Assembly (NCBI GenBank): GCA_903813345.2
Contig: CAIIXF020000005.1
Coordinates: 41,767,394-41,831,393, forward strand
Length of the DNA: 64,000 bases
DNA from: Owenia fusiformis
Taxonomy: Eukaryota; Annelida; Polychaeta; Sabellida; Oweniidae
Direction of reading: 5' to 3'
Shown: one piece after another, positions 1 to 64,000 of the stretch
Layout of the letters: every line of letters begins with the position of its first letter
Position numbering within the stretch: the stretch's first letter is position 1
Notes under the pieces: generated by a model
Database searches by the model: none
What the model was told of the DNA's origin: nothing
The model's input: only the letters and a program-made list of their open reading frames with translations
Made by a program: the position numbers and the translations under genes

Positions 1-1286
1 GACTGATTTACATGTCCCTGCTGGAGCTAAACTTGTAAGTAAACTAGGGTAATGGCCTATTGTATAAGTTAAGTTAGTTAAATTCTTATCTTCATACATT
101 TTTACACTTTGCTCCAGTGCTCCTATAATAATTGTGGATAATGTATGTGATGTCCTGTGATTTTGAGTGATTACTAGTACAATCATGTGCTTATTAAAGG
201 GAGGGAATAACCAAATTTGTGATAGTATCGATTCTGCTATTCTATTGACATTCATGTAATAATAGAATAGTTATTTATATAACTTATCTAATGTATGATG
301 ACCCTGTTTCACAAAAAGTTCTGACACAGTCAATAAAAGAAACATATAATTGCAAGGATATGCTTAGGTTAGCACTCTACTTAATTATTTTGAATCTTAT
401 CACTGCTTCTGTTTCATCCCATTCCTGTAATGTAAAAAGAAGGACTTTTATTATAGGTACATGGTGGAGGGAAATTTCTGTCTCTTTATGTACATATATA
501 ACACAGTGTCTGCAATTAGTCCAAGTAGACCTTACATATCTTAGCTCATTCTTCTTATAGGGTATGTCTTATGGCAAGTCTCTACCCACTCTTGTTTCTT
601 TAGATTGTAGATACCATTGTAGCCTTGTAGGTGCAGGGATGTAGGTGCCGGGTTGTAGGTGCCGGGTTGTAGGTGCAGGGTTGTAAGTGCAGAGTTGTAA
701 GTGCAGCAATCTACCCTTAGGTTGAAAATATGATTGCTGTAATTTGCCAGGCTAGCTCTCAGTTTGAATTGCCTCAGTAACTATCTGAAGCTAGTTTTTC
801 ATCTCCAATTGTTTTTTCACATCATTCAAAATGTTGAAAGTGATTTCCATTGGCACTGAGACAATGGAAAAAATGCAGTTTATCTAACTATTTAATGTAT
901 GGGTAAAATACTCTGACCTTGCAAGTCTTTACAGTGATGAGTTTGAATGGCATGGATTTGAAAAAACAGTAATTCTGGTGAAATATCCTCCATATTAAGT
1001 TTTAAACAAAGTTTTAAGACACTTACTGATAGAGTAATCGTATACTCATTTTGGCAAACTGATAAACATAACAAAATTCACCATGGCAATCTCTTCATCT
1101 TGATACCAATGTAAGAAAGGAGATGCAACAAGTATCAGAATGTGAAGGATATGAAATTGATATCTGATAACAAAATGAATTACGCAATGGATTAATTAAT
1201 TGTACAGTCACAGAAAAACAATGGCAATTAAATAAAGATGACTAGTATCTCAACTTGAGACATATCCTTCCTTCTTATATTTCCAG
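1..1286 (+). other. ATP9 intron sequence upstream of the first recognisable exon
   Basis: No exon matching the flippase family is visible here. A short imperfect repeat of about 15 bp (GTAGGTGCCGGGTT and variants) lies at 625-705. The acceptor TTTCCAG at 1280-1286 ends this stretch. Confidence 0.55.
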
Positions 1287-4200
1287 AATGACATTGGAGC
1301 AGAAGATCCACTTAGTATTGAGAATACACTATGGGCCAACACTGTAGTTGCATCTGGTACTGCCTTGGGTCTAGTGATATACACTGGCACAGAAACAAGG
1401 AGTGTTATGAATACATCTCAACCAGGAAGTAAGGTAAATATAATACACTATGGGCCAACACTGTAGTTGCATCTGGCACTGCCTTAGGTCTAGTGATATA
1501 CACTGGCACAGAAACAAGGAGTGTTATGAATACATCTCAACCAGGAAGTAAGGTAAATATAATACACTATGGGCCAACACTGTAGTTGCATCTGGCACTG
1601 CCTTAGCACGGTGTATAACCCAAACGCTCCTACATGCACGACGGAGCGTTTCATTACTGAAAGTAAACAAAGAAACGCTCCGGATTAGGAAAACTGGCTG
1701 GCGGGAATGATGAGCCATCTGACGATTTCCCCAATAATGGGAATAAGAGGCATGAGTTCCATATTTCGAGTATACCATTCGATGGGTGTGATATTCATGT
1801 TGTACTTGGCTGGCTGTTGACGGTTGAAGCAATTAGGAAGAGCTGTACGAAGCAGTATAGTTATCAAAATTCGAAAACGTATTTGTCATTCTACCGGTCA
1901 AAACCCCTTTTGTCGATACATGTGATTAGTTGAGCCAAGATTAGAGCACCAACGTATATTTTAGTCAAATTCCAATGCTTCAACGCACCATACATTATCG
2001 TAATAGTGATTTGATGACCGAAAATCCAGTCTTAAAAATGATGACATTCTCATATTCAAGAAACGCTCCGATCTGGTTAACACAGTGAACTGGAAACGCT
2101 CCGGTAGTCTAGATCAATTTAGGAAATATATAGCTTGCCTTTCCCTTTCAGGAAGCGAAAAAAAGATCTATTATACCCCTTGGCATCAAAAGAAGAAAGA
2201 TTAATTCACATATAAATTTTAGTTTTTTTCTATAGTTTTATGATTTAGCACACATGTAGGCATGACATCATCTAATGTAGGCTTAAATCAGCTAGTTGCA
2301 AGTTTAGCACCACCAGGTTCAGATGTTTCAATTTGCCTAACAAGTAAAACACGTTTTTGAGAGATAGATTCGATTCAGAACTCTTCTCTAATAATCTGAA
2401 AATGATATCAAAACAAAATGGTAAGAGCGTTTCTAAAATTGTGTTCTAAATCGACGGAGCGTTTTGAGGAAAACAAGCGATTTCTCGAGAACAAGTAATG
2501 GATTTGGACTGGGTTTTTAGGAAATGAGAATATACGAGTTTGTGATCTACTACTTTAACAGAAAGATTAACGTTTTCATAGAAATACTAGTTTGATTCGT
2601 AATTTGTGGTCAAATCGTCATCTTCAGATTCGTTCGATCTACACTACGGAGCTTTGATCAAGCAAATAACAGTTTACCACCAGAAGTTGAATAAATAAGA
2701 TCTTTCCTCACGGTATTGTTCATCGAATGGTACATAATATTTCACCATAACATATGATATGTAAGAGAAACGAGAGAAACAATACTTACGGTCATAGTGG
2801 AATCTTCATTAGCCGCCATTTTATTTCGCTCCGGAGCGTTTCCGCGTAAATGAAACGCTCCGTCGTGCATGTAGGAGCGTTTGGGTTATACACCGTGCTT
2901 AGGTCTAGTGATATACACTGGCACAGAAACAAGGAGTGTTATGAATACATCTCAACCAGGAAGTAAGGTAAAGATCCATTGAAGAGTTTAAAAGGCATAT
3001 CAGTGATCTCCCAAGGAGTTTTTCTAAACAAGGTGCAAAATCCAAGTTTTATCTGATCTTAATAGTTAAACCCTTTGATAGGGTACAAAGATATTTTCAG
3101 CAGGGTGGTGTATTATCATCTAATTTTCAAGATGGTGCAACCCCCAGTTGCTCTTATGTTGAAGTGATCACTGCATCTGTGCACAGATTTATAATGTTAC
3201 AGTCACAATAGTGGAAAGGAGAAATGAGGAAGTTGGCCCCTAATAACAACTATTTCCACATGAGTTTTTAGAAATCAAATTGTTGATTCAGCTTAATTCA
3301 GACACTATAACTTAAGATTTTAAATGGTTGAATAAATTGAAAATGCTGTACAACTGAAAATAAGAGGTAACTCTTTTATAAGAGGAAATATATTTGAAGA
3401 ATTTTTATTGTTTTGTACTAGGTGGGGCAGCTTGATTTGGAAATCAACACTCTGACAAAGATTCTGTTTTTTGCTGTGATATGTCTCTCCATCGTCATGA
3501 TGATTATAAAGGTATGTTATTGGATGACGTTTTCTTGATGATCATTAAATGATGCTGTGAGAATGATCATCTAAAAAGATTATCAATTTTAGAAAAAGAT
3601 AAAAACTAGGCTAAGTTGCACTATATAAACTATAATTGATAACCCATGAACGGACATCTACTATTTACCCATTGTACCCATACATAAACCGCTTCATTTC
3701 AGGGATTTGCTGGCCCGTGGTACCGCTATCTGTTCAGATTTATTCTTCTATTCTCTTACATCATTCCAATAAGGTAAGATCCATAAAATGACATATTTGT
3801 ATTCCCATTGGAATGATAAAGAAATAAAAATCATTTTGAATCATACTGACTGGGCAATAATCAAATTTTATTATACAGTGTTTAACTGGAAAAAATTATA
3901 TTGGATTGTATTTGCTGACTTTGGAAGCACAGTTAAGATGAACCATTTGGTATACCATTTTTTCAATTTGTAAATATTCAAAGAAAAGTATTGATCACTG
4001 AGCTGAGCTAATTATTCAGACTTACTATTTTGTTATTTTTCAGTTTGCGTGTAAATCTTGACATGGGTAAGGCAGCATACTCATACATGATCCAGAAGGA
4101 CAAAGAAATCCCAGGGACGGTTGTGAGAAGTACTACAATTCCAGAAGAGCTGGGTAGAGTTACTTACCTACTCTCAGATAAAACTGGTACTCTAACACAG

Positions 4201-7200
4201 AATGAAATGGTATGCTTTTTGATTTTCTTAAAATTATATGTAATCAACATTACCTATGATAAAGACACCAAAGGTGTGTTTAGATTATCACTTTATAACA
4301 TGTTCCATAACATAAGAATGGGAAAATCATTTGAGGGTCAATTCAGGTGCTTTTGGTACCATAGATCTTAGATAACATCTTCAAAGACAGGGTGATATTT
4401 CTTACTACTTTTTGTTTGTTTTTCCTCTAGGTATTCAAACGTTTACATTTGGGCACAGTGTCATTCACAAATGAGTCAATGGATGAAGTTGTTGCTCATT
4501 TGAAGACTTCTTTTACATCACTCCAACAACAACAAGAGGCTGCTGGCCTCAACACACCCCTCAAGGTAAAACAAGAATTGTACATGTAAACATGCAATAT
4601 TGAGATAGTGATTCAAAATAGCATTGGCTCTGTACAGTTTCAAGTACAAGTTTACAAAACCATATTTCTTCATGTAGAACATACAACAAGATGCTTTAAT
4701 TATGCCATAATTTTTCTTTATGAAAATTAGTATGTACGGATCTGTTAAATCATTTTCGCCTCAAAATATATCACCTATATTGATTTCAAGGTGACAAAGG
4801 TTAGACGCACAGTAGTGACCCGTGTGTATGAGGCTGTTAAAGCTCTTGCGTTATGTCATAATGTTACCCCAGTGTATGAGGAAGAGGAAGGGGATGAGGA
4901 CGAGGAAGAAAATATTGACATTGAAGCTGACCAACATACGCAACAAAAAGTTGTTTATCAAGCCAGCAGCCCTGATGAGGTGAACATTATCATAAGATTT
5001 TAAAATACTTTTCAGTATTACATCAATAATCACTATTGAAATTACAAGAGCTTTATTTTACTGTACAAAATGCAGTAATTGTGGAGTGAAAATACACTGG
5101 AATCAGTTAAATTTTTCATTTGCTGATAAATATTCAATATACATCTTTTGTACCTTATATAGCATAGATTCACCGTGTATTGTTTGTATTCCATTAGTGT
5201 TGATGTGAATTTAAAAATGTTAAAAATTGACACGAACCAACTCTAAAACTTCCAAGTTAGTAAGTAATGAATGCTCTTTATTGTTATCCAGGTGGCTCTA
5301 GTAAAGTGGACAGAAAGTGTTGGTTTGGGTTTAACTAAGAGAGATCTCAACTCAATAACTCTCATGTCTCCTCTTGGTCGACTTGTATCATACACCATAC
5401 TACAGATCTTTCCCTTCACTTCAGAGACCAAGAGAATGGGAATTATAATCAAGGTAAGAGTTCTAGTGTAATTAAATTGAAACAAATTCCTATAAAGGTG
5501 CCTATAAAGTTACGGAAAAAGAAGGCTATGACGTTATGAATATTGTAAACTTTGGAAATCCCACAAAATCCCGTAAATCTACGATTTTTTTGAGAAATGC
5601 ACAATCTCTGGTAGTTTGAGAAAGAACAATAGACTTACCCACCTGTAACTTTACGGAGTTTGGAGAAATAGACCCCAGGTCTGTAAGTACTGTACCTGTA
5701 GGTTCAGATTTGCAATGTTAATGGATTCTCAAAGTTTTGCTCAACTTCATTTCATCTTTAAATTTTCATGCTTTTCTCTAAGATACTTCAGTATTCAATA
5801 ATCAGATGGCAGTGTATTAAAAACGAATGCCATTATATTAATTGCACAAACTAGAGCCATGTGGGTTTAGGAAGTGACATTTTTATTACAGTCTGATTAG
5901 CTCATCTAGCCATGACATACCACATATAGTTTATCAGTTCAATTTAGATCCCTGAATAGTTGATGAGGTTAGATGCAATACTCCAAATGTACTCTTATTT
6001 ATTAGTTTAACCAGGGGTTAGGTGGTTTCCTATAAAGCTGACTTCCTTCAATCCATTGACGACCATATCTGTCAGTAAATTTTCTCAGTCCTTCTTTCTG
6101 CAGGTCTGTACATTTTCCTTTGAAACGAAAGTCATGCCATTTTATCTCATTCTTTATCATTCCAGTTCCCTTTATATCTACACAGTCCAAATGACTTTCA
6201 CATCTGAAAATATATTTAACATTTAGATGCAAATATTTCTTTGAATAGTATAGTACGCGCGGGAATGAATAAATATGAAATGAGACAGATACTGAAAATA
6301 AATGATTTAATAAAAGTTGCTCCCAATGTCTGATATTGATTGTTCAATAAAATTAATTACCTTTGAAAGTCACGAATGCACACTGTTTTCAACAGTTACT
6401 GTTCCTATATGACCAGGAGAATTGATAAAGTGATATTGACATTTGACATGTTGCTTGGCTCTAGATTAAGCAGCCGACGCAAATACTAAATTTGACTAAA
6501 TTATATTTTCTGCATTCCCATTATTTTATTCATTAGCAAGAATTCTTAGTGGAGCTCAGCCATTTGATATTTAATTTTCAAATTCACTCGATGGTATCTG
6601 CTTTACTGTACTTACCCAACTTCATAAGTGTTGCAGGCACGTCCTTCTTTTAAAGCACAGCGATCACAACAGTCACACCAGACTCCCATCTTAGGCTCAC
6701 AGTGGCTCTTCAACTCTTCCAGAGGTTCACATTCTTCCAGATCTTCATTCTCGCATGGTGCACATGTGAGAGCATTACTGAGGTTGAACGCAAGGCAAAA
6801 CAGAAAAATTGCACTCCCTAATGTCTGTTTGAGCATTTTGAATCTTGTCTAGTTGATCTTTTACACTTCGTTCTCATATAGTATGAATTCCTGCATCAAC
6901 GTTTCCTTACTGAATGACCCTAGAGCTAATGATCCGTGTCTTTTAAGATCCTGGTATTCATTTCCTGATATTCACTTGGATTTTGATATAAATTGGTTTT
7001 AACACAGTGACATTTATGGATAGCTATTTGCTACTATTAAAGTGATAATTGTAAATTAAGAAGACCGTTTCATAATTAATCATCACAATTACATAATTAA
7101 TCACAATCACATTATAATCTAAATCACTTGCTAAATGCTACCAGGATATTTGCCTTAATTACAAGTTTTGAACTTGCTTGTCCGTTCCAAGTTTAGTTAC

Positions 7201-10200
7201 TAGTAAGTATATCTATTTATAGTATAACTGCACCTATTGACATGGTCTGCTGTACATAGTCTGATCATGGGCTTTCAACCATTTTGGGGGAAGATGCACA
7301 CTTTGTATCACTCTTGTGTCATCAAGTCATCTTGTTCAATGGGTGTGTGGGTATATATGTAGGTGACATTTTAAAAGCTACTGTGCTACATTTGGAAACT
7401 TAAGTACAGGGTGGTAAAAAAAAATGGAAACCCTGACACCATTTTCCTCATATATTTGTAATTTTAAGAAATAACTCCCTGATATTTTGCACATTTGTAC
7501 ATCATTCAAATTCCTACCAGCTCACTTTATTTCATGACCATCAGATTGATAGTCACAATGTTACAGCACTTTACAGAACATTGGGCTGTTGGGCCACCTG
7601 CACTCGTCGTCCAAAATGTCCCTTCCTGTGGGGATATGGCAAGGAAAAAGTGTATGAGAATGTCCTCAGGACAATCACAAACCTCAAAAGTGAAATCATC
7701 TTTATCATTCAGGCCATACCTGCTGAGGAATGCATTCGGCCCATTGACAACTGTGCAGGTTTGCCTACAGCGCGATGATAGCCAAACTTGAAGCATGTGC
7801 TGTAAAATTCAAAGTGCTGTAAAATTGTGACTATCAGTCTGATGGTCATGACATGTGGTAGGGTGGTAGGAAATTAAATGATGTACAAATGTGTGAAATA
7901 TCAGGGAGTAATTCTTTAAAATGATAAAGATATTAGGAAAATGCAGGGTTTCCATTTTTTGACCACCCTGTAGTTCAGACGTTTCTTTGTAAGAATTTGT
8001 GAAATTAGTATGTTTTACTACACCCAGTTTTGACAAAACTACACAGAAATGACATTATCTCATGGTTGGTCTGCAGTGTTGGCTAATAGATCATTATGGA
8101 ACAATTTCTCATTTGAAAATTATAATAACTGGACTAATTACTTGATTGATTATGGTATTTGTCATATTAAGTTTAATTTGTCATCATATTAATGAGTCAT
8201 GAATCAGAATTATAAGAATATAAAGCAGCATTCTCAGTTATAGATTCACATATAGCTTGAAATGATATACCACATTCCAGCCAATCGGAACACAGTATTA
8301 ATGTAATTATTATTCAGTGATATTGATTACCCTCATCAATTTCTTAATTTCTAGTTGACAGTTCACTCCCTTGCTAGCATATCTATCCACACAGTACTAT
8401 TTTAGTAGATTTGTAGGGAGAATGTACACTTTTGCGCATACTTCCCCCTTTCCAATTCTTTTCAATCTATGCAATTTTTCACCATTTTGAGCATTTTCAA
8501 GTGATTTTGGGCCAAGTTGTCAAAAGTGAACCCCCTGGCAAAAGCTGGCACTGGCCCGCAAATTATGTTATATTAAAATATAAAATCTTTTGTTGTTACT
8601 TCAGGATGAGCAAACTGGTGAGATTACATTCTATATGAAGGGTGCTGATGTTGTCATGGTAACCATTGTGCAATATAATGATTGGTTGGAAGAGGAGGTA
8701 AGATTCATAATTCACCTAGTTATCAGTTCAAAATTTACTCTCTGTTACACCACAGCATCACAACATATGCCCATTGGGTATCTAGCAGCATGTTTTATAT
8801 TGTATATTATATAAGAAATTATAAAATAAATTGAATTGAAATTTTTAGGGATAATTTGAAGAGGTGTAATGTAAACTCCAAGAATGCTTCCCTTAGGGTA
8901 CACTTCCTACTGATATTATATATAACCCTAATAGCAGTTCACCATTAATGGAATCCTTTTTGTTTGCAAAGAAAGCTTCAATTGATTTTTGGATGTTGCT
9001 CTCATTTTCTTTTCAATTTAGATTTATTCATACGCAATAACCCATGTTTATTTCAGTGTGGAAATATGGCCAGAGAGGGACTCAGAACTTTAGTTGTTGC
9101 TAAGAAGTCTTTGACCGAGGACCAATATCTGGACTTTGAGGTGAGATAATACATAATGAGATCAACATAACCATTGTTGTTTAATACAAAAATGCAACTT
9201 TTTTTATTTGGGAAAAACTTTTTGGATAAGGTTGAAATTGTTTTGTGTAGATTTGAAATAATTGTCTTGGGTAGATATAGCAAACAATATAGGTAAATAT
9301 ATAGGTAAACTCGTGATGTACCTCTGGTGCATCTACAACATTTTTTAAATTTTTCACTGTTTGCTCCATTGAACTCTTTTTGTACAAGAAAATTTAATGA
9401 GATTCCACCAAAATTGAGAATCAGTATATGTACTTAGAATCTGACACAGAGGGGAAGTTTGGGAGCAATTATTTCCAAAAAACAACCTACATTCTAAATA
9501 AGGACTCAAAAGTGTAATTGCGTTTCAGCTTTTCTCAAAACATTTCAAAAAATCACCCAAATTAATGTTGTTGCATATCTCCTATAATACATTAGGATCT
9601 TACAGAGACAGAAGGAAGAATAAGAAATACACATCCCAGTGGAATGATGACTTCATGATTTTAATGCACTCTACTAAGTATTTCTGAAGATAACTAAATT
9701 TTGTTATTTTTAGTCTCGTCTCCACCAGGCTAAGATGTCTGTCCAGGACAGGGCATTGAGAGTGACTGCAGTGATAGAGAGCTTGGAGAGAGACATGGAA
9801 CTGTTGTGCCTTACTGGGGTGGAAGACAAACTTCAAGAGGATGTTAGACCAACTTTGGAAATGATGAGAAATGCTGGAATAAAGGTACATGTTGATCTTA
9901 TATATTCCTTTCACTTAAGTTGAATATTTATTCCTATGCTGATGCTCATAATAGGATATTCCCTGGACAATGTTGAAAATAATGGACTTTGACCCATAGC
10001 AAAAGTGTTTAATCAATAAATATTTCCCAATAATTTGTGGAGCCTTGAGCTGATTTCATAGAGTACTGTTTTGTTTAGAATTGACAGTACATGTATCTGT
10101 TTTTATTAAGGTATGGATGTTAACAGGTGACAAATTAGAGACTGCGACGTGCATCGCAAAAAGTTCACGTTTAGTATCTAAGACACAAACCATCCACATA

Positions 10201-13200
10201 TTTCGCACTGTTACCACGAGAAGTGATGCACATTTAGAGTTGAATTCCTTTAGGCGGAGAAACGATTGTGCTCTAATTATCAGTGGCAATTGTTTAGAGG
10301 TAGGTTAGTTTTATATGATTGGGTAAGGCCAATGGACTTTTATGGTATATTCTGTCAGTGTGCACGTATTGTTCATGCACTGTAAACCTGCATAGTATAA
10401 ATGCGGCAGTTCGCTGGTAGGTCACTGGTAGAAAGTCATTAATCACACATCTGGTGTTCTTGCACATGCGTAGTGGTAATAAAATCTGTCTTAGAAAATA
10501 TGGCTGTGGTGTTTGAAGGCTATGTCATGTTGTCTGGTAAGCTTAAAATCTATGATTTCTACCGACATTTCTCTGTCTAAACTTATAACCTTATTATCTT
10601 ATGATATTAAAGATTTGCTGAATCATATTTATTTGGTCATTATGTCACTATTTTAAAGGTATCAGTTAATATGAAATAGATATTTTTTGCATTTTTGAGT
10701 GTACTTTTCCATCATATTTTCTATATTTTCCTACTTTTTTACTTCAGAAATTTTTTCACAGTGAGAAACAATGGGGTCTTATGAAACAATATCACTTCAA
10801 GAAAAGTGTACATTATTTTGTTTAAAGAAGATATTGGCATTTTAATTGAGTAGGTGTTGGCCAAAATTGATATTTTTAACATTGGTTTGAATAGGCAACT
10901 TTGAGCTGTTGCTCGCAGAAAACAAGTGATAAATCAAAGGAAAAAAATAATGTAGACAATTGATTTAGATGAGCAGAAAGAGGAGACTTTTAAGTACAAA
11001 ACCATCAAAAAATTATAGGATTCAAAAAGTAGAATCAATAAGAAAAGTGACTTTTCATGCAAATGTGTACTAAAATTAAAATTTTATTTATGTACTAGGG
11101 TTTCATTTACAAAAGATAGATACAATGGAATGTGTTAGAATTCGGTTGATTATGATTAGAATTTGTGAACTTTTTTTACATCTATAAATTACTAATTGAT
11201 CATTCTTTTTAGTTATTGCAAAAGTTATAGTTTCTAAGTAAGTTTAAACGAGTAATAACATGAAAAGTGAATGCGGTTTAATTAACCAAAAGTGGCTATA
11301 GCATTAACTTTCTACAGTGGAAGACTGTTTGACCTACTAGTAAACAAAGCTAAGAACTGGATACAAGGCTAATTAATCAAAACCAGCTTGACAAGCGAAC
11401 TGCCAGCTCAGGTTTACAGTGCATGGCTTTTACTTTTTAGCATGCATTTGATAAATGTCCTCAGCTAAAATCAGCTACATCTCTTTTTTTTGTCTGCACA
11501 TTTCAAGACAAACTGCTTAATTTGAAATGTTCAAATCAGTTTCAAAAGAACACTAAAAAGGAATATCTATGAGAATTTTAAAATTAGTGTTTCATTTAGT
11601 CTTACATATTTATCCCATCGAACGAAGTTCGGAGGGATATAGGGAACGCCTCCGTCCGTCCGTCCGTCCGTCCGTACGTACGTCCGTACGTACGTCCGTC
11701 CGTCCGGGCAATAACTCAAATACCGTTGGCCCGATTTTGTTCATATTTTGTACAAATATACCCTATGGGGGTAGAAGTTCTAATCGAAAGCTGATTTTCA
11801 AAATGGCCGCTCATTTCAAAATGGCGGCCATTTTAGTGCCGAATTTACAGTTATTTAGGTGCAATATGTAAAACTGTAATAGGAATATGTTTTAGATGTA
11901 AAAAAATTATATAGGACATAAATAAAGCTAGAAATGTAGATATTAAAGGAGCACATGGCAGCCATCTTGAAAAATGGCAGCCTTTACTCGTTATTTTACG
12001 ATTTTTGCTGTAACTCTAAAAGTAGTGGAGTGATTTTGTTCATATTTGGTATGTGAATACTATAAACATTGCACACTGTCTAAATACACTTTTGGTAGAA
12101 GGTGGCCATTTTAAAAAATTGCCGCCATTTTGAAAAATGGCCGCCATTTTAACGTATTTTACTATAACTCGAAAAGTAGTGGAGCGATTTTGTTCATATT
12201 TGGTATGTGAATACTAAAAGCATGACACACTATCCCATGACACTTTTGGTAGAAGGCGGCCATTTTGAAAAAAAATTTGAAAAATGGCCGCCTTTTTAAT
12301 GTATTTTATAATATTCGAAAAGTAGTTCAGCGATTTTGTTCATATTTGGTATGTGAATACTGTAAGCATGGCACACTGTCTAATGACACTTTTGGTAGAA
12401 GGTGGCCATTTTGAAAAATGGCCGCCATTTTAACGTATTTTACTATAACTCGAAAAGTAGTGGAGTGATTTTGTTCATATTTGGTATGTGAATACTATAA
12501 GTATGGCAAATGGTCTAATGACACTTTTGGTAGAAGGCAGCCATTTTTGCTATAAACTTTGTTTGTAAAAATGCCATCCATGGCTGTTCGATGGGATTCG
12601 CTACGCTTTGGCTTTGCTGTTGTTCTGGTTGTACATGTTCACAGGGAGATATGCCGATTACTTAATTAGTACAAAATTAGTACTAAATTAGCACTCTGGC
12701 AAAAGTGCACTCATGCCACAAGTGCTAATTTAGTACTAATTCATGCTATGATCTATGATACTCATTTAGTGCTGAAAAATCAATTTTATTAGTACTGTTT
12801 TATCACTCATGATATGAGTACTCATTTAGCACTAAAAAATCAATGAAATTACTGCTATTTTATCACTCATCATATGAGTTCTCTTTAGTCCTAAAACATG
12901 CAATAAATCAGTACTTATGTCATAAGTGTTCATTTAGTACTAATATTTACTGAAATGAGTACTCAGTTAGCACAAAAAGGCCATGAGTACTATTTTAATA
13001 CTTGGCATATCTCCCCGTGTTTGTTTATTTGATGCACATTTGAAACACTGACTATACTTTGTATGAGGGTTGACCGAAAAGTTCTGCACTGTTTGATTTA
13101 GTTTTTGTATATTTGAGAACATATATATTGTATATTTATATATTTTGTGTATTTTAGGTGTGTTTGAAGTATTATGAACATGAGTTTGTCGAGTTGGCTT

Positions 13201-16200
13201 GCCAGTGTCCAGCTGTTGTTGTGTGCAGGTGTTCACCAACACAAAAAGCTGAAATCGTCAAACTTTTAAAGAACCATACCAAGAAAAGGACATGTGCAAT
13301 AGGTGAGCCACACTGTCTGTTGTAATGTGTGCAATCAGGGAAAATATGACTCTCTCATCCATGTATTTCATAATATATTACAGACATGAATATTGAATCC
13401 ACAGCTTTTCAGGTAGAATTATATAATAAACATTCTTTCTCAAATAATAAGTGTATTAAGATTTGACTGTTGTCTGTTTCCTAGGTGATGGAGGTAATGA
13501 TGTCAGCATGATTCAGGCTGCTGATGCCGGAATAGGAATTGTGGGTAAAGAGGGAAAGCAAGCGTCACTGGCAGCAGATTTCTCCATCACACAGTTTAGT
13601 CATATTGGTAGACTTATTTTGGTCCATGGTCGTAACAGGTATGCTATTTGTCACGCTTTTGTGCTCTTTGTATTGTTATATTTGGTACTTTTTGATGGTT
13701 ACCATTGCTGGTGCCATTTTTATCCCACCGAACGAAGTCCGAGGGGGATATAGAGAAGCCGTCCGTCCGTTCGTTTGTCCGTATGTCCGGGCGATAACTC
13801 CAATACTGGTTGACGGATTTGGTTCAAATTTTATAGGCTTATGCCTTATGAGTGTATGACCTCTGCTCGAGAAGGAATTTTCAATATGGCCGCTCAATTC
13901 AAAATTATCGCCATTTTTCGTAAAAAATGTAATCGTTGATAACTCAAATACAAGTTGACAGATTTTTAAATTTTATATGCTGATGCCTAGGGACAAAGGA
14001 GATTCGCTCAAAAAGAGATTTTCAAGATGGCTGCTTAATTTCAAAATGGCGGCCATTTTTTATTAATAATATGTAATCTTTGATAACTCAAATACCAGTG
14101 AATGGATTTGGTTCAAATTTTATAAGATGATGCCTAGGGACACAGTTGCTTTGTTCAAAAATGAATTTTCAAGATGGCCACTGAATTTCAAAATGGTGGC
14201 CATTTTTCGTAAAAAAAAAACATAAAATTTTGATAACTCTAATACCAGCGAACGGATTTGTTTTAAATTTTATATGATAATGCCTAGGGACACAGTAGCT
14301 CTGTTCGAGGAAGAATTTTCAAAATGGCAGCTGAATTTCAAAATAGTTGCCATCTTTTCTTAATTCAAATTTTATATGCTGATACCTAGGGACACTATAG
14401 CTCTGTTCGAGAAAGATTTTCAAAATGACTGCAGAATTTCAAATGGCTGCCATTTTTAGTAAAAAAGAATGTAATCTTTGATAACTCAAATTTTAATTTA
14501 TGGATATGGTTTACATTTATATGTTGATGCTTAGGGACAAACAAGCTCTGCTCAAGAAGGAATTTTCAGGATGGCCACTAATAATCTAAATATGTTTTGT
14601 TCGGTGGGATTTGCTACTCCGTGGAGTTGCTGTTTTTCTAGTTTATTTTACATTAAGTATTTTATATAAATCATGTAAAGATCTGAATCTTTTCCTCCTT
14701 CAAACTTGGCAAAGCTGATCAAAAACACATAATAGCTGATCTGCTTTATTCCAATACATGTCTAGTCTATTTGTATTTCAGCTATAAGAGAAGTGCCTCC
14801 TTATCTCAGTTTGTGATGCACAGAGGCCTTATCATCTCAACCATGCAAGCTGTCTTCTCCTCTGTCTTCTACTTTGCATCTGTTGCACTTTTCCCAGGCT
14901 TCCTTATGGTTGGGTAAGTGTCAAATACAATGTTTATGATTGGTCAAATCTGTCACATGATTGTTTTATAGGTTTCTGGTAAATTAAATTTCATTTTTTA
15001 CTTGCCATAATCGGGGATGAGTTATAACTTTGAACAAGTATGTAAAAACAGAAAAACAGGGAAAATATGCATCTCAGTTCCGTTGGGACCTCACAATTTG
15101 CATTGAATTAACAAAAATGACATTATCTGAAATGATGCAGAAGTTGTCTAAGTATAGAATCTATGTATCAACATATACATCAATATTTTATAAAAATGTT
15201 TTGGTTTCAGGTATGCCACTGTATATACAATGTACCCTGTGTTCTCCCTAGTCCTTGACAAAGATGTATCTGCACAGATAGCTCTCACATACCCAGAACT
15301 ATATAAGGAACTCACAAAGGTATATCTAAGAACTGTATCTAGATTGGAAATGTTACACTTGGATCCAGTCAATTAGGCTTTTGTATCAGAGTCAAATTCA
15401 CAAATTCACAAAAATCGTTACTTTGAAGTAAAAGAATCCAAAAAATCAATCATGTACAATCAGTGTTAGCACATTTAATTATTTTGACAATATATAATCG
15501 TTTCAGTGTTTGCCAAATGATTTTACATTAAAACCACTCCACCCTGTCCTCATTCAGTAAATAATTAGAAACATGTACAGGGTGGGCAAAATAATCCTAT
15601 ATGTACCTGTATACTCTGCAAACTCATGATGACGTTTTGTTTTTCAGGGTAGATCATTATCTTTCAAGACTTTTCTCCTGTGGGTTCTCATAAGTATATA
15701 TCAAGGTAAGAATCATTAAGAGTGAAGGGGCTAACTTTGAAACGATTACAGATTAGGACCCTTCTTGAACTCCAAGTCCCATTTTTCAAAAAGGTGAATT
15801 TTCTTGACAAAAGTATATAGGTCATATATACTATCCAGGTCAAATAAAATTACATGGATAGACAAGAGGGTTTATTGTGGTTAAAACTGATCCTTTGAAT
15901 CATTTTCCATTTTAGGTGGTATAATAATGTATGGTGCACTCCTACTATTTGACCAAGACTTTATCCACGTTGTTTCAATCACATTCACGGCTCTTATTCT
16001 CACTGAACTGCTCATGGTTGCCTTGACGATACGTACCTGGCACTACCTGATGATCATCGCTGAGGTATTCAGTCTGGGTGTTTATATTGCTTCACTCTTT
16101 ATACTCAAGGATATTTATTTTGGTAAGTCTTATGCTCATTCATAGCTAAACACTCGATAGCCTTTCACGGGAGCTTTAAAAGAGTGAAAAAAAGAAATTG

Positions 16201-16659
16201 CAATGCTTAATGCTCTATAGCTCATTATACTCGTACATGAATTGTGTATTTTTTCTTTCTTTGTAAACCTGATATTATACTCCGAATATTACATTTGAAG
16301 AATTACTAGCAAAAAATGAAATAATCTAAAAATGATCTATTGTATTGGGACTATTCGCTAAAATATATCTCGATCTGCCTATATATATCTTCATATGATA
16401 TAGGATCATTATCATGATTGGATAATAAAATATTTCTTTGCTTTCAATCGAATTAGATGTAGTAGGTTGTATATGTAAAATGTATGTGATAAATAGTAAA
16501 ATAAATGTGTTTTTTATTTCAGATGCAAGATTCCTACAGAGTTGGGACTTTATTTGGAAGGTTCTTGTCATCACTTCTGTCAGCTGCATTCCATTGTACA
16601 TTCTCAAATTCCTACGCAAAAAGTTCTCTCCTCCAAGCTATAGCAAGTTGACTACATGA
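1287..16659 (+). CDS. ATP9: ATP9A/ATP9B-type P4-ATPase (phospholipid flippase), 5' end missing
   Basis: Class-2 P4-ATPase of the Neo1/ATP9 type. In known members this is a lipid-translocating ATPase of endosomes and trans-Golgi that works without a CDC50 subunit. Coding exons with GT-AG borders and consistent phases: 1287-1433, 3422-3511, 3703-3773, 4044-4209, 4431-4565, 4791-4979, 5292-5453, 8605-8697, 9057-9140, 9714-9884, 10111-10299, 13158-13302, 13485-13638, 14782-14913, 15211-15319, 15648-15705, 15916-16122, 16523-16659 (stop). They give 812 residues. Visible motifs: the phosphorylation loop DKTGTLTQ (Asp at 4177-4179), KGAD in the nucleotide-binding region, [10 protein letters not shown], and the hinge [14 protein letters not shown], followed by the C-terminal membrane segments and the ending [11 protein letters not shown]. 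Judging by the usual position of the Asp (about residue 390), roughly 240 N-terminal codons lie upstream of the window. An acidic [11 protein letters not shown] run precedes [11 protein letters not shown]9A and ATP9B cannot be told apart here. Confidence 0.96.
1323..2972 (+). repeat. Three tandem copies of a 119-bp exon/intron fragment of ATP9
   Basis: The segment starting AATACACTATGGGCC recurs at 1323, 1442 and 1561, a period of 119 bp. The unit holds the last 111 bases of the exon ending at 1433 plus its donor and the first intron bases. Copy 3 is interrupted at 1605/2899 by a transposon and resumes to 2972. Only copy 1 has an acceptor. Copies 2 and 3 share CTGGCACTGCCTTAGG where copy 1 has CTGGTACTGCCTTGGG, so the second duplication came from copy 2 or the reverse. 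Read-through from copy 1 meets an in-frame TAG after ten codons, and 119 is not a multiple of three, so copies 2 and 3 look non-coding. Confidence 0.9.
1606..2898. mobile_element. PIF/Harbinger-like non-autonomous DNA transposon (1,293 bp)
   Basis: Perfect 48-bp terminal inverted repeats lie at 1606-1653 and 2851-2898, starting GCACGGTGTATAACCC. They are flanked by a 3-bp target duplication TTA (1603-1605 and 2899-2901), which fits the TWA preference of PIF/Harbinger elements. The word AAACGCTCC, or its complement, recurs inside the element near 1673, 2062, 2094, 2452 and 2830, like a subterminal transposase-binding motif. No transposase ORF is present. The element sits inside the third copy of the duplicated ATP9 exon fragment. 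Confidence 0.85.
5998..6003 (-). promoter_or_regulatory. Poly(A) signal overlapping the stop codon of the SIBD-like gene
   Basis: On the minus strand the stop TAA runs directly into AATAAA, so the 3' UTR would be only about 20-30 nt if this signal is used. Confidence 0.45.
6002..6836 (-). CDS. Secreted single IGF-binding-protein domain protein (SIBD-like), 140 aa
   Basis: Complete two-exon gene on the minus strand inside the ATP9 intron 5454-8604. Exon 1 is 6836-6616 and exon 2 is 6203-6002, joined by a GT-AG intron of 412 bp that splits a Gly codon. Residues 1-23 form a signal peptide ([20 protein letters not shown]). The next ~60 residues carry the IGFBP N-terminal cysteine pattern: [27 protein letters not shown], then CESHLDC from exon 2. 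A basic tail follows with one more Cys (GKCTD), ending KPPNPWLN. Such proteins in invertebrates bind insulin-like peptides or act in immunity or shell tissue; which applies here cannot be read from sequence. A poly(A) signal AATAAA (minus, 5998-6003) overlaps the stop codon. Confidence 0.88.
7407..7970. mobile_element. Tc1/mariner-like MITE with long inverted arms (564 bp)
   Basis: Begins CAGGGTGGT and ends ACCACCCTG, flanked by TA (7405-7406 and 7971-7972). The arms are about 170 bp and imperfect: TGGAAACCCTG...ACATTTGTACATCATT on the left is mirrored by AATGATGTACAAATGT...CAGGGTTTCCA on the right. It lies in the ATP9 intron that also hosts the SIBD-like gene. Short look-alike ends (CAGGGTGGGC) occur at 15577 and 29622. 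Confidence 0.8.
10378..11421. mobile_element. CMC (Chapaev-like) non-autonomous DNA transposon (1,044 bp)
   Basis: Termini are CACTGTAAACCTG (10378) and CAGGTTTACAGTG (to 11421), with the inner pair GGCAGTTCGCT / AGCGAACTGCC extending the inverted repeat. A 4-bp target duplication CATG is present (10374-10377, 11422-11425). CACTG ends with a 4-bp duplication fit the Chapaev branch of CMC elements. No transposase ORF is seen. It lies in the ATP9 intron 10300-13157. Confidence 0.7.
11611..12630 (+). repeat. Dispersed ~1 kb repeat, copy A (CCGTCCG / GGCGGCCATTTT family)
   Basis: Starts ATCCCATCGAACGAAGTTCG, runs through a CCGT-rich tract at 11651-11706, then several ~140-bp internal repeats. 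Each of these carries AAAATGGCCGCCATTTT-type palindromes and the phrase GATTTTGTTCATATTTGGTA. It ends GTTCGATGGGATTCGCTACG...GTTGTTCTGGTT. The 11-bp ends ATCCCATCGAAC / GTTCGATGGGAT are inverted. No coding capacity is seen. It lies in an ATP9 intron. Copies B and C are at 13721-14643 and 23958-25132. Confidence 0.75.
12650..13019. mobile_element. Small TIR element / MITE (370 bp)
   Basis: Ends CACAGGGAGATATGCC and GGCATATCTCCCCGTG are inverted with one mismatch. The interior consists of AT-rich words around TTAGTACTAATT and TTAGCACT. The target duplication is unclear. It directly follows dispersed repeat copy A in the same ATP9 intron. Confidence 0.6.
13721..14643 (+). repeat. Dispersed ~1 kb repeat, copy B
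   Basis: Same architecture as copy A: start ATCCCACCGAACGAAGTCCG, a CCGTCCGTCCG tract, then about seven internal units with AAAATGGCGGCCATTTTT and GATAACTCAAATACCAG, and end TTCGGTGGGATTTGCTAC. It is diverged from copy A in its internal units. It fills most of the 1,143-bp ATP9 intron 13639-14781. Confidence 0.75.
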
Positions 16660-17115
16660 GATATGATGAACTGGTCATATATATTGGAAAATTCCAGTCA
16701 TATTTTATTCAAATTTTGATTCAAATACATCTGGAATATTTCGAGCTCTACACATTAGATACAGACATCCTTCATGTAAATGAACAGGGGTTTCATTTTC
16801 ATTTGATTTATGACAAGAAGGATTGTAATAATTTGAGGATTTCTTTTATTTTGGCGGACTTATTAAGTCTTGATTTCAGTTTGACAGGGTTTGAAAGAAA
16901 TTACAGCACATGAAGAATATCAGGAAGAACAATATATTGTTTCCTGTCAGTATGTGCTTCAATCATTATTCTTAATTTACTTTTCATTGTTATAATGCTT
17001 TTATATTTCATATAGCTCTATTAAGTGGATACTTTGAATGTTATTCAGATGATTAATGATTGTTCATTTCAAGTTATGTATATTAAACAATATGTCATAT
17101 ATGAGTATAACCAAA

Positions 17116-17393
17116 TATCACTGTACTGTATTATATGGATTAATGGCAATACAATCACTTTATTTGGCCCATTACATTGCCTCATATCACTGTATTGTAC
17201 TACATGGATTAATGGCAATACAATCACTTTATTTGGCCCATTACATTGCCTCATATCACTGTATTGTACTACATGGATTAATGGCAATACAATCACTTTA
17301 TTTGGCCCATTACATTGCCTCATATCACTGTATTGTACTACAAGGATTAATGGCAATACAATCACTTTATTTGGCCCATTACATTGCCTCATA
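17116..17393 (+). repeat. 69-bp tandem repeat, 4 copies, in the ATP9 3' UTR
   Basis: Unit ATCACTGTATTGTACTACAT...TTTGGCCCATTACATTGCCTCAT is repeated four times with few mismatches, the first copy being the most diverged. The apparent ORFs through it are repeat artefacts. Confidence 0.9.
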
Positions 17394-18082
17394 CATGTAG
17401 TACATAGTACAGTAAAACCTGTGTTCATGGAACACCTTTGGGACCTCTAGATAAATTGCAGGGTTATAATATTTGGGAATTTCCCTTAAATTACATTACA
17501 ATTGTTTAGACAGAAACATGACAAACCAAACACATTAATTGAAATGATTTTATTTAAACTTAGAAACAATAGTGTACACTTCTGTTCAGTCGACTCAATA
17601 TTGTATCCCTGTAAACATTGATTTCAGTCAACTTCAGGAGGTTATATAAATGTCAACTTAGTTTCATCTATGCTGGTGAATTCAGTAGATAGTTGGTACT
17701 AGGTAGCAAGCAGTAAGATACAGTGGGACCAAATGTAATTCTTATATATAAATGACTGATATGAAGGGGCTCGTATGTGTTGTGAATTTAATTTAAAAAT
17801 AAATTTGTGCCATTCTTGCTTATCTATTCAAAGATCACATTTTGTGCCACAATCACAACATGTACTTGTTGGAATTCAATGCACCTTTCTAATATAAAGT
17901 TGATCTCTGTGTTAGACAGAAGGCATGATGTAAGCTGCAGCTTTCTAAAGTGTTCATTATGATGATAAGCTCGGTCATTGTGTAGTGTTTATAGTACGTA
18001 CATTTTATGTATGTAAGATTGCAAGGGGTTTGGGATATTATTTATGATTTTTAGACTGTATTATATTACTTATTATATTTAA

Positions 18083-18088
18083 AATAAA
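18083..18088 (+). promoter_or_regulatory. Poly(A) signal of ATP9
   Basis: AATAAA followed by a T-rich tract at 18108-18118, the usual downstream element. Confidence 0.6.
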
Positions 18089-18123
18089 GGAATTATTTGA
18101 TAAATCTGTTTTTTTTTCAATGA

Positions 18124-18129
18124 TTTATT
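18124..18129 (-). promoter_or_regulatory. Poly(A) signal of the convergent minus-strand gene
   Basis: TTTATT on the plus strand reads AATAAA on the minus strand. It is the first such signal after the minus-strand stop at 18960, giving a 3' UTR of about 850 nt. The two convergent genes would end within a few tens of bases of each other. Confidence 0.45.
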
Positions 18130-18199
18130 AATACGATATACAAAGGTACAAAATATAATATGTATTATATAAAATACACTCGAGACTTCTAATGCATAA

Positions 18200-18440
18200 A
18201 ATCAAGAATAAGTTATTATAATAAAATAGGGATGAACATCTTCTAGATCAGGTACATTCTAGAATAAGTTATTATAATAAAATAGGAATGAACATCTTCT
18301 AGATCAAGTACATTCTAGAATAAGTTATTATAATAAAATAGGAATGAACATCTTCTAGATCAGGTACATTCTAGAATAAGTTATTATAATAAAATAGGAA
18401 TGAACATCTTCTAGATCAGGTACATTCTAGAATAAGTTAT
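18200..18440. repeat. ~59-bp tandem repeat, about 4 copies
   Basis: Unit TAGAATAAGTTATTATAATA...AACATCTTCTAGATCAGGTACATTC. It lies in the inferred 3' UTR of the minus-strand gene. Confidence 0.85.
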
Positions 18441-18959
18441 TAGAAAACATATAAAATATAAACTTTTAGGTATGGCAGTCTCAGATAAAAAAAAACTACA
18501 TGTAATACTGTAATACACACAGTGACACCATGAGGAATATATCAGATTAGTACAAGAGCAAAAAAAATTTGATTAACTATTTAAAAATGTGGAATGTATA
18601 AGACTTCTAAAACAATATTGGTAAATATAATAAAACAACACATAACATAATAACACATTACATAATATTAGAGAATAATAATAAACCAAGTCATCTTTAC
18701 AATAAGTTCACAGTAAATGATGTGCCAGAAAAGTAAAGAAAACTTTTTTGTAAATGTTACAAATACAGTGATAGAATAGCATTCTTATATAATCTTAAAA
18801 GTGAAGAGATTCAGTTTCAATATCAACATCATTGCAGAGAAATGGACCATGTAATTTCTTACAGAAAACAAAAATAATTCATTCCCAGCATGTCAACAAC
18901 ACTTAATTCCCATCATGCCCACAGTAACAATTCATTCCCATCATGCCCAAAATGACACT

Positions 18960-21900
18960 TCATTGTCGTGATGTATTAATACAGCAGATTGCACCATGAC
19001 CATCGCTGAAGAATGTGTAATGTCCTTCCTCTCCAAGTCCATTATTCAAATGCTCATATTTCTGTCTCAACTCATTATCTTCTGTGAGGAATGTTGTGGT
19101 GAAGCTATGAGGTCCTCGGCCCAGGCATGGCAGGAGGCTGACCAGTTTGTTCTCGGTAGAGAATCTGTAGAGATGTTCCCGATAAAGGGTATCACTGTCC
19201 CTATTTAGTGTAGCTGTTATTAGAAACCCATCTGAAGTACAAGAAGGACTCTGTTAGCTTAATTGCAAAGAAATAGACACAATGTCTTATACTTAAGCTT
19301 GTGACAAGCTTACTCTGATTTAGATTTAATTAATATATTATTTGCATATTTAAATATTCACTTTCGCCCAGCCTAGCATCTTGGTTATAACAGTACAATA
19401 AAATCTGTGTATGGTTTACCAAGCAAAAAATGTTCAGTGTTGGTAGGTGTTCACTATGGAGAGGGTAATTTATACAGAAGTCAGTAGAGAATGTGCAGAG
19501 GAAGGATGTACACTAGAGACAGGTGTTCACTTAGAGAGGTGTTCACTAAAACAGGTTTTATTGTACTCCATTATTTTAAAGAAATCGACGCACCTGGTAT
19601 GAATGCTGCATCAATGGGTTGTCCTGATACTTTCACACTCTGCATCAGTTCTACACAACTTGGACTGCACCTTTAAATAGAAGTGTACCAATCTGTACCA
19701 ATCTGTATTGGTACTGAGATTGTCCCCGCTGATCATCTCTGTCACAATACAGAAAATATTGGTACGGAGGGGACAATCTCAGTAGCAATACAGAGGATCA
19801 CACGATAAAAACGTTATTGAATGATTTGAAGTGGAATACAGGAAATATTCTGTCTCGATATTCTGTATTGGCACTCGACTTCGTCTCGTTCCAATACAAA
19901 ATTTCTCGAGCAGAATATATCCTGTATTGCTCTTCAAATCATTCAATAACTTATATTATCGTATGATCTGTAAAATGAAGCCCTCTGATTGGTCAGTTCT
20001 TGTGCTGTACCAATCTGTATTGCTACTGAGATTGTCCGCGTTGATCATCTCCGTCGCAATACAGAAAATATTGGTACGGAGGAGACAATCTCAGTAGCAA
20101 TACAGAGGATAACACGATAAAAACGTTATTGAATGATTTGAAGTGCAATACAGAATATATTCTGTCTCGATATTCTGTATTGGCACTCGACTTCGTCTCG
20201 TTCCAATACGGAATTTCTCGAACAGAATATATCCTGTATTGCACTTCAAATCATTCAATAACTTATAGTATTGTAATAGTTTGAATCAAATTGTTCTCTA
20301 AATCCATTTAATTCATTTGAATTTGTTGGAATAATTATACCTGATTCAGCCAGCCTGGAAAGTAATCTAGATCACCAGGCCAATGTACCAGATAATTCTC
20401 AGATACAAGGTCACTCATTCAGTCAATACTTACTGGTTAACAATGGGAATTTGAAGCACAATGACAAGCGAATCTAGACTCAGAATACATCGCACCACTT
20501 CCACGTTTCCCGCATTTGGGTGCATGGCTGTGGAAGATTTGATAACATGCATGTTTCTGTAGGTTCCTTGGAAGAAAGTTCTGTCATCTGATAGTTTGTC
20601 TGCTTCAGTACTGAAATAAAATACATACTTTTACTTTCATACACTTCATTTTTTTATTTTTTTTATTTCTTATTTCCTTCATATAAGAATAAATCAGAAT
20701 AAAAATTATTTACAGTGGACACCATAAAAAAGGTGAATATACTGCTTGATTAAAGAAAATTGAATATACTAATAATGCAAATAAATAAATAAGTATAAAT
20801 AAGAGCGCATTAACAGTCGTTGAGGAGGAGCAGGGGAAGTGGCAGTAATGTGAAGTATGATTACTTGGTATTGATCTTTGGACAAATACTGCTGGAGATG
20901 ATAAGTTGTGATTAAATGCATTTTTGACCCATATATTTGGTGTAAATTAATAGAATCGAGTGCAATCTAAAGAAATTTTATCTGATTTTGTCTACATTGG
21001 CTGATTTCAATTGATTTAAGTGAGACTACTTCTTTTTTTCAAATTGTTTAGGACTAAGATTAAAGTCGTGAGTTGCCTAGCACTAGGTGGGTTACAAGGT
21101 GATTCAGCTCTCTAGCCCTGATCATGCATAACCTTACTACATATGGAAACTTATTACAGATTTGCAATACTACTTACAATAGTTTGCTGGTTGTCATGGT
21201 AACAGGTTGTAAAGATTCAGGTAGCAGAATCACAAGCCCCTCTGTTGTAAGAGTGAATACCAGTTTATGAGCACACTTGATAGCAACTGGCTCTATGGTC
21301 TCATTGCTGTACCTCCCTCTTTTTATGGAATAACCAGTTACCCTAGAAACAAGATCTAATGATTATGTTGCATATTACAGTAGAACCTGTGTCAGTAGAA
21401 CACCTTTGATACCTCTAAAGGTGTTCCACTTGGAAGGTGTCCCACTTTCTAAAGTCCATTTACATTAATTCAATAAGTCATGAGATACTGCAAAGTATTC
21501 CATGAAGGAGTATGCTGTATGTGATTTACTCCTATCTAATGGGCTAATATTCTGAGTTTTAACATACAAGATACTAATTCTGGATGCTATGAATCACCTT
21601 ACCTGTTTGGTTCTCTGTCTATCATTGCAAACATGGTATCCCCTATGACATCTGTGAAATCAAATGTCTCTTTAAGAACTCTCTCTCCTGATTCTAGGAT
21701 TTCACCATTTTTGTCAAATGTAACAGCACTGAAAAACAATTTCAAATGACACACTGGAACACCAAATGGCGGAACATGATAAAATGGTGCACCAAAAGGA
21801 TTTCCAAATATGTTTTAATCCAATATAAATCCTGTAAGAACAGCCCACATATGCACATAAAGTCATATAACTAATGTCACAATTCAAGAAAAAATAGTGC

Positions 21901-24900
21901 TGTGGGTACTGGGCTCACATGGTGTTGTGCTACTAGTTTTCTGACAAAAGTCCATAATCACCACCTCCAAAATTTACCCAGAATGCCAAAGAAAGCATTT
22001 GTAAACTTTTATACTATGAAACACCCTGATTGATCCGTGAAATTGTTATTGGCTCAAACATATAGAGAAGATTTTAGGACTGCAAATTCAAACTGACCAC
22101 CTTAAAATACCTGAAATGCCCCAAAACTAATCAGTTATGAAGATTTAAACTAAGAAATTTCCCTACAAATTTTAGATAAATCCATCAAACAGTTTGGCTT
22201 GAAACCTTTAGACAAGACTTCATACACAAGATTTCAGGATCAAAAAACAGCTGAGGTTTTCTGTGTTGATGTTGAACAAAAATAACTAAAAAGGGAAGCT
22301 CATCAAATCAACAGCTTTTAAAACATGCCACTAATATTGTTAACAGATAGACAAAAATGAATGATTGGCATTTTGAAAATAGGCGAGCTTATTGAACCAG
22401 GAGTCTTTGGTGGCTTTCTATTGTTGATAAACAAAACTACCTTAAAACTGGAATCATATTGATAGAAGTTTGGCTTGAAACCTGTAGACTTCATAGACAA
22501 GATTAAGGGTTGGGAAAAATGGCTGACAATAAAAATGTTGATATCATTTTTGCCGATTTCATTTTATTAAATTATTTCATAGTACAGTGACTTGAATTTT
22601 TACAATGCTAGACACCTAACACTACTGATAATCATAGCAAATGATCTAAAAGTGAATTTTGTGTGACAAAAATGGATGCCAATTTGGAAATAGATGAGCT
22701 TGTAAACTGATAGTTATAGGGGGCTTCCTTGTATTGGTAATTAACAAAAGTAACCTAGAATCATATCAACATAGGCTTTCTTCTAAATGGTCTAAAAGTG
22801 AATTTTGTAAGACCAAAGATTTTGAACCGGGAGTCATTGAGGGGTTTTCTCGATTGAAGTTGAACAAAAAACATAAAACGAGAATTCTATCAGAGGTTTT
22901 AAAATGTGCCACTAACATTGATGGACAGACAGACGGACAAGTGAGCGATTGCAAAAGCTCACCATGTGAGCTAATAAAAATGAACAAAATACCTCTTCTT
23001 CTTTGTATTTTCGAGACACTGCAAACACTTGAGTGTAAATGTCTCAGCATCAGGAAAGACCTTGACTTCTGACCTTGGTGACCTTGGGACCATGCGTTCA
23101 GGGTCAAGTGACCACCCATCCACGAATGGTGTGACCTTACAGTGTGTGGTTGGTGCACTGAAGCTCTCACCATTGTCACAGTTGATGAACTGAAGAACCA
23201 GAGAAAACAACTTTTGAAATTCCAAAATTTGCACACCCAGTAACATGCGGTACAAACTTCGAATTTGAATTTTTGACCTACCGGATGTTTGAAAATCAAG
23301 GATTACGAGTCTCGTACTGCACCGCTTTTCTTCAAACTTGTTCCATTCAAAGCATAACAAAAATCCCTTTCTGTTGGTACATTATTCTCTTAAACAGAGT
23401 CCCTACTTCCAGCGGCATTTTGGTCCCCAGCTGTAAGAAGGTCTTCTAACAGCTGGGGACCAAAACGCTGCTAGAACGAGGGACTCTTTACAATAAAGTA
23501 ATGCACCGACAGAAAGGCAATTTTGTTTTGCTTTTAATGGAACAAGTTTGAAGAAAAACGGTGTAGTATGAGACTCACAATCCTTGATTTTCGAGCATCT
23601 GGTAGGTCAAAAATTCAAATTAACGGTCGAAGTTTGTACCGCGTGAGTAAGCATGACAAGTATAAATTGAATTCAAGTCCTATTATAATCATGGTGTTTC
23701 TAGAAAGCCCACTACCCTCACCTTTTCAATTCTAAATGGCAACTGAATTACTTTCTACACACACAAATTTAAAGCTTTGATAAGTTCAGATAATGTAAGT
23801 TATTTACCACTTCAGGGCCTAAGGGGGTTTAGTAAGGCTCTGTAAACAGGCAATGACAAAATGGAATAAAAAAATCAGAAAAAGCTGCCAATTGAATTTA
23901 CCCCTAATATGCCCACACTCTAATCAGTACTTGATTTTCAGACCAATAAACATTTTAAACCAGAACAACGCCAAAGCGTAGCGAATCCCATCGAACAGAA
24001 ATGGCTGGCATTTTTACAAACGAAATATATAGCAAATATCATAAAACAACACACCAGAAAGGCCACCATTTTCAAAATGGTTGCTCACTAGCCAAGTTGT
24101 CATCAGAAGAAATAATATGCTTTTTAGTGGCCACCTATAAATTTTTGGAAAAATCGCACACATGTACTTGTAAAATAACATACATAAAAATGGTGGCCAT
24201 TTTTTAAAATGGCCGACTACTCCCCAAAATTTTATTAGACAATGTGCCATGCTTAGAGTATTCACATATCAAATATGAACAAAATTGCTCCACTACGTAT
24301 TTTCGAGTTATACTAAAATACGTTAAATTGGCGGCCATTTTTCAAAATTCTTTTCAAAATGGCCACCTTCTACCAAAAGTGTCATAGGACAGTGTGCCAT
24401 GCTTATAGTATTCACATACCAAATATGAACAAATTCGCTCCACTACTTTTCGAGTTATAGTAAAATACGTTAAAATGGCGGCCATTTTTCAAAATTTTTT
24501 TCAAAATGGCCACCTTCTACCAAAAGTGTCATAGGACAGTGTGCCATGCTTATGGTATTCACATACCAAATATGAACAAAATCGCTCTACTACTTTTCGA
24601 GTTATAGTAAAATACGTTAAAATGGCGGCCATTTTTCAAAATGGCCGCCTTCTACCAAAAGTGTCTTTAGACAGTGTGCAATGTTTATAGTATTCACATA
24701 CCAAATATGAACAAAATCGCTCCACTACTTTTCGAGTTACAGCAAAAATCGTAAAATAACGAGTAAAGGCCGCCATTTTTCAAGATGGCTGCCACGTGCT
24801 TTTTTAATATCTACATTGTAGCTTTATTAATGTCCTTTATAATTTTTTTACATTTAAAACATATTGCTATTACAGTTTTACATATTGTACCTAAATTACT

Positions 24901-27900
24901 GTAAAATCGGCACTAAAATGGCCGCCATTTTGAAATGAGCGGCCATTTTGAAAATCGGCTTTTGAGCAGAACTTCTACCCCATAGGGTATATGTGTACAA
25001 AATATGAACAAAATCGGGCCAATGGTATTTGAGTTATTGCCCGGATGGACGGACGTACGGACGGATGGATGTACGTACGGACGGACGGATGGAGGCATTC
25101 CCTATATCCCTCCGAACTTCGTTCGATGGGATAATCAATCCATTGGAAGTTTATGTAGAAATGTGCAAACATGAAAAGATAGAATTAAAGGAAAGGAATC
25201 TTGGTAAACTCACCATTATCATGTCAGCTATGTTAGTATGTTCTCCACCTCTAACACGATCAAACGTTACAGGCCTCGTGCTTGCCCTTAGAAATAATAA
25301 CAGTGTGCGTCCATAGACCCTGTAGTCTAGCAGTACCAGTGAAAAACCTAAAATTGAAGGAAATAAAAAAATGACTAATTCATAGCATGATCTAACAAAG
25401 TTTTTTCAGAATCCTTTGTTTGTTGCTAAGATTGTACTAATGCCTAGGTCACATAGCCGCCAGGCGCCGGCCGATGAGTAGTCATCGGCCGATTTCTAAA
25501 TCGACCGGGCTCCGGTGACTTTTCACCGATGTCTTGATCTAATCGTGAGTATGGTCACATTAGTACAGGCATCGTACGGCGCCCGCAATAAATTGAATCT
25601 GAAAGACATCGCATAAGCCTTATCCCCTCTATCCTTAGCCTTTGACATATTAACTGTAATTGAGACTGTTATATATATGGTATATGCATGAGTGAATATA
25701 CCTTAAAAATGTATCACTCTATTCAATGTGTATGACAGACATACACGATTAATGTCAATATAAGAACGACTAGATCAACCCACCCACCCAACCATTCAAA
25801 AGTGTGTCATTGTTTTACAGTAAGCCTAATCGTTCCATTTATGTTTTATAAAAAATCTCTGACAGTGTGTAGTAATTATAATTCCTTGTCTCATTATTTT
25901 TAAAACCTTTATATCACTTTATAAGTAATCATTATTAAGATTTATCAAACAAATCAGCACGCAAAATCCCAAGATGACCGTGCGATGCCACCGGGCGCCA
26001 TAAGATAATCGTACGATTGTCGATGACCGGACGGGACACGGCCGGGTAGGTACCGATGAGTTTGTTTGAGAAAAAATCGCCAAGACATGGGCAACTTTTA
26101 TCTCCGCGATATAACTCTGCCGGCGCCCGTACGATGTCTAAAAATCGGCCAATGAGTGGCGATCATCGCCCGGCGCCCGTACGATGCCCGGCTCGCCGGC
26201 CGATTTTGAACAAAATACTCATCGGCCAGGCGCCGTAGTGAAAATCGGAGCCTATGTGACCAAGGCATTAGTAAGAGTGCATTAAAATCTGGTAATATCC
26301 GTGTATATGCTCCCACATGCTCCCTCTCACAGTTCCCATAATCTAGAGAAAGCTTTCAACTTTACTATACCCTGTGGCTTGTCTTTATTCTTTTTCTGAG
26401 CTGCCTTGTAGTAATGATATCTTGATCTTCTGAATTTTGGCCCCTGTTTTTTCTTACTACTTTTTGGACCAGTCTTTTCTTTTTCTTTCTTCAGTCTTTC
26501 CTTTGCCAGAGTTTCCCTCTCAACATACAGATCTTTGACACAGTATTTCATTTCCTTCAAGTGAAATGTGAAAAATGTGAAATGATGACAACATTCATAT
26601 AATTCTGACCAATAATAGATGCTAATGAACATTTTGCTTAATCTTCTTTGACACTTGCTACATTTTATTGGTGTAGTATGATTCTTGAATACACTTTTAT
26701 TTATCAATATCACAATATCATCATATTCTATTTTGTTTTATGGCTCTAACAAATAGGGATATTTGACTCCAGTATTTCTTTGAAATATTTAATACTTTTG
26801 TCTTTCAAATATCATTAAGATATATCCTCAGCATCTATCTAATGTTAGAAGGTGTACATAACTATAGATTTTTAGTGTATTGAGGCATGATTCATCATAG
26901 CTTTTTGCAGGACACATGGCCAATTTTGGAAATTCTTGAAAAATCTTTGTAGAAAATTACTTTGATAATATGTAGCAAGTTGTAAAAACTGGAGAGCTTA
27001 ATCAAAGTTGTTTCAATAAGTCCAGAATGGAACAAGCTTTCATATGATGTGTAACATATATGGGCCTGCTATTTAGGATTGGTGGTTGATGGGGGACGGC
27101 CATTATGAAACACCCCATACATGTACTATACATTCTCCGGTCTATATGCTCCTACATTGTACATTCTTATCCGACTTTATCATCCCATACTATATATTCA
27201 TGAGACTTTTCATTCTAAGTGATGCTCATATTTACATTACTCACATCATATGATAGTGACCAGCCATTTTTGTAATGTTTCTCCACCATGGCCAACATGT
27301 CTTTTTGCCAATTTATTGAAGACATATAGCCATTCGTATCACATTCCTTCCTTATCTTGTCCTCTATAGCCTAAACATAAGACACAAGAAGTTACAACTT
27401 TTGAGAAAAATAGCAAGACATTTAAAGGACAACTGAAATAGTAATTTAAACCTAAAGGAATCTATTTTATTTAACATTGAATGTATTTGGACATGTCACC
27501 TCACCAATTATTTAAATGTTTTACATTGTTATTGGCCCCCATGTGATTTTTCACTGGCCCTCGCATGGCCCATTTTGGTCCATTGAATCATGACGTCTTA
27601 AAGATGTTTTGTTATTTGTTTTCACAAGAATCGGGATGTTGCTATAACATCGATGTCACTGATCATGTTGGGTTCAATCTGACTGATCAGTTATACGTTA
27701 ATTTTATAATACTGTTATTAGACTAGTAACAGTAATTTATCATTTATTTCATAATGCTTATCACGAGAACTTAATGTTGGCATTTTTATAGCTGCAAGTT
27801 GAGAAAACCTATTTCAGTTGTGCTTTAAGATGATAATATTAATATCTTTTAACTTTAAAACTGGCGGACTCTCTATTAAGGCATGATGACAATGATATCT

Positions 27901-30900
27901 TTTAAATCATATGAAATGTTACATATTCTATTTATTTACCAGTTTCATTTGTAGTCTTGCTATTTTCCTAAGATCAAGTTTAACCCTTTCTCCTCCAGGC
28001 TTATCATAATACACCATTGCACAGTGGTTAGTCAGCGATGGTGTATTGCCACCAGTGTGATCTTGACTGTAGCAAGTAGCAATGAAAATGTGTACTTTCA
28101 CATCGCGATCATCAGAATAAAGTAGGTGTAATTTAGGAAGTTCAACATTATCTGCATCTAAAAATATTGATAACGATCATAAATCAATGAATAGTAAAAC
28201 CTGTCTAAAGGGAGCACCTATGGGACCAGCCATAAGTTGGAAAATGTTCATATTTCAATTAATGTTTAACATGGAAGTCTACGGCAGATTCACAGAATGG
28301 GAATGGAAAAAAGTGTTCAAATTGAGAGGTTTTCAGATTAGGGAGGTATTTGTGACCACTGGTTTTACCATAAAGTGTACCTACACTTTGCACACTATAT
28401 ATGGGGCCTTTAACATATCCATAAAATAATGTACTAAGTTTACATATGTGAAAGAAAAGTTACCTCTAACTAAGCCTTCATTGATGTGCAGATCATACCA
28501 GGGCTCGGAAGCAGCAGGAGTCTGGGGGTATACAGGTAACCTACAAGTCAGTAAAATGTTTGTACCTACATATATGCATATAATGACCATTTCCAATCAA
28601 ACTTCAATAATATTATTGTTTGCTGTGTCCTGTCTGTGTTTTCTCAAGTAAATGTATAGCCTGCAATATTTTTCTGATTTCAGGAGTACAAGCACATGAT
28701 ATTATTGAGGTCTAGTCTTAGCAATTAGTCCCATGATTTACTTGTGGAAAATAACATGGAGAATGGAAATTAACAATAATCAGGATCAACAAGAAAAATT
28801 CACACAGAGACTTTAATTTCAAGCTTACCCAGTATATGGATCAATCTGAACAGCTTGTATAGGTGGCAGCACCATCTGAATGTCACCAGTCAGGTAGCCA
28901 CTATCATTTATACGCAGGTTCAGTGTATCAGAGCAGAAATGGCCTACTTCAATATTTCTACAAATAAAGAACAAATTGTTACTGGCGGACATTTTGGCTT
29001 TTCAACTTCTAATTTGGAAACTTTACATGATTTATAGGGTTTTGTGTTTCATTGCTTTTAGTCCTTGCACTTCCTCATTATTACAACATAAACCTCAATA
29101 ACAATTATACTTTAATTGGCTTTTCAATTATATTTTTCAGGGAGGAGAGGATGTTATTTGTTAAGGACATCAAACTGAGGTCTCTTAAATACTTATCCAT
29201 TGGATATTATATTAAATAAAAAGAGGTCCTTTGAAATAAAACATGTGTCTGCTTTTTCTCACGTGATATTTCTTTGACTGATGACTGGATGGCACATGGT
29301 TGTCCTCCAAAGCATTTTCATTGGCTCAATATGACCTTGAACTTTGGCTGCATCCAATATGGCAGCGTATGGGTTAGTCAAAGGTTCCGAATCATCATTA
29401 AACATGTGATAGTTTGCACCAATATACCTTAATGAACAGATAAAGAGGATGCATAAATATATCACAGATTTTTCTCCTGTAGTACTTTCCTTAACACATG
29501 ATTTTTGTTAATTCAATTCTTAAAAATTTTAAAATACACTGTTCTTTCAAGAAAGCCCAGGGTATATGTACTCTCAATGCTGTGTATAAGATAAAATGAA
29601 ACCAAAGCGAATGAATGAATATACAGGGTGGGCTAAAAAACCAATACCCAAGTTTATGAGATGAATAAATGATTCATATGATATATGTTCAACCATGCCA
29701 TGCATTATATATCATGTACTAAAGTATGGTAATACCAGATCAAATGCACCTGTACATTTATAACCTTATATGTACCTGTACATCAACATTCATAACCTTA
29801 TATGTACCTGTACATAAACATTCATAACCTAATATGTACCTGCACATCAACATTTATAACCTTATATGTACCTGTACATAAACATTCATAGCCTTATATG
29901 TACCTGTACATAAACATTCCTAACCTAATATGTACCTGTACATCAACATTTATAACCTTATATGTACCTGTAGCAATCTGAAGAATCTTTCTCTGAGCCC
30001 AACATTGCATTGACAATTGCCAAGTGGTAAAACGGACATTCATGTTTGGTGGCAATGTCATTAAGACGCTCTTTTACAACCTTGTGCCAATTCAATGAAG
30101 GATCTGAAAGTGTAATGCGTAAAATACATTTAAAATATGGCACAAGCACTATGAATGTACCAATTAGCCAAATACATATTGGTAATGCTAAATAAGGTTT
30201 AACACCCCTATCAAAGGTGGGGTGATGTAAGGCAAAATGTATTTAGCTTCTCTCCCAAAAGTATGAGGATTTTGAAACGGCGTAAAAATACAATTATCTG
30301 CCTTCACTTTAATAAACATTCAAAGTAATACTTACCAAGAGAGTACCCTGAGAAGCATCTAAGGGCAGACTCTGCGGCATACTGGACTGTAGCGTCATAT
30401 ACAACATCAGCCTTCAATGCTACATCCCATGCCTGAGCAGCTTTCCTAGCTTTGCCTACTGAAAGCAACCTAGAAAATAAGTAGAATATAAGCAGGGAAA
30501 TACAAGAGCCACCTGTCCATTTGTTTCTGTGTCAAAATGGCCACCATTTTTCGTTTAATTGATAACTCAGATATAGGTTGTTTGATTTGATTGAGTGATA
30601 TGTTAAATGTCATAAAGAAATTGCAAAAAGAATTCTGTGTTTTTCATAAAAATAGCTGTCACCTTGGAATCGGAAATAAGATAATTTGATTTTGCAAATT
30701 TGTTAAACCAACAAGGCATTAACATGCAAAATGTCACCACCTGCCATTTGTTATAGACGCAGAATGCTAACTGCGAACAGCCAAATGCAAAACACTGAAC
30801 ACCGAACATCATCCACAAAAAGTTGAAGACTATAACAATATGTCACCACTTCTGGAGGTCACATAATAGCCCTATTTACACTACACGCGACAGTCCAAGT

Positions 30901-33900
30901 TGTCTTGGCTAAAGCATTTAGAAAAATTATGTTGAGTTTACACCACCATTTTCAAGACGTCTTACGAAATATGATTGAGTTTACACCTGTTTTTCTAAAA
31001 CGTCTTAGAGATATGTAGCTATACATGTAAAATGAAAAAAACAGTTCAGTACTGGTTGAAGGACAGTTCCGTCAATATAGCTATGCGTTTCCTGCTTCTA
31101 TACTTTGTGCTAAAGAATGCATCGGTTTCACAAAAATATGTCCTAAAGAAAGCATTGTTAAAAGCATGAAAGAGAGCAGGAAGATTTTGTGCATATATTA
31201 GGATTATGATAGATTTGGGATGATATTGGGAACAAGGGATAAGACAAAAGAAAGGACCATGCGACACATGTAAACATTTTTCGTTCAGCGCATCAACGCA
31301 AAAAAAATGGGCTAAGAGCTCTTGACTAAAACCGATGGATTTACACTCACTTGTAAAACGTTTTAACGCTAAGACGTCTTGGCTATGACTAGGGCCCTAA
31401 AACGTTTTAGCTAAGCGGTCTTAGAAGAGAGCTCTTGAGAAAATCTGGATTAACATTATATTTGTAAAACGTTTTAACGCTAAAACGTATTATCCAAGAC
31501 GTCTTAGGGATCTAGTGTAAATCCAACAAATAAAACCTTACCCAGTATCCATAGCATTTGCAGCCAATGTCAAACACTGTGCCTGAATATCACCAGCATT
31601 TCTTGCATATTTACTGTTACTAAGTACAGCATCTTTAGCAGCATAGAAGAACCTTGATGCCTTGTTGCAATCCCCATTCTGAGTATACAGACGTCCCAGT
31701 TCATTGAAGTACATGGCACGAGTGCGTGCTGCAAAATACAATCACAGAAGGTCAAGGTCATATTGTTTCTAGGTCAAGATTACCCAAAGGGTCAAAAGTA
31801 AATCGCATATTAATGAGTCTGTGACAACATAAAAAAGGTTATTTAAGTTCAAGGTTGCTTGGAAGCTAAAGGTCAAGGTCAATATATACGTTTTGGAGGG
31901 TCAAGGTCAGAGACTTCCTAAATTTGACACATACCACAGTACCATTGATAAACTTAATGATTTGCCATTAAAATTTAGTTCAATAACTGTTTCTTGGACC
32001 AGGTCATAAGCAAAGGTAAAGGCCACCTTACAGGTGATACATGTAGGTCACTGTATAGGTCACTATATATAATGGGTCCGGAAAACTTGGTATGTACTGT
32101 AAATCACGGCTGTGATGCCATAAAGGCAATGTTGATGTGAGAGAGTCAGTTCCCTCCGTAGCTCAAGTGAGAGCATCTGACATGTAATCGGGAAGTTGAG
32201 GGTTCGATTCCCACCAGTGTGGAGTGCCTTTTTAACTTGTGTTTTTGATGATGTGTAAGTGCTATATCAAGGTCTAGTAGGTCAGGGTAATGTTTTAAGG
32301 TCAGCATCACTTGAAAGTTCAACACAGTGGGAATTAAATAGTTAATTCAGGGTCCCAAGTCATTTTTGTGGATTGTCACAATAATAGAGAATTGATTCTC
32401 ACCATGTTTATGATTTTCAGCCAAATAGAGAAAACACTGACTAGCTTTGGCAATGTCACCTCTAGCCCACCATACATATGCCATGGCCCCATCATACAAG
32501 CAATCTATAACCCTTGGGTACCTGCAAATATACATTTCAGATAAATAAATGAAAACCTATGGGTAGAATAACCCAGATGCCAGTAGGTAGTTAAGAGTTT
32601 CACCAACAGGTGGCTAATTCAGGTCAGATACCATGGCAGATACAGTGATCTCCCCAGTATTAAAGCAGGTTGGTGCAGCAGCCACCTGAGATTTAGGAAA
32701 TAGGCTTGCACCCACATGAAAATCCATTTGCTGCCAATTAGAAAAATCATGACAAATTGGCATGATTTGACTATCTTTGGTCTGAATTGTGAAAATGAGA
32801 ATTTTGCACCCATCTGAGAAAAAATCTTGGGGTTCCATAAACTTTAATATTCATCAGTGGATCAATTTTCATTTTGCGATTATGTCTCATAATTATACAG
32901 ATGAAAATATTCTCTGTTCAAAACACAAGAAAAGATATTTCACTTTTTGTGATTTTATAACATGGGGTCTATGGGGAATCTCCCTGACATAGAAGTCACA
33001 TTTTCAAGAATTGGTATCAATATGGCAAACTGAATTCAACATTGTTTTTCTCTTAAACCAATCATGAAAACATCCTGTAAAAACGTGATTTCCATGTAAT
33101 GGTCACTGATTGACAATAATTTAAAATAAAAATTATTCATATTGTTTTTTAACATTTTTTGTTTTTATTGCTATTGTTTTTAGTTCCTTTCTACCAATTC
33201 TTGAGAATGAAATAAAATATCTTTCCCAACCTTGTTGGAACAAAATAGCATATACAACATTTTCTTAAACCTCTCAATATTATAGTTATACAAAGGAAAG
33301 TTTGGTTCATTTAACAAAAAGTATTCAAATTTAAAAAAAAAAAAAAAAATAGATAAAAATTAAAATAAACCTTTTATTTCATTAACAAGATACTTTTTTT
33401 AAATGAACCAAACTTTCCTTTGTACAATTACAATATTGAGAGACCTAAACACTTTGTGTGTCGTTTTGTTCCAATGAGGTTCGGAAAAATGTTTCATTTC
33501 ATTCCGAAAACATATGATACCAAGAACAAAAGAAGTGTCTGATGTATTTTCTAAAACAATATAGAGAAAAGTATATATATTTTTATGTGCCATTTTACAA
33601 ACACACAAGTAAATAAACACATTCAAATGTTATTTCAATCAACATCAAAGTCTTGGTTTATGCTAGGATGAATAAATTAAATGTTGTTAATCATGTTCAT
33701 TAAGGATTTAAGCACTTACCTAGCATTCAATGCCATCTTCACCCTGATTGTCATGGTCAACTCTGCTTTCTTCATTCTTTCTTCCTCAGATTGTGAGGGA
33801 TTCTTTGATGCAACATTGTCCCCCAAGACACAAGGTAACATGAGATCTATAGTTTGAGCCAGCACTACAATGCATGAGCAAATTGTGAATTTGAATGGAT

Positions 33901-36842
33901 ACTTATGCCTGCTGTTCTCATTAGAAATATTTATATGTAATATATAATATGTTATTATATGTAACTGCTGATGATCCAAATTGATAGAAAAATTTCTACA
34001 ATTTTTTCTCTTATTTTTCGGATTTTCATGAACAACTCATATTAATTACCCAGATGCGAGTAGGTATTAACCAGTTTCACCACCAGGTGGCTGATTCGGG
34101 TTAGTTAGCATGGTAGGTATATAAGAAAGTTCCCTTAAACTTGAATATTATCAGTTTAAGTCAATCAATTTTCATATAATCCTTATAATCATACAAATTA
34201 AAATTTGTGAAATAAAAGAAAATATTATCTGCCCAACACATGAAAAAGATTTTTCAAAGAAGATTAAATTTTCAAAGTTGGTAAATACTTTTTTGAACCA
34301 CATTTCTAGACATAATTTTACATGTAGACTTCAACGTACAGTAGTAGTGGTAAATTGTAGACTTCAAATCTGATATCCCGTTTACTATATTTTTAATATT
34401 TAATGAAGTAAATCAAAATTATTTCTACTTGCATCTAGTTTATTCAACTGAGTTCATGAACATCTCATGTCAAGTCAAAAGGGCTCATGAACACCTCATG
34501 TTAATGCAAGTGAGTTTATGAACAGCTCATGCTAATTTAACTGAGTTCAGGAACAGCTCATTTTAATTCAACTGAGTTCATGAACAGCTCATGTTAATTC
34601 AACTGAGTTTATGAACATCTTATGTTAATTCAACTGAGTTCATGAACAGCTCATGGTTATTCAACTGAGTTCATGAACAGCTCATGTTAATTCAAATGAG
34701 TTCATGAACAGCTCATGTTAATTCAACTGAGTTCATGAACAGCTCATGCTAATTCAACTGAGTTCATGAACAGCTCATGTTAATTCAACTGAGTTTATGA
34801 ACATCTTATGTTAATTCAACTGAGTTCATGAACAGCTCATGGTTATTCAACTGAGTTCATGAACAGCTCATGTTAATTCAAATGAGTTCATGAACAGCTC
34901 ATGTTAATTCAACTGAGTTCATGAACAGCTCATGTTAATTCAACTGAGTTCATGAACATCTTATGTTAAGTCAACTGAGTTCATGAACAGCTCATGTTAA
35001 TTCAACTGAGTTTATGATAAGCTCATGTTAATTCAACTGAGTTAATGAATAGTTCATGTTAATTCAACTGAGTTCATGAACAGCTCATGTTAATTCAACT
35101 GAGTTAATGAACAGCTCATGTTAATTCAACTGAGTTAATGAACATCTTATGTTAATTCAATTGAGTTCATGAACAGCTCATGTTAATTCAACTGAGTTTA
35201 TGATAAGCTCATGTTAATTCAACTGAGTTAATGAATAGTTCATGTTAATTTAACTGAGTTCATGAACAGCTCATGTTAATTCAACTGAGTTAATGAACAG
35301 CTCATGTTAATTCAACTGAGTTAATGAACATCTTATGTTAATTCAATTGAGTTCATGAACAGCTCATGTTAATTCAACTGAGTTCATGAACATCTTATGT
35401 TAATTCAATTGAGTTCATGAACAGCTCATGTTAATTCAAATGAGTTCATGAACAGCTCATGTTAATTCAACTGAGTTCATGAACAGCTCATGTTAATTCA
35501 ACTGAGTTAATGAACAGCTCATGTTAATTCAACTGAGTTCATGAACATCTTATGTTAATTCAATTGAGTTCATGAACAGCTCATGTTAATTCAACTGAGT
35601 TCATGAACAGCTCATGTTAATTCAACTGAGTTCATGAACATCTTATGTTAATTCAATTGAGTTCATGAACAGCTCATGTTAATTCAACTGAGTTCATGAA
35701 CAACTCATGTTAAGTCAACTGAGTTCATGAACAGCTCATGTTAATTCAACTGAGATCAAACTTCTGCCCATAGGATCTAGTTTTGTTTTTCAGTAACCCC
35801 CATCCATCAGTGAAAAATTTGGTAATATGAATTATACAGATCTAGATAATCAATAAATAATGTACTCAAAATATGCAGTACTCTTACCAGATAATGCATA
35901 AATGATATTGTTGTAGTTGTTGTTCCTGTTGTTGTTGCTATAGTAATTTACTTCTTTACTTCTGGATTTATGATAAATTGGCAAAGTAAATGTCCCCATT
36001 TGGAACCCAGCAACTTGCTGGTTCTGTGCATTCCATACATCATCATATGTCAATGTTTCTATGTTGCGCCATTCACCCCTGCTTTCATAGTGTTTATCTT
36101 TTTTAGGATTGGCTTCTTTTTCATTAAAAAAATTATTTGGAACAGATTCAATGTAAGCCAAAGTTCTGTGAAGCCATGAAATTTGGACTGATTCGAGTTT
36201 TTTGTTATTTCTTTGAACATGCATCATGCGTTTTAGCAGAGGTGGGAGATCATTGGTAGGTGGTACTGCTTTGCTTTTGGTTTGGATTGATCTCAGACAC
36301 AATTCTGTCAAACTGGGTATTTGTTTTTCAATAGAAATTAAACTAGATTCAAGTATGTCAGTGGGAAGGGTTAAATCTAGAGAATCAGAGTTTGAAAATG
36401 GAATTGTGAGATCTTCCATTCTATATAGTTTTCTCATCCTTTTCTGCCGTTTTGAAGAACCCTTTCTTTCACGTTTATTCATCTCTGACGTGTGACGCTG
36501 AGTTGATCCACTGGCAATAACATTTTCTGCTGCACATTGTTCAACCTCATTGTGATCTATCACATCTTCATTATCACTACCACTGCTATCAAATGTATCC
36601 TCCGCTGAAAAATATTCACTATCTATGCTTTCAGTACCACTTTCACAACTGTTCTCTTCACTAATATTTAACTCCTCTATCTCAGAAACAATATCTTTGC
36701 TATCATGACGCGATGTTTTCCCTTTCTTAAAATTTGGCTCTTCTTTTGGTTGAGAAAATTCCCATGACACCATGCGGTTGTAGGATTTGTGATTTGCGTG
36801 CTGCTGAATTAAACTTTCTAAAATGGACGACTCTTCCTCCAT
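18960..36842 (-). CDS. Unrecognised ~1,240-residue protein with TPR-like middle and beta-rich C-terminus
   Basis: Nineteen coding exons on the minus strand, high to low: 36842-35888, 33864-33720, 32521-32403, 31728-31542, 30469-30336, 30103-29968, 29427-29263, 28957-28829, 28540-28464, 28157-27940, 27370-27245, 26554-26371, 25347-25214, 23189-22993, 21728-21603, 21342-21178, 20610-20434, 19670-19594, 19231-18960. All borders are GT-AG and every phase closes (3,723 nt). Residues 1-318 are acidic and Ser-rich, ending in a low-complexity NNNRNNNYNN run. Residues about 320-560 are helical and TPR-like (ARGDIAKASQCFLYLAE, NELGRLYTQNGDCNKASRFF, GKARKAAQAWDVALKAD). Residues 797-858 are lysine-rich. 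The rest is beta-rich, ending CCINTSRQ. There is no signal peptide. The start at 36842 is chosen because an acceptor (ATTTCAG) lies 13 nt upstream; an in-frame Met at 36941 would add 33 residues. I do not recognise the family. Confidence 0.8.
19690..20275. repeat. Two tandem 312-bp units, each made of two palindromes
   Basis: The unit starts at 19701 and recurs at 20013. Within each unit the first palindrome has arms TCTGTATTGCTACTGAGATT / AATCTCAGTAGCAATACAGA. The second has arms GTTATTGAATGATTTGAAGT / ACTTCAAATCATTCAATAAC. ORFs predicted across it are palindrome artefacts. It lies in the intron 19671-20433 of the minus-strand gene. Confidence 0.8.
23238..23652. mobile_element. Foldback element with ~190-bp inverted arms
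   Basis: The left arm (GCGGTACAAACTTCG, TTTTTGACCTACC, AATCAAGGATT, CTTGTTCCATT, TTGGTCCCCAGCTGT) is mirrored by the right arm (ACAGCTGGGGACCAA, AATGGAACAAG, AATCCTTGATT, GGTAGGTCAAAAA, CGAAGTTTGTACCGC). The turn is at about 23437. There is no coding content. It starts about 50 bp from the exon 22993-23189 acceptor side. Confidence 0.75.
23958..25132 (-). repeat. Dispersed ~1 kb repeat, copy C (minus orientation)
   Basis: Reverse-complement member of the family of copies A and B: it begins AACCAGAACAACGCCAAAGC and ends CGTTCGATGGGAT, with GGACGGACGGACGG-type sequence at 25046-25091 and several ~140-bp internal repeats. Its match to copy A is close over long stretches. It lies in an intron of the minus-strand gene, ending about 80 bp from exon 25214-25347. 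Confidence 0.8.
25437..26271. mobile_element. TIR element with GC-rich subterminal repeats (835 bp)
   Basis: The ends CTAATGCCTAGGTCACATAG and CTATGTGACCAAGGCATTAG are inverted and flanked by TA (25435-25436, 26272-26273), which suggests a Tc1/mariner-type MITE. The subterminal parts carry repeated GGCGCCCGTACGATG and CATCGGCCGA words of much higher GC than the surroundings. There is no credible ORF. Confidence 0.7.
29755..29967. repeat. ~31-bp tandem repeat, about 7 copies
   Basis: Unit TATGTACCTGTACATAAACATTCATAACCT with variants. It abuts the splice donor of exon 30103-29968: the donor on the minus strand is the GTACAT of the last repeat copy. Confidence 0.8.
30870..31524. mobile_element. 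Possible TIR element beside an exon
   Basis: The ends CCCTATTTACACTACA and TAGTGTAAATCC are partly inverted. The interior is rich in ACGTTTTAACGCTAAAACGT-like palindromes and AAGACGTCTT words. The target duplication was not resolved. The right end lies about 18 bp from the donor of exon 31728-31542. Confidence 0.45.
32151..32222 (+). repeat. tRNA-like sequence (SINE head or tRNA pseudogene)
   Basis: Contains an A-box-like TAGCTCAAGTGAGAGC (the D-stem pairs GCTC/GAGC), a possible anticodon loop CATGTAA (TGT, Thr) with a weak stem, and a B-box-like GGTTCGATTCC. The acceptor stem does not pair, so it is not an intact tRNA gene. It is intronic in the minus-strand gene. Confidence 0.55.
33226..33484. 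mobile_element. Short foldback element (~260 bp)
   Basis: Arms TATACAAAGGAAAGTTTGGT and ACCAAACTTTCCTTTGTACA, with outer pairs TTGGAACAAAA / TTTTGTTCCAA, enclose an A-rich centre at 33330-33360. It is intronic in the minus-strand gene. Confidence 0.7.
34441..35755. repeat. 31-bp minisatellite, ~42 copies, with 186-bp higher-order period
   Basis: Monomer TTAATTCAACTGAGTTCATG AACAGCTCATG (31 bp). Variant monomers recur exactly 186 bp (six monomers) apart: TTTATGAACATC at 34605/34791, TTTATGATAAGC at 35008/35194, and AACATCTTATGTTAATTCAA at 35141/35327. It lies in the intron between the first two coding exons of the minus-strand gene. No spacers are present, so it is not CRISPR-like. Confidence 0.95.
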
Positions 36843-36859
36843 TTTATGGATGGTCCTGA

Positions 36860-39379
36860 AATTAGATGTTAAACATGGACAGTGTTTCATTGAATTTTCA
36901 ACATAGGGGTTACATGGGCCAACCAGGGAGTTTCCTTTCAATTTTAAAATAATTTGTAAACCATAGATCTATCTTCTATTCTATTCTGTTCAAACTCTAT
37001 CACTGTAAATATAAATATCTGCTTTAAGGTGCCATGGTAGTTACAGGAAATGACAAAACAGGAAGTGACAAAACCATGCTGGATTTCAAACATTTTTTGA
37101 ACCAAGATATCAGAGTTCTATTTTGACTTCCAGATGTATAAAGACTAGCCAGCTTGAAGAACTACTTTATTTTTTTCTATTCTTTTTATATTATACTCCA
37201 CCTATTGACTTATTGATTCTTGGCCCACCTTTTTGATTTACTTACTTAGAGGGAAGCCTGACACTCTTATTACCCAGGGAGCACCCGTGGTCATTTATTT
37301 AGTTCCAAACACAGTCTTAGAGAATGTTCGTGCGAAAGGAGATTGGGATTCCAAATTCTTGAAGTTGGTAAACACGAATGAAAAGAATGAAGTTACCTTT
37401 TCTCTTTCCCGAATCTCTCCAAAATTAGATCATCTTGGTGACTGTAAATTGCACAGCTGTATTCAATGGAGTGTTATCGTATTCAATCATCCTCAATTTT
37501 AAAGTGTATATTTTATTTTTAACGTGATTGCATTGTTTTTTGTCGACTGGTACGATTTAGTCGAGCAAATGGCAAGATGGATGACCCTTGACCTCAGCAT
37601 TGACTGATGGAGATCACGTCATCAATATTACCAAGATGGCGATTTCACAATAAGATAAAGAAATGTGTAAGGAATTCGCTTTTATCAATTAAAACATCAC
37701 ATCAACATGTGGTATTCGTAAACTAGACGATGAAGATTACAAAAGCGGGGGGTTTTGAAATGACGTCACCTCTCAAAGGAATTCTCGACGAGCTGCATAG
37801 CAACCGTGGAATAAACAATGTCGTGATCGCTAAAGATCAGTCCCTTGCAAAATCCTATAAGTAATTACTTATTTCTACAGTTCATTACGAATCACGTAAT
37901 AATTATCTTACAAATAAATTCTTCTTACATTTAAATTAACATCTCATAAAATATGTCGAATTTAATCGGTAGGAAACACGAATAAATACATTTTTAACGA
38001 CCATTTTTTAAAGTAGGTCGAATTTTTTAGGAGGGTAAACTTCCCGAGAATTTCAAGATTGTCACGTTTTGTTTGAGAACGAGACCTTGTGCCAAAAGCC
38101 CGTCTTTTTAGTCAGTCGACCTGTTCAAAGTACATCTTATATTATAATCGCATTTCAGAACAATTTAGGAAATAATATTTTCTATCTACGTCGATTACAA
38201 AGTATCTGAGGTACGTTTATTTATATTAACAACTGAGTCAATAGGAATAAATAGCCCAACGAGAGTCGGCGCTCTTGAGAAACACTTGGATCTTGTTTCC
38301 AATCCTGTAATTGATATCTTATCTCATTCGAAAAACTTTATTAGACGTCCGCGGTTCCAAACTATATTTCAATTCATTTCATTTCAATTTTTGCTACTTT
38401 TGGACATAGGATTTAAATTAGAAAGTTGAAAGCCCATGTTTTGGACTATGAAAATATGTAATATCAGAGTATCACATATGTATAAATCTTTACTCATAAT
38501 GTATATTTGAAGCAAATGTCAAATTTACCTATACTTTGGTCCTGATTGTTAGCCAGTCGCTGCGTATATCGAGTTTTAATAACTTTTTTTGCAAATTATT
38601 GCAAAATTTCAAGAAATGTTTTCGTCACGTGACTATCAAGAAGTAGTCATTACTCTGTACTGTAATATCACCTGTTTTACCTTTGAAATATACATAAATA
38701 AATCAAGATTCTGATTCTAGATTATATTTTGTATATGCTGTATCAACCATGTAATCAATTTCAACTTAATGATGAATTTGTTAATTAAATGTCGTAAAAC
38801 TGAGACTTGACCTAGTTTCACTTTGGGACCCGTGGGATATGCACTTTCATTTGTTCAATCACCTCTTCGTGATGCATTTACAAACATAACTTTTGTACTA
38901 TTAGGATGGTATGGAATAAAATGAGTATGCATATGCGCTAGACTACGACATGAAAGGTTACGAAATCGTTGTAAAAGTTATCTTGGTTGAGTTGTTTTGC
39001 GAAAAGGATTGTGGGATATCAATGGAGGCCATACTTAGAACTTATAAAACACTTTCTAACTTCTTAGACGTATTTACGAAGTGTATGTAGACTTGGTCTG
39101 CAAAGACTGGTGGTATTTGTAAGGTTTGTATATTATGTCGGGTTTATAATATATATACATGACACCAAACTACTCGAGAGACCCAGCCTCAGACTCAATC
39201 AGCCATCAGTGTCAAAATATTGGTCCTTGGATTGGAATTTAGGACAGATGTGATTGTGATTTACAGGCTGCTATTCAGTGATAGCAATTCTTCCATGGCC
39301 AAGTTTGTATTCCAACCTTGCGTAATATATAATGAATTCATGAGATTTTACAGGTAGTACATTCTAACAACCCTATGTG
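36860..39379. other. Spacer between divergent genes; probable promoter region
   Basis: No supported coding exon. It holds an ETS-like ACAGGAAGTG at 37066-37075, a YY1-like CAAGATGGCG near 37633 and a perfect CRE at 37761-37768. These words are common, so promoter function is inference from position between two genes read away from each other. An 89-codon plus-strand ORF at 37233-37502 has no recognisable content. Confidence 0.4.
37761..37768. promoter_or_regulatory. CRE palindrome TGACGTCA
   Basis: Perfect consensus binding site for CREB/ATF-type factors, in the spacer between the minus-strand gene and the RING gene. Function is inferred only. Confidence 0.35.
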
Positions 39380-39388
39380 CCTCTGACG

Positions 39389-39703
39389 TAGCCTTGAAGA
39401 AGGCTTTAGCATTTGTTGATTTTTAAAATTTGGATATTTTTTTCCAAATGTAAAGCCTTGTGGCATCCCCATTGGAAAACGCTCGATTTCACATCCAATA
39501 AATTACATGTAATTCGTAAGATAAATACTACTCACTATGTCATATTTCCATGCTCAACTCAAAGAATACCACTGTTTCTACCGTTCGAATTTATGGGATG
39601 TGAAATCGAGCGTTTTCCAATGGGGATGATACAAGGCTTTACATTTGGAAAAAAATATCCAAATTTTAAAAATCAACAAATGCTAAAGCCTTCTTCAAGG
39701 CTA
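39389..39703. mobile_element. Foldback MITE with 9-bp target duplication (Mutator-like)
   Basis: Ends TAGCCTTGAAGAAGGC and GCCTTCTTCAAGGCTA. The arms of about 110 bp are near-perfect (CCAAATGTAAAGCCTTG, CCATTGGAAAACGCTCGATT, TCACATCC and their complements). Target duplication CCTCTGACG is at 39380-39388 and 39704-39712. Nine bases suggest a Mutator-like origin. There is no ORF of its own. Confidence 0.85.
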
Positions 39704-39761
39704 CCTCTGACGTGGAGCTGTGTACAACAAGCCAGATACTGGACATGGAAGGGAGAGCTGA

Positions 39762-39846
39762 ATTCAATGCCTTGTGCTAGAATTGAATGTAGGACCTTCC
39801 GCTCGAAAGTCCAACACTCTACTGCTGAGCCATAAGGGCCAGCCAC
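39762..39846 (-). repeat. tRNA-derived SINE head (minus strand)
   Basis: On the minus strand: GCCCTTATGGCTCAGCAGTA, an A-box-like start, a possible TTC anticodon loop in GGACTTTCGAGC, and a degraded B-box around ATTCAATTC. It resembles a tRNA-related SINE rather than a working tRNA. Confidence 0.5.
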
Positions 39847-40004
39847 TACAACTCGGCTGTATTGACAACTTGCTGTCGAGAGCCATTATACAGTACAACA
39901 ATGGACTTTCAAAATACTTCTCTTGAAAGCCTATGCTACAACAGCTTTTAGACTTGGCAAAGCATGAATTTCAGTCCAGTTGTCACCTTGACAACCATTC
40001 ACCA

Positions 40005-40120
40005 TAATATAGCAACTGCAAGTTGCCATAGTACTGCATCTGCAAGTTGCCATAGTACTGCAGTTGCAAGTTGCCATAGTATTGCAGCTGCAAGTGGTGA
40101 TAGTTACAGCAGCTAACAAT
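40005..40120. repeat. ~28-bp tandem repeat, about 4 copies
   Basis: Unit GCAAGTTGCCATAGTACTGC. The minus-strand ORF over it is cysteine-rich only because of the repeat. Confidence 0.75.
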
Positions 40121-40701
40121 TGCCATAGTACCACACTATAGGAATGAAATCAAATAGATATTATACATGTTTAATTATATACTGATTACTAAAATAATAA
40201 ATTGTATAATGTGTAAGTGGTGTGAATTCACCTCCTCTTTTCCAGTTTATATTTTTACTCCCAAAAGGCATCAGTTACATGTATATGAAATAAGGTCATT
40301 ATTTCGTGGGGAACCATGCCCCCCCCCCCAACTTCATTGTATTTGCTTTGTTCACATACATTTTCTTGAAGTCTGCCATGCCACCAACCATTTTGAAAAC
40401 TGTCAGGTGACTCTGTCTGGGGAAACCATGCATAGATGAAACAGTACATGTTTTTGTAAGATGGGGACATGCATATATGTATATGCATATAGTATTTAAC
40501 TTGTAGGATACATCTAAAAGTAAACTAAGGTTAAATAATATTGGTGCAGTATTTGATTTTGATGCCATTACATTTCCACCATTATTTGGAGGAAGTAGAA
40601 GGGAGAAAGATGAGAGTATCAAAAAATTGAATTGTTTATATGAACTTATCAATGTGCTTTAATGTTGCAGGAATAGTGGCCATTGTTGACCAATAGATGG
40701 C

Positions 40702-43700
40702 ATGGACCTACCACTTAATGTGTCATTTCCATTCCTTGGTGTTGGTCTAGTTACCATTCTGATTAGTATTTGTTTCTGCTGCTACCTCTGGAGGTGAGTG
40801 CAACATAACGTTGATAGTTACCAAAGGGTGGGATGCTGGAGGTGGAGGAGGAATTGGAAAAGGCAACTGGCAAAAATAATTATTATCACTTGGAAATATA
40901 TCTCTTGGGCTTTATATAGTGAATAGTTCTGGGTCGGTGTAAGAAAGGTACCTTGATCCTATTAAAAAACATTTTCTTACAAATGAGACCTAAAATGGCC
41001 TACTGTAATTTCCCCAGCCAGATTGGCAAGTAAAAATTTTCATATTTTACAATAAGTGACAATGAAATGTCTACTTTCAGACTGAAGTATGCTGGCAGAT
41101 TGGAATCAAGGGGCTATAAAAGGGTAAGTGTTTATAAGAGTTCTGTCATTGCTAAGCTTCTCCCATTACCGGATTTTCTCGCATATACGCCCCCCTAAAT
41201 TTAGGCCCATGGGCCAAAAATCGAATGTAGTACGCTTATACGCCCATGGGCCTATAAAAATGACTATATTTATTGATTTTTTCAATTAATTCAAGAGTAT
41301 TTGTCACTGGCAGATGTTCTGTCGTTACTTTTCAACATTAAGTTCAACGCTGTGCCGTAAGTGGCTGGGGTGGATCGTTCTGTTGTTACTTTGTTTCAAC
41401 ATTAAGTCCAAGGTTGTAGGTGACATTTCCTTTATAATTCTTACAAATGCGGTAGGACTACAACAGTAGGTATGGAAGTCTTTGAGGAAGATGGCTGATG
41501 CCCACCCCGCGGTGGCTCTTCTCACCTTTACGCCCACTGGGCCAAAAATCGAAAGTAGTACACTTATACGCCCATGGGCGAAAAATAAGAGGTAAAATAA
41601 CAGACGAAATTACCCCTTCTTTCAGTTATATGCCCAGGGCTTATATGCGAGAAAATCCGATACTAATCTCAGGACTGCATAGGGTTTTTTCAAAAGATAC
41701 GAGTATTTCAGTTAAATAGGAAAAATAAAGTGAATGAACATGAAAAGCTAGCCCCTGTTCAGGATCTGGAAGAATTTAAGTTAAATGAGGACATGTTTAT
41801 TTCCAGGTGTGCTACTTGTCAAAGAAGCTTATGAATGAAACATGTGCAGTATGCCTGGATGAATTTAAGTTAAAGGAGAAGGTCTGTCAACTTCAAGTCT
41901 GCAAACATGGCTTCCATGAAAAGTAAGCAAATTGAGAATTGAACTCAATCTTGAAAGAAAGAAATGAGTATATTCTGCCTTATCTTAACATCATTGGGAC
42001 TGAAAAGTGTTTGAATTGGCATGACAGGTATACACATTTCAAGGTTTTTTAACATGGACGTTTATGCAGACTTGCCAACCTAAAATGAAAAATTTTCATG
42101 AGATTTAAAAAAAATTGCGGTACTTTTACGGGAGTTTTTTTCAAAATCCGGTAGTTTTTGCGGGAGTTTTTTGAAAAAGAAGCGGGAGTTTTTACATGAG
42201 ATTTTTGAAAAAAACAGTAGTTTTTACGGGAGATTTAAAAAACGAGAGTTTTTGCGGTAAATTTTAGAAAAAAAACGGGAGTTTTTACGGTAGGTTTTGA
42301 AAAAACAGGAGTTTTTGCAGTAGATTTTAAAAAAAAATGGGAGTTTTTACGGTAGATTTCTGAAAATACGGGAGTTTTTACGGTAGATTCTGAAAAACGG
42401 GAGTTTTTACGGTAGATTTTGAGAAAACGGAAGTTTTTACGGTACATTTCTGAAAAAACAGGAGTTTTTACGGTAGATTTTGAAAAAATGGGAGTTTTTA
42501 CGGTAGATTTTGAAAAAACTGGAGTTTTTACGGTAGATTTTGAAAGAACGGGAGTTTTTACGGTAGATATCGGAAATAACGGGAGTTCTTACGGTAGGTT
42601 TCTGAAAAAACTGGTGTTTTTTCGGTATATTTTGAAAAAAACGTGAGTTTTTACGGTAGATTTCTGAAAAACTGGAGTTTTTACGGTAGATTTTGAAAAA
42701 ATGGGAGTTTTTACGGTAAATTTTGAAAAAACGAGAGTTTTTACTGTAGATTTTGAAAGAACGGGAGTTCTTACGGTAGATTTCGGAAAAACTGGAGTTC
42801 TTCCGGTAGGTTTCTGAAAAAAACGGGTGTTTTTATGGTAGATTTCGAAAAAAACCTGAGTTTTTACGGTAGATTTCTGAAAAACTGGAGTTTTTACGGT
42901 AGATTTTGAAAAAACAGGAGTTTTTACGGTAGATTTATGAAAAAACGGGAGTTTTTACTTCACTTTTACAATCTGCGTGAGGTTCCATTTTTAGGTTCGG
43001 TTTTTCGCGCATGAGCATTAAATTCAGCGATTTAATTGGTTGAAATTATTATGACGCATGCGCAGTTAATAAATTAATTAAAACTTATAATCTAAGATAG
43101 ATGTCACTTACGTTCATTATTTCACAGCAGTCCCTACCCATAATGCGCCTTATGTTGCGGGAATATTTTGTCTAGCACCATATAAAAACAAAATGTATTC
43201 TCCTGACAGAAGTATGACAGAATATGAACTGGCCCCCATTTGTGGACATTTGGTGTGCAAACTTATACTGAACTGATCGCAGAAAAGCAATTTGAATCAT
43301 GGGAATAGAGTACTTTTAAGTTATTTATGAAAGTATCGATAGTGAACCATGGGAGCCAATTCTTCTTGGAGTAAAAGAAAGAAGCGTGAAGCGTGCCTGC
43401 AATAATCAAGGTCACAAATTTGTCAAATTCCTTTTAAATACGGTAGATTTCGACAGCAAAAATCGGAGATTTTATGGGAGTTATACCAAGAATACGAGAG
43501 ATTTTACGGGAGTTATACCAGAAAACGGGAGATTTTACGTTAGTTATACCAAGAATATGGGAGATTTTACGGGAGTTATACCAGAATAGGGAGATTTTAC
43601 GGGAGATTTCAGCAAAAATACGGGAGATTTTACGGCCATATTTTTTTTTTAAATTACGGGAGATTTTAGTAGAAATAGGGTTACGGGAGTTTACTGGAGT

Positions 43701-44043
43701 TTACGGGAGTTTTAACGGGAGAAAATGGTACGGGAGGTTAGTATTTTTTATGGAAAAATCAAACAATTTATGGGAGATTCCCGTAAAAAAAACGGGAGGT
43801 TGGCAAGTCTGTTATGGCAAATTGAAAAAATGGGTCCGAAAAAAGCTTTTAGATTGAGAGGAGTTTGTAGTAGATAAGAGTTTGAATGTTAAGGATCTAT
43901 TGTATATTTGAGCTTTTCTTTCCAGGTGTCTCTTGGCATGGCTTGTACAGAAAAACACATGCCCTTTGTGTCAGCAGCCAGTCTCCAAGAGAGTTAGTCC
44001 AGAAACAGGACAATATGGTACCATGCCTACATCAGCATTATAG
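40702..44043 (+). CDS. Membrane RING-H2 finger protein, RNF24/RNF122-like, 122 aa
   Basis: Likely a small E3 ubiquitin ligase anchored in an internal membrane. Exons 40702-40793, 41081-41123, 41807-41922 and 43926-44043 have GT-AG borders and give 369 nt. The N-terminus MDLPLNVSF matches the DLPLNIY start region of RNF24/RNF122. One hydrophobic segment (residues about 9-30) ends CFCCYLWR. GYKRVCYLSKKL corresponds to the GYKEVVLK linker. The RING-H2 is complete: CAVC, C(K)HGFHEKC split over the last intron, and CPLC, i.e. C-C-C-H-H-C-C-C. The tail ends TSAL. The family members are about 150 residues, so this copy is short at the N-terminus; a non-coding or further 5' exon is expected because an acceptor lies at 40661-40670. 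An upstream ATG at 40697 is out of frame and overlaps the start. Confidence 0.9.
41169..41660. mobile_element. TA-flanked TIR element (492 bp) in a RING-gene intron
   Basis: The left end CCGGATTTTCTCGCATATAC is mirrored by CTTATATGCGAGAAAATCCG at the right, flanked by TA (41167-41168, 41661-41662). GCCCATGGGC palindromes and the word GGGCCAAAAATCGAA occur in both halves. This is a Tc1/mariner or pogo-type MITE. Confidence 0.75.
42112..42960 (+). repeat. ~30-bp minisatellite, ~27 copies, in last RING-gene intron
   Basis: Unit GGGAGTTTTTACGGTAGATT TTGAAAAAAC with indels in the A-tract. A related array with unit GGGAGATTTTACGGGAGTTA lies at 43440-43800. Confidence 0.9.
43440..43800 (+). repeat. 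Second array of the TACGGGAG-type minisatellite
   Basis: GGGAGATTTTACGGGAGTTATACCA-like units. It shares the ACGGGAG core with the array at 42112-42960, in the same intron. Confidence 0.8.
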
Positions 44044-44119
44044 CATTATATGGCGTCTTGAATGTACATCAGCATTGTATCATAAACACATGGAAATATC
44101 TGCTTTGGAATATAATGGA

Positions 44120-44890
44120 TGTATGGACATCCATTGTTTACATTGAGACATCAATTGTTTACAGCGGGACATCCATTGTTTACATTGGGACATCCATTAT
44201 TTACAGTGGGGCATCCATTGTTTACAGCGGGACATCCATTGTTTATATTGGGACATCCATTGTTTACAGTGGGCATCCATTGTTTACAATGGGACATCCA
44301 TTGTTTACAATGGGGGCATCCATTGTTTACAGTGGGACATCCATCGTTTACATTGGGACATCCATTGTTTACAGCAGGGCATCCATTGTTTCCTTTGGGA
44401 ATCCATTGTTTACAATGGGCATCCATTGTTTACATTGGGACATCCATTGTTTACAGTCAGACATCCATTGTTTACATTGGGACATCCATTGTTTATGATG
44501 GGCATCCATTGTTTACCACGGGACATCCATTGTTTGCAATTGGGGCATCCATTGTTTACAGCAGGAAATCCATTGTTTACAGTGGGCATCCATTGTTTTC
44601 AATGGGACATCCATTATTTACAGTGGGACACCCATTGTTTACAGTAGGACATCCATTGTTTACAGGTGGACATCCATTGTTTACAGGTGGACATCCATTG
44701 TTTACAGTGGGCATCCATTGTTTACTATGGGACATTCATTGTTTGCAATGAGGGCATCCATTGTTTACAGCAGGAAATCCATTGTTTACAGTGGGGCATC
44801 CATTGTTTACAGTGGGAGATCCATTGTTTACAGTGGGACATCCATTGTTTACAGTGGAGCATCCATTGTTTTCAGTGGGGCATCCATTCA
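44120..44890 (+). repeat. ~21-bp minisatellite, ~36 copies, in the RING-gene 3' UTR
   Basis: Unit GGACATCCATTGTTTACAGTG with 20-22 bp variants, beginning about 80 bp after the stop codon. Long ORFs on both strands (up to 210 codons of HPLFTVG-like repeats) come from the repeat and are not genes. Confidence 0.95.
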
Positions 44891-45412
44891 ATTTGGACTT
44901 TTCCAATGAAAACAAAGCTCGGACATTAGATTAAGTATGTGTTTTGATTGGTCAGTTAGTAGTATGTACGTATAGAGACATTGAATCGCTCAGGGTTAAA
45001 ACAAACCATTTAGTTTAGATCCTGATGTCTGATGTAATATTACTGATTTATAACAATTATTTTTGTAGCATGACCATTAAATGGCATAGGTGTACAAAAG
45101 TGTATATTTGTAAATAAGATAAATAATGTACAGTACATTCTATATATTTATGCAATATTTTTGATGTGGCAATTGGATGTTGATGTTGAAGTTTTTAATT
45201 ATTTTAAAGTTAAGCTTAACTAAAACTTGTGTAAAATATAATACAGTACATGCATAAAAAATCATTTTGAAAGTGAAAATACGATATGCAACCAAGTGAT
45301 GCTGACCAATCAGTTCTTATGTAAATGCCATGTTGTTCATTGACATTCTAATGTGAAATTATTGTAGTGAAATGAAGAGAATATAGTCTAATAGTGAAAT
45401 CAATTTAGCAGA

Positions 45413-45468
45413 GGCCCTAGGAACATGTATAAAAAATGGAATGGTTTTTATACATGTTCCCAGGGCCT
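45413..45468. repeat. Short near-perfect hairpin
   Basis: Arms GGCCCTAGGAACATGTATAA and TTATACATGTTCCCAGGGCC (one bulge/mismatch, extended by AAA/TTT) surround an 8-12 nt loop. It could be a tiny MITE remnant or a transcribed hairpin; it lies downstream of the RING gene. Confidence 0.7.
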
Positions 45469-45636
45469 ATGCAATTTAGGCTGTTATAAAATCAAAAGTT
45501 TAAAATTTTGATCATGATTTTATATTTTTAACTACTTAATTCCTACTGCAATTGAGCAATATTATGACTTGTAGAACATTAGAGAGATAAAAGAATGTGA
45601 TATACGACATGTGTCCACTTCTCTTTGGATTGTGAT

Positions 45637-45642
45637 AATAAA
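45637..45642 (+). promoter_or_regulatory. Possible poly(A) signal of the RING gene
   Basis: AATAAA followed by AGCAGC. Other candidates nearby cannot be excluded. Confidence 0.3.
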
Positions 45643-46639
45643 AGCAGCAATTGACCCCTACTCTATTCCAAAGGGCTTAAAGCTATGGTGATCTCTAACA
45701 AAACATTTGTTAAATTCACCTCATAAATTCTGGACCAATTTCTGCTCTGCATGACTACAAACAAAGATAAGTTGATTAAACCTTGTTAAGTCCTTATATT
45801 CAGGTCAGTAAATTATATTTTACTATATATGTGTGTTTTCTACTAAAATGTGTAATTTTATGATGATGTTGCTTATGTTTATATTTATATTGTAAAATCC
45901 TTCAGAGAGTTTGATTATTTACATTTTATCTGACACCCAAGTTGTTAAAATTCTTAAAATCTAAATTATTAAATATATGAAGTTTTACACTGTAGATGAT
46001 GTTACTGGTGGGTACATTTAGTATATCACCTCAATATTGTATTCGTTTTTAGATCTAAAGTCTACTGATTTGACCTGATACCATTTCTTAATTATGTTAT
46101 CCTATTATATTTGTTATTTACCAATGTACATGTAGTTTATGACTGTATCATTTATTTTGTAAATTTTATTGATGACCTTAATTCTGTCAGATTTATCACT
46201 CAACCAGGCCTACCCTAAGCATTAAATTAGTTTTATATGCACTCCCATTAATGAAAAAAGGTAAAAATAGGCCTCTTGGTCAAATCAAAAATTATCATTT
46301 TTAGAGTGAAAAAAGAGTGAATAGGGTGTTATGAGTTAGTGATTATTTTAAAATGACTGCATAAACATGAGAATTTTAAGAAGCTGCACTTTCAGTCAAG
46401 ATGCCTCATGCTCATACTGAATTCCTGATATGTTTAGATTTAGAAACATTTTATTGATTCTATGAATTTCCAGTTATTTCAGTATTGTTTTATATACGCA
46501 AGTGACACCTATTGTTACGTAATGGTATACTTTTTGTTGATGATGTAAAAACTGCATATACATATAGCTATGAGTAGATATGAAGATTGAGTTACATGTT
46601 GAAGGGGGTAATAGCACCCTCCCCCGATCAACTCCACTC

Positions 46640-46905
46640 TGCAGTTAAACCTGTCATGACAGAGAGGAACAGTTAAATCTGTCATGACAGACAAAAATGG
46701 TTAAACCTGTCATCACAGACAGAAATTGTTAAACCTGCCATGCCAAACAGAAATGGTTAAATCTGTCATGACATACAGAAATAGTTAAGTCTGTCATAAC
46801 AGACAGAAATAGTTAAAACTGTCATGACATACAGAAATAGTTAAGTCTGTCATAACAGACAGAAATAGTTAAAACTGTCATGACATACAGAAATAGTTAA
46901 ACTTG
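46640..46905. repeat. ~24-30 bp tandem repeat, about 10 copies
   Basis: Unit around GTCATGACAGACAGAAATAG TTAAA. The GTCATGAC core is palindromic. Confidence 0.85.
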
Positions 46906-47259
46906 TCTAAAGTTACTCATCCTTGTTTGATTGTAATGGAAGGATTTTCAAAAATACAGTTCTGAACCTTCAAGTTGTACTATATCTTATCATTTGCAGA
47001 AGTTCATTTCTGTTTTATAATACTACAGTGCTCAAACCAGATCTTAATTATCTGTATGATGTTTTTAAATGAATGAATGCTTCCATGTAAAGTGTTATAA
47101 TTATAACATTTTAATACAAAATTATTTATACTAATTTAATCTATATTTTGTGATTATTTATTCAAGATTTGATAATTTCCTGAAATGTTGAAAAGGAGTC
47201 ACATGAATACTGAAGTTTTACAACTGTAATAGCATTTTTCATTATCCACCATCCATTTT

Positions 47260-48812
47260 TATGTCACCACCAAAAGTGGTGACATATTGTTATGGTCTCC
47301 GTTTTTTTGCGACAGTGGTTGGCGTCCGGCGGTTGGTGGTTGGCGTCTGTAACAATTTCTTACAACTTCCTATAACTTAACAAATACTGTTTAGACTGGC
47401 TTCAATTTTTTTCAAAATCATCTACATGTTCTCAGAAATTCAAATCTGACTTTAGATTTGACTTTAGATTTGACATTTGACCTTCAAATCTGACTTTAGA
47501 TTTGACATTTGACCTTCAATGACCTTCTTAAGGTCAAAAAAGGTCAAAAAGGTCTGTTTTCAACTTGCTTCAAATTGACTAAATCTTTTTTTCAAAATCA
47601 TCTACTTGTTCTCAGAAATTCAAATCTGACTTAGATTTGACTTAAGATTTGACCTTCAATGACCTTCTCAAAGTCAAAAAAGGTCAAAAAGGTCTTTTTT
47701 CAACTTGCTTCAAATTGACTAAATTTTTTTTCAAAATCATCTACATGTTCTCAGAAATTCAAATCTGACTTTAGATTTGACATTTGACCTTCAATGACCT
47801 TCTCAAGGTCAAAAAAGGTCAAAAGGTCAAAAAGGTCTGTTTTCAACTTGCTTCAAATTGACTATAAAATTTTTTTAAAATCATCTACGTGTTCTCAGAA
47901 ATTCAAATCTGACTTTAGATTTGACTTAAGATTTGACATTTGACCTTCTCAAAGTCAAAAAAGGTCAAAAAGGTATTTTTTCAACTTGCTTCAAATTGAC
48001 TAAATTTTTTTTTCAAAATCATCTACATGTTCTCAGAAATTCAAATCTGACTTAAGATTTGACATTTGACCTTCAATGACCTTCTCAATGTCAAAAAAGG
48101 TCAAAAAGGTCTTTTTTCATCTTGCTTCAAATTAACTAAAAAAAATTTTCAAAATCATCTACATGTTCTCAGAAATTCAAATATGACTTTATATTTGACC
48201 TTCAATGACCTTCTCAAGGTCAAAAAAGGTCAAAAAGGTCTTTTTTCAACTTGCTTCAAATTGACTATATTTTTTTTCAAGATCATCTACATGTTCTCAG
48301 AAATTCAAATCTGACTTTAGATTTGACATTTGACCTTTAATGACCTTCTCAAGGTCAAAAAAGGTCAAAAAGGTCTGTTTTCAACTTGCTTCAAATTGAC
48401 CAAATTTTTTTTTCAAAATCATCTACATCTTTTCAGAAGTTCAAATTTGACTTTTACAAGTTCTCAGAAGTTCAAATCTGACTTAAGATTTGACCTTTGA
48501 CCTTCAATGACCTTCTCAAGGTCAAAAAGGTCTTTTTTCAACTTGCTTCAAATTGACTAATTTTTTTTAAAAATCATCTACATGTTCTCAGAAGTTCAAA
48601 TCTGACTTTACATTTGACATTTGACCTTCAATGACCTTCTCAATGTCAAAAAAAGTCAAAGAGGTATTTTTTCAACTTGCTTCAAATTGACGAAATTTTT
48701 TTTCAAAATCATCTACATGTTCTAAGAAGTTCAAATCAAACCTTCTTAAGGTCAAAAGGTATTTTCCAACTTGCTTTAAATTGACCAAATTGTTTTAGGT
48801 GGTGACATTTTG
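47260..48812 (+). repeat. Dispersed element with ~138-bp internal tandem units
   Basis: The left end has GTCACCACCAAAAGTGGTGAC and a GGTTGGCGTCCGGCGGTTGG stretch; the right end has TTTTAGGTGGTGACATTTTG. In between are about ten units of 127-180 bp with ACTTGCTTCAAATTGACTAA, TCATCTACATGTTCTCAGAA and GACCTTCAATGACCTTCTCA. The GTGGTGACA word at both ends suggests a defined insertion. There is no coding content. Confidence 0.75.
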
Positions 48813-48889
48813 TCATGTTAATGCCTTGTATCTTTTTATTAAGAAAAGAAGGCCATCGTATCATTTTGATAGCAGACAGTATGGATCCC

Positions 48890-50650
48890 ACTGCAATGCC
48901 ATTGTATTGATAATTTGAATTAGTGGTGAGAACAACATTCACATGCGAAGCCATTGTGTTGCTCATTTGAATTAGTGGTGGGAACAACATTCACATGCAA
49001 AGCCATTGTGTTGCTCATTTGAATTAGTGGTGGGAACAACATCCACATGCAAAGCCATTGTATTGCTCATTTGAATTAGTGGTGAGAACAACATTCACAC
49101 GCGAAGCCATTGTATTGCTCATATGAATTAGTGATGAGAACAACATTCACATGCGAAGCCATTGTATTGCTCATTTGAATTAGTGGTGGGAACAACATTC
49201 ACATGCAAAACCATTGTATTGCTCGTTTGGATTTGTGGTGGGAACAACATTCACATGCAAAGCCATTGTATTGCCCATTTGAATTAGTGGTGGGAACAAC
49301 ATTCACATGCAATGCCATTGTATTGCTCATTTGGATTAGTGGTGGGAACAACATTCACATGCAAAGCCATTGTATTGCCCATTTGAATTAGTGGTGGGAA
49401 CAACATTCACATGCAAAACCATTGTATTGCTCATTTGGATTTGTGGTGGGAACAACATTCACATGCAAAGCCATTGTATTGCCCATTTGGATTTGTGGTG
49501 GGAACAACATTCACATGCAAAGCCATTGTATTGCCCATTTGGATTTGTGGTGGGAACAACTTTCACATGCAAAGCCATTGTATTGCTCATTTGGATTTGT
49601 GGTGGGAACAACTTTCACATGCAAAGCCATTGTATTGCCCATTTGAATTAGTGGTGGGAACAACATTCACATGCAATGCCATTGTATTGCTCATTTGGAT
49701 TAGTGGTGGGAACAACTTTCACATGCAATGCCATTGTATTGCTCATTTGGATTAGTGGTGGGAACAACATTCACATGCAAAGCCATTGTATTGCCCATTT
49801 GAATTAGTGGTGGGAACAACTTTCACATGCAAAGCCATTGTATTGCCCATTTGAATTTGTGGTGGGAACAACATTCACATGCAAAGCCATTGTATTGCCC
49901 ATTTGAATTAGTGGTGGGAACAACATTCACATGCAATGCCATTGTATTGCCCATTTGAATTAGTGGTGGGAACAACTTTCACATGCAATGCCATTGTATT
50001 GCTCATTTGGATTAGTGGTGGGAACAACATTCACATGCAATGCCATAGTATTGCTCATTTGGATTAGTGGTGGGAACAACATTCACATGCAAAGCCATTG
50101 TATTGCCCATTTGAATTAGTGGTGGGAACAACATTCACATGCAATGCCATTGTATTGCCCATTTGAATTAGTGGTTTGGAACAACATTCACATGCAATGC
50201 CATTGTATTGCTCATTTGGATTAGTGGTGGGAACAACATTCACATGCAAAGCCATTGTATTGCCCATTTGAATTAGTGGTGGGAACAACATTCACATGCA
50301 AAGCCATTGTATTGCCCATTTGAATTAGTGGTGGGAACAACATTCACATGCAATGCCATAGTATTGCTCATTTGGATTAGTGGTGGGAACAACATTCACA
50401 TGCAATGCCATAGTATTGCTCATTTGGATTAGTGGTGGGAACAACATTCACATGTAATGCCATAGTATTGCTCATTTGAATTAGTGGTGGGAACAACATT
50501 CACATGCAATGCCATAGTATTGCTCATTTGGATTAGTGGTGGGAACAACATTCACATGCAATGCCATAGTATTGCTCATTTGAATTAGTGGTGGGAACAA
50601 CTTTCACATGCAATGCCATTGTATTGCTCATTTGAATTAGTGGTCGTGGG
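48890..50650 (+). repeat. 52-bp minisatellite, ~34 copies
   Basis: Unit ATTCACATGCAAAGCCATTG TATTGCTCATTTGAATTAGT GGTGGGAACAAC (52 bp), with AAAGCC/AATGCC and GAATTA/GGATTT alternating variants. ORFs of 60-114 codons on both strands are repeat artefacts. Confidence 0.95.
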
Positions 50651-50948
50651 AAGAAAATTCACATGGATTCCACCCTTCCACCCTTGACACACATGCACTA
50701 ACAATCAAGAGGTCAAACCAATATTTATGAAGATGTATTTGTGAGTTTATTTAATGTATTTAGACATAGACTTCCATAAACCATTATTATTCCACAAGAT
50801 AATTTTATCCCATAAAAGGTTTTGTACAAACTGGAATGGTCAAATGATCCGCTCCTTAGCATGTGATGCTCTATTTCATCATATTTTGATAAAGCCATAT
50901 ATGCACTAATTATTACATCCATATCTATATATATCTGATAACAATTCT

Positions 50949-50956
50949 TATATAAA
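50949..50956 (+). promoter_or_regulatory. TATA box of the upstream paralogue
   Basis: TATATAAA lies 43 bp before the start codon at 50999, implying a 5' UTR of roughly 15-20 nt. The downstream paralogue has the same word before its start. Confidence 0.5.
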
Positions 50957-50998
50957 GCTCATATTCCAATGATATTCAACTTCTGTGGATTCAATAAG

Positions 50999-53726
50999 AT
51001 GAAGTTATTACTGGTTTTAGCAGCTGTTGTAGGGCTCTCGGAGGCATTCTTATGGAAGAAAAGTAAGTTGTACTAGTAAGATTCTTAAATACAAAGTCTG
51101 ACGTTGGATGCATTGTACGGTACGATAGAGAACAAATAACTTTGAAATTGAAGAGCAGTATTTAAGATTTTTTGAAAAGTTGGTTTTATGGTTTTGATTT
51201 GATTTTAAGCTTATTTATAATGTAAAAATAGACCTATTTTCAATTTTAATTTTCATTTGGGCAGTCTGCATCTTTATCTTAGACAGAAATCCTTAATTTC
51301 TTATCACATTTAGTGTCATTACTACATGTATTACTTATTCTTGCTAGCAAAACCTATCGGTTACTAGATATTTTTTAATTGTTTAATTGTTTTTCTTGTT
51401 GCAGGTCCAGAGTGGGATGAGCTGAAAGGTATATCTTATCATTTGATTTCAAAAATTGTAAAGTACTATAGCATACGGACATAGTGTATATGATATCATT
51501 TTGTTCGATTGCATACACAAAGATATAGTCGACAATAACATTTTCTCCTCTTTCTCATACAGTGAAGTTTGGTGTTCCATTTAGTGATTTCAATTCCCAG
51601 CCCAGGACCGTAAAGGAAGCTGAGCAGCAAGGGTGGACGGCTGTTGGCACATGCGCAGGTATGTTTTCTTATATGGTGTATGATATAAATGCGCCCAAAC
51701 CTTCTAAGGAGATAACTTGCGAGCGGACGAGACGGATATATTTTGTATCTGTCCACGATGGTCACGATCTTCGGGCTCCAAGAGAAATAGAAAATTGGAA
51801 CTATGGTAAAAGCCATGTGTTTTATACTAGTGATATAGCGTGACACAACTTCAGGCTATGTTTTTCAAACTTGCAGCCAGCAATGGATACATGGGAAGAC
51901 GTTATGTGAAGGATGGCAACAGTGCCGTCATGCTGTTGTTTGACAAGAATGGCTTCATTGCTGGTATACAAGCTGGGGTGAGTATCACCACAAAAGCCAA
52001 AGGGGTAACCTTAACAAATGTTGACAATAACTTAGTCATTCAGCATGGGTATATTTGACACAATTAAAACCTTGTACGGTGGACAACTTCGCTTCAAGAG
52101 AGAACTTAACCAATACCGAATGGCTGATTGAGTTATAAACATTTACTTGGGTTACCTTTTTTGACTTGCCTTGTATCTTTTGAGAAACCAAGGCAAACGA
52201 GTGCGAAGGCAATGGTAGACGAAGATTTATTAACATTTTTGGATTAACTTCATTCCATGAAAATCCTGATCTGATTGTTTTGGGCATGTCAGCTTTTTGG
52301 TCCGATGATCCACCAAGCTAGTGGCACTTAAAATCATACTCACACGTTTCAAATGGAAACATATATTGTTGGCAAAATGAATTAAAACCGATTAATGTAG
52401 ATAATACGTCATGAAATGTAAATTACTGTGGCTTCTATTAAAGGTACCAAAAGGTCTCACCAATGGATTCCCCTACCCTGCAACCCGCCACATGTTCAAC
52501 ACCAAAGGATCCGAGAATGTCATCACTGCTTACTTCACAAATCCAGGTATTCAAAAAGTAGAATAGATAGAATGTTTGTTAGTGATCTACTAGTAAGCTG
52601 TAAAGTAATGCAATTAATATGCATATCGCACGTATGTCAGCCAATCAGCTTAGAGTGTGTCAATGTATCATCTCAAGATATATGGTCAACAGAGCAAAAT
52701 AATTATTTCTCGATCAGTGCATTGTGGTTTCATTATGAACTGAGAAGTGTCATTTTATAAAGGGGTGATCACTTGTTGAATTGTAATAAAGAACTTTGTT
52801 TCCCATTGCCATTTTGTGAAACACCAAATTGAGAAATGCACTATAAGTGCTGTATGACTCTAGGAGGGATGGGGGAGTACAATATCAATTCATTTCTCCA
52901 TAAGCATTTATTGAATCGAATCTATTTCTTACTCAGCAACTATCTGCAGCCAAGGAAGGTCGAGCAGTCAGTTTGATACTGAAGGTACAGGTACTGGAAT
53001 GTTCGTCCAGAATGGTCCTAACCCACTCACTAACTTTATCTCAGTCCCTATGACAGAAACTGGAATTGCGAAGACAAAGTGGACCAAAGGAAAATGCTTC
53101 GTTGGAATGGGTAAGTATAGAAATAAAAAGTTAATGTACTCATTAAACACGTTTGTCTGATTTTGGTTCGTAAATCTTAAGTCATTTTGAATATTTTGAT
53201 GAAAAAGTGCAATATTTATCACTCATCCCTTCGTCTGCAAAACTTCAAGAGAACCGCTCAATGTAATTTTATAAGTTTTAAGTTGAATGTATTATTGATT
53301 TTAAAGTACCTTGTTATTTTTAGGCCAGCACTATTGGTACAACACCTCTGAAAATATGAACTGTGAAAACTTCTTCCCAATGTTCCTTCTCTACACTGAT
53401 GGCAAATTGAAAGGCTTTGGTTGGGCCCTTGATGCTGATCTCACTTCAGAAACATGGGAACATCCACCACCTGCACTCTTCTCAGTAAGTACAGGGTCAT
53501 GATTGGGTATGCTATTTCTTGGGCCGGATTACTGAGAGTATATAAGAAGATTGTAAGATAAAATAAATTGTGACCGGCTGTCATTTCTTGATCATTGTTC
53601 TTAATTGAAGTCACCAAATATGACATGTATTTTGTCTCAGTTAATATTAATCTTATGATCGCCCCATTGCAGCTCTTCATGGACCCTGTACTAGAGGTGT
53701 CAAGTATTAACCGGTTAACCGGTTAA
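50999..53726 (+). CDS. Secreted protein of unknown family, paralogue 1, C-terminally truncated by a hAT element
   Basis: Exons 50999-51062, 51405-51428 (a 24-nt microexon), 51563-51658, 51877-51977, 52444-52546, 52937-53110, 53324-53484 and 53673 onward. A signal peptide MKLLLVLAAVVGLSEAF opens the protein. Exon 4 encodes YMGRRYVKDGN...LLFDKNGFIAGIQ; exon 7 encodes HYWYNTSENMNCENFFPMF and a FGWALDAD motif. In exon 8 a hAT element inserts six codons in; the frame enters it and stops at TAA 53724-53726, giving 258 residues. The displaced original end, reading KCL...STLHVYFSNPYANLC and TAG at 54348-54350, lies beyond the element. The truncation removes two of six cysteines conserved in paralogue 2. 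Function is unknown; I do not recognise the family. Whether the gene is still used is open. Confidence 0.85.
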
Positions 53727-54262
53727 CCGCCGATAATGCCTTGACCGGTCTGAGTTTTTATCGACGGTTAGTTGACCGTGTATAATTCTGTTATTTCCCG
53801 CGCTTATTTTGCATGCTAATCCGTTTGGTTCACGTAAGCTACTCATACATGTCATAAGTCCCATAACTCCTTACAAACATCCAATCAGCAACTTTAATCC
53901 CTGCCACATTGCTTTCCCGCGCTTACTTTGCATTTTAATCTGTTTGTTTTTCAAGCGTCAGTTTCATGTGAGCTACTCATACATGTGATAGGTCCGATAA
54001 TTCCTTACAAACATCCAATCAGCAACTTTAATCCCTGCCACATTGCTTTCCCGCGCTTACTTACATAGAATAGCGTAAAGCTTGACGAACGTAAAAAATA
54101 AACGCCGATATATCATTTTTCCAATTTTTTTCAACTTTCAAGATCGAAGATGAAGATTTCATTTGAAATAATAAGTTCAAATTTCCCGCCGGTTAACCGA
54201 CTTTAACCGGTAAAAACCCCCGGTTAACCGGTTAATGCTCAAGCGGTTAATTGACACCACTA
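53692..54262. mobile_element. hAT non-autonomous element in a coding exon (571 bp)
   Basis: Ends TAGAGGTGTCAA and TTGACACCACTA are inverted with one mismatch. A perfect 8-bp target duplication CCCTGTAC is at 53684-53691 and 54263-54270, diagnostic of hAT. Subterminal AACCGGTTAACCGG words are mirrored at the other end (CCGGTTAACCGGTTAA). Inside are two ~100-bp direct repeats (CTTACAAACATCCAATCAGC, TTTCCCGCGCTTACTT). No transposase is present. Confidence 0.93.
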
Positions 54263-54350
54263 CCCTGTACCAAAATGTCTGGAGAACAGGCCAAACAGGC
54301 TCTCTACCCTGCACGTATATTTCTCCAACCCATATGCCAACCTCTGTTAG
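54263..54350 (+). pseudogene. Displaced C-terminal coding end of paralogue 1
   Basis: Past the hAT element and its target duplication, the sequence reads on as the remaining codons of the terminal exon (motif LSTLHVYFSNPYANLC, TAG at 54348-54350), matching the end of paralogue 2 (LSTLHVYMSNPYSNFC). AATAAA signals follow at 54434-54439 and 54441-54446. Confidence 0.85.
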
Positions 54351-54859
54351 GAATGAACCAACATAACAGACACATCTTCGATAAATGGAATGGAATATGA
54401 GATTTTGAATTATTTTAGTCATATTATTCTAGAAATAAACAATAAAAACGTCATTTTTTATTTAGCTTGGCATTTACGTGTGTGCCGCTGTAATTCCCCT
54501 ATTAATTGGCCTTGCTTGGATGATTGGTTATCCGTTTGTTAATTGTTTCCTCTCCAACTTTGGCATAACAGTTCAAGAAGGTCAAAATTGAAAACTATTT
54601 TGGAAATTGTTATCACGAAAAAGATGTCTTCAATTTTTCTTCATTGAAACAGGACAAAGAAATTTCAAAAATTGCCCCATAGTAAATTTTCAGAGAGTAC
54701 CTTTTGACCAACCTTGTTACGGGCAGAACTCCTCAATGTTGTTATATCCTTATATCTGACACTTTCCCTTTCTAATGGTATATTCGAATATGCAAACCAA
54801 GGCATTAAGCATCATTCCTTAAGGTTAATTTACTCAACTATATTAGGGAATACTTCACA

Positions 54860-55949
54860 TTTCTGCGTGATGGAAGTAATCCAGAAATCATTCATTTATT
54901 GAGATAATGGCAAAAGGATTCTGCATATGGAAGTAATCCAGAAATGATTCACTTATTGAGACAATGGCAAAAGGATTCTGCATGGAGGTAATCCAGAAAT
55001 GATTCACTTATTAGATAATGGCAAAGGGATTCTGTATATGGAAGTAATCCAGAAATGATTCACTTATTGAGACAATGGCAAAAGGATTCTGCATGTGGAA
55101 GTAATCCATAAATGATTCACTTATTGAGATAATGGCAAAGGGATTCTGTATATGGAAGGAATCCAGAAATGATTCACATATTGAGATAATGGCAAAAGGA
55201 TTCTGCATATGGAAGTAATCCAGAAATGATTCACTAATTGAGACAATGGCAAAAGGATTCTGCATATGGAAGTAATCCAGAAATGATTCACTTATTGAGA
55301 TAATGGCAAAGGGATTCTGTATATGGAAGGAATCCAGAAATGATTCACTTATTGAGACAATGGCAAAAGGATTCTGCATATGGAAGTAATTCAGAAATGA
55401 TTCACTTATTAGATAATGGCAAAGGGATTCTGTATATGGAAGGAATCCAGAAATGATTCACATATTGAGATAATGGCAAAAGGATTCTGCATATGGAAGT
55501 AATCCAGAAATGATTCACTTATTGAGACAATAGCAAAAGGATTCTGCATGTGGAGGTAATCCAGAAATGATTCACTTATTGAGATAATGGCAAAGGGATT
55601 GTGCATATGGAAGTAATCCAGAAATGATTCACATATTGAGATAATGGCAAAAGGATTCTGCATAAGGAAGTAATCCAGAAATGATTCACTGAATGAGATC
55701 ACTCAATGAAATGACTCACTTACTTGATAATAGCAAAGGGATTCTGTATATGGAGGTGATCCAGAAATGACTCACTTACTTGATAATGGCAAAGTGATTG
55801 TGTATATGGAGGTAATCCAGAAATAACTCACTTATTAGATAATGCCAAAGAGATTCTGTATATTGAGGTAATCCAGAAATAACTCACTTACTTGATAATG
55901 GCAAAGGGATTCTGTATATGGAGGTAATCCAGAAATAACTCACTTATTA
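54860..55949 (+). repeat. ~56-bp minisatellite, first block (~20 copies)
   Basis: Unit GGAGGTAATCCAGAAATGAC TCACTTATTAGATAATGGCA AAGGGATTCTGCATAT (56 bp) with GAAG/GAGG and GACT/GATT variants. The minus-strand ORFs with QNPFAIISISESFLDYFHM periodicity are artefacts. Confidence 0.95.
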
Positions 55950-56770
55950 GAGAGATTTCGCACCTCGTGAAAGTACAACTTACAACGTATACTTATACTT
56001 ATAGGTAAACGTAAGGTGTTTCATAATGTGAGCTTTTCGTCAGGAAAGATCTTCTCGGACTGTAATAAATACAGGTCAAAGGGATGACATTTGTACTTTT
56101 TTGAATTGTAGCATGTTTAGTTGATCCAAATGTGTTTGTCTAGAATAAAATAGGCTCATATATAGTACATATGTTATAGACCAATCTCTTCTCAAATTGA
56201 CTTTTTGGAGATGCTCGTTATGAAACACCCTGTATGTCATATGTTGAGCTACTGAATGGGTCGTTTCCAGGATTTGCTAGAACCTACTGGTTTGATTGGT
56301 GTTTCAACTTGATGGTTAAAGTATTTGATTGGATACTGTTCCCACTCAGCCGATTAATTTTAAAAAATGCTTGCGGTCAATTGTTCCACACACATGTAGG
56401 CAAATCTTTATACGGAGATCCAACTGTATACGTTATCATCTACGTAGATATACCGTTTCGTAAGTTCATTGAACTTATACTGATCATGAAAACATTGATA
56501 ATCAACTTGTTTATGTAATGACTCACTTTATAATACACTACAACTACAAGGACACGGAAGCAAGCATTTAATTATAATGTGCATAATCTACACGTGCAAA
56601 TGACAGTGCATTCATAGTCTCTAGTTGATGGAGCTTTTCTATAACGGAATTAGTTATGTTCCATTTGGTACAATTTAAAATTGATTTTAGTAAATATAAT
56701 AGTTCGACACGACCCTTTAAACTATACGTATACGTATAAGTTGTACTTTCACTTATGTGCGAAATCTCTC
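55950..56770. mobile_element. TIR element inserted in the 56-bp minisatellite (821 bp)
   Basis: The left end GAGAGATTTCGCACC, continued by GTGAAAGTACAACTTA, is mirrored by TAAGTTGTACTTTCAC...GTGCGAAATCTCTC at the right, with TA on both sides (55948-55949, 56771-56772). A 94-codon plus-strand ORF at 56234-56518 is not recognisable. It may be a Tc1/mariner-like derivative. Confidence 0.75.
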
Positions 56771-57140
56771 TATTATGTCAAAAGGATTCTGCATATATGG
56801 ATAGACTATATTCTATTTAGTCTGAATTATATTCAGACTATAAGGCACCTATGTTAAAGTTTGGTAATTTCGTATATTTTTGTTTACATAGGAAGTGCTA
56901 TTCAAAATGGCCGATTGGGTAAAATTAATTTGCAATTTGTTACTTCAACTAGCTTTATTTCCACTTGACAATATGCTATGTTACTTTTTATTGCATTTAA
57001 TTTAATTGAAATTTTGTAATGTTTATTTTATTAAAAAAATGGTTCCTCTAATTAAGAATTTTGTGCAAAAAATTTCACTGCAATTTCCACAGGAAAGTAG
57101 TACATCATAACAGACTGACTTCTAGTCAGTCTGTTGGATA
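56771..57140. other. Non-repetitive AT-rich stretch between minisatellite blocks
   Basis: Contains one broken repeat unit at its left edge and a short AGACTGACT/AGTCAGTCT hairpin at 57113-57131. No gene is seen. Confidence 0.5.
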
Positions 57141-58420
57141 CATACTACATATATGGAGGTAATCTAGAAATGACTCACTAACTGAGATAATGGCAAAAGG
57201 ATTCTGCATGGAGGTAATCCAGAATTGACTCACTTATTAGATAATGGCAAAGGGATTCTGCATATGGAGGTAATCCATAAATTTCTCACTTATTAGATAA
57301 TGGCAAAGGGATTCTGCATATGGAGGTAATCCAGAAATGATTCCCTTATTGAGATAATGGCAAAAGGATCCTGCATGGAGGTAATCCAGAAATGACTCAC
57401 TTATTAGATAATGGCAAAGGGATTCTGCATATGGAGGTAATCCAGAAATGATTCACTTATTAGATAATGGCAAAGGGATTCTGTATATGGAGGTAATCCA
57501 GAAATGACTCACTTACTTGATAATGGCAAAGGGATTCTGTATATGGAGGTAATCCAGAAATGACTCACTTACTTGATAATGGCAAAGGGATTCTGCATAT
57601 GGAGGTAATCCAGAAATAACTCACTTATTAGATAATGGCAAAGGGATTCTGTATATGGAGGTAATCCAGAAATAACTCACTTACTTGATAATGGCAAAGG
57701 GATTCTGCATATGGAGGTAATCCAGAAATAACTCACTTATAATGTCAAAAGGATTCTGCATATGGAGGTAATCTAGAAATGACTCACTTACTTGATAATG
57801 GCAAAGGGATTCTGCATATGGAGGTAATCCAGAAATGATTCACTTATTAGATAATGGCAAAGGGATTCTGTATATGGAGGTAATCCAGAAATGACTCACT
57901 TACTTGATAATGGCAAAGGGATAGTGTATATGGAGGTAATCCAGAAATGACTCACTTACTTGATAATGGCAAAGGGATTCTGCATATGGAGGTAATCCAG
58001 AAATGACTCACTTACTTGATAATGGCAAAGGGATTATGCATATGGAGGTAATTCAGAAATGATTCACTTATTAGATAATGGCAAAGGGAGTCTGCATATG
58101 GAGGTAATCCAGAAATGACTCACTTACTTGATAATGGCAAAGGGATTCTGTATATGGAGGTGATCCAGAAATGACTCACTAATTAGATAAGGGCAAAGGG
58201 ATTCTGTATCTGGAGGTAATCCAGAAATTATTCACTTATTAGATAAGGGCAAAGCGATTCTGCATATGGAGGTAATCCAGAAATGATTCACTTATTAGAT
58301 AATGGCAAAGCGATTCTGCATATGGAGGTGATCCAGAAATGACTCACTTATTAGATAAGGGCAAAGGGATTCTGTATCTGGAGGTAATCCAGAAATTATT
58401 CACTTATTAGATAATGGCAA
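57141..58420 (+). repeat. ~56-bp minisatellite, second block (~23 copies)
   Basis: Same unit as the block at 54860-55949. GGAGGTAATCC variants dominate here, while GGAAGTAATCC dominates in the first block. Confidence 0.95.
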
Positions 58421-58745
58421 AAAAATCGGGCCAAGCCTCTCTGCTATTATTCCCCCTAAAACCCAGTACTCTTGGTTTATCAATAACATATGTGGTTTGT
58501 GTAGTCTATATATGTGTGTACATGAGTCTCACATGTGATACTACATCTTATTCCATAAATGTGCTCTCACATTCGCTGCAAGATCGTACACTTCGTGCTG
58601 TTGTAGTATAATGTCAGCATACATTGTGTGACCCTTTGAGCCATTGGAATGTTAATAAAGAGATACTGCTGGTTTATTTTCAAGTAGTTGTGAACTTTTG
58701 GATTCATGGGTGATAGTCCATTCGGATGTCACTAATCTCAGGTTG

Positions 58746-58753
58746 TATATAAA
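58746..58753 (+). promoter_or_regulatory. TATA box of paralogue 2
   Basis: TATATAAA lies 94 bp before the ATG at 58847. It is the same word as upstream of paralogue 1. Confidence 0.45.
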
Positions 58754-58846
58754 CACATTTATTTTCATATTTCATGCATACACCTTATAACTACTGAGGA
58801 TAACATATACTAAGAAATTTAAACTAGATAATAAAGTCAAATAAAT

Positions 58847-61800
58847 ATGAAGATTCTACTGATTTTGGCTGTGGTAGGACTTTCTGAGGGGTTCTTTTTT
58901 GGAAAACGTAAGTACAGGAATATAAGCAAACAACAGCATCAATTTGAAGTCAAACCCATTGATACAGTATCTTTAATATTATGATCATTTATCTTATAGT
59001 TTTGGGAATTAAATGTTTTGGATTCAAAAGTCGCGTATTGCTTTTTGGGTCACCGTTTAAAACGTAATGAGAAAGGTCAATACTTTTAGCACCTATTTTA
59101 ATTTGAAATATTCCATTCAAAATCTCAATAATACTGAATCCAGTTCCTATATTGTTTTGGAGTTCTTGTATAGTACAGTTCCGAGTGGTAATGTTTCTTA
59201 TATTATGTATCTGTATGGTATTATGTCAAAATCTGCTAAACTAAAATAGGTGTCACAAAACGTCACACAGCTTTCAACGGCAAATGCCTTGGATGATATA
59301 CAAGGTGTCAATAAAGGCTCTTTACACTTTACTCAGACTTGTATTGTAATTGTAAAGAGACATGGACACCCTGTATAAATGCCAAATTTAGAATTATAGA
59401 TGGAAGTATAAAGTAAGTAATATAACTATATATTCCCACAACTAAATTATTTTACTTTTTCTTGCAGGTCCCGACTGGGGAGATTTAAGAGGTTTGTATA
59501 TTGTAGTATAACAAAATGTAATATAAAATAACTTAAGATATATAATCGTAACATGAATAGGAGAGTAGGATAGAAAATAGGAGAGTTTCAGCAAATTTAG
59601 GAAACTCCTTCCTTCAAATCGATTGTTGCATATAAAATCAATTTTTCATTTTTTCTTCACAATTTGGAAAATTCATTAATTTGTATTAACATATAAGTCT
59701 TTTGATTTTTGAAGTTTTGGAAATCTACTTGCACCAGTTATAAGACACGATATGTAGGTAACCTCAATTCGGGCTAAATATTCTGGTTTGAATTGAATTG
59801 ACTTTACATAGGCTAGTCTTAAGAAACCATTTCGTCATTCCAAATTATACTTAAACTTTTTTCCAGTAAGGTTTGGCACACCAATTAGTGATTTCCGGAC
59901 TCAACCAAGAACTGTACAAGAAGCTAGGGCCCAGGGGTTTACACCCGTGGGAGGTTGTTCAGGTAAATAATCTCCTATTTTAGGTTAATGCCGAAAAGCC
60001 GAATCACTGTGGATATGGTGTACTAGGTTTGGCTGCACAGCAGTGAATTAACCATGGAGATGTCAAAATACTGTGGTTACATAACTCATTTTGTTGCACA
60101 TTTCTCGTTATTCGTGTTTTAAAGGGTTTGTAGAGATCTGAAATAAAGTACATTATATTCAGATGTAAGATAATCAAATTGTCTCACTGTCATTTATATC
60201 ATTATTATATGTTGTAATTCTCTGAGGGGGTCATACTGTGTACCATCATACTGTGTTATTCTCAGATTATGACTCTTATCTGTTTTTGTTTTTCTGAAAT
60301 GTACTTACTAACTTTTTGTAACTTTCTTCGTAGATGAATCAAGTTTCATAACTTGTTTATGATGTCAGATTGACCATAATTGTAGTCCAAAATGTTGTTA
60401 TTGCAAAAGTTATGATTAATGAATCTTGCACTACAATTCTAAGTTCTTTGTGGTCTTATCTTAAACCTTTAAGCAATACTCCGTGCAAAGTACACAGTAC
60501 AATGAACTTTGATATTTTATTAATTTATTTATTTACTTAATTGTTATTTATTTATTTATGTAGTTCACCTTTAAAATAGTGTCATTCGGATAGCAGTCCA
60601 GTGTAGTAATTAGACAAGTAATATAATTTAGTATGCGTCAAATGATGAAACACATACAATAGATTTTCATTCACTTTGTATATTTTGTTTCGCACTGATA
60701 TTCTAATGTCTGCACTCGATCATCTCTCTATTACAAGAATCTCCATTATGAAAACAGCATATAAAGAATAACATTTGCTCCTTCATGAAACGTTACAGCC
60801 AGCAATGGGTACATGGGCACACGATATGTGAAGAATGGCAACACTGCTGTCATGCTGTTGTTTGACAAGAATGGCTTCATTGCTGGTATACAAGCTGGGG
60901 TGAGTATAAGACTGATACAAGTACATCAAAAACGAACCATTGACATGAACCATCGATCTCTCTTAACATTACCTTGAAATGAACCATTGACCTCTCTTAA
61001 TCATTGACCTTTCTTGACATTACTTTGAATTGAACCATTGACCTATCTTGACTTTGCCTTGAAATGAACCATTGACCTTTCTTGGCATTGCCTTGAAATG
61101 AACCATTGACCTCTCTTGACATTGCCTTGAAATGAACCTTTGGCCTATCTTGACATTGCCTTGAAATGAACCATTGACCTCTCTTGACATTGCCTTGAAA
61201 TGAACCTTTGGCCTATCTTGACATTGCCTTGAAATGAACCATTGATTTCTATCTGCATTTATAAACATTGCGCATGCCTTGAAATGAACCATTGACCTTT
61301 CTTAAAATTGTAAATTATAAAAGATCTTTCTTGGTATTGCCTTGAAATTAACCAAATTGGTTTTGCTTGATATTGTCTCGATATCTGATATTGGCCTTGT
61401 TTGATGAATTGATATGTAGCCTTCGTTTCCTACCCTGCACATGGTACTTAATGGTAATTATGTCAAAATCCTTTTGTTGGGACAATTAAAAATATTTCAG
61501 GGTCTCGTTCTCCTTTTAAGCTACCAAAGAACCTTCCTAACGGATATCCAGACAGAAGTAGCCACCGCGACCTGTTCATCAGCGAAGGATCTAAATATGT
61601 GATAACCGCTTACTTTACAAATCCAGGTACTACTGACGTTTGCATTTTTGAAAAGAATATAACAGTTGCTTTTTGAGATTCACATATGCAATTGTGAACT
61701 ATTCAATTATGTTCGGGAATGCATGGCTTTGGTCATAAGTCCACCAAATCAGATATAATCCCTATAAACCATACACATTCAACATATTTTCACTATTTTC

Positions 61801-63577
61801 AGAGAAAATCTGCAGCGAAGGAAGGTCAAGCAATCAGTTTGACACCGAAGGTACAGGAAATGGACTATTTATCCAAAGTGGTGCTAACCCAGTCAGAGAT
61901 TTCATCACAATTCCTATGACAGAATCAGCGATAGCTAGAACCAAATGGACCAAAGGGAAATGTTTCTATTGGATGGGTGAGTGTATTGAAGGGAACATAT
62001 TAATTATTAAGGATCTAAGTAATTAATGATTGACATATGCAACAAACACATAATTGAAAATCCAACAAGACGTAGACATGATAATAAGGACCTACTTCTC
62101 TCATCATCCATGTGATCATATCATTACATATTTCACATGAGATCATGGTTTCCCTTATACCTTGTTACAATTTTCTAGTTGTGACTATAATATGCTTAGT
62201 TCTCTGATATGATGGCCTATTCTGTGTTCTGATTGGGAAGGAAGTAACAATGTTTGCCCAGATATATGTGAATAATGGGATTAAGCATCGGTTTGGATGG
62301 TGTAACAATATGAATTAAATGCTACATTTTCATCTTGCTTTTACATTTTACAGGTCGTCATTACTGGTACGATGTTACATCGAACATGGATTGCAAAGAC
62401 TTCTTCCCAATGTTTCTGCTCTACAACAGTGGCAAACTAGATGGCTTTGGCTGGGCCTTTGGTGCTGATCTTAGTGAGGAAGTATGGGAGCATCCATCGG
62501 CATCTACCTTCAACGTGAGTATATATGTATACAATACGAACTCAAATACCACTTAGTGCCTGTGCACAATTTGTACTCACGGTTTGTGCTCAATACGTGC
62601 ATATACAGTATACACAATATGTACTCAATGTGTGTATGTACACTACGTTCTCGATAACACACTATGGAGTCAATAATTAAAGTATATTTACACACTATGT
62701 ACTCAATAATTAAGTCAGTCTAAACAGTATTACTCAATAAATGTATGTACACTCTATGTACTCATCACATACTCAACAGATGTGTATATAAGTGTATTTA
62801 CACATATCCCTTATATGAAACACTGAAAACGCTGACTCTGAATTTGGATTATTGAGATAAATTACAGAATATTGACATAATATGAGGATGCACTACAATC
62901 CCAAAGACTGAATCTTATCACTGTTGGACTGTCACGTCCAGTTTTTTTCAAAATGGTGCAAAAAGTTCACCTTTTTGTCGCTGCGTGCCACGGTGTGTCA
63001 CTCAAATAAGTGTACTCATTCATAATTAAGTTATAAACTATTACAACTATAACTATAAACTATAATCCCAAGTTTTGTCACAATTACAGTTAAGGTACAT
63101 ATTAACTGATCAGGTTCGATCCCATATCCGTTTATAAGTCTTTTACAAAGGCCGTAATCGTTGGGCTCGGTGAACTCGTGATAGACCTTGAAACCAATCC
63201 GTTTTTATGCCCAGTCATTTTGCACTAAACACATATCTTTATCTTTACCAGATAACCTAAGATAAGTTATACCAATAGCATTGATGAATGTGATAAGGCT
63301 ATAAACGAACTTGATGACCCTATACAATAAGATGAAACATTTGACTCATTTTTATGACCTTTTCAATTCATTTATTTATCATAATTGATGCACATAACTT
63401 TTGTCTTTTTGTTCTGGAAATATACCATTTTTTCCATTAACATCATATATATAACTTTGATTTACTTTGCAGTTAGGGTTATTCATTGATCCTGTTCCTA
63501 GATGTCTCGTCAGCACCACCACCAGGCTCTCCACCCTCCATGTGTACATGTCCAACCCATACTCCAACTTCTGCTAG
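58847..63577 (+). CDS. Secreted protein of unknown family, paralogue 2 (intact, 275 aa)
   Basis: Eight exons: 58847-58907, 59468-59491 (24 nt), 59867-59962, 60799-60899, 61521-61626, 61803-61976, 62354-62514 and 63473-63577. They sum to 828 nt with intron phases 1,1,1,0,1,1,0, identical to paralogue 1. A signal peptide MKILLILAVVGLSEGF opens the protein. Six cysteines remain in the mature part (GGCS, KICS, KCF, MDCKD, RCL, final NFC), consistent with three disulfides. Exon 4 (YMGTRYVKNGN...LLFDKNGFIAG) differs from paralogue 1 at 3 of 34 residues and is the most conserved part; exon 5 is the least conserved and one codon longer. Conserved aromatic motifs are HYWYD, DFFPMFLLY and GFGWAFGADL. 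There is no membrane segment beyond the signal. I do not recognise the family. Confidence 0.88.
60940..61300. repeat. ~33-bp tandem repeat in intron 4 of paralogue 2
   Basis: Unit GAAATGAACCATTGACCTCT CTTGACATTGCCTT, about nine copies with variants. It is absent from the matching intron of paralogue 1. Confidence 0.85.
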
Positions 63578-64000
63578 GAGATTAACGACAATGGTGTGAA
63601 TGGTATAAAATGAGAACAATCTGGAATAAATGTTTGAATGTTTAGCATATTCAGGGTTTCGAACCCTTGGAATTAATTGAACCGAAGAGGGTTTTGAGAA
63701 ATATTATGTATTTTAATTTTATACTGTTATTGAAAATTTTTAAAGCATAAATAAATAAATCATGCAAATATATACAATTTCTGTTTCTTAAGTTGTATTT
63801 TTGTATTACGAATATGCATTGTCCCATTCTATGAGGAAAATCATTACTCAGATAACAGTCCGCCTTACACACAAACGTATTTGACATTCGGGATGAAATT
63901 ACAGAAAATGCTGCCATGGTGTAGCAAATGTCATTTAATATCGCCAGTGCACTGCCAACACCTGATTAGGGCATGCTTGGTAAATTACATGACAGCTATT
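63578..64000 (+). other. 3' UTR and downstream sequence of paralogue 2
   Basis: A poly(A) signal AATAAA lies at 63625-63630, about 50 nt after the stop. No gene is seen in the rest. Confidence 0.5.

Follow-up and report, generated by a model that had tools for sequence, protein, structure and literature searches.

Non-autonomous hAT elements, including the hAT-derived MITEs, are delimited by 8-bp target-site duplications and short terminal inverted repeats, encode no transposase, have ends in common with a transposase-bearing hAT element and exist as many nearly identical copies. In rice, activity is reported for the hAT system nDart1/aDart1, in which short elements are moved by an autonomous relative and give rise to gene-altering insertions (PMC4585910). 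Disruption of a gene by a transposon is likewise illustrated by the r15 allele of the pink bollworm cadherin, where the insertion was found through resistance (PMC6522560).

Here, we analyzed a 64,000-nucleotide stretch of the genome of the polychaete Owenia fusiformis (hereinafter, the window), in which an element with all of these features of hAT-derived MITEs interrupts the first gene (gene 1) in a tandem array of three. It is very probable, in our assessment, that a non-autonomous hAT element recently inserted into the last coding exon of this gene and produced a loss-of-function or truncation allele. The element is a short hAT of the same type as those of the nDart1/aDart1 system, although activity, reported in rice, is in our case deduced from sequence features. 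Similarly, r15 and gene 1 both involve a mobile element within a gene that changes the product, but in the former case resistance led to the insertion, whereas the insertion in gene 1 is known from the sequence alone. Most likely, the event in gene 1 represents an ordinary recent truncation allele of a familiar kind, and it leaves the general picture unchanged. Nevertheless, given that selection usually removes transposon insertions from coding exons, a fresh insertion that left the cut-off tail intact, next to two intact paralogues, amounts to a clean natural experiment.

The element is 571 bp long (positions 53692-54262 of the window, forward strand) and is flanked by the duplication CCCTGTAC, located at 53684-53691 on the left and at 54263-54270 on the right and perfect at all 8 bases, which leaves the exact point of insertion ambiguous. 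Its terminal inverted repeats (53692-53706 and 54248-54262) are 87% complementary across the 15-bp ends. The longest stop-free stretch within the element spans 70 codons, so that it has no coding capacity, and, compared with the family consensus of 585 bp, it contains a 15-bp deletion private to this copy. An AATAAA hexamer inside the element (54097-54102, forward strand) could act as an early polyadenylation signal; further copies of this motif start at 54434 and 54441.

A DNA search of the genome with the element yielded matches in all 40 scored cases (the best 40 of 326 candidates), one of which is the window copy, and the first 23 bases of the element occur in the genome in 251 exact copies, as opposed to 0 for the reversed control. 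We read 20 other copies drawn from the 39 other best matches listed. The 8-bp duplication is perfect in 19 of these 20, the exception being L010 (6/8), and the duplications of the 19 copies differ from each other as well as from that at the window site. Because nearly all copies thus have their own distinct duplication, a chance repeat at the window site is excluded. The 20 copies deviate from the consensus by 0-1.37% of substitutions, although the apparent youth of the family is biased upward because the copies read were the best matches. The target sites of hAT elements are biased toward nTnnnnAn. Among 20 of the 21 sites (L010 dropped), T is found at position 2 in 12 and A at position 7 in 13; the window site has C at position 2 and A at position 7, so that the bias holds as a tendency. 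Taken with its high copy number and homogeneity, the short, non-coding element belongs with the MITEs, and the 8-bp duplication, the short terminal inverted repeats and ends in common with a hAT transposase element place it among the hATs.

The element with the transposase is 3179 bp long (C10:18960654-18963832; L029), is flanked by its own duplication, GTATGTGG, and carries between its ends a zf-BED domain (E 1.7e-9) and a Dimer_Tnp_hAT domain (E 2.7e-22). Its ends are nearly the same as those of the MITE consensus, with identities of 98.2% over 386 bp and 97.5% over 198 bp, so that the attribution of the window element to hAT in the first-pass annotation is borne out by both homology and ends. 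The transposase gene, possibly intact, has three stop-free stretches in one frame, and the intervening stop-containing stretches may be introns. Candidate hAT dimerisation domains were matched in 138 of the 150 scored cases (the best 150 of 183), and MITE ends surround the transposase at 1 of the 11 hAT loci read, namely, L029. Two other loci, L022 and L023, with a hAT domain in the vicinity of a MITE end, were rejected as partners because they contain MITE copies next to other hAT genes. The remaining eight have neither an end pair nor long similarity to the MITE and were rejected as well; four of them contain only scattered single 12-base matches, with at most 2 mismatches. The inner 2301 bases of L029 have at least one full-length match, L029 itself, the others being partial (best 40 of 67 candidates), which makes L029 the only full-length candidate source among the matches listed. 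However, at about 2%, the divergence of L029 from the MITE consensus exceeds that of every copy read, which makes it a close relative of the MITE but not its direct parent. The window element itself is most likely related, by internal deletion, to a hAT element with a transposase that resides elsewhere in the genome. Nothing distinctive sets this family apart from the described hAT-derived MITEs; what is notable is that one full-length transposase-region match was seen among the best 40 of 67 candidates, which, together with the 251 exact 5′ ends, renders testable the proposition that one gene drives the family.

Gene 1 comprises eight exons within positions 50999-54350 of the forward strand. 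Exons 1-7 (50999-51062, 51405-51428, 51563-51658, 51877-51977, 52444-52546, 52937-53110 and 53324-53484) are homologous to those of genes 2 and 3, and the introns have GT-AG borders, with a continuous frame open to the end of exon 7. The portion of exon 8 located 5′ of the element (53673-53691) encodes LFMDPV plus one base, after which the element, with boundaries at 53692 and 54262, splits a proline codon behind its first base (GTA C/CA). The frame continues within the element (53692-53726) for 11 codons, the first of which, CTA, takes its initial base from the end of the left duplication (53691), adding the residues LEVSSINRLTG before the new stop, TAA, at 53724-53726. The cut-off remainder of exon 8 (54271-54350), consisting of CA, KCLENRPNRLSTLHVYFSNPYANLC and the TAG stop at 54348-54350, remains open in the correct phase, so that 26 C-terminal residues of gene 1 are lost and yet readable 3′ of the element. 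These coordinates uphold most of what had been noted on first inspection: the position of the element with its duplications, intact and well-spliced upstream exons, and a frame running 11 codons past the conserved part. The claim that the element lies exactly between codons contiguous in the paralogue needs two small corrections: the proline codon is split, and the junction is uninterrupted in two paralogues rather than one.

The conceptual product of gene 1 with its new end is a 258-residue precursor that retains four cysteines outside the signal region, the other two being carried by the cut-off tail. Given that the new stop falls in the last exon, a truncated secreted protein is predicted as the plain reading of the sequence, with the label "secreted" for this family suggested by the look of the N-terminus. 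We propose that transcripts of gene 1 would run into the element, that the early stop, being located in the last exon, would evade splice-junction-dependent decay, and that a real gene product would be cut short, yielding the precursor without two cysteines and without the conserved tail. Such a protein probably would be misfolded or deprived of the ancestral function, with genes 2 and 3 presumably staying intact beside the truncated gene.

Gene 2, an intact tandem paralogue recognized by homology to gene 1 (58847-63577, forward strand), has eight exons and encodes 275 amino acids, and gene 3 (locus L001; 69229-72257 when the numbering is extended past the window), also intact, encodes 271 residues with the same eight-exon plan. 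Whole-genome searches with each of the three proteins hit three places only, all on contig C5, and produced no fourth paralogue. The tails of genes 2 and 3 are of the same kind as the cut-off tail of gene 1, and each of the two proteins contains six cysteines outside the signal region, a count that agrees with the earlier statement that two of six conserved cysteines are lost. No Pfam match was obtained for the gene 1 protein, and none over the cut-off for the three paralogues; the weak, below-cut-off matches of gene 2 to DUF4367 (E 0.021) and Gp45_2 (E 0.036) were set aside. A sequence search of the PDB for this family detected no match to a solved structure, and a pattern search of prokaryote genomes for relatives returned 107 stretches that fit the pattern, with 0 confirmed. 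Thus, the three genes appear to encode a secreted six-cysteine protein without a recognised family.

Comparison of genes 1 and 2 gives dN 0.215 and dS 1.18 (dN/dS 0.18) for the 246 codons before the insertion site, and dN 0.219 and dS 1.12 (dN/dS 0.20) for the 25 codons of the cut-off tail, so that the tail of gene 1 looks as constrained as the rest of the gene. For the tails of genes 1 and 3, dN is 0.34 and dS 1.86 (dN/dS about 0.18), whereas those of genes 2 and 3 (dN 0.57, dS 1.15; dN/dS about 0.5) are looser than gene 1 compared with either, the tail comparisons among the three genes being uneven, as a tail this short (25 codons) permits.

Two local features of the tandem genes deserve mention in their own right. 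Genes 1 and 2, which are about 72% identical in their coding sequences overall, share an identical run of 59 bp (window 51927-51985; gene 2 exon 4, 60799-60899) that takes in the 3′ end of exon 4, continues 8 bases into its intron and resembles a short gene-conversion tract. In gene 3, the splice donor of exon 6 sits in a tandem array of four 34-bp units (L001 7148-7269), one with a base change and every one also containing the acceptor-like TTTTTCAG.

The window copy of the element differs from the family consensus by 3 substitutions in 570 positions (0.53%; Poisson 95% range 0.11-1.54%), and the sequence across its 15-bp deletion occurs only once in the assembly. This low divergence, along with the private deletion, indicates that the insertion is young, in keeping with the initial suspicion of a young allele. 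That the tail is intact adds little to the case for youth because, with 0.53% divergence, no more than about 0.4 changes would be expected across 78 bases. Perhaps, the allele is still segregating. We also considered a broader scenario, in which one or very few transposase genes continue to mobilize the hAT family, and gene 1 represents a natural presence/absence polymorphism, with the truncated form segregating alongside a full-length allele; this is a tentative proposition that we regard as rather less than an even bet. No second haplotype of the locus was seen among the best 40 of 184 candidates, in which the upstream sequence of gene 1 matches itself (100%) and otherwise paralogues and dispersed repeats; however, because second haplotypes are often purged during assembly, a single haplotype in this one says nothing on the population.

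The reading of a truncated gene 1 product could be escaped if inexact or non-canonical splicing took the element out of the transcript, leaving most of the tail in a protein of nearly full length. Exact GT-AG removal of the element with one duplication is impossible because the sole possible GT start ends with CT. The donors scanned were that of exon 7, six others as far as the new stop and that of exon 6 (the last with none open); 7 of the 149 enumerated donor-acceptor pairings hold the frame to the original stop, the one result that speaks for rescue. All 7, however, leave out the more N-terminal of the tail cysteines, and their acceptors score from -5.2 to -8.7, below every one of the seven natural acceptors of gene 1 (0.4 to 9.7), on a generic matrix. 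Such rescue is therefore quite improbable.

Equally hard to sustain is the notion that, with 11 new residues at its end, the truncated protein has been retained in the tandem family as a functional variant. In favor of this notion, exons 1-7 are fully open, and the mRNA should be stable with an early stop that falls in the last exon. Yet, at 0.53% divergence, the 741 coding bases upstream would be expected to have accumulated no more than about 3.9 neutral changes, so that the openness of these exons is uninformative on selection after the insertion, and the tail that was lost is conserved between the paralogues and holds two of the six conserved cysteines. Finally, an assembly artefact, with a repeat misjoined into gene 1, is conceivable for a repetitive element but scarcely credible, given that a perfect duplication, complete ends, and private substitutions and a private deletion are not expected of a misjoin.

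Truncation of gene 1 by a recent hAT insertion remains the preferred reading, and the window contains several other features of a repetitive nature. Long minisatellite arrays with 52-57 bp units (48892-50665, 54861-55946 and 57151-58421) flank gene 1 and precede gene 2. Farther upstream, a 119-bp unit that includes an exon-like stretch is repeated 2.4 times in tandem with 98% matches (1323-1606). Near this repeat, an open frame (4012-4371) contains DKTGTLT, which we take to be a P-type ATPase-like motif, so there may be a flippase-like gene with a partial internal duplication in this region.
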